A stretch of 26,451 nucleotides of DNA from a virus, in IMG/VR virus record IMGVR_UViG_3300002242_000612, positions 1 to 26,451 of that record. One strand, 5' to 3'. How positions within the stretch are numbered: position 1 is the stretch's first letter; the number at the start of each line of letters is the position of its first letter. The position numbers and the translations under genes are program-made. Below the pieces are notes generated by a model. The model had not been told where the DNA came from. It ran no database searches and saw nothing but the letters and a program-made list of their open reading frames with translations. Below, piece by piece: positions 1-26,451 of this stretch.

Positions 1-21
1 AAATGGATTAAAAAAGATCAT
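1..21 (-). CDS. Possible 5' end of a gene running off the left edge
   Basis: An ATG at 19-21 on the minus strand opens a frame (MIFLIH...) that leaves the window after six codons. It lies 4 bases after the stop of the small membrane peptide at 26-118, and the AGGTAAGG just upstream could be its ribosome binding site. Too little is visible to name it. It is included because the minus-strand genes here are tightly packed and the next gene of the operon would be expected at this point. Confidence 0.3.
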
Positions 22-25
22 TGCC

Positions 26-118
26 TTACCTATTTTTATATAGTTTTAATTCTCTTCTTAATGCCAAGAAAAGTGCAACCGTAATACCTGCTAAAAGCAT
101 AAATGAATACCCAATCAT
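26..118 (-). CDS. Tiny single-pass membrane peptide (30 aa)
   Basis: The ATG overlaps the stop of the upstream lipoprotein gene in the ATGA arrangement, so it is probably made by translational coupling. The 30 residues begin MIGYSFMLLAGITVALFLAL, a hydrophobic stretch long enough to cross a membrane, and end in a basic tail (RRELKLYKNR). A short membrane segment with a positive tail next to secreted lipoproteins at the end of a structural operon would suit a lysis or host-envelope role, for example a small holin-like peptide or a holin regulator. That is inference from form and position only. The gene is short enough to be a chance frame; the exact ATGA overlap is the main argument that it is real. 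Confidence 0.5.
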   Translation of the reverse strand: MIGYSFMLLAGITVALFLALRRELKLYKNR

Positions 119-360
119 AAACACTCCATTGTCAGCGGGTCATGCGTAAAAAAATCCACAGATTTATCCAGCTTCAAATCGCAATCTTTAGCGCTCAGTC
201 CACACTTTACAGTAACTGGAATCATGATTGATTGTTTTGTCTCCCACAAAGAGTTAACAGCATCATCACGAGTTATTAAAACAACGCAGTCATTACTGCT
301 GTGCAGTTTGTTAGTAGCGCATCCAGTCAACAACATAGCCAAAATAATAATTTTATTCAT
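115..360 (-). CDS. Small predicted lipoprotein (81 aa)
   Basis: The frame is open further upstream, but the start at 360 gives a proper type II signal peptide: MNKIIILAMLLTGCATN, with lipobox L-T-G-C and lipidation expected at Cys14. After Ala-Thr there is no Asp at +2, so the mature protein would probably be sorted to the outer membrane in an enterobacterium-like host. The mature part (about 68 residues) has four further cysteines that could form disulfides in the periplasm. The start codon lies inside the last codons of the preceding lipoprotein gene (8-base overlap). Eleven residues after the lipid cysteine both proteins have a Cys-Val-x-Leu motif, so they may be diverged duplicates. Outer-membrane spanins (Rz1-like) are also lipoproteins, but this one is not proline-rich and has no visible Rz partner. 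Superinfection exclusion is another possible role. Function unknown. Confidence 0.72.
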   Translation of the reverse strand: MNKIIILAMLLTGCATNKLHSSNDCVVLITRDDAVNSLWETKQSIMIPVTVKCGLSAKDCDLKLDKSVDFFTHDPLTMECL

Positions 361-736
361 GTAATTTAACTCGGCCCATTGTTTTAATAGCCATCTGCAT
401 TGTTTTAAATGCTTCAGCGATTGATCCTTTGTCACATGGATTAAGACTCGCAACCATACCGATAGTCTTGAAAGCTGTTGCTACGGCAATATTGTTTTGA
501 TTGGCTAATTGCTGCAATGCTTTAAACTGTTTGTCTATTAGCGTTTTTATTTTGACATCGACAGGTGTGTCAACAGGAAGAGTAAATCCCAAATCAATAT
601 CACTATGTTTATTAAAGACAAGATAATTTTCATAGACATTCTCAGGACTTGCAAGATAGACGCATGATTCTGAATCCATTGTTCTCATTGTTGAACAGCC
701 GGATAATAGAAGTGTAATTAAAAGTAGTTTTTTCAT
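353..736 (-). CDS. Predicted lipoprotein (127 aa)
   Basis: The protein starts MKKLLLITLLLSGCSTM, a short signal peptide with lipobox L-S-G-C (Cys14). The mature chain of about 114 residues has an N-terminal part with Cys-Val-Tyr-Leu eleven residues after the lipid cysteine. The C-terminal half is mostly helical and amphipathic (TLIDKQFKALQQLANQ and a Met/Lys-rich helix near the end). A good ribosome binding site (AGGAAAAG) precedes the ATG. The gene follows the tailspike closely (23-base gap) and overlaps the next, smaller lipoprotein. No family is recognised. An envelope role (lysis, receptor masking or superinfection exclusion) is plausible for a phage lipoprotein at the end of the late operon, but unproven. 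Confidence 0.78.
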   Translation of the reverse strand: MKKLLLITLLLSGCSTMRTMDSESCVYLASPENVYENYLVFNKHSDIDLGFTLPVDTPVDVKIKTLIDKQFKALQQLANQNNIAVATAFKTIGMVASLNPCDKGSIAEAFKTMQMAIKTMGRVKLHE

Positions 737-759
737 TTTGCTGCTTTTCCTATATTTAT

Positions 760-2553
760 TTAAACTACGGAATAAGGTGTTTGCAGTAGTGTGAAATCAG
801 CATTATTATTCTCTACAAACTCGAGCTTAAACTGAGAGAATCTACCCATTAAAATTTGCTTATTTGATGCCTGTTTTACACTATTTATACTAAATGCCCT
901 GCCTGCACCTATTTTTAATACTACACTTTTATTCGCTAGATAGTTCATAAAATGGAACTTGCCTCCCATAATACCCGCGCTCAAGTCCAGTATAAAAGCT
1001 GGAGATACTGTTAAGTTACCACTGCCTGCAGCAGTTAGATCAATTTCTGCACCGCCTCGGGTAAGTGATAATTTAAAGCTGGTAGAGGTGCTTGCTGTAA
1101 TGAAGTAATCAGTATCAGCAGTAATCCCTGTCATAACTGCACCAGTAGAAGTAATACGCACAACGTCATCATCCACAAATGTGTTTGCGATGTTTACCTG
1201 ATTTAACGTAATATCCACATCAGTAGATAAAAAAGCCAAGTCTCCAGCAGTTGATGTGAAAGGCGTCTGGAAGAACGTGCCTGCTACCATATCAAATATA
1301 TTAAGCATTTGCGCTGAGGATAGTGTAGATTTTAATTCTGCACCTACTAACGTAGTCCATCTAGTTCCTGTACTTATTACAGTACCTCTAAAATTAGGAT
1401 CATCTAAGTATATAGTTTCCCCTCTGTACAGAGAGGGCGTCGGTAAGTTGACAATACTATTTACAGAATCTATATTTTTTCTAATGATGAGAGGACTAGA
1501 TAGCGTATTATCATCTCTGTTAATATCAATTAATGTCTCAGTTAAGTCTAATGAGTGAATAGTATTATCCACAGTCCCAACAGGAAAAGATACAGCGATA
1601 GGGTCAGCTGCCACATTCCAATCCCATACAATAAAAGGAGAAAATATGTTCCTAGTTATAGTACCATAATTCGAGGCTACACATTTTATAGCTTTTATAG
1701 ATTGTGCGTCGGCTTGTATATTATTGCCGATAAATTGATTGGCAGATATTGCAGGAATACCAGTACCTGCAGTTTCTAGAACTATATAATTTATACAATC
1801 CTCATAATTAATATAGAACAAGTTACCATTTATAAATGCAAGCCCACCTGATAATTCATTACAATATAAATGTAATCCATTCCCCATATCTGAAATAACA
1901 GCATCAATACATATATAGTTTATGTAACTAGATGCTGTTGCTGTACTATCTGCTACAAGCTTTATACCTGTACCAACTCTACCTGTAGAAGTGAATGGCT
2001 TATCAACTTTAGTCTTGTTAAATATACCTGTCGTGACTTTCCTATCGAATCCAGGTATAGAGTTATCTGACTGGATAAGGATTAGTGGTTGTATGGAAGA
2101 CAGTAGAGTGCTGCGTATTCTACCACCTGAAAGCTTTGCACCATTGAAAGCTATCTTTACTATAGTTATATCTGTATCAGCATAGAACTCAGCACCAGAC
2201 TGTAGAATCAGACTTACATTTTGCTTAATAATTAAAGTTGAAGCTATCAAGTAATTACCCGCAGCAAAGGTTATACTTCCTCCATTTGCAGCCGCAAGTT
2301 TATCTATTTCTGCTTGTATCTCAGTGCTTCTTTCACCTGTGCTGGGAATAAATGTTGTGGGGGTAGCGATACTAAAGCTAATACCATCGCTCCAGTACTC
2401 AATACCATCAATCCAGATTGGCCCGACTCCAAAAACTGCAGGCGTGGGTTTAGTTGCATTTGTGTAACTTTTTACTTTTCCTAAATTTGCATTAAGCATA
2501 TCAGTTTCCATGTCTGCTATAGTTACTGCAATTGGATGTTCTGTTGCTGCCAT
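760..2553 (-). CDS. Tailspike / tail fibre with beta-helix domain (597 aa)
   Basis: This is probably the host-recognition protein. Residues 1-70 form a short N-terminal segment that would attach to the particle. From about residue 73 the pattern ERSTEIQAEIDKLAAANGG, then GNYLI and QNVSLILQSGAEF, is the usual beginning of the pectate-lyase-like right-handed beta-helix found in many tailspikes that bind or cut surface polysaccharide. The long Ser/Thr/Asn/Ile-rich middle (to about 400) fits stacked beta-helix rungs. The segment at about 425-510 (VRITSTGAVMTGITADTDYF and following) is a beta-sandwich-like unit common in phage fibres, and the last 90 residues form a separate beta-rich tip. No catalytic residues can be assigned by eye. 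The start has a good AGGAAAATATC binding site. The DNA just upstream is one copy of a ~100-bp direct repeat, and a broken second copy of this start (MAAI then stop) lies at 3343. Confidence 0.85.
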   Translation of the reverse strand: MAATEHPIAVTIADMETDMLNANLGKVKSYTNATKPTPAVFGVGPIWIDGIEYWSDGISFSIATPTTFIPSTGERSTEIQAEIDKLAAANGGSITFAAGNYLIASTLIIKQNVSLILQSGAEFYADTDITIVKIAFNGAKLSGGRIRSTLLSSIQPLILIQSDNSIPGFDRKVTTGIFNKTKVDKPFTSTGRVGTGIKLVADSTATASSYINYICIDAVISDMGNGLHLYCNELSGGLAFINGNLFYINYEDCINYIVLETAGTGIPAISANQFIGNNIQADAQSIKAIKCVASNYGTITRNIFSPFIVWDWNVAADPIAVSFPVGTVDNTIHSLDLTETLIDINRDDNTLSSPLIIRKNIDSVNSIVNLPTPSLYRGETIYLDDPNFRGTVISTGTRWTTLVGAELKSTLSSAQMLNIFDMVAGTFFQTPFTSTAGDLAFLSTDVDITLNQVNIANTFVDDDVVRITSTGAVMTGITADTDYFITASTSTSFKLSLTRGGAEIDLTAAGSGNLTVSPAFILDLSAGIMGGKFHFMNYLANKSVVLKIGAGRAFSINSVKQASNKQILMGRFSQFKLEFVENNNADFTLLQTPYSVV

Positions 2554-2638
2554 GATATTTTCCTAATTTGTTGAGACTGATACAAAATTGTCAGATGACA
2601 CAAGTACAAAATTGTTTGATGATACCAATTCTGAATTA
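2546..2638. repeat. Direct repeat, copy B (at tailspike start)
   Basis: This segment matches 3336-3439 with about 80 % identity by eye; the longest exact stretch is about 22 bases around 2588-2609. On the minus strand it encodes the end of a small reading frame (...LVSSNNFVLVSSDN...STN, stop), then the leader AGGAAAATATC and the first codons of the tailspike (ATGGCxGC). The two copies bracket four very small genes. Confidence 0.85.
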
Positions 2639-2688
2639 CTTATTATCATCTCATCACTCAAAATATTTAAAATCTTATCAATTTTCAT
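2563..2688 (-). CDS. Small protein with VSSDN-type tail (41 aa)
   Basis: The ATG at 2686-2688 overlaps the end of the 64-residue gene by 11 bases. The N-terminal half (MKIDKILNILSDEM) is a short helix. The second half, SELVSSNNFVLVSSDNF then VSVSTN, is almost the same as the C-terminus of the 153-residue protein at 3364-3825 (SVLVSSDNFVLVSSDNNVLV then STN). The stop lies 10 bases before the tailspike start, after the AGGA binding site. Either this is a genuine small protein whose repeated tail binds the same partner as the 153-residue protein, or it is the 3' remnant of a duplicated structural gene that kept an open frame. The strong conservation of the tail at protein level slightly favours a function. 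Confidence 0.5.
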   Translation of the reverse strand: MKIDKILNILSDEMIISNSELVSSNNFVLVSSDNFVSVSTN

Positions 2689-2872
2689 CTTCGGTCGCCT
2701 GTTTCCCATCTTCGCTCGCCTGTTTTTCATATTCTTCACGCGCCCAGGTTAAGATTTGTATCGACAATGATTCTGGTGTCTCAAATGCAAATGCTTTGCT
2801 TACTAAGTCTTTTGCATCATAAAATACAACTATAAATCCATTCTCGACGGTCACTATTGTTAATTCATTCAT
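2678..2872 (-). CDS. Small acidic protein of unknown function (64 aa)
   Basis: The first 30 residues alternate hydrophobic and polar (MNELTIVTVENGFIVVFYD), as in a short beta-hairpin. An amphipathic helix follows (ESLSIQILTWAREEYEKQ), then a tail of acidic near-repeats (QASEDGK, QATEDEN). The arrangement (beta strands, a segment with a Phe-rich turn, then a helix) recalls small phage proteins found between head and tail genes, but no named family is recognised. Its start overlaps the stop of the 75-residue gene (ATGAATGA) and its end overlaps the 41-residue gene, so the three are probably co-translated. It lies inside the cassette bracketed by the direct repeats. Confidence 0.6.
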   Translation of the reverse strand: MNELTIVTVENGFIVVFYDAKDLVSKAFAFETPESLSIQILTWAREEYEKQASEDGKQATEDEN

Positions 2873-3092
2873 CCAGAAAGCTTCCTGTTCTGCAATAATA
2901 AATAAAACTCAACGCTTTTAATCTTTTACTTGTTGTCTTTTTAAGTTTTCTAAGCCTACTTGCAAACATCGTATATTTAAAAGCGTGCGTTCTAGCCAGG
3001 TTTATTTCATTTTCAATGTCTCCTACTTCATTAGACATTGTTTTTATTTCATCTTGTAGTCTCTCTTTATTCAGGTGTTCCATATATTTCAT
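2865..3092 (-). CDS. Small coiled-coil protein of unknown function (75 aa)
   Basis: Residues 4-35 (EHLNKERLQDEIKTMSNEVG and the next stretch) have a heptad-like pattern of charged and hydrophobic residues typical of a coiled coil. The second half is strongly basic (RLRKLKKTTSKRLKAL). The start chosen is at 3092; a second in-frame ATG lies three codons later and neither has a clear binding site. The gene follows the zinc-finger gene by 16 bases and overlaps the 64-residue gene. Function unknown; a basic coiled-coil protein could bind nucleic acid or act as a small chaperone. Confidence 0.55.
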   Translation of the reverse strand: MKYMEHLNKERLQDEIKTMSNEVGDIENEINLARTHAFKYTMFASRLRKLKKTTSKRLKALSFIYYCRTGSFLDE

Positions 3093-3108
3093 TCTACTGG
3101 TTGCTGCA

Positions 3109-3306
3109 TTATTTCCTCACTTGACCGATGTTAAGTAATGCTCTTTGAACATCCGTCATAGATTGACTGCGGTGTTTCCTTCTGCGCTCATTTCTTTCAA
3201 TCGCCCTACATTCCTTGCAAGTATAGTCATAGCCGGTAACGTTGCAGTTATGCTTATAGAATTCTACTTGCTCTTTTAACTCGCCACATCGTTTACACTT
3301 AACCAT
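3109..3306 (-). CDS. Small zinc-finger protein (65 aa)
   Basis: The sequence has two Cys pairs: C4-x2-C7 (KCKRCGELK) and C30-x2-C33 (CKEC), separated by about 22 residues with an aromatic-rich turn (FYKHN). A basic helix (RAIERNERRRKHR) follows. This is the treble-clef or zinc-ribbon layout seen at the N-terminus of endonuclease VII-like and HNH proteins and in stand-alone small phage zinc fingers. No His-Asn-His nuclease core is present in the 65 residues, so this is either a DNA/RNA-binding zinc finger or the remnant of a larger nuclease. The upstream sequence has only a weak GGG binding site. It is the first gene in the repeat-bracketed cassette. Confidence 0.62.
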   Translation of the reverse strand: MVKCKRCGELKEQVEFYKHNCNVTGYDYTCKECRAIERNERRRKHRSQSMTDVQRALLNIGQVRK

Positions 3307-3335
3307 ATCCCATCTGTTTCTGATTGATTCAAATA

Positions 3336-3439
3336 GCCGCCATGATATTTTTTTTCTAAAATCTTAATTTGTTGAAACCAATACATTATTGTCAGATGAC
3401 ACAAGTACAAAATTATCAGATGAAACCAATACTGAATTA
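3336..3439. repeat. Direct repeat, copy A, with broken tailspike start
   Basis: This is the partner of 2546-2638. On the minus strand it covers the last 25 codons and stop of the 153-residue gene, then a leader in which the AGGA binding site is degraded to AGAAAA by a ~10-base insertion. It ends with ATG GCG GCT ATT TGA at 3343-3329, which matches the first three codons of the tailspike (ATGGCxGCx) before an immediate stop. It looks like the scar left when DNA was inserted between the 153-residue gene and the tailspike, or when the junction was duplicated. Confidence 0.8.
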
Positions 3440-3825
3440 GGTGGTAGTGGTGGGGGTGGTATCTGATTTGATGCCCTCTGTACTGCATCCGGGATAGGTA
3501 CGCTGTTGTCATCAAGGATGTTTCCACTCGCGGCAACGTACGTCACATCAACAATGTCAGAAGACAACGTTATGCTGTTGGTTACAGCTATAATGTTATT
3601 GCCGGCAGATGATACTATCGGATTGTTGCTACCATTTAGCGTTACTGAGAACCCACCAAACGCAATTGATCCTGTTACTGCTGTTGAGTAGGATAAAAAA
3701 ATAAGATTCCCCGCAGAGAGAATCGTGGCTCCTATCAGTCCGGTAGGCGCGCTAACGCCTATGGCGGAAATACCGCCACTTATGGGACTGCTTATCGGCC
3801 CGGATATGTTGGCCGAAATGCCCAT
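3364..3825 (-). CDS. Putative virion protein, beta-rich with repeated tail (153 aa)
   Basis: The N-terminus is rich in Gly/Ser/Ile (GISANISGPISSPISGGISA). Residues 40-115 resemble the Ig-like SwmB-type repeat of surface proteins: NLIFLSYSTAV, FSVTLNGSNNP, ITLSSDIVDVTYVA, and GNILDDNSVPIPD near the end. A proline run (PPPPLPP) then links to a repeated tail, SVLVSSDNFVLVSSDNNVLV and STN. The start overlaps the stop of the 97-residue gene (TAATG). Position after capsid genes and composition suggest a head- or tail-surface protein. The tail is shared with the 41-residue protein directly before the tailspike, so it may be a docking motif. No exact family was recognised. Confidence 0.65.
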   Translation of the reverse strand: MGISANISGPISSPISGGISAIGVSAPTGLIGATILSAGNLIFLSYSTAVTGSIAFGGFSVTLNGSNNPIVSSAGNNIIAVTNSITLSSDIVDVTYVAASGNILDDNSVPIPDAVQRASNQIPPPPLPPNSVLVSSDNFVLVSSDNNVLVSTN

Positions 3826-4118
3826 TAAAAAACCCCGACGGTAATTGTCGCCGCTGTTCCGCCTGTTATCACTGCTCTAAATAATACATGGGGTGATACA
3901 ACAAACCTATATACTCCAGGTGCTGTATAACTTGAATTTGTATCTGCAACCCACTTCAGTGGGTCTGGCACGGGCCCGGCATCTGAGTTTGCAGAAAACT
4001 CAAAATCTACCGTGGCACCGCCCATTGTCCCCTCAATGATAACTGTGCGTTCACCGTCACCATCAAAGCGGAATATGCCTGATGTGGTGTTAGTTGTCTC
4101 ATTCTTAAATACTTGCAT
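3825..4118 (-). CDS. Putative structural protein, beta-sandwich (97 aa)
   Basis: The sequence alternates short beta-strands with Gly/Thr turns (GIFRFDGDGERTVIIEGTMG, VDFEFSAN, APGVYRFVVSPHVLFRAVI, TAATITVGVF). This is typical of small phage decoration or tail-associated beta-sandwich proteins. It has a good binding site (AAAGG about 10 bases before ATG). It lies just beyond the terminator that ends the capsid unit, with no promoter visible between. It is therefore probably made from read-through at lower level than the capsid protein, as suits a minor virion component. No specific family is recognised. Confidence 0.62.
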   Translation of the reverse strand: MQVFKNETTNTTSGIFRFDGDGERTVIIEGTMGGATVDFEFSANSDAGPVPDPLKWVADTNSSYTAPGVYRFVVSPHVLFRAVITGGTAATITVGVF

Positions 4119-4155
4119 TAGCTTCTACCTTTTGTCTTACAGCTTACTAAAAATG

Positions 4156-4188
4156 AAAAGCCATCACGTTTTAGCGTGATGGCTTTTT
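4156..4188 (-). terminator. Intrinsic terminator after the capsid unit
   Basis: A perfect 10-bp stem (AGCCATCACG / CGTGATGGCT) with a 6-base loop is flanked by A4 and T5, so it should work in both directions. On the minus strand it lies five bases after the stop of the 65-residue gene. It would set the ratio of capsid to downstream tail transcripts. Confidence 0.88.
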
Positions 4189-4192
4189 GGGT

Positions 4193-4390
4193 TTAAATGA
4201 TAGCGATTGCTGCTCCTGGCGCCATCCTAAGCCAATTTACACCGTTCGAAACGGCGATTGTCGGCGCTCCGGCATTACCATCCGTTACATAGATGATTCC
4301 GCCGGTGTTCTTGGTAGCGTCCGGGGCTGAAGCCACGGTAAACTTATCAAGCTGCAAGATTGCAGCTGTATTAACTTCACGAAAAGCCAT
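4193..4390 (-). CDS. Small capsid-linked protein (65 aa), possible decoration or head fibre protein
   Basis: The start at 4390 has a clear AGGTGAT binding site and the gene follows the major capsid gene by 11 bases. Its core (FTVASAPDATKNTGGIIYVT, then DGNAGAPTIAVSNGVNWL) matches a motif common in small phage head- or tail-fibre proteins, where a Gly-Gly-x-x-Tyr/Phe-Val-x-Asp strand is followed by a Ser-Asp/Asn-Gly-x-Asn-Trp strand. It is the only gene besides the capsid protein between the capsid promoter and the intrinsic terminator. It should therefore be made in capsid-like amounts, which fits a decoration or head-fibre protein. The assignment is inference from motif and context. Confidence 0.65.
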   Translation of the reverse strand: MAFREVNTAAILQLDKFTVASAPDATKNTGGIIYVTDGNAGAPTIAVSNGVNWLRMAPGAAIAII

Positions 4391-4401
4391 AAGATCACCT
4401 A

Positions 4402-5283
4402 TTAAACTTTAGTAGCGGGTAAATGTACTAAAGCTTCTGGTTTTGAGACCAGACGGCCGTATACATTCAATCCGCGTACTGCATCGCTAAAAGCAGTTTC
4501 CAGACGCAACGCATCAGTCTTGGTGACCTGACTTGCGAAAGTAATAGCATCTCTGCTGCCTGCGATACACTCATAAGAAGCACCGGCATTTGTTGTAGCC
4601 AGATTGTTTGACATATAAACCTCAAATCTGTCAATCATGCCAACTCGACCATTACGCAAAATAGATGTACCGTCACCGGCCAATGAAGCATCTTTCAAAT
4701 CTGATGATTTAATCATGCCACAAATCCAAGGCGGTAAAACAATCCACCGCATAGATTCCGGAATGTTATTTTCATCCAGTAAAACACCGGCATTTATGAT
4801 CCAGTCCAAAACGGACGTACGATCGACAACCGTTGAAGCAACCTGACTTGTAGCTAAAGGATAAGCGTAAGAAAGTACGTCCTGGTCGATGGTAATTTTC
4901 ATCTGCTCCGCTGCATCTTGAGTTGCCTCGTTGATGATATTAATATCGGCCTGAGCGCGGTCAACATCATCAAGCTTGAATGCAAAATACTTAGCCCGAT
5001 CAACCAGCAGGTCAATAACATTGTCGGCCAAAGACGTGTAACTTATAGTGCCGTTGACTGTCCAATCACTTACGACAACATCCGGCCTCACTCGGATACG
5101 AACCTTTGAGCCCTGGGTTTTGATCTCGCCCTCCCAATCCGTATTGGTGATACCGCTCATAACGGTAGCTGCATAGAATTTGGCCTGAAGTTTCTTACTC
5201 CAGATTTCACTGACGAAGTTACCAGCATCAAGCTGACTGGCGGCAGCACGGGACCCACCCGCGATTGTAAATTGTGTACTCAT
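4402..5283 (-). CDS. Major capsid protein (293 aa)
   Basis: This forms the shell of the phage head. The sequence has the pattern of capsid proteins of several podo- and siphophages: an N-terminal arm (AGNFVSEIWSKKLQAKFYAA), then IKTQGSKVRIRVRPDVVVSD, then DLLVDRAKYFAFKLDDVDRA where the conserved Asp-Asp-Val-Asp is followed by Gln-Ala-Asp, a long helix (NEATQDAAEQMKITIDQDVL), and a C-terminal segment (LRLETAFSDAVRGLNVYGRL) forming the axial domain. The length is normal for an HK97-fold protein without an N-terminal delta domain, consistent with a separate scaffold encoded just upstream. The ATG has a strong GGGAG binding site, and a near-consensus promoter lies 140-170 bases upstream. Confidence 0.9.
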   Translation of the reverse strand: MSTQFTIAGGSRAAASQLDAGNFVSEIWSKKLQAKFYAATVMSGITNTDWEGEIKTQGSKVRIRVRPDVVVSDWTVNGTISYTSLADNVIDLLVDRAKYFAFKLDDVDRAQADINIINEATQDAAEQMKITIDQDVLSYAYPLATSQVASTVVDRTSVLDWIINAGVLLDENNIPESMRWIVLPPWICGMIKSSDLKDASLAGDGTSILRNGRVGMIDRFEVYMSNNLATTNAGASYECIAGSRDAITFASQVTKTDALRLETAFSDAVRGLNVYGRLVSKPEALVHLPATKV

Positions 5284-5428
5284 GTGGAATCTCCCACAAA
5301 AAAAAATTAAATCATCATTTATTTATCGGTGGGCCACTCGATGATTTGCGTGGGAGTCCTTTTTGTTTGCTCTCTACGACTCAGGGAGTTCCGCTTGGAA
5401 TTCTGAGCAATTAAGCTATATGAATGTG

Positions 5429-5457
5429 AGTATAGACTTATGAGAATGTTTTTTCAA
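5429..5457 (-). promoter_or_regulatory. Capsid gene promoter and 5' leader
   Basis: On the minus strand TTGAAA (5457-5452) and TATACT (5434-5429) are separated by exactly 17 bases, each one mismatch from sigma70 consensus. Transcription would start near 5422, giving a ~140-base leader before the capsid ATG. The leader holds an imperfect hairpin (CTCAG / CTGAG outer stem, TTCC / GGAA inner stem; plus positions about 5381-5408). No gene is seen in 5284-5462. Confidence 0.75.
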
Positions 5458-5462
5458 ATTAT

Positions 5463-6524
5463 TTATCTGTTTGTTTGCTGTTGGCCATATAGTTTATCAA
5501 ACTCGTTTTCATGCTTTGCAAATTCCTTAAAATCCATGTCTAAATAATCATCCATTGACAAAACTTTTTCACCGGAATTTTTAGTGGGCATCTGATTACT
5601 CATTGTCGGGGTGGCTAATTCCTCAGCTTTAGTTCTTTGATTCTGTGTTGCAGTGAATCCAGTTGCCTGCTTATAGATGTTAAGTAAATCAACAACTTCC
5701 TGCGCTGATCCCTTATTAGCAATGAGTTGGTAAACAGGTGATTGCCGGTCCATCCAGCCCTGAAAATCGTTACTGTTAACAATAGCATCAAAATCTGGAT
5801 GCGCTGTTTCAATAGCTCTAATATGATTCTCTACCTCTTTCGATTCCGCGTCTTGGGTAAAATGCTCCTGGGTTTCATCTACTTGCTTTCTGAGATTAGC
5901 TATATCTTGAGCCTGGGCATCCATGATAGCTTTTATGCTTCTACTCTGCTGAACCAAAGGCTTGCCGATCTCGGGATATTCATCTACCACCGCGGACAGA
6001 GGTGCTGAGAAATCAGACTCACTACTTATATTTTGGTTTGGATTTTCTGTTTCTTGCGGTGATGCTGGTTGTTGTTGTTGCTGTACTTGACTGCGTAATA
6101 GTTCATTTTCCCTACGCAAATCAGCTAATAGTCGTTCTGCTGCGGTGTCTTGCGCGGCGCGTCCTTCTGCTGCTTTTCGTAGTTGCGCAGCTTCCTGCGT
6201 CGCCTGGTGCATTCTTGCTTGTGTATTCCGCAGTCTTTCATCTAATTGTTTCTTAGTCACCCGCGACAAATCAATATTTTCTGATTTTGATGCTTCTTCG
6301 GGTTGTTCTGGTGCTGTTTGTTCTGGTGCTGTTTGTTCTGGTGCTGTTTGTTCTGGTGCCGGGGTCTGTTCTGGTGCCGGGGTCTGTTCTGGTGCCGGGG
6401 TCTGTTCTGGTGCCGGGGTCTGTTCTTGTACGGATACTGTCTGTTGCTGCTGCTGTTGCTGTTGCTCTAAATGTTTTTCAAACAGGGCGTCAGCTTCTTT
6501 GTCAAGCTTTGCGAATCTGCTCAT
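5463..6524 (-). CDS. Capsid scaffolding-like protein (353 aa)
   Basis: It probably guides shell assembly and is lost on maturation. It lies directly upstream of the capsid gene and is hydrophilic, Gln/Glu-rich and mostly helical. Residues 21-28 are eight glutamines, 35-74 are tandem units of EQTPAP and EQTAP, and 95-155 form a coiled coil (RLRNTQARMHQATQEAAQLR and LADLRRENELLRSQVQ). The C-terminal third has helices ending in an acidic-basic mix (MDDYLDMDFKEFAKHENEF) that would touch the capsid protein. The low-complexity repeat is encoded by DNA tandem repeats at 6304-6420 and is likely to vary in copy number. Direct evidence of scaffold function is lacking; position, composition and the delta-domain-free capsid protein support it. 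Confidence 0.78.
   Translation of the reverse strand: MSRFAKLDKEADALFEKHLEQQQQQQQQTVSVQEQTPAPEQTPAPEQTPAPEQTPAPEQTAPEQTAPEQTAPEQPEEASKSENIDLSRVTKKQLDERLRNTQARMHQATQEAAQLRKAAEGRAAQDTAAERLLADLRRENELLRSQVQQQQQPASPQETENPNQNISSESDFSAPLSAVVDEYPEIGKPLVQQSRSIKAIMDAQAQDIANLRKQVDETQEHFTQDAESKEVENHIRAIETAHPDFDAIVNSNDFQGWMDRQSPVYQLIANKGSAQEVVDLLNIYKQATGFTATQNQRTKAEELATPTMSNQMPTKNSGEKVLSMDDYLDMDFKEFAKHENEFDKLYGQQQTNR
6304..6420. repeat. Coding tandem repeats in scaffold gene (3 x 15 bp, 4 x 18 bp)
   Basis: Three exact 15-bp units (TGTTCTGGTGCTGTT) are followed by four exact 18-bp units (TGTTCTGGTGCCGGGGTC). Both unit lengths keep the frame, encoding the EQTAP and EQTPAP repeats. The units are identical at DNA level, which points to recent slippage. 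Confidence 0.92.
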
Positions 6525-6527
6525 AAG

Positions 6528-6770
6528 TTATTTACCTCGTAAAAGTTCAATTAATTTGAGTGACTTTTGATCCAAGTCAATCAGCGTTCTGAGTTCAGCA
6601 ATTGCCCCTTGCAAAAGCTTAATTTCATTGATGTCATCCAATGTCTCAATTTGAATATGTAATCTATCTAATCTATCCCATAAAGCTTCATTGAATTGCT
6701 TATAAGCCTTATGTGTTGGGCCATTCGCGATTTGCAAAATGGCTTCGGCCGTGTCTTTATCTAACTTCAT
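6528..6770 (-). CDS. Small helical head-region protein (80 aa)
   Basis: It lies between portal and scaffold genes, with spacings of 7 bases (from the portal stop) and 3 bases (to the scaffold start). The sequence is all helical: an N-terminal helix (DKDTAEAILQIANGP), a middle helix with Leu/Ile every three to four residues (EALWDRLDRLHIQIETLDD), and a C-terminal segment with LLQGAIAELRTLIDLDQ. That last pattern, a Leu-Gln-Gly followed by x-Leu-x-x-Leu-Leu, is shared by many small uncharacterised proteins encoded next to portal genes of podo- and siphophages. Its role is not known to me; a portal- or scaffold-interacting factor is a fair guess. The gene itself is well supported. Confidence 0.72.
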   Translation of the reverse strand: MKLDKDTAEAILQIANGPTHKAYKQFNEALWDRLDRLHIQIETLDDINEIKLLQGAIAELRTLIDLDQKSLKLIELLRGK

Positions 6771-6777
6771 AACTTAT

Positions 6778-8742
6778 CTATTGGATTAGTTGGTCATTAT
6801 CCACCGTGTTCGCGCCCGAAGTGTCTGGTGATGGCGCCGTAGGTTGATAGGCGTTGCCAGCGGCTTGATTGTCTTGCGATAAAGGCTGTTGGCCGGGTTG
6901 CTGCGGAATCCCGTCTTGTTGCTGTTGCATTTCGCCAAGCTGCTGAATAATAACCTCTTCGGATAGACCTAGATTATTAGCAATGTTTTTAACCAATTCT
7001 GCTCTGTCAACATACTGCATATCAACGGGATTCCCCGTCAATTGCGCGAATTGCATTTGTTTCTGTACTTGCAAGTCTTTACCGATGATAGTTGTTGCAC
7101 CGCGTACATGAACTTCAACGTCTGAATGCTTAATATCTTCGTCTTCAGACCACTTCATATTGAAGTCATAATAGGATTGGATCATTGGCCGGAACAGAAA
7201 ATCATCAATGTTCTTTATGACTGATTTAAGCACCACGTTAGATGCGTTCATCAACATGCCCATTCCTGTTGCCGTTTTATTCAGTCCTGGGCTTGTGACA
7301 CCGTATGTGTAACTTGGCATTGATGTCTCTTCGTCAGCAAAACGCTTTGCAACGTCAACAATTTTCAGCAGCGGGTCTCCAATAATCGGCGGTGTATAAA
7401 ATCTGAGCAGTGGCGTTGTTGGATCACCGCCCTCACGTCGCCACTTCTTACCGGGGATAACATCTGTTGTTTCACCCGGAGCAAGCAGATCTAGATTTAT
7501 CTCATACTGCGGTTCTTTAGAGATAGCCATATTATTCAGCAATGCTACATACGCAGAGTTAATAACACGCTGAGAGTCTTCCATGATGAGCGGAATTCCA
7601 ATAGCCCAAAACTGACCTGGTATTTTCTCATAAGGGACTATGTTATACGGAATCCGCTGCGGTGTCATCGGGTTTACAACCATCCTTATTGTTCGGTTTG
7701 CACAAAACCAGACATTGACTTGATAATCCTTCTTGACTTCCTCTTCGTCAAGCTTCATGCCTGACAGCTTAAGGTCCGCACCGCGCATATTGCCCCAATA
7801 CTCTAAAACAAGGTATCGGCCGTTGTGTCCTTCTATCGTACGTCTGAACCCATACAAATAGCGACGTTCTATCTCTGTTTTCCACGGCTCATAATCGCCA
7901 TCCGGAATATAGTCAAGTATTTCATCAATCGCACTTTTATCAAATCCTTTTAGTTGTGATAATTCAATAAGTTTATCCCGGCCAATAATATGCTGCTCAA
8001 AGATTCCTGACATATCGTTGGGTGTTTTCGCCCACGGATCAGGGAAAAGATCCCACACCGAGGGGGCATCAATCCCGGGTTCGACAACGCGCTCTGATGT
8101 ATATTCAAATGTATTATCTTCGAGCTTAATCCATTTTGGTTTATCCCGGACATTAATCGTCGCGCCTTTGATACATCCATTTCCCAAAAGGCAAAGTTCC
8201 ATTATTGCAAGCTTGAATTTACCGGGAAAATCAGCGTGCAATAACTGATCTTCAATAGTTTTCTCCATCTTGTCAGTGTTTTCTTTAATCACCGAGCGGA
8301 GCTTCTTACCCTCTACAAAGTCTGGCGCTTGCGTTATTGGGTCAACGTAAGTCATCCCGTCTTTAAACTCGGGAACCGGACTGGGTTCTATAGACCACGG
8401 GCGATCAGGGCCGAGCAATAGCTCAACGATGCGAGCGTAAGCTGCCATAGTCTTCGCCCGGGTTAGGCCTACAAAAACTTCAGTGCCGCCGACATCTTCT
8501 TTGGAGTCTTCGTCATAACGGCGAAGATATGCGCGAAGCGCACGCATCCAAGTCCACTCAATCTCTTCACGCTCATCCCGCCAGACAGTGAACTTACCAT
8601 ACAACAATCGCCCCACATGATCTGCTATGTCTTTATTTTCTTTTTCTTGAGAAATGTCTGCTGCTTTAGGCTCTGGGTTATACGGATTCTCAGCGTTGCT
8701 GTCGAGCTTTACAAACGTGAGACCCTTTTCATTGTTAATCAT
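6778..8742 (-). CDS. Portal (head-to-tail connector) protein (654 aa)
   Basis: It would form the dodecameric ring at one head vertex through which the terminase pumps DNA. It follows the large terminase and precedes the scaffold-like and capsid genes, the usual portal place. The length fits large podovirus-type portals. Visible features are a polar N-terminus, a segment WRDEREEIEWTWMRALRAYL, a central core (QFWAIGIPLIMEDSQRVINS and ALLNNMAISKEPQYEINLD), a Gly/Met-rich turn (TATGMGMLMNASN) before the conserved helix KSVIKNIDDFLFRPMIQSYY, and a Gln-rich C-terminal tail (QQQQDGIPQQPGQQP) as often seen in portals. The ATG has no obvious binding site. A possible weak promoter (TTGTTT, 17 bases, TATCAT) and a 14-bp palindrome lie in the spacer upstream. 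Confidence 0.85.
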   Translation of the reverse strand: MINNEKGLTFVKLDSNAENPYNPEPKAADISQEKENKDIADHVGRLLYGKFTVWRDEREEIEWTWMRALRAYLRRYDEDSKEDVGGTEVFVGLTRAKTMAAYARIVELLLGPDRPWSIEPSPVPEFKDGMTYVDPITQAPDFVEGKKLRSVIKENTDKMEKTIEDQLLHADFPGKFKLAIMELCLLGNGCIKGATINVRDKPKWIKLEDNTFEYTSERVVEPGIDAPSVWDLFPDPWAKTPNDMSGIFEQHIIGRDKLIELSQLKGFDKSAIDEILDYIPDGDYEPWKTEIERRYLYGFRRTIEGHNGRYLVLEYWGNMRGADLKLSGMKLDEEEVKKDYQVNVWFCANRTIRMVVNPMTPQRIPYNIVPYEKIPGQFWAIGIPLIMEDSQRVINSAYVALLNNMAISKEPQYEINLDLLAPGETTDVIPGKKWRREGGDPTTPLLRFYTPPIIGDPLLKIVDVAKRFADEETSMPSYTYGVTSPGLNKTATGMGMLMNASNVVLKSVIKNIDDFLFRPMIQSYYDFNMKWSEDEDIKHSDVEVHVRGATTIIGKDLQVQKQMQFAQLTGNPVDMQYVDRAELVKNIANNLGLSEEVIIQQLGEMQQQQDGIPQQPGQQPLSQDNQAAGNAYQPTAPSPDTSGANTVDNDQLIQ

Positions 8743-8753
8743 AATGATTCATT

Positions 8754-8767
8754 TTTCTATATAGAAA
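8754..8767. promoter_or_regulatory. 14-bp palindrome in terminase-portal spacer
   Basis: TTTCTATATAGAAA is a perfect palindrome lying 12 bases upstream of the portal start, in the 73-base AT-rich spacer 8743-8815. It could be an operator or a weak RNA hairpin. Its AT-rich makeup means chance cannot be excluded. Confidence 0.35.
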
Positions 8768-8815
8768 TACTTTTATGATATATTAAAACTCATATCAAAA
8801 CAAAACAAAGCACTT

Positions 8816-10477
8816 TCAATATCTTCGCCAGCTACACACATCCAGGGCGTGTACTGCTAAAGCGTTGGCCATGACGCGATCATCAAAACATCCAGGGCGC
8901 GCGTTCATAGACCCATTGTCCTCGACTGCAAATGTGCGCATCTCCGAGATAGTATCAGCGCTTATCAGGGTTTCCGGGTAATCTCTAAGCTGCGTGCTTA
9001 ACTTATCAATAATCATCGACTTGGTGCGTGCAGTTGTTACGAATCCGAGCTTTTTAGTTTGCCTGCCCTCCGATCTTGCCTCTTCGTCTTGTCTCGCGAA
9101 GACTCGCGGATAGTGCGATTTTCGTAGAATGTGACTAACCAATATGCCGTGATTATTTGCTTCGTGCAGAATGAACGCTCGATTAAAATATTTTGCAATA
9201 TTGAGAATAGTGTATGCAAACAGATCAGAAGCAGTATGCCCATGCCACTCAGCGCATAGCCTACCGCTTTTTAATTCAAGAACTTTCGCGCATGAGTAAT
9301 CACCGTGCGCGAGACCCTCTGCCACATCCGCTCCGATGACGTACCGAACCCCAGGAGCCGGGTATTCATAGATTTTCAGTGGTCCCTTGTCGCCGCTTAT
9401 CAACTCCCCACTCGACATTTCACCCGTGAACAGCGGCGCTTTGGTGAAATTCTGTGCAGCATCAAGCATTGATGCAGAGAAAACGGATCGTCCTGAGTAA
9501 ATGAATGCTTCATCTACGTTATTCGGATACTCTTGCTTAAACAAATCCTCCGACTTAAATTCAGAGATTTTATTCCTCCGCCACTGAAGCTTAGAGTTAG
9601 ACAATCGGTATAATTTCTTGAGCTCTTTCTCTTCAAGTGTCAAATTTTTGACGGTGTCTTTATCCACCGGGGCGGCGTATTCCGGCATCCAAAACCACGG
9701 CACAAAAATCAATTTCCAGGGACTTTTTTTGTCGTTTTTAGCTTCCATAACTAGATCATAAAACGCGCCGCCAACGCCATTAGCTGTTGATTCTACTATT
9801 ATTTCTGTGTCATTCTCACCAGGCACTGCTTGAAACACCCCGGCAAGATGATTTTCGGCATCGGGCCAAAAGGCAAACTCCGAAGCGTGCAAAAATTGAA
9901 TTGTTTCAGAGCGCCCAATCCCGCCGCGATTTCCTGCTGTTCCCACTTTATACCCCGAATCCAAATTTAAAAACGTCAATTCTTTGACGCTATCTTTTCC
10001 GACGCCAGGCTTATTGATATTCGGACAATATTTGTAAAACCGAGAGACCATTCCGAACAAATTTGCTGTTGCGCTTGCTTCATGCGTAACGATCCATGCC
10101 CGCGCGCCTGAATTCTGTGTTGTTTTCCAAAAAAAGCGTCCACCTGTGTAAGTAGATAGACCCATTTGCCGACCCTTTAACAGCAAAGTTCGTACTTTTC
10201 CTGTTTTTTCGCGCTGTTTTTCAATTTTACCATGGACAAACTGCTGTGCTGCATTGAGTCGTAACGCAACGATCTGTCGATTTTTAGCGCGAATGTACAA
10301 ATTATGAGCTGCATAAAACTGAAAATCAGTATGCGATAGCTGCGAGAATAAGCGCGCTGGTGAGCCGATAAAATTTTTGGGCGGCTGCCATACTACTGAG
10401 GGCGTTATCGCAGCGCTACGGGCAGCCTGCTTCGATATTTCACGTTCTGCGCGGTTAATCAGGGTTTGAATGTTCAT
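8816..10477 (-). CDS. Terminase large subunit (553 aa)
   Basis: This is the motor and nuclease that packages DNA into the prohead. The ATPase domain has a Walker A motif LLLKGRQMGLST (residues 98-109) and a hydrophobic stretch IQFLHASEF, with Glu200 as the probable catalytic acid after Walker B. The RNase H-like nuclease domain starts at YVIGADVAEGLAHGDYS with Asp384, continues at ILHEANNHG with Glu439, and ends at FDDRVMANALAVHAL with Asp532/Asp533, giving the three metal-binding acids. The length is normal. The first residues (EREISKQAARS) are basic and helical. The promoter just upstream has a perfect extended -10, giving a leader of only about 20 bases, and no clear ribosome binding site is present. 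The likely small subunit is encoded divergently. Confidence 0.93.
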   Translation of the reverse strand: MNIQTLINRAEREISKQAARSAAITPSVVWQPPKNFIGSPARLFSQLSHTDFQFYAAHNLYIRAKNRQIVALRLNAAQQFVHGKIEKQREKTGKVRTLLLKGRQMGLSTYTGGRFFWKTTQNSGARAWIVTHEASATANLFGMVSRFYKYCPNINKPGVGKDSVKELTFLNLDSGYKVGTAGNRGGIGRSETIQFLHASEFAFWPDAENHLAGVFQAVPGENDTEIIVESTANGVGGAFYDLVMEAKNDKKSPWKLIFVPWFWMPEYAAPVDKDTVKNLTLEEKELKKLYRLSNSKLQWRRNKISEFKSEDLFKQEYPNNVDEAFIYSGRSVFSASMLDAAQNFTKAPLFTGEMSSGELISGDKGPLKIYEYPAPGVRYVIGADVAEGLAHGDYSCAKVLELKSGRLCAEWHGHTASDLFAYTILNIAKYFNRAFILHEANNHGILVSHILRKSHYPRVFARQDEEARSEGRQTKKLGFVTTARTKSMIIDKLSTQLRDYPETLISADTISEMRTFAVEDNGSMNARPGCFDDRVMANALAVHALDVCSWRRY

Positions 10478-10505
10478 GTTTTACGCTAAAAATTGTGAGA
10501 GTACG

Positions 10506-10514
10506 ATTATACCA
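10506..10514 (-). promoter_or_regulatory. Late (packaging) promoter, extended -10
   Basis: On the minus strand the sequence reads TGGTATAAT: a consensus -10 with an extended TG element. The -35 position (CACGCG) is poor, as is usual for extended -10 promoters. Transcription would start near 10499, about 20 bases before the terminase ATG. Confidence 0.65.
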
Positions 10515-10562
10515 CCGAGAGTATTCCTCGCGTGTGCGCGCGTAAGGCGAAATGCTTTGCAC

Positions 10563-10591
10563 TTGCAGCGCAAAGCCCAGCAGCTGATAAT
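10563..10591 (+). promoter_or_regulatory. Possible promoter for the small terminase gene
   Basis: TTGCAG (10563-10568) and GATAAT (10586-10591) are spaced by 17 bases on the plus strand. The -10 has one mismatch and the -35 three, so this is a moderate match. It faces away from the packaging promoter and together they form a divergent control region in 10478-10615. Confidence 0.45.
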
Positions 10592-10615
10592 CTAATCTTT
10601 TACGCGAGAAATGAT

Positions 10616-11032
10616 ATGACACACAAATACACCGCTGCGCAGATGCGCGCAGAATTATTGAAATACGGCGCTGAACAGATTTTGCCCCATGCTGTGCGCG
10701 AAGCGCTCGATGGCAACGATGAAATTCTAAAAATATTGCTCACAAAAATGCTCCCTGTTGTACGAATTTCTGAAGACCCTACGAATGTATCACTTACTGC
10801 TGAAAAAGCGACTGACCGCATCGACGAGGTGATTATGTCGTGCGTTAAGGGCGAGATGCAGATTGATCATGCTGAGAAATTGATAAAAATGCTTGCGGCA
10901 AATGGCGAATTGAAAAATGTCGAAGAGATGATAGCAAGATTAGATTCGATACAAAACCAATCACCCGATGAGAATTTCAAAATGCTAAAAACGAATGAGC
11001 AGTGGCCAGATGATCTAAGTTTTCTGAATTAA
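10616..11032 (+). CDS. Putative terminase small subunit-like protein (138 aa)
   Basis: The frame is open from 10532 (GTG), but the ATG at 10616 is preferred: it follows GCGAGAAA and the first 28 codons of the longer form look non-coding. The core has the layout of a group of phage proteins encoded beside terminases: a helix ending AVREALDGNDEILKILLTKM, then Leu-Pro with a basic residue (LPVVR), a variable linker, then a helix ending VKGEMQIDHAEKLIKMLAAN and a C-terminal EEMIARLDSI. In relatives the sentence is roughly ALEGDxxALRLxLERIxPPR...GExTxxEAxxLxxLL. Those proteins recognise DNA for packaging or are annotated as DUF5681-linked, usually next to the large subunit on the same strand. Here the gene is divergent, which is unusual. 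The family link is from memory of the pattern, not a search. Confidence 0.6.
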   Translation: MTHKYTAAQMRAELLKYGAEQILPHAVREALDGNDEILKILLTKMLPVVRISEDPTNVSLTAEKATDRIDEVIMSCVKGEMQIDHAEKLIKMLAANGELKNVEEMIARLDSIQNQSPDENFKMLKTNEQWPDDLSFLN

Positions 11033-11059
11033 GTCTTTTTTTTCAAAAATCTAACAGAT

Positions 11060-11090
11060 ATGTTCCACGGATCGGAGCATGTCTTTTTTT
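11060..11090 (+). terminator. Intrinsic terminator after small terminase gene
   Basis: The stem ATGTTCC / GGAGCAT (one G-T wobble) with a 7-base loop is followed by GTC and seven T. It lies 28 bases after the stop codon of the gene at 10616-11032. Confidence 0.75.
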
Positions 11091-11597
11091 GCTGCTGGAA
11101 AATGGCGTTGTCACCGGGGCAATTTAGGCGGCAAAATGCATGGGGCATTTCGCTACTTTTGATACGTTGAAACCATCGAATTCTCTATATTACTATAAAT
11201 TTTTTCTAACATATACACTTTAATCATATAATATATATATATGTTATTTTTTCTAGAGACTCTAAAAGGAAATTAGTAGTAACAAAGTATAATATAGAGA
11301 GAGAAAAACCCATGCCCAATGCCCACTGCTCATCGCACACAGCGAAATAAACAAGAATATTATCCGAAACCTTTCCTCCCAAATTTAAAACTTTTTCACT
11401 ACAAAACAACCCCTCTTTTCAGCTGTTGTAACCACGAAAATAGCCTTTTTCTCGGTGCTAAAACATATAAACACCTCTTCCAATATTGATCAACGAACAA
11501 ATTCGCATTCCGTTTTATATATTATTAAAAATAAAATAGGCCAATTTACCCCCTTTTTCTTGCAAATATAAAAAGTATCAAAAAATAAAATGCGATG

Positions 11598-11634
11598 AAA
11601 TAAGGGTCAAAATGGCAATAAATAAGGGCCAAAA
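11598..11634. repeat. Two iteron-like direct repeats, 22 bp apart
   Basis: AAATAAGGGTCAAAA (11598-11612) and AAATAAGGGCCAAAA (11620-11634) differ by one base and start 22 bp apart, two helical turns. Initiator-binding iterons have this size and spacing. Only two copies are clear, so the call is tentative. Confidence 0.4.
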
Positions 11635-11728
11635 AGTAAAAAAAAATCTCGAATTTATCGACCCAAAATCGCCCGAAATAGCAGTGCTTTTTGCATATTT
11701 AAAAGCCCCTTTCCTGGTGAAAAAGCAA

Positions 11729-11764
11729 TAAAAAAGCCGATATTTCACGAAGAACATCGGCTTT
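11729..11764 (-). terminator. Hairpin terminator, strongest on the minus strand
   Basis: The stem AAAGCCGAT / ATCGGCTTT (9 bp, 14-base loop) has six T on its minus-strand exit, and only TTTAAATTT on the plus-strand exit. It would stop leftward transcription entering the candidate origin and may act weakly on rightward transcripts. Confidence 0.6.
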
Positions 11765-11800
11765 AAATTTGAAAATTAATTAAATTTATTACAAATATAG

Positions 11801-11843
11801 TATAATCAAATCTTAGTCTGTGCAGACAACACAGACTAAGATT
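11801..11843 (+). promoter_or_regulatory. Promoter -10 with overlapping 14-bp inverted repeat
   Basis: A consensus TATAAT (11801-11806) lacks a good -35. Three bases later a perfect inverted repeat begins: AATCTTAGTCTGTG (11809-11822) and CACAGACTAAGATT (11830-11843), with a 7-base centre. The expected transcription start (about 11813) falls in the first arm, so the repeat could be an operator that blocks polymerase or a stable hairpin at the 5' end of the RNA. It also contains a nested GTCTG / CAGAC pair. No T run follows, so it is not a terminator. Confidence 0.6.
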
Positions 11844-11873
11844 CTAACCACAACACTCAAAGAGGTAAGCATC

Positions 11874-11924
11874 ATGACTACAAAACATTCTATCAGTTTC
11901 ATACAGCAGCGAGAAGCTTTATGA
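11874..11924 (+). CDS. 16-aa leader peptide before the HNH gene
   Basis: The peptide MTTKHSISFIQQREAL has a good ribosome binding site (AAAGAGGT, 7 bases before the ATG). Its stop overlaps the HNH start as ATGA. The HNH gene itself has only a weak GAGAAG site, so ribosomes that finish the leader probably restart on the HNH frame. It may be a regulatory uORF or the remnant of a longer gene. Confidence 0.55.
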   Translation: MTTKHSISFIQQREAL

Positions 11925-12388
11925 ACGATCTCACCCAATCCCGTTTAAAAGAGCTACTGCAATACAGCCCGTCAACTGGGCTATTCACTTGGAAAATGTC
12001 CCGGCGTGGTAGAGCAAAAAGTGGCTCAGTTGCCGGTACTAAAACAAAAGCCAGTAATCCTTACCTATTAATAAGTATAGATTCAAAGCAATACTACGCG
12101 CATCGCTTAGCCTGGATTTATATGTACGGGGAAGCACCCCTACGTCGATTAACACATTTAGACGGCGATCACTCTAATAATAGAATAGCTAATCTAACGC
12201 TGTTAACGAACCCGGGTATTGAGCGATCGATCCTCCCCCGTATTGAATCTATAAGTGTACAAGTAGAATACTACGAAGCATTTATCGTAGTAGATAGAAT
12301 AAAATATAGCCTTGGCTATTTCTCTAGTAAAAAAAAGGCGACAGAAGCATGGCTCAAAGCTGCATATTTGGAGTCTGTTTTAGAATAA
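11921..12388 (+). CDS. HNH homing-type endonuclease with AP2-like C-terminus (155 aa)
   Basis: A free-standing DNA endonuclease of the kind that spreads among phages by cutting genomes that lack it. Residues 5-25 (QSRLKELLQYSPSTGLFTWK) are the typical N-terminal helix and strand. The HNH core runs from YYAHRLAWIYMYG (His61) to LTHLDGDHSNNRIANL, with His79 and Asn87 as the likely catalytic pair; many relatives have Asp-His where this one has Thr-His. The last 40 residues (FIVVDRIKYSLGYFSSKKKA then TEAWLKAAYL) match the strand-strand-helix of AP2-type DNA-binding domains. The gene is translationally coupled to a 16-codon leader and lies behind a promoter with a large inverted repeat. It may be selfish, or in some phages such enzymes assist packaging or genome exclusion. 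Confidence 0.85.
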   Translation: MNDLTQSRLKELLQYSPSTGLFTWKMSRRGRAKSGSVAGTKTKASNPYLLISIDSKQYYAHRLAWIYMYGEAPLRRLTHLDGDHSNNRIANLTLLTNPGIERSILPRIESISVQVEYYEAFIVVDRIKYSLGYFSSKKKATEAWLKAAYLESVLE

Positions 12389-12436
12389 ATCTATGCCATA
12401 TCTGAAAGCGATAAAATAAATTATTAAAATAATTTC

Positions 12437-12465
12437 TTGACATTCTTGATGTATGGTTGTAGTAT
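12437..12465 (+). promoter_or_regulatory. Strong promoter for the accessory operon / small RNA
   Basis: TTGACA (12437-12442) matches the -35 consensus exactly. Seventeen bases on is TAGTAT (12460-12465), with an overlapping TATAGA three bases further. Transcription would begin near 12472. Confidence 0.72.
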
Positions 12466-12471
12466 AGATTC

Positions 12472-12560
12472 CGACGTAAACGAACAGCCCCACCCAGCGG
12501 GGCGAGTAGCTGGGACTCCTTAATAGACCTTGCCCCGGTGTTAAAGCCGGGGATCTTTTA
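12472..12560 (+). ncRNA. Candidate structured RNA with H-type pseudoknot and terminator-like hairpin
   Basis: Starting just after the promoter, the RNA can form GCCCC / GGGGC (12487-12491 with 12499-12503). Its 7-base loop holds CCCAGC (12493-12498), which is exactly complementary to GCTGGG (12509-12514) downstream. This gives a 5-bp stem, a 1-base loop, a 6-bp stem and a 5-base loop (GAGTA): classical H-type pseudoknot geometry. A second hairpin, CCCCGG / CCGGGG (12533-12538, 12547-12552), is followed by ATCTTTT. The element could be a ~90-base small RNA, or the riboswitch- or attenuator-like leader of the gene at 12601. It is not a tRNA. No known RNA family is recognised. Confidence 0.5.
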
Positions 12561-12600
12561 AAGAGTAAAAAATTATCATTAATATTTTGGAGATAGAAAA

Positions 12601-13074
12601 ATGAAAATTGAAATAAAACTCAATAAAGAAGATGCGTCTCTTATCAGAGACGCTTTTGTAGTATCCCAAGAAGACGAGTATTACGCTCGTCTTGAAGTCC
12701 AGGCAGACAAATTAATTTGGGTCACCTCTGGTGGCTCAGAATACTTTTTAAACGAAAAAGAAGGGACTCTAACATACCTAGGCTCTCGCCTTGGGTTCCA
12801 ACACGGCGCCCGGTGGGGCGGCGTCACACCCCGTTGGAACAAAGAAGGCACAAAGAAATTGCCCTTGCCAAATCTTACAATCTATTTCAACACGCCGCTC
12901 GAAGGGGTGATTAACGCAGAGCTACTATCCTGCGAATCCTCAACCCCTGAATGGGTTATAGGACGTAATAACCCATTCCACGATGTTCTCGATCTGATAA
13001 ATCAGATCGAGGAGAGGGAAAGTGAAGAAAAGGAAGAAGAGTTAGGTGAAATGATCGAAAGATCGTTCGCCTAA
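12601..13074 (+). CDS. Hypothetical acidic protein (157 aa), hairpin-rich gene
   Basis: A good TTTTGGAG binding site precedes the ATG. The protein starts with beta-like strands (MKIEIKLNKEDASLIRDAFV), has a Gly/Arg/Trp-rich middle (GFQHGARWGGVTPRW), then PLPNLTIYFNTPLEGVINAE, and ends in a strongly acidic helix (NQIEERESEEKEEELGEMIE). No family is recognised. The DNA is unusual: inside the frame lie perfect inverted repeats with 8-, 8-, 11- and 11-bp arms (at 12671-12693, 12795-12840, 12949-12978, 12988-13011). A GC-rich 7-bp stem followed by TTTT at codons 12-19 (12634-12657) resembles an intrinsic terminator. It is the first gene of the group that shares ARGGAU hairpins. Confidence 0.7.
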   Translation: MKIEIKLNKEDASLIRDAFVVSQEDEYYARLEVQADKLIWVTSGGSEYFLNEKEGTLTYLGSRLGFQHGARWGGVTPRWNKEGTKKLPLPNLTIYFNTPLEGVINAELLSCESSTPEWVIGRNNPFHDVLDLINQIEERESEEKEEELGEMIERSFA

Positions 13075-13083
13075 CCCCCCAAT

Positions 13084-13099
13084 GCGCCAAGGATGGCGC
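13084..13099 (+). promoter_or_regulatory. ARGGAU hairpin 1 (CsrA/RsmA-type site)
   Basis: GCGCC and GGCGC pair around the hexaloop AAGGAU. CsrA/RsmA proteins bind best to A-R-G-G-A-U hexaloops closed by C-G, which this matches fully. The GGA lies 28 bases upstream of the GGA in the binding site of the gene at 13134, a distance one CsrA dimer can bridge. Confidence 0.55.
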
Positions 13100-13133
13100 T
13101 TAAAACATAAAATCACCTTTTGGAGAAATAGGC

Positions 13134-13427
13134 ATGAACATAAAAACATTCGATTATGAACCCATGGATGGGTTCGCCTGGATGACTTTCGAAGGGAATC
13201 ACGGGAAAAATTACACAGTGCAGTGTTGTTTGGCTGACGGGCCATACAACCCTGGCACTGGAAATTGCCTACCTTGCGAGGAAAAAATAATAATGTCCAA
13301 TTGTGGCGCTGCAGAAGGAATCTGCGGCGAAACAAACAGGGAGGCATTCAAAGACTTCGGTGAAAACCGATGTTTAACAATGCTATTCGACAAGGCCAGA
13401 GAGCAAGGCATGGAGGTTGTTGAATAA
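13134..13427 (+). CDS. Hypothetical protein, Cys-containing (97 aa)
   Basis: The start follows a CTTTTGGAGAAA binding site. The protein is acidic with six cysteines (YTVQCCLADG, TGNCLPCEEK, MSNCGAAEGICGE then NRCLTML), so metal binding is possible although the spacing is not a standard finger. No family is recognised. Its last codons (GGAGGTTGTTGAATA) resemble those of the next gene (GATGTTGTTGAATA), both ending Val-Val-Glu, and the intergenic DNA after each contains the same hairpin type. This suggests the region grew by duplication of gene-plus-spacer units. A 6-bp stem with hexaloop AUGGAU (13158-13175) lies in codons 9-14, and another GGA-loop hairpin lies at 13307-13329. Confidence 0.68.
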   Translation: MNIKTFDYEPMDGFAWMTFEGNHGKNYTVQCCLADGPYNPGTGNCLPCEEKIIMSNCGAAEGICGETNREAFKDFGENRCLTMLFDKAREQGMEVVE

Positions 13428-13451
13428 AACCCAACCCCCCATACCAACAAC

Positions 13452-13467
13452 GCGCCAGGGATGGCGC
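13452..13467 (+). promoter_or_regulatory. ARGGAU hairpin 2 (CsrA/RsmA-type site)
   Basis: GCGCC and GGCGC enclose the hexaloop AGGGAU, the other allowed form of A-R-G-G-A-U. It lies 33 bases before the GGA of the CTTTGGAGA binding site of the gene at 13507. A short TTAAAAC repeat separates the two. Confidence 0.55.
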
Positions 13468-13506
13468 TTAAAACTTAAAACTTAAAAAACCTTTGGAGAC
13501 GACATC

Positions 13507-14274
13507 ATGGCTAAAAATCAACAAGACCTAATGCACGTATGGGCGCACTCATACGTGAAAGACAACAAAACTCACGGGAAGGACCCATTGACCCACCTAA
13601 ATGGAGTTGTCTATTCCTATGGGACTCCGATTGCCAACCGGGTGGATCCCCTTGTCGCACTGATTACCAGTAGAAACTTCGGTGCCACTGCTACCGAAAC
13701 CATCCACCTACCAAAAGTTAAAAGAGCTGTCCGAGCATGGATCACGGTTAAGAATATAGAGCCAGTTAGCCAATCGGATCACATGGCTAATGCGGCAGAG
13801 ATTTTCGGTAGAGCGATATTGCTATTTAAAAAACTGCAGAGAGCAATAGCAAAGGCTAATATCTATTCAGCCCGCGTTTTATTCAGGGAGACGAAAGAAC
13901 AATATCAGGCTTATATAAGATTGTATAACCTGCAGAACATGCCCTCTATAGACTTCACTGCTGAGTCAATAGATGAAATTATGGAGGAGCAATACGACTT
14001 GTGGCGCAACCACAAACGATGCACTGTTTTGTATTCTTCAAATGTTCCTACTCTACTACGCATATCCAAGGACGGGCGTAAGATCGAGACTTCAAAGGGT
14101 ATGATATATAAACTCGAAGAAGTGCCAAGGATAATAGAAGCGCTTGATAACCGCGCTTCGTTGATCAAAGGATATGACATCGAGTATACGAAGAATGGCT
14201 TTAGCTCAGGGTGTCATTCTATTTCATGGAAAGAATTAGATAGAATTAGGCAAGAGCTGGATGTTGTTGAATAG
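13507..14274 (+). CDS. Hypothetical protein (255 aa)
   Basis: The start has a clear CTTTGGAGA site. The N-terminus (QDLMHVWAHSYVKDN then PLTHLNGVVYSYGTPIANRV) is a conserved-looking segment found in small phage proteins that carry a Trp-Ala-His motif. The centre is helical and basic (AILLFKKLQRAIAKANIYSA), and the C-terminal part (LLRISKDGRKIETSKGMIYK) contains beta strands. No enzyme motif is evident and no family can be named with confidence. The gene begins with an 8-bp perfect inverted repeat inside codons 10-17 and contains several more, one with GGA in its loop (13766-13790). It ends Val-Val-Glu like the gene at 13134. Confidence 0.7.
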   Translation: MAKNQQDLMHVWAHSYVKDNKTHGKDPLTHLNGVVYSYGTPIANRVDPLVALITSRNFGATATETIHLPKVKRAVRAWITVKNIEPVSQSDHMANAAEIFGRAILLFKKLQRAIAKANIYSARVLFRETKEQYQAYIRLYNLQNMPSIDFTAESIDEIMEEQYDLWRNHKRCTVLYSSNVPTLLRISKDGRKIETSKGMIYKLEEVPRIIEALDNRASLIKGYDIEYTKNGFSSGCHSISWKELDRIRQELDVVE

Positions 14275-14287
14275 TCCAACAACCCAA

Positions 14288-14305
14288 AGTGCCAAGGATG
14301 GCGCT
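14288..14305 (+). promoter_or_regulatory. ARGGAU hairpin 3 (CsrA/RsmA-type site)
   Basis: AGTGCC and GGCGCT (one G-T wobble) enclose the hexaloop AAGGAU. About 100 bases separate it from the binding site of the next gene, and most of that distance is a 9-bp tandem repeat. Confidence 0.5.
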
Positions 14306-14320
14306 TTAACCCTAACACCC

Positions 14321-14383
14321 AACATCAACAACATCAACAACATCAACAACATCAACAACATCAACAACATCAACAACACCAAC
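14321..14383. repeat. 9-bp tandem repeat, six exact copies and one variant
   Basis: AACATCAAC is repeated six times exactly (14321-14374) and once with a C (14375-14383). It sits between hairpin 3 and the ribosome binding site of the gene at 14409 and contains no start codon. Copy number is likely to vary by slippage, which would change the hairpin-to-start distance. Confidence 0.93.
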
Positions 14384-14408
14384 AACGCGCATTTTGGGGG
14401 AACACACA

Positions 14409-14705
14409 ATGAGTGAAGTTAAAGAAAAACACGTTATGAGTACCGTCTCACAATATGACCGGGATACGCAAGAGTTCCGGGAATGGCGTGATCAGCGAAT
14501 CAAGGAAGAAAACAGCATCATTATTGAAACGCTGAATGCATACGGCATTCACTGGATGATCTTTGGCGGGCGGTTGTACGCATGGGATAATTGGGCCCTA
14601 CCTGGCGGATCATACACCGGCTGGGTGTTGATAGATGGCTGGAACACAGATCGACTCAGAACTTGGTTAACAAATCGGCAGGTAAGCCCCATAGATCAAC
14701 CCTAA
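14409..14705 (+). CDS. Hypothetical protein (98 aa)
   Basis: The ATG at 14409 is chosen over the in-frame TTG at 14394 because the GGGGGA binding site lies between them. The N-terminal 40 residues are charged and helical (YDRDTQEFREWRDQRIKEEN). The second half is rich in Trp and Gly (GIHWMIFGGRLYAWDNWALP, TGWVLIDGWNTDRLRTWL), as in a small compact beta domain. No family is recognised. It belongs to the string of small plus-strand genes with similar leaders and is followed by a short TAAAACT repeat. Confidence 0.65.
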   Translation: MSEVKEKHVMSTVSQYDRDTQEFREWRDQRIKEENSIIIETLNAYGIHWMIFGGRLYAWDNWALPGGSYTGWVLIDGWNTDRLRTWLTNRQVSPIDQP

Positions 14706-14757
14706 AACTTAAAACTTAAAAATTAACAACTTTAAAATAACACTTGGAGATAACAAC

Positions 14758-14994
14758 ATGAACAATCAATCTTTAGTATTAATATTTATCAGTTTAATGC
14801 TTTTCGCAGTCGGCGTGACGCTTTCGGGGCCTGATTACATCTTTGCATTAATCGGGTTTACTTTCATAGCGGCGCTGATGGTTATCGTCTGTCTTATTTT
14901 AAGAGAGCAAAGTACGCCGTTCTTATTAATTCTCGGGTCAATGCTACTGGTCAGTATTATCTGGGTGAATAATGCCAGCGCGATACTCAACTGA
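14758..14994 (+). CDS. Small inner-membrane protein (78 aa)
   Basis: Three hydrophobic segments fill most of the sequence: residues 5-23 (SLVLIFISLMLFAVGVTL), 28-46 (IFALIGFTFIAALMVIVC) and 54-70 (FLLILGSMLLVSIIWV), with one charged loop (LREQS). It is preceded by CACTTGGAGA, the same leader type as its neighbours. Small multi-pass phage proteins of this kind include holins, superinfection-exclusion proteins and membrane-stress factors. As it lies among early genes rather than next to a lysin, exclusion or host modification is more likely than lysis, but this is inference. Confidence 0.68.
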   Translation: MNNQSLVLIFISLMLFAVGVTLSGPDYIFALIGFTFIAALMVIVCLILREQSTPFLLILGSMLLVSIIWVNNASAILN

Positions 14995-15035
14995 TCAAGC
15001 AATAAAGCAATCAATCAACTAAGCAATCAAAACAC

Positions 15036-15118
15036 ACCGCAGCGGGAAAACCTCCTAATAACTCCCGCGGCCCTGGCCCGCTGCGGTAATTCATAGTGCC
15101 AGGGCTGCGGACTTTTTT
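15036..15118 (+). promoter_or_regulatory. Structured leader with competing helices and T run
   Basis: In the 154-base gap 14995-15148 several long helices overlap. ACCGCAGCGGG (15036-15046) pairs perfectly with CCCGCTGCGGT (15077-15087). GCGGGA (15042-15047) can instead pair with TCCCGC (15063-15068). GCCCTGGC (15070-15077) pairs with GCCAGGGC (15098-15105). CCGCAG (15037-15042) can pair with CTGCGG (15105-15110), which is followed by AC and six T. The 11-bp helix and the last two helices share bases, so a terminator-like and an alternative fold exclude each other. The loop also carries ACCTCCT, able to pair with the GAGGT binding site of the next gene. It may be a conditional terminator. Confidence 0.5.
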
Positions 15119-15148
15119 ATTAGCTGAGACTAGACTGAGGTAGATAAA

Positions 15149-15481
15149 ATGTTGAATGACGAACCCAAGCCCCCGGTGAATACACCTACATCTAAAACAG
15201 TAGTACGACTAACTACCAGTGCGTGGTTCAGTAATAATGAACTGAACATTAAAAAAAGACTGATTTACTTAAGTAAAAAAAGCACTTTACCCAATTTACT
15301 CGAAGAAGAGTGCAACAGCATAGGCGCAGATGACTGCACAAGTAAGATCACAAACTTATACACCGTGCCAGACGGCGTTTACAAAATTATGCCAATCAAT
15401 ATCAGTATAGATTATGAACTTGAAATTATTGATAGTTATGAATTTACACTGATCCCTCTAAACCAGGTCAAAACAGACTAA
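15149..15481 (+). CDS. Hypothetical protein (110 aa)
   Basis: The start has a TGAGGT binding site seven bases upstream. The protein is polar: a Pro/Thr-rich N-terminus (EPKPPVNTPTSKT), a basic helix (ELNIKKRLIYLSKKS), two cysteines in an acidic turn (EEECNSIGADDC), and a beta-rich C-terminus (GVYKIMPINISIDYELEIID). No family is recognised. It lies 21 bases before the ribbon-helix-helix gene and is probably co-transcribed with it behind the structured leader at 15036-15118, a layout seen in some antitoxin-regulated pairs; there is no further evidence for a toxin. Confidence 0.62.
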   Translation: MLNDEPKPPVNTPTSKTVVRLTTSAWFSNNELNIKKRLIYLSKKSTLPNLLEEECNSIGADDCTSKITNLYTVPDGVYKIMPINISIDYELEIIDSYEFTLIPLNQVKTD

Positions 15482-15502
15482 ACCAAAACCAGGATAAATA
15501 TT

Positions 15503-15712
15503 ATGCAAACCTCTGTAAAAAAAAATATACCGACTAAGTTTAATGTTCAACTCACTCAGAGTGATTCGATTGAAATCCGCCGCAGGGCTGACGCGTTGGG
15601 CTGGTCAACGAGCGCATTAATACGAAGATTGATTGAGTCTTTCGTTGCCGGTGAGTACAAACTCTCCCGGTCGAACGATGACAAAAAGATAATCGAGAAA
15701 ATATTTGAATGA
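15503..15712 (+). CDS. Ribbon-helix-helix DNA-binding protein (69 aa)
   Basis: The strand KFNVQLTQSDS is followed by helix A (SIEIRRRADALGW) and helix B (STSALIRRLIESFVAG). This is the Arc/MetJ fold, in which two chains form a beta-ribbon that reads the DNA major groove. The conserved Gly-Trp-Ser turn and the Leu-Ile-Arg-Arg helix start are visible. The last 18 residues are charged. It has an AGGATAAA binding site. It may repress its own transcription unit or phage early promoters, or be the antitoxin half of a pair with the gene at 15149. A hairpin terminator lies 32 bases after its stop. Confidence 0.75.
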   Translation: MQTSVKKNIPTKFNVQLTQSDSIEIRRRADALGWSTSALIRRLIESFVAGEYKLSRSNDDKKIIEKIFE

Positions 15713-15743
15713 TTAAATGATTAAAGGAAAAAGGGTGCTATTG

Positions 15744-15773
15744 GTGACATCAGAAAAATGATGTCACTATTTT
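15744..15773 (+). terminator. Intrinsic terminator after RHH gene
   Basis: A perfect 9-bp stem (GTGACATCA / TGATGTCAC) with a 6-base loop GAAAAA is followed by TATTTTG. It closes the accessory operon. The rest of the 262-base gap 15713-15974 holds only the rha promoter. Confidence 0.7.
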
Positions 15774-15904
15774 GTCCAGAATCTTTATCTAAGTGTGGTG
15801 TATTTAAGAGTGACAGGCTTACATTCTTAATACTATAAAGATAGCCACATTTATTCGCTAAACTGTGTAAATATGAAAACAGAAGACAAATAAATTCGAA
15901 CTAA

Positions 15905-15933
15905 TTGACAATAATTTTATTAACGGTTAAAAT
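15905..15933 (+). promoter_or_regulatory. Promoter of the Rha-family gene
   Basis: A consensus TTGACA (15905-15910) is followed 17 bases later by TAAAAT (15928-15933). Transcription would start near 15940, giving a 35-base leader with an AAGGAG binding site. Confidence 0.78.
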
Positions 15934-15974
15934 ATAAACGTCTTAAATATAAAACCATATGTAAGGAGTCTATT

Positions 15975-16670
15975 ATGGAATTGGTAGAAGTAAATAAAAA
16001 CGAAGTTTATTGCGATAGTCATATTGTTGCTAGAAAATTTGGGATTAAAAACGCCAATGTAGCAATAATAATAAAAAATGTTTTAAAGGATATTGGAGAT
16101 TTAAAAGTCTGTGGTGCAGACCCTAAATGTTACGCAGAAGAAAGAGAATACAGGGGTAATAAATACACAGCTTATATTATGAATAGAGATTTCTTCTCTT
16201 TTCTGGTGATGCGGTTCAAAGGTAAAAAAGCTGTTATTTGGCAGCTTAGATTCATAGCTGCGTTTAACACGATGGAACAACACATTCTGTCAGCCGACAA
16301 AAACGCGACTGATCCAAAGTGGCTTAATAAACGTGAATTAGGAAAAGCCGCCAGGTTGCAAGAAACTGACGTTATCAAAGAGTTTGTCGAATATGCCAAA
16401 AAACAAGGTAGTACATCAACTGAGTTTTATTATAGTCGCATCACAAACGCGACCTATAAAGCACTCGGATTAATGACCCAAAGAAAGCCTAAGCTAAGAG
16501 ACACAATGGACTTTTACGAACTATCAGAGCTGTTGTTGGCTGAAAGATTTGCAAAAAACAGCTTAAAAAAATACATGGACTTGGGAAGAAATTACAAAGA
16601 TATTTACGATAGTGTTCGTGATGATCTTTTAGATTTTGGAACAAGCCTAAAATTAACGCATGAATTATGA
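15975..16670 (+). CDS. Rha-family phage regulatory protein (231 aa)
   Basis: Rha-type proteins are early phage regulators; the family name comes from a P22-like phage gene that hinders growth in hosts lacking IHF. The N-terminal 100 residues match: V-x-C/T-x-S-x-x-VA-x-x-F (EVYCDSHIVARKFG), helices and the strand YRGNKYTAYIMNRDFFSFLV, then MRFKGKKAVIWQLRFIAAFN, which ends with the family's typical W-x-x-x-FI-x-AFN-x-ME. The C-terminal 110 residues (from about 120) are a separate helical and basic domain that I do not recognise; other Rha proteins carry ANT or KilA-C domains there. It has its own strong promoter and a stop overlapping the next gene (ATGA). It probably binds DNA and governs the switch to replication genes. 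Confidence 0.82.
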   Translation: MELVEVNKNEVYCDSHIVARKFGIKNANVAIIIKNVLKDIGDLKVCGADPKCYAEEREYRGNKYTAYIMNRDFFSFLVMRFKGKKAVIWQLRFIAAFNTMEQHILSADKNATDPKWLNKRELGKAARLQETDVIKEFVEYAKKQGSTSTEFYYSRITNATYKALGLMTQRKPKLRDTMDFYELSELLLAERFAKNSLKKYMDLGRNYKDIYDSVRDDLLDFGTSLKLTHEL

Positions 16671-16807
16671 AAACTGAAAAAGAAGAAAGATTGCAAGAAA
16701 TTATTGAAGCTTGGGTAGGGATAGCATTTTTATCTGGAACCATTGCCTTATTGCTCAATGTCGAGACCGTTTCAAAGTATTTAGCTGATATTATTAATAG
16801 CTTCTAA
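16667..16807 (+). CDS. Small membrane protein coupled to rha (46 aa)
   Basis: The ATG overlaps the Rha stop as ATGA. The peptide starts with a charged helix (MKTEKEERLQEIIEAW), crosses the membrane once (VGIAFLSGTIALLLNV) and ends with an amphipathic segment (ETVSKYLADIINSF). No independent binding site is seen, so it is probably made by reinitiation after Rha. It may be an exclusion factor or anchor for replication, but no relative is recognised. Confidence 0.55.
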   Translation: MKTEKEERLQEIIEAWVGIAFLSGTIALLLNVETVSKYLADIINSF

Positions 16808-16854
16808 AGTCAATAGACAGTAAAAACGACGCGAGCCGATGTAAATTCTGCTAT

Positions 16855-16904
16855 TATAATTTCCCCGTTACAAAAAAATACCCGGCAAAATTAATTTTGC
16901 CGGG
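16855..16904 (+). promoter_or_regulatory. -10 element and 24-bp perfect palindrome before the primase gene
   Basis: TATAAT at 16855-16860 lacks a clear -35. At 16881-16904 twelve bases (CCCGGCAAAATT) are followed at once by their exact complement, a 24-bp palindrome with no spacer. Rightward it is not followed by T, but leftward it exits into TATTTTTTT. It may be an operator, a stable leader hairpin, or a terminator for antisense transcripts. The primase start further on has two possible binding sites (CTTTGGAGA and AAAGGAAG); the second is at the right distance. Confidence 0.5.
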
Positions 16905-16959
16905 TGCAATATAAATCCTTTGGAGAAGGATAAACTAACAACATAAAAGGAAGAAGTTT

Positions 16960-19509
16960 ATGTCCTTACATAATACCACAATAGAAAATGTATGTCCTAA
17001 TAAATCAACCCATTTACAAACACAAACACAAACACAATCAATACAAATAACAAACCCAGTATTTTTAAGAACCATTTTTGGTAAAGATTGGCAATCTGCT
17101 CACGTCGCGTCATTCATGGATGATCCTATGGCCATTCCTAATAGTCGTAGAGGATTATGCTGGGCGGGCCATGCTTACAGATCAAAGAAATTAATACCCG
17201 AGTCAAATCAATACTTCACTATTTCGCAATTCAAACCGGTAAACGGTAGATCGGTACGGCGTAAAGCAGAATTCCTGAAAACGTATGTCATAGTCGCTGA
17301 TGATGTTGGAACAAAACTACCACAGTCTCAGGTTGATAAACTCCCACCCCCGTCCTACAAATTAGAAACGTCACCAAAGAATTATCAGACTGCCTGGATT
17401 CTGCCCCACGATAATAACTATACGCGGCAACAGATTGAAAACTTACTCGATGGACTAATCAAAAAAGGTCTTTCTCCAGATTCAAAAGACCCTGGTATGG
17501 CCGGTGTTACACGTTACGTTCGCTTGCCTGAGGGCTTCAATCGTAAAGCAAAATACGTTAACGGCGTGGGTGGTTTTGACTGCTGCATTACCGAATGGAA
17601 TCCAAACCAAACTACAACGATTGAAGCACTGGCAAAAACCTTTGACATTGATCTTGATGCGAAACGTCGTACTGATGAGGCGAATAGCTCGGAGGTAGAT
17701 AATCATCCAGCTCTGAACGTTTTGGATGTACTGAACGATCAGAGAGGCGGGAAATTTGATATTGTATGCCCGTGGGTGGATAAACACACAGGCGGTGATA
17801 CTTCAGGAACCGCAATCTGGACTAGGGAAGATGGAAGTACCGGGTTTAAGTGCCACCACGGATCATGTATAGACAAAGGCGCTAAGGAATTGAGTGCTTG
17901 GCTCAATGATCAACCCGGCTATAAAAAAGCTTTAACGACATTTCACACAGAGCAGTTTAAAGAAATCGAAAGCACGACTACAGCCGCAGATGCCTATACA
18001 GAACAGAAGCAATGCTTTATTGAATCGCTTGAAATAATCATAACCCGAATGGAGCGTACCGGGAAAGGATTATCACATTCTCTCAACAAAAAAATTCTAT
18101 GGGAAATATGGCAAGCCACCGGGCGTAGTGCTGTGAATGAAAGATTTTATATGACCGCACCGAATGGTAAGCAGATTCAAATATCCAAAGCTCAAATCCT
18201 TGGCTCGGCGGCATTGGTATTTGGAGAGTTCATCAATAAAAAATTACTCTATGATTTTTTCAGCAAAAATGCGAATGAGGGTGATTCTCAAAAATTTGTT
18301 AAAAAACTGCTCGGCGCCATAACAGAAGATTTTTTGATTGGGATTTCAACCTGGCGACAGTACAACGCAGTCGATTTAACCCGTGATATTTTTCTAAAAA
18401 AGTCTTTTGTTGCTATTGAAGATATTACGATGTCAATCAATGTCCCTGAAAAATATACATTCAATAAAAAACGTTTCGCTGAGGACATTACCACCGAAGA
18501 CAAGAGAGCTATTGTTAGTGAATATAAAAATCATTTTAAAGAGCTTGATGATATTCTAAAATTTCTTTGGTTCTCCCGCGTAGCAATTAATCGAAGGAAT
18601 TCATATTTATGGATGCACTTAAAATCTGATTGGGGCAAGAACTTTTTCTTTGAGGGAGTACTCGGTGATGACTGTCTTAATCTCATTACAATGCTGAATG
18701 TGGAAGAGCTTGAGAAAATTTGCTCAGGCAACCCCTGCGGACTCAATGTCAATCACGCCGCGCGTTCACTGGCGATATTATTCGATGAAGTTAAGGTTAT
18801 CAAGCGTGAAGTTAAAACGCTCGACCGGAAGATAAATATCAATGTGAAGAACAGTAGTAATGTTTTAATTCCCACCTATGCGAAAGTGTTTGTATCCGCC
18901 GAAACAATTGATTCTTTCGTCGGTGACACGGGCGTTGAACGGCAATTCTTAAATCGGTTTAGCTGTATTTATAACAAAGAAGGTAGATTATCTGATTTAA
19001 CGCTGTTTAAACAACACGGCTGCGATACTTATCGCGATGTTATCGCGGACTATTGTGCCGATGAGTTTACAAAACTTATGAGCGAAACACTCAAAAACCC
19101 AAAGCGTGATGCTGTAAAATTAGCACACGACTATTTAGATTTCTTTCATAGCAAATATTCCCTGGAAGATTACGCCGGAAGCCTTGACGGAACTATTGAA
19201 GATCTGACCGAATCAATACGCTCCCGGCTCATAAAAAGAGCAGTCGAAGATTTTGACGACGCTGACATTTTCGAAGCGTCACATGCAAAATTAGGGCCCG
19301 TTATTGTAATTAAGAAACCAATCCAGAAAATTAAAAGCATTATCGCTAATGAGTATCAGGGCAATAAATCTGAATGCCAGAAAGTCATGCACAAAGCCGC
19401 ATCAATCGCTGAGACTTTGAGCAAACGCAATATCAGAGTACCTTTACGAATAAAATTGAAGAATGGCAGTTCTGTTATGGTTAAGGCTCTTATACTCAAG
19501 CGCGATTAA
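16960..19509 (+). CDS. Primase / SF3 helicase fusion replication protein (849 aa)
   Basis: It would start replication by making primers and unwinding DNA. The N-terminal part carries VIVADDVGTK (residues 110-119, Asp114/Asp115), the signature of RepB-like archaeo-eukaryotic primases in phages, followed by KLETSPKNYQTAWIL. A likely zinc site follows: C270-P-W-x3-H276 and C298-x4-C303 with H299/H300 (FKCHHGSC). The C-terminal half is an SF3-type ATPase (DUF5906/D5-like): LKSDWGKNFFFEGVL with Lys560 as a variant Walker A, and LAILFDEVK with Asp609/Glu610 as Walker B. A sensor-like Asn and the Arg pair in FVGDTGVERQFLNRF follow. Residues 20-26 are a Thr-Gln repeat. The length is typical of such fusions. 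It has its own leader and meets the convergent HTH gene, their stops overlapping by three bases. Confidence 0.85.
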   Translation: MSLHNTTIENVCPNKSTHLQTQTQTQSIQITNPVFLRTIFGKDWQSAHVASFMDDPMAIPNSRRGLCWAGHAYRSKKLIPESNQYFTISQFKPVNGRSVRRKAEFLKTYVIVADDVGTKLPQSQVDKLPPPSYKLETSPKNYQTAWILPHDNNYTRQQIENLLDGLIKKGLSPDSKDPGMAGVTRYVRLPEGFNRKAKYVNGVGGFDCCITEWNPNQTTTIEALAKTFDIDLDAKRRTDEANSSEVDNHPALNVLDVLNDQRGGKFDIVCPWVDKHTGGDTSGTAIWTREDGSTGFKCHHGSCIDKGAKELSAWLNDQPGYKKALTTFHTEQFKEIESTTTAADAYTEQKQCFIESLEIIITRMERTGKGLSHSLNKKILWEIWQATGRSAVNERFYMTAPNGKQIQISKAQILGSAALVFGEFINKKLLYDFFSKNANEGDSQKFVKKLLGAITEDFLIGISTWRQYNAVDLTRDIFLKKSFVAIEDITMSINVPEKYTFNKKRFAEDITTEDKRAIVSEYKNHFKELDDILKFLWFSRVAINRRNSYLWMHLKSDWGKNFFFEGVLGDDCLNLITMLNVEELEKICSGNPCGLNVNHAARSLAILFDEVKVIKREVKTLDRKININVKNSSNVLIPTYAKVFVSAETIDSFVGDTGVERQFLNRFSCIYNKEGRLSDLTLFKQHGCDTYRDVIADYCADEFTKLMSETLKNPKRDAVKLAHDYLDFFHSKYSLEDYAGSLDGTIEDLTESIRSRLIKRAVEDFDDADIFEASHAKLGPVIVIKKPIQKIKSIIANEYQGNKSECQKVMHKAASIAETLSKRNIRVPLRIKLKNGSSVMVKALILKRD

Positions 19510-19787
19510 TTTAGCCAGCTATCATCCTGTTGCCCGCTTTCCATTTCAGGTTCAGGTTCAGGCTCAGGTTCAGGCTCTATGCTTTTAGGATTATTAATAG
19601 GCTCAACTTCTATATCGTGATTCCTTGCCAACTCAATTAGTCTTACACCAACATCATAGCGAGGTACGATATTCGAATTACGGTATAGCCGATGGGCCAT
19701 AGAGTATGAGATACCCGCAGCTTTTGCCACTTCTTTCATAAAAAAGCCAGAATCCAGTAAATCTTGTATCAATTTTTGAAAATTCAT
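19506..19787 (-). CDS. Cro/C1-like HTH regulator with Glu-Pro tail (93 aa)
   Basis: Residues 6-60 form a helix-turn-helix: IQDLLDSGFFMKEVAKAAGI, with the turn at Ala-Gly-Ile-Ser and recognition helix YSMAHRLYRNS. A linker with PINNPKSI then leads to (EP)5E, followed by MESGQQDDSWLN. It is the only minus-strand gene in the right arm. Its stop overlaps the primase stop, and its promoter lies back-to-back with that of the gene at 19878, the usual arrangement of a phage repressor or Cro. The start has no visible ribosome binding site, so the transcript may be leaderless or the true start uncertain. It lacks a self-cleavage domain, so it would not respond to RecA directly. It probably represses the divergent promoter. 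Confidence 0.75.
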   Translation of the reverse strand: MNFQKLIQDLLDSGFFMKEVAKAAGISYSMAHRLYRNSNIVPRYDVGVRLIELARNHDIEVEPINNPKSIEPEPEPEPEPEMESGQQDDSWLN

Positions 19788-19877
19788 AATTAAATAATAA
19801 TAATTGTTTGTTAAAATAGAAAATATAGTATAAACTAAAATTCCAAAATCAGAAAAAGCAAAACAGGAAAATCAAAA
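19788..19877. promoter_or_regulatory. Divergent promoter region
   Basis: The 90-base AT-rich gap holds overlapping -10-like boxes in both directions around 19822-19834 (TATAGT and TATAAA rightward, TATACT leftward) with weak -35 candidates (TTGTTT or TTGTTA). An AGGAAAATC site precedes the plus-strand ATG. The overlap would make the two promoters mutually exclusive. Confidence 0.45.
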
Positions 19878-20342
19878 ATGACAATTGAAAACACGCTCGA
19901 AAAATTAACTTTAGCAATAGATAATCTAACCGCAGAAATAAACACGGGTTTAGCCCGTGCTGAAAAACTGGAAAATGTAAACTCTAAACCGAAACCAGAG
20001 AATGTAAACTCTAAACCTGAAAAACGTAGAATTAGAAAAGAAAACCCTGAACCAGAAAATGTAAAATCTAAACCGAAACCAGAAAATGTAAACTCTAAAC
20101 CTGAAAAACGTAGAATTAGAAAAGAAAACCCTGAACCAGAAAATGTAAACTCTAAACCTAAATCAGAAACTCTAATATATAAACCTTCACTAGATACTTT
20201 ACGCGACGCCCTTTTATCTGCGCAGGAAAAGGGCGTCGATGTAAAAAACTTTCTAAAAGAAAAATTCCAAGCCGGAAAATTGTCTGATCTGGCGGATGAA
20301 GAATACGCCACTGTAATAGAGGCCGTTAAGAATGAGAAGTAG
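19878..20342 (+). CDS. Repeat-containing protein with small C-terminal phage domain (154 aa)
   Basis: The first 30 residues form a coiled coil (ENTLEKLTLAIDNLTAEINT). Residues 32-87 are two 28-residue units, ENVNSKPKPENVNSKPEKRR with IRKENPEP, differing at one position, plus part of a third. They are basic, proline-rich and surely disordered. The last 45 residues (YKPSLDTLRDALLSAQEKGV, VKNFLKEKFQAGKLSDLADE then EYATVIEAV) match a short helical domain often found at the C-terminus of phage replication or recombination proteins, where it reads roughly G-K-x-x-V-x-x-L-L-x-x-F-G-A-x-K-L-S-D-L-x-x-E-x-Y. It heads the replication operon and overlaps the DUF2800 gene by 11 bases. It may tether recombination proteins to each other or to DNA. 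Confidence 0.7.
   Translation: MTIENTLEKLTLAIDNLTAEINTGLARAEKLENVNSKPKPENVNSKPEKRRIRKENPEPENVKSKPKPENVNSKPEKRRIRKENPEPENVNSKPKSETLIYKPSLDTLRDALLSAQEKGVDVKNFLKEKFQAGKLSDLADEEYATVIEAVKNEK
19971..20138. repeat. 84-bp coding tandem repeat, two copies
   Basis: Two nearly identical 84-bp units, each encoding 28 residues, start at 19971 and 20055; a partial third follows. Within each unit the AATGTAAACTCTAAACC segment is itself doubled. Confidence 0.88.
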
Positions 20343-21483
20343 TAATACCGCTCAGGCTCCGGGACATGCCGAATTCAGTCCTTCATCTATCTCCAGGCTG
20401 TTTAAATGCCCTGGTGCTCACCAGCTCAGCAAAAAAGTATCGGTAAAAGAGCAATCTAGCCCCGCTGCTGAGCGTGGCACAGCAATGCACGGGCTAGGCG
20501 GGTATCAGCTTGACCCTCAGCAGGAACCGTTCAGCGCGGATGATTTCAGTGAGGATGAGCAGGACATTGTCGCCCAATATGTTGAATATATTACTAAGCT
20601 TAATGTTGAAAAGAGCAATGTCTATCTTTTCATAGAATCTAAAGTCCAAGTAATTAATAAATTTGATTGCTGGGGAACAGCGGATGCTATTCTTATTTAT
20701 ACAGATGAATTTGGAAAATTGTGGCTGCACGTCGTTGATCTGAAAACTGGATACAATATTGTAAGCCCTGAATCTGAACAACTTTACTGCTATGCACTAG
20801 GCGCGTTAAAAGCGTTTAATTTCCTTTACGACTTTGAAATACGCAACATCAGGCAAACCATAGTGCAGCCTAGGAATACGCTAAATCCAATAGCAACATT
20901 GGAGTACACTGCGAACCGCCTGGCTATTTTTGAATCGAACTTAACTGATGTAATTAGTGCGGCATCAAAACCTGATTGTAACGAATTTAACCCAGGTATA
21001 CATTGCCGATTTTGTAAAGCTTTACCTATCTGTGGCGCGGCCGAGAATGCGATAGCCGCCGAAGTGAAAAAGGAGATTGATGATTTGTCAGAAAACGATG
21101 ACATACCAGAAAAACTTGAACTGGCCGACTTAGCTGAAACATGGATCGGTGCTGTAAGACAATATGCAATGAATCTTTTGTTATCGGGTGAGACTATACC
21201 GGGGCGTAAACTGGTGCAAGGACGGTCATTGCGTAAATGGGATGACACCGATATAGAAACGGTACATAATTTATTAGAACAGGAATTTAACGAGGAGGCA
21301 TACGAAAAAAAATATTTAACCGTAGCACAAACAGAGAAGAAGCTCGGCAAGAGAGAATTTGCTGCATCAAACTACCCATCCTTAGTCGTGAAGTCTACGC
21401 CTAAACTAACTATAGCTTTAGAGTCAGATAAACGCCCGGCAGTAATTAATGCAGCAGCAATGTTTGAAGACTTAAAAAATTAA
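20332..21483 (+). CDS. DUF2800 Cas4/RecB-like nuclease (383 aa)
   Basis: A predicted PD-(D/E)XK exonuclease of the DUF2800 family, a standard member of phage replication modules with DUF2815 and PolA. Typical features are the start HAEFSPSSISRLFKCPGAHQ, motif GTAMHG (His53), WGTADAI (Asp118), and HVVDLKTG (Asp136 and Lys138) as the catalytic core, then a glutamine-tyrosine helix (ESEQLYCYALGA) that matches the RecB Q-x-x-x-Y motif. Four cysteines (26, 225, 228, 234; HCRFCKALPIC) would hold an iron-sulphur cluster as in Cas4/AddB. The length is normal. It probably resects DNA ends for recombination-dependent replication; the partner would be the ssDNA-binding protein encoded next. Confidence 0.87.
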   Translation: MRSSNTAQAPGHAEFSPSSISRLFKCPGAHQLSKKVSVKEQSSPAAERGTAMHGLGGYQLDPQQEPFSADDFSEDEQDIVAQYVEYITKLNVEKSNVYLFIESKVQVINKFDCWGTADAILIYTDEFGKLWLHVVDLKTGYNIVSPESEQLYCYALGALKAFNFLYDFEIRNIRQTIVQPRNTLNPIATLEYTANRLAIFESNLTDVISAASKPDCNEFNPGIHCRFCKALPICGAAENAIAAEVKKEIDDLSENDDIPEKLELADLAETWIGAVRQYAMNLLLSGETIPGRKLVQGRSLRKWDDTDIETVHNLLEQEFNEEAYEKKYLTVAQTEKKLGKREFAASNYPSLVVKSTPKLTIALESDKRPAVINAAAMFEDLKN

Positions 21484-21504
21484 ACGCAAAATAGGAAATT
21501 AAAA

Positions 21505-21574
21505 AACTCAAAACTCAAAACTCAAAACTCAAAACTCAAAACTCAAAACTCAAAACTCAAAACTCAAAACTCAA
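21505..21574. repeat. 7-bp tandem repeat, ten exact copies
   Basis: AACTCAA is repeated ten times without error. It is bracketed by two copies of AGGAAATTAAAAA (21493-21505 and 21578-21590), the second of which is the ribosome binding site of the DUF2815 gene. The repeat seems to have split or duplicated the leader. Confidence 0.95.
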
Positions 21575-21592
21575 AACAGGAAATTAAAAACC

Positions 21593-22135
21593 ATGAAAAT
21601 CCAACTAAAAAACGTTCGACTATCCTTTCCAGACCTTTTTAAAAAAGGTAAACCATTCGGTGATGCTGCTGAAGGAGCATTCGGGGCAACATTTCTTATT
21701 GATAGAGATGATCCGGAACTGGCTACCATCCGTTCAGCTATCAAAGAATTAGTAAAAAATGAACTGAAGGGGGCGAAGTTATCGCCGGACAAAGTTTGTT
21801 TGCGCGACGGTAATGACAAAGATTATAAAGGTTTTGAAGGCACCTTTTACCTCAACGCGCGTAATAAAATACGACCGACTGTAGTAAATCGTGACAGGTC
21901 GCCTATCACAGAAGAAGACGGTATTATCTATGCAGGGTGTTACGTCAACGCCATTGTGGATTTATGGGCAATGGACAATCAGTTTGGTAAGCGAATCAAC
22001 GCATCTTTGTTAGGTGTTCAGTTCTTCAAAGACGGTGAAGCTTTCTCTGGAGGCATCAGCGTATCCAAGTCCGATGATTTTGAAGAACTTGAACCTCTGG
22101 ATGAAGCAGAAAACAGCGATAACGACTGGATGTAA
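21593..22135 (+). CDS. DUF2815 ssDNA-binding protein (180 aa)
   Basis: DUF2815 proteins are OB-fold single-stranded DNA-binding proteins related in form to T7 gp2.5. The sequence follows the family closely: KNVRLSFPDLFKKGKPFGDA, then EGAFGATFLIDRDDPEL, a central GTFYLNARNKIRPTVVNRDR, and IIYAGCYVNAIVDLWAMDNQ with RINASLLGVQFFKDGEAF. The last 17 residues (EELEPLDEAENSDNDWM) are strongly acidic with a terminal aromatic, as in SSB and gp2.5 tails that bind polymerase and helicase. It would coat exposed strands and link the nuclease before it to the polymerase after it. The upstream leader contains a 10-copy 7-bp repeat. Confidence 0.88.
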   Translation: MKIQLKNVRLSFPDLFKKGKPFGDAAEGAFGATFLIDRDDPELATIRSAIKELVKNELKGAKLSPDKVCLRDGNDKDYKGFEGTFYLNARNKIRPTVVNRDRSPITEEDGIIYAGCYVNAIVDLWAMDNQFGKRINASLLGVQFFKDGEAFSGGISVSKSDDFEELEPLDEAENSDNDWM

Positions 22136-22144
22136 TCTAGTCCT

Positions 22145-24097
22145 ATGTTGTTTCTTGATACAGAAACGTTTAGCGCCTGCGACCTCCGGGTTGCAGGTTC
22201 TTACCGTTATGCTGAAGACTCATCTACCGAATGTATGCTGCTCACCTGGGCTGTTGATTCTGCTCCTGTGCAATGCTGGGATATTGCCAGCGGCGAGTCA
22301 ATGCCCGATGCCTTGCGTGGCGCATTGTATGACCACACACAGAAGGTTGTAGCGCATAAGGTTCCATTCGATAGACCCATTCTCAAGCGCACACTCGACA
22401 TAGACATACCCATAGAACGCTGGCTTGATAGTCAGGTATTGGCTTTGACAATGGGATTACCGCCCTCTCTCGGTGAGTTAGGCTCAGCATTAGACCTCCC
22501 GGAATCACAACAGAAGATTAAAGACGGAAGGCGATTAATTAGAAAATTCTGCTCTCCTAGAAAGCCATCCAAAGTTAACCCGGCAATCCGCAATGCTCCA
22601 GAAGATTATCCTGAAGACTGGGCGCTGTTTGTGGAATATGCAATCCAGGATGTTGAAACAATGCGTTTATTGTTTAAGCGTATACCACCGGCAAACTATC
22701 AGCATCAATTAGATTTGTGGTACTTAGATCAACACATCAATGAGCGTGGTGTACCACTTGATGCTGCACTTATTAATCAGATGATTAAAGCCATTGAAGC
22801 ACCTATCGCAGAATATCAACGCAGAACCCAAGAAATAACTGACGGCGCGGTGTCAAATACAACTCAGCGGGATAAGCTGTTAGATTTTATTCGCGCTCAG
22901 GGCGTGAACATGGAAGGATTGACTAAAGCCGATGTGTCCCACGCATTACGTCATAAAGAACTGCCTGAATATGTTCATGAACTATTAGAGATAAGACAGC
23001 AGGCCAGTAAATCATCCACCGCGAAACTAAAGAAAATGTTGTCCTGCATCGGTTCTGGTGGCCGTGTACGCGGGACTTTACAGTTTTGCGGAGCAATGCG
23101 TACCGGGCGCTGGGGTGGGCGATTAATTCAGACCCAAAACTTGCCGAGCCGTGTCAATATCGGTAGCCTTAATACGGCTATTAGCGCGGTACAGCAAGGA
23201 TTATTAAATACTCTTTACGATGACCCTATGACGGTAATATCGGCTCTTATACGCTCTACAATTGCCGCGCCGAAAGGGTATAAATTTGCTGTGGCTGATC
23301 TTTCAGGGATTGAGGCGAGAGTATTGCCGTGGGTAGCCGAAGATGAAGAGACTCTGAATGTATTCAGAGCAGGTAAAGATATTTATCTCACTACGGCGAG
23401 TCAGATTTATAACATTCCTGAAAACACTATTAATAAAGATCAACGCTTTGTTGGTAAGACTGCCACCTTAGCCTGTGGCTATCAAGGCGGCAAGGTTGCG
23501 TTTGCGAATACTGCCAAGAATTTTGATGTTAATATTCCTGAAGAACTGGCCGCCGATATTGTGTTGAAATGGCGTGAGGCACATCCAACAATAGTTTCAT
23601 TCTGGTACGACGTAGAAAGGGCAGCAAAAAAAGCGGTAAATAGCCCCGGCGAGACAATCAAATGTAGAAAGGTTAGTTTCATCTCTGACCGGCATTTTCT
23701 CTACATTCTACTGCCAAGCGGTAGGCGCATGGCCTATTACAAACCGCGTGTAACTAATGAAGAAAACCGATTTCAACAAATAAAACCCATGTTGTCATTC
23801 ATGGGCGTGAATCAGTACACCCGAAAGTACGAACGTGGGCAGACTTATGGCGGTAAGTTGAGTGAAAACATTGTACAAGGTATTGCGCGAGACATATTAG
23901 CAGCCAATATGCAGGCTATAGAAGATGCCGGGTACAAAATTATATTTCATGTTCACGACGAGATTGTCGCACAGGTTCCTGATACCAAAGAATACACCGG
24001 TGATAAATTGGCTAAGCTGATGTGTATTGTTCCGGATTGGGCTGAGGGGTTACCGCTCAATGCCACCGGGGAAACAATGAAACGATATAGAAAATAG
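22145..24097 (+). CDS. DNA polymerase I-like (family A) with 3'-5' exonuclease (650 aa)
   Basis: This is the replicative polymerase of the phage. The proofreading domain has motif I LDTETFS (Asp5, Glu7), a motif II-like AHKVPFDRP and motif III EYAIQDVETM. There is no 5'-3' exonuclease. The polymerase domain has motif A AVADLSGIEARVLPW (Asp385), motif B-like FVGKTATLACGYQGGK, and motif C FHVHDEIVAQVP (His604, Asp605, Glu606), all consistent with activity. The Arg in MRTGRWGGRLIQTQNLPS is the conserved template-binding segment. The length fits the phage-type family A enzymes found with DUF2815 and DUF2800. The ATG has no good binding site and lies nine bases after the DUF2815 stop, suggesting coupled translation. 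Confidence 0.92.
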   Translation: MLFLDTETFSACDLRVAGSYRYAEDSSTECMLLTWAVDSAPVQCWDIASGESMPDALRGALYDHTQKVVAHKVPFDRPILKRTLDIDIPIERWLDSQVLALTMGLPPSLGELGSALDLPESQQKIKDGRRLIRKFCSPRKPSKVNPAIRNAPEDYPEDWALFVEYAIQDVETMRLLFKRIPPANYQHQLDLWYLDQHINERGVPLDAALINQMIKAIEAPIAEYQRRTQEITDGAVSNTTQRDKLLDFIRAQGVNMEGLTKADVSHALRHKELPEYVHELLEIRQQASKSSTAKLKKMLSCIGSGGRVRGTLQFCGAMRTGRWGGRLIQTQNLPSRVNIGSLNTAISAVQQGLLNTLYDDPMTVISALIRSTIAAPKGYKFAVADLSGIEARVLPWVAEDEETLNVFRAGKDIYLTTASQIYNIPENTINKDQRFVGKTATLACGYQGGKVAFANTAKNFDVNIPEELAADIVLKWREAHPTIVSFWYDVERAAKKAVNSPGETIKCRKVSFISDRHFLYILLPSGRRMAYYKPRVTNEENRFQQIKPMLSFMGVNQYTRKYERGQTYGGKLSENIVQGIARDILAANMQAIEDAGYKIIFHVHDEIVAQVPDTKEYTGDKLAKLMCIVPDWAEGLPLNATGETMKRYRK

Positions 24098-24129
24098 AGT
24101 ATTAAATTATATAACTTGGAGAATATATT

Positions 24130-24393
24130 ATGACTACAAATAAATATCACATTACCGGGATTAACTTTTGCGGTATCAGATTAGAGTGTATGTTCAGTCA
24201 CCACGATAAAGACGATTCATTAGGCTCTTATCCGGTTTCAGAACATTTTGAATTAGAACGCGCGGATCATCAGGGAGAAGAAATAACACCAATACTGTCA
24301 TTCGATCAAAAATTAGAGATCGAACACATAGCCTTGGAAAAACACCACAAAAAACTCAAACAGGTAGAAGTGGAGCAACGTAATGATTTCTGA
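24130..24393 (+). CDS. Hypothetical protein (87 aa)
   Basis: A clear ACTTGGAGA binding site precedes the ATG. The N-terminal half looks like a small beta sheet (KYHITGINFCGIRLECMFSH) and the C-terminal third is a charged helix (EIEHIALEKHHKKLKQVEVE). No family is recognised. It overlaps the next gene by 11 bases and lies in the replication operon between the polymerase and a winged-helix protein. Confidence 0.65.
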   Translation: MTTNKYHITGINFCGIRLECMFSHHDKDDSLGSYPVSEHFELERADHQGEEITPILSFDQKLEIEHIALEKHHKKLKQVEVEQRNDF

Positions 24394-24787
24394 TATTGAA
24401 ATTCCCACCTGTATAAAAGTCCTGGACATGATCCGGGACGGACTGACAGTCAATACAAAAGATTTGGCATTTGCGCTTGACCTCCAGCCGCATAAATTGA
24501 GAACCAATATATGCTACGCAATAAAGGCAAGGGACCCAGCATTAATTGAACAAACAGGCCGGGCCAGGATTAGAATTACTAAATTTGGATTAGAATTTCT
24601 TAAATATTATGAAGACACCGGGGAATATCCAAAAGCTGATACGCAAGCGCGGCATCTACGCAAAATAGCAAAGCTCGCAGCGAAACGTGAACAACTTGAC
24701 GCCGAAAAACGAAAACCGTTGTTTGAGTTATACAGTACCGCTTTCAGAAAAAACTTTTTAGAAACAGCAAGGGGTGGGTATGGTTAA
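24383..24787 (+). CDS. Putative winged-helix protein (134 aa)
   Basis: The start has a GTGGAGC binding site. Residues 10-75 look like a winged helix: KVLDMIRDGLTVNTKDLAFA, LDLQPHKLRTNICYAIKARD as the recognition part, and the wing RARIRITKFGLEFLKYYED. The C-terminal part is strongly basic and helical (RHLRKIAKLAAKREQLDAEK). The type is common in phage replication operons, probably binding DNA. Its 3' end overlaps the VRR-NUC gene by 8 bases. A function cannot be named. Confidence 0.65.
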   Translation: MISDIEIPTCIKVLDMIRDGLTVNTKDLAFALDLQPHKLRTNICYAIKARDPALIEQTGRARIRITKFGLEFLKYYEDTGEYPKADTQARHLRKIAKLAAKREQLDAEKRKPLFELYSTAFRKNFLETARGGYG

Positions 24788-25088
24788 AAAATCAGAGAAA
24801 GAAATAGAACGCGCGGTATGTCGTTATGCGAAACAACACAGTGTATTAGTATATAAATTTGTGTCGCCCAGCAATCGCGGCGTCCCAGACCGAGTATTTT
24901 TATACTGCGGCAGGGTTTTATTTATTGAGTTCAAGGCGCCCGAGGCAAAGCCCACCCCATTGCAGCATCATAATATAAAGCTGCTGCGCGATGAGGGTTT
25001 TAGAACAGAAGTAATAGATAATGTTCCGGCTGGTGAAGATTTGATAAATGAGTTTTTAACAGGCTACTGCTTGCCTCATGTTACTTAA
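24780..25088 (+). CDS. VRR-NUC domain nuclease (102 aa)
   Basis: A compact PD-(D/E)XK nuclease of the VRR-NUC family. Residues 1-20 (EKEIERAVCRYAKQHS) form the usual opening helix. The active site is GVPDRVFLYCGRVLFIEFKA with Asp37, Glu50 and Lys52, followed by Q-x-x-x-x-x-L (LQHHNIKLLRDEGF). The ATG at 24780 is preferred over a GTG at 24774 because AAGGGG lies at the right distance. Stand-alone VRR-NUC proteins of phages are thought to cut branched or looped DNA, acting as junction resolvases. It overlaps the genes on either side and precedes an SNF2 helicase, a pairing repeated in many phages and in FAN1-like fusions in cells. Confidence 0.88.
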   Translation: MVKKSEKEIERAVCRYAKQHSVLVYKFVSPSNRGVPDRVFLYCGRVLFIEFKAPEAKPTPLQHHNIKLLRDEGFRTEVIDNVPAGEDLINEFLTGYCLPHVT

Positions 25089-26412
25089 TAAAGAGAACCT
25101 TCACGCCTACCAACAGACCGCTGTTAAGTTTATTCTTGATAATCCGAACTGCGGATTATTTCTTGAACAAGGTCTTGGTAAAACTATCTCTGCACTAACG
25201 GCCATTGAATATTTGCTTGATGAGCTTGCGGTCTTCAAAGTTCTTATCGTTGCGCCGTTAAGAGTTGCACATTCTGTATGGTCTCAGGAGGCTCAGCATT
25301 GGAGGCATACACAAAAGCTTGAATGCTCGCGTATTCTCGGTACACCTAAAGAACGCTTAGCAGCGATGCGATCCACTAAGCCCATCCACATTATTAACAT
25401 TGATAATTTTGTCTGGCTGGTACAACAACTGGGTAAGTGTTGGAATTATGATATGGTGGTTTTTGATGAATCAACACTATTCAAAAGCCGGTCGAGTAGA
25501 CGGTTCAAGGCTGCCCGTTCAGTTTTGCCCAGGCTAAAACGAACTGTTATTTTATCAGGAACGCCAGCGCCTAATGGCCTAATTGATTTATGGTCTCAAT
25601 TATTTTTACTGGATAGAGGCCAACGGCTGTATAAAACCATTACCCAGTTCCGTAATCTATATTTCGATGTAGATTACTTTGGCTACAACTATACACCTAA
25701 GCCCGAAGCAGAAGAAAAAATACATGCGCGCATTGATGATATTTGCCTATCTATGAGCAATGCCGACTATCTTGATCTGCCTGACAAGATCGAGACTATT
25801 GTTGATGCCGAATTACCACCGGGGGCAGCAACGGCTTATAAAGTTCTGCGTAAAGATTTACTACTTGAGCTGGAAAACGATGAGATCAATGCTATGAATG
25901 CGGCGGTGCTGTGCGGCAAGTGTCTACAATTGACAAACGGCAATCTCTATCTTGATGAGTCAGGTCGCTATGAGGTGATGCACACAGCTAAGCTTGAGGC
26001 CTTGTCTGACATAATTGAAGAAGCAGCCGGCGCCCCAGTGTTATGTTTCTATCAGTTCAAATCGGACTTGGCTGAGATTAGAAAGCGTTTTAAAAAGGCT
26101 GTTTTCCTGGACAAGAAGGACAATACTATAGCGCGGTGGAATCAGGGCAAAATCCCTTTGTTATTGGCGCATCCTGCATCCTGTGGCCACGGCCTAAACT
26201 TGCAGCAGGGAGGCAGTATATGTGTATGGTACGGACTTAACTATAACTTAGAGCTGTTCCAGCAGGCCAACGCACGTTTACACCGGCAGGGGCAAACTCG
26301 CCCGGTGTTTATCTATTATATTTTGGCGAAGAATACAATTGATTTCGCAGTTAAAAAGGCGCTTGATGCTAAGTGTAAAACGCAAAGAGCTTTGCTTGAA
26401 TATCTAAAATAA
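25078..26412 (+). CDS. SNF2-family DNA helicase/translocase (444 aa)
   Basis: This is a superfamily 2 ATPase of the short phage SNF2 type. Motifs in order: Q-like YQQTAVKFIL, motif I EQGLGKT (Lys35), Ia VLIVAPLRV, motif II VFDESTLFK (Asp130, Glu131), motif III ILSGTPAPNG, IV VLCFYQFKSDL, V LAHPASCGHGLNLQQGG, and motif VI QQANARLHRQGQTR with the arginine finger. All are intact. The start overlaps the VRR-NUC stop by 11 bases without its own binding site, so synthesis is probably coupled and the two are likely to work together, the helicase remodelling replication forks or branches which the nuclease then cuts. The 39 bases after the stop hold a TATAAT but no gene. Confidence 0.92.
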   Translation: MLLNKENLHAYQQTAVKFILDNPNCGLFLEQGLGKTISALTAIEYLLDELAVFKVLIVAPLRVAHSVWSQEAQHWRHTQKLECSRILGTPKERLAAMRSTKPIHIINIDNFVWLVQQLGKCWNYDMVVFDESTLFKSRSSRRFKAARSVLPRLKRTVILSGTPAPNGLIDLWSQLFLLDRGQRLYKTITQFRNLYFDVDYFGYNYTPKPEAEEKIHARIDDICLSMSNADYLDLPDKIETIVDAELPPGAATAYKVLRKDLLLELENDEINAMNAAVLCGKCLQLTNGNLYLDESGRYEVMHTAKLEALSDIIEEAAGAPVLCFYQFKSDLAEIRKRFKKAVFLDKKDNTIARWNQGKIPLLLAHPASCGHGLNLQQGGSICVWYGLNYNLELFQQANARLHRQGQTRPVFIYYILAKNTIDFAVKKALDAKCKTQRALLEYLK

Positions 26413-26451
26413 AGTCTTTATTAGGTTTATTAGTCAATAAGATATAATTTA

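Follow-up and report, generated by a model that had tools for sequence, protein, structure and literature searches.

The locus raises the question of what lies between an HNH endonuclease gene and the rightward orphan genes that follow it in a phage contig, and whether the RNA made from this interval governs the operon behind it. The window, i.e., the whole stretch of DNA analysed, is a complete IMG/VR virus record of 26,451 bases with 41% GC. The interval, called the leader below, sits between the HNH gene and ORF 12601 and heads the series of rightward orphan genes. Its neighbourhood comprises the following genes:

6778–8742, leftward: SU10-type portal gene
8816–10477, leftward: terminase gene
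11921–12388, plus strand: HNH endonuclease gene, directly 5' of the leader and in the same direction as the operon
12588–12591, plus strand: Shine-Dalgarno GGAG of ORF 12601, read from the sequence
12601–13074, plus strand: ORF 12601, the operon's first ORF, an acidic orphan of 157 aa (pI 4.66)
15975, rightward: Rha gene
16960, rightward: primase gene
21593, rightward: Enc34-type single-strand-binding protein gene (PF10991), 9 kb from the leader
22145, rightward: family A polymerase gene
25078, rightward: SNF2-type helicase gene

ORF 12601 has an AU-rich start region, and its ribosome binding site lies in weak predicted structure only. No family match was found for this ORF in Pfam or NCBIfam, no toxin family in Pfam, NCBIfam or PADLOC, and no match by sequence among solved structures; its fold model was too poor for use (pLDDT 40). 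Upstream of the HNH gene, just 3' of a TATAAT-like stretch, a 14-nt perfect inverted repeat (AATCTTAGTCTGTG/CACAGACTAAGATT) occupies 11809–11843 and, judging from its sequence, is a candidate operator or leader hairpin.

The leader and the start of the operon contain these elements:

12437–12465, plus strand: promoter-like site TTGACA-17-TAGTAT, 10 of 12 consensus bases, AT-rich upstream
12472–12486, plus strand: presumed transcript start, placed from the promoter spacing, and 5' tail, unpaired in the nested fold
12487–12514, plus strand: H-type pseudoknot of 28 nt (S1 5 bp, L1 1, S2 6 bp, L2 0, L3 5)
12498–12506, plus strand: 5' strand of a putative antiterminator, overlapping S2, the 3' strand of S1 and L3
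12515–12532, plus strand: linker, which holds CTCCTTAATA and partners for L3 and for the hairpin flank
12529–12537, plus strand: 3' strand of the putative antiterminator, overlapping the 5' arm of the hairpin
12533–12559, plus strand: GC hairpin (12533–12552) with ATCTTTT, weak and terminator-like
12634–12653, plus strand: perfect 8-bp hairpin followed by TTTTG, inside the start of ORF 12601 and better than 12533 as a terminator

A preliminary description had reported a near-consensus promoter, an H-type pseudoknot with stems of 5 and 6 bp and linkers of 1, 0 and 5 bases, and a 6-bp GC hairpin with ATCTTTT, and all three were confirmed. The promoter-like site has TTGACA at 12437–12442, a 17-nt spacer and TAGTAT at 12460–12465, with the presumed start about 15 nt 5' of the pseudoknot. 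The pseudoknot was recovered exactly by reading and by an exhaustive scan. In S1, 12487–12491 pair with 12499–12503 (GCCCC/GGGGC) and in S2, 12493–12498 pair with 12509–12514 (CCCAGC/GCTGGG); L1 is A12492, L2 is absent and L3 is GAGTA (12504–12508). All 11 predicted pairs are Watson–Crick. By established geometry, a single base in L1 can span a 6-bp S2, and five bases in L3 can span a 5-bp S1.

The scan covered S1 and S2 of 5–7 bp, L1 of 0–3, L2 of 0–1 and L3 of 3–10, with the sites ranked by stacking energy. The stacking sum of the leader pseudoknot (−27.33) was the window's best for this geometry on both strands. It was matched in none of 40 whole-window dinucleotide shuffles, none of 5000 local 91-nt shuffles and none of 150 shuffles in 100-nt blocks. 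The comparison set consisted of 215 of 225 loci, with L001 (the window itself) and L098–L106 left out; its 2.06 Mb held 54 sites at or below −25 kcal/mol, and none occurred in the 385 kb of phage DNA from loci under 46% GC. Initiation of a pseudoknot carries a penalty of 9–10, and subtraction of this assumed value from the stacking energy (−27.3) leaves a net of about −17 to −18. The nested fold of 12472–12562, two adjacent hairpins, had unremarkable stability (z −0.53); the signal thus resides in the pseudoknot, which is the better fold. The notion of a leader with unusual nested stability was rejected on the same z value. The longer stretch 12472–12670, which includes the hairpin inside ORF 12601, reached z −4.46. 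Altogether, these results support the prediction that a structured, non-random RNA element lies between promoter and operon, in the position of a leader for the genes from 12601 on.

The GC hairpin reads CCCCGGT-GTTAAA-GCCGGGG, with six G–C pairs and one G–U, and is followed by ATCTTTTAAA. Its U tract is poor, and its d score (d'Aubenton-Carafa form) was −23, compared with 4.5 for the hairpin at 12634 and 10.1 for one at 11056; given this low value, we term it terminator-like. Hairpins of this kind 3' of the promoter were found at 12533, 12634 and 15742, the one at 12634–12653 being listed as terminator-like in both directions. In the fold of 12472–12670, the linker finds partners in the U tract and in GAGT at 12563–12566.

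A second pairing competes with these structures. Segments 12498–12506 (CGGGGCGAG) and 12529–12537 (CTTGCCCCG) could form nine pairs, one of them G–U, and constitute the sole inverted repeat reported in 12440–12640 (seed 6, length 8). The helix draws on the 3' strand of S1, on L3 and on the hairpin's 5' arm, so neither the pseudoknot nor the hairpin could coexist with it. Among nested folds, it has the lowest energy for nascent RNA that stops at 12538 (−17.7) or at 12545 (−20.8); for RNA completed to 12552, the nested minimum is again S1 plus the hairpin (−26.3). The modelled energies of the pseudoknot (about −17 to −18) and of the 9-bp helix would thus be close at the decision point. Helices of at least 9 bp arose in 4.4% of 20,000 permutations of all parts and in 1.6% of 20,000 permutations of L3 and linker only, which is suggestive of an antiterminator-like competitor. 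The permutation result is not proof because the two GC stems share GCCCC, which provides 6 bp of the competing helix for free; 6 bp was the floor in the permutations of L3 and linker.

The reading that we favour, as possible rather than probable, is a leader acting in cis, in which the pseudoknot would favour the hairpin and so attenuate the rightward operon starting with ORF 12601. The sequence and the predicted pairing are as given above, and from them we infer the order of folding, the termination and any trigger. The pseudoknot would fold first, as RNA polymerase leaves the promoter, and would sequester 12498–12506; the hairpin at 12533–12552 would then form and the polymerase would pause or partly terminate, keeping downstream expression low. 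Were a bound protein, a fast-moving polymerase or another factor to keep the pseudoknot from forming, 12498–12506 could pair with 12529–12537, the hairpin would be prevented and transcription would continue. The poor U tract (d −23) counts against attenuation, since the amount of termination open to control may be small. The pseudoknot, moreover, probably folds long before the competing helix can be transcribed, in which case a switch that lacks a trigger may never change state.

A bolder version, which we consider decidedly unlikely, would make the leader a novel phage RNA switch at the head of an early operon, the nascent pseudoknot choosing between the 9-bp antiterminator and the terminator hairpin. 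No less doubtful is the idea that such a switch senses a phage or host protein or the speed of the polymerase, with a second structured element at 15037–15117, which has a U run and precedes ORF 15149, as a possible counterpart at a later point of the same transcript. The setting of a pseudoknot against an antiterminator would, if functional, seem to be new; nothing similar was found among the titles and abstracts retrieved on phage pseudoknot leaders and antitermination, which is weak evidence. The 9-bp helix excludes a terminator-like hairpin as in attenuators with mutually exclusive hairpins, but no leader peptide was seen here, the antiterminator has a pseudoknot as its alternative and the U tract is weak. 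A role is known for few pseudoknot-bearing phage leaders, the standard case being that of T4 gene 32. If the leader gates transcription, it would offer a compact, testable case of a phage operon controlled by a pseudoknot set against an antiterminator; a leader that is only a stable 5' structure would be ordinary. As it stands, it is another structured phage leader, without relatives in the collections searched.

Relatives were sought at the RNA and the protein level. Rfam gave no match to the leader at gathering level; with E up to 5, the single sub-threshold match was to the sRNA family anti-hemB, at 11.8 bits against a cut-off of 49.5. BLASTN against phages, plasmids and E. coli genomes yielded no match spanning the element. 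The 17-mer of the P1 hairpin occurred once in IMG/VR, in a GC-rich stretch lacking the second stem, and the L3-plus-linker pattern ten times, never with a similar pseudoknot in the flanks read; none of eight matches to an 18-mer over S1/L3/S2 in genome contigs had the 5' strand of S1. A covariance model built from the leader alone matched 7 of 369 genomes at a per-genome E of 0.01, with 3.7 expected by rough E-values, and these were rejected, the loci read being ordinary hairpins or stretches without a similar pseudoknot.

Neither ORF 12601 nor ORF 13507 had relatives in IMG/VR or among phages; ORF 12601 had none among plasmids and, across the 369 genomes, only a 34% stretch with two stops in one genome (E 0.007). 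The nearest terminases were 48–49% identical in IMG/VR and 48% identical in 1 of the 369 genomes, and in a second class of 289 genomes, six had terminases of 37–45% identity. Eight window proteins were sought in four regions flanking such terminases, without a match at E 0.05, and the strongest pseudoknot of these regions lay inside a gene. When the eight local window proteins were compared with the 225 loci, leaving out the window (L001), only the HNH protein was matched (L208, L202).

A leader-like stretch, GCCCCGGCCCGATCCGGGGCCGAGTAGTTCGGGG, was noticed upstream of an ATG in a GC-rich phage (L121, approximately 4010–4042, minus strand), with a pseudoknot of the layout GCCCCGG..CCGGGGC, CGAGTAG and TCGGG. 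It had no match in phages or Rfam. Of 640 pseudoknot sites, only three had GAGTA in L3, a lower count than for many other words, and the resemblance of L121 to the leader is probably due to chance.

Several other explanations have to be weighed against attenuation. A passive 5' structure, which would slow decay of the operon mRNA or keep a ribosome stand-by site open without any sensing, is unlikely. The position at the very 5' end and the AU-rich start region of ORF 12601 would suit it, as would the precedent of tisB, whose stand-by translation requires a 5' pseudoknot (PMC7708055). The tisB ribosome binding site is sequestered, however, whereas that of ORF 12601 is in only weak predicted structure, and the competing 9-bp helix would be left unexplained. 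Unlikely, too, is a pseudoknot that arose by chance where the intergenic DNA is rich in GC and that has no function of its own. A site of −26.3 that lies plainly within a gene, in a prophage whose terminase is 42% identical, indicates that such knots arise by chance, and the leader has no homologue, no family and a fold z of only −0.53. Against chance stand the block shuffles and the low-GC phage DNA, neither of which produced an equal, and the position of the pseudoknot in non-coding DNA exactly between promoter and operon. The T4/RB69 gene 32 operator suggests another role, in which a phage RNA-binding protein would nucleate on the 28-nt pseudoknot and spread over an AU-rich stretch to the ribosome binding site. 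The gp32 message has a 5'-terminal pseudoknot of about 28 nt, behind which a less structured stretch carries UUAAA/UAAA units, and a homing endonuclease gene lies beside it (PMC535899). The leader has a predicted pseudoknot of the same size at the same place at the 5' end of a phage mRNA, followed by UUAAUA and UUUUAAAG and adjoining the upstream HNH gene. In contrast to gene 32, it has its own promoter-like site, a GC hairpin intervenes between pseudoknot and ribosome binding site, and the gene behind it, ORF 12601, has no family match and is not a single-strand-binding protein gene; the phage's own SSB-like gene lies 9 kb off at 21593. We therefore judge a gene 32-type operator distinctly unlikely.

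The preliminary description had offered a free RNA of about 90 bases, a proposal now weakened by the poor U tract and weak terminator and in our view fairly unlikely; its 5' end would be protected by the pseudoknot and its 3' end formed by the hairpin, and the linker ACUCCUUAAUAGACC would pair with phage ribosome binding sites such as that of rha. The linker does contain CUCC, complementary to Shine-Dalgarno sequences, and its best pairing among 30 translation starts of the window (two taken one base off, at 14410 and 14759 for the ATGs at 14409 and 14758) was with the rha start at 15975 (−15.4). Of 1000 linker shuffles of each type, 95 (dinucleotide) and 81 (mononucleotide) paired equally well, as did 200 of 1000 random 17-mers of the window, and the linker as a rha antisense was rejected as not significant (8–10% and 20%, respectively). 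A type III antitoxin, either a ToxI/CptI mimic directed against a host toxin or a one-unit antitoxin with ORF 12601 as the toxin, is very unlikely. The leader shares with ToxI, CptI and TenpI a predicted H-type pseudoknot RNA and the order of promoter, pseudoknot, hairpin and ORF; CptI likewise has a one-base L1 and coaxial stems (PMC5086642, PMC4627078), and phages carrying ToxI mimics are described (PMC3475682). Type III antitoxins are tandem repeats, but the leader is a single unit, with no direct repeat over the pseudoknot among the 20 largest of 37 repeat families; at the sequence level, the acidic ORF 12601 has no match to a ribonuclease of the ToxN/CptN/TenpN type; and the 9-nt, A-rich L2 of CptI contrasts with the short L3 here, GAGUA, which is not A-rich. 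We consider highly improbable a put-like RNA that would bind the transcribing polymerase and carry it past the operon terminators. As in HK022, a structured RNA lies directly 3' of an early-type promoter with terminator-like hairpins downstream, and put RNAs are about 70 nt long, near early promoters and protein-independent (PMC9378689); compared by layout, however, they consist of two stem-loops, and the word pseudoknot is absent from that paper. Least credible is a metabolite riboswitch with the pseudoknot as aptamer. The compact H-type pseudoknots of preQ1 and SAM-II riboswitch leaders have stem and linker lengths like those found here, and a terminator/antiterminator pair can be drawn. In contrast to them, the leader has no Rfam match, its pure GC-rich duplex stems should fold without a ligand, and the genes downstream are phage orphans, not metabolic. 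With no homologue found and no conserved pocket demonstrable, the riboswitch label in the preliminary description is unsupported.

Other structured elements were observed further downstream. In the same operon, three near-identical intergenic hairpins, GCGCCA-AGGA-TGGCGC and variants, stand behind ORFs 12601, 13134 and 13507:

13084–13099, 13452–13467 and 14289–14304: CsrA-site-like hairpins with the loop AAGGA or AGGGA

By sequence, they resemble the RsmZ-2 hairpin CCCCGAAGGAUCGGGG, which is bound by RsmA, and the A(N)GGA motif (PMC4066749). CsrA (PF02599) was not found among the proteins encoded in the window. The exact hairpin 16-mer occurred in at least 119 IMG/VR stretches. Among the matches listed, 117 had enough flank, and the 16-mer preceded a Shine-Dalgarno sequence and start in 21 of these in the hairpin direction versus 1 in reverse; some of the 21 lie in GC-rich coding-like sequence and may be due to chance. 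Two loci, L163 and L184, have two intergenic copies each.

The segment 15037–15117, between the small ORF 14758 and ORF 15149, is strongly structured (fold z −3.36, equalled by none of 200 shuffles); it has a loop of CCUCCU and a long hairpin directly followed by TTTTTT. It had no credible Rfam match and its loop 19-mer was absent from IMG/VR. An alternative 10-bp helix, CCGCAGCGGG/CCCGCTGCGG, would turn it into a pseudoknot. Between ORF 13507 and the next gene, 14320–14386 holds tandem 9-nt repeats of CAACATCAA.
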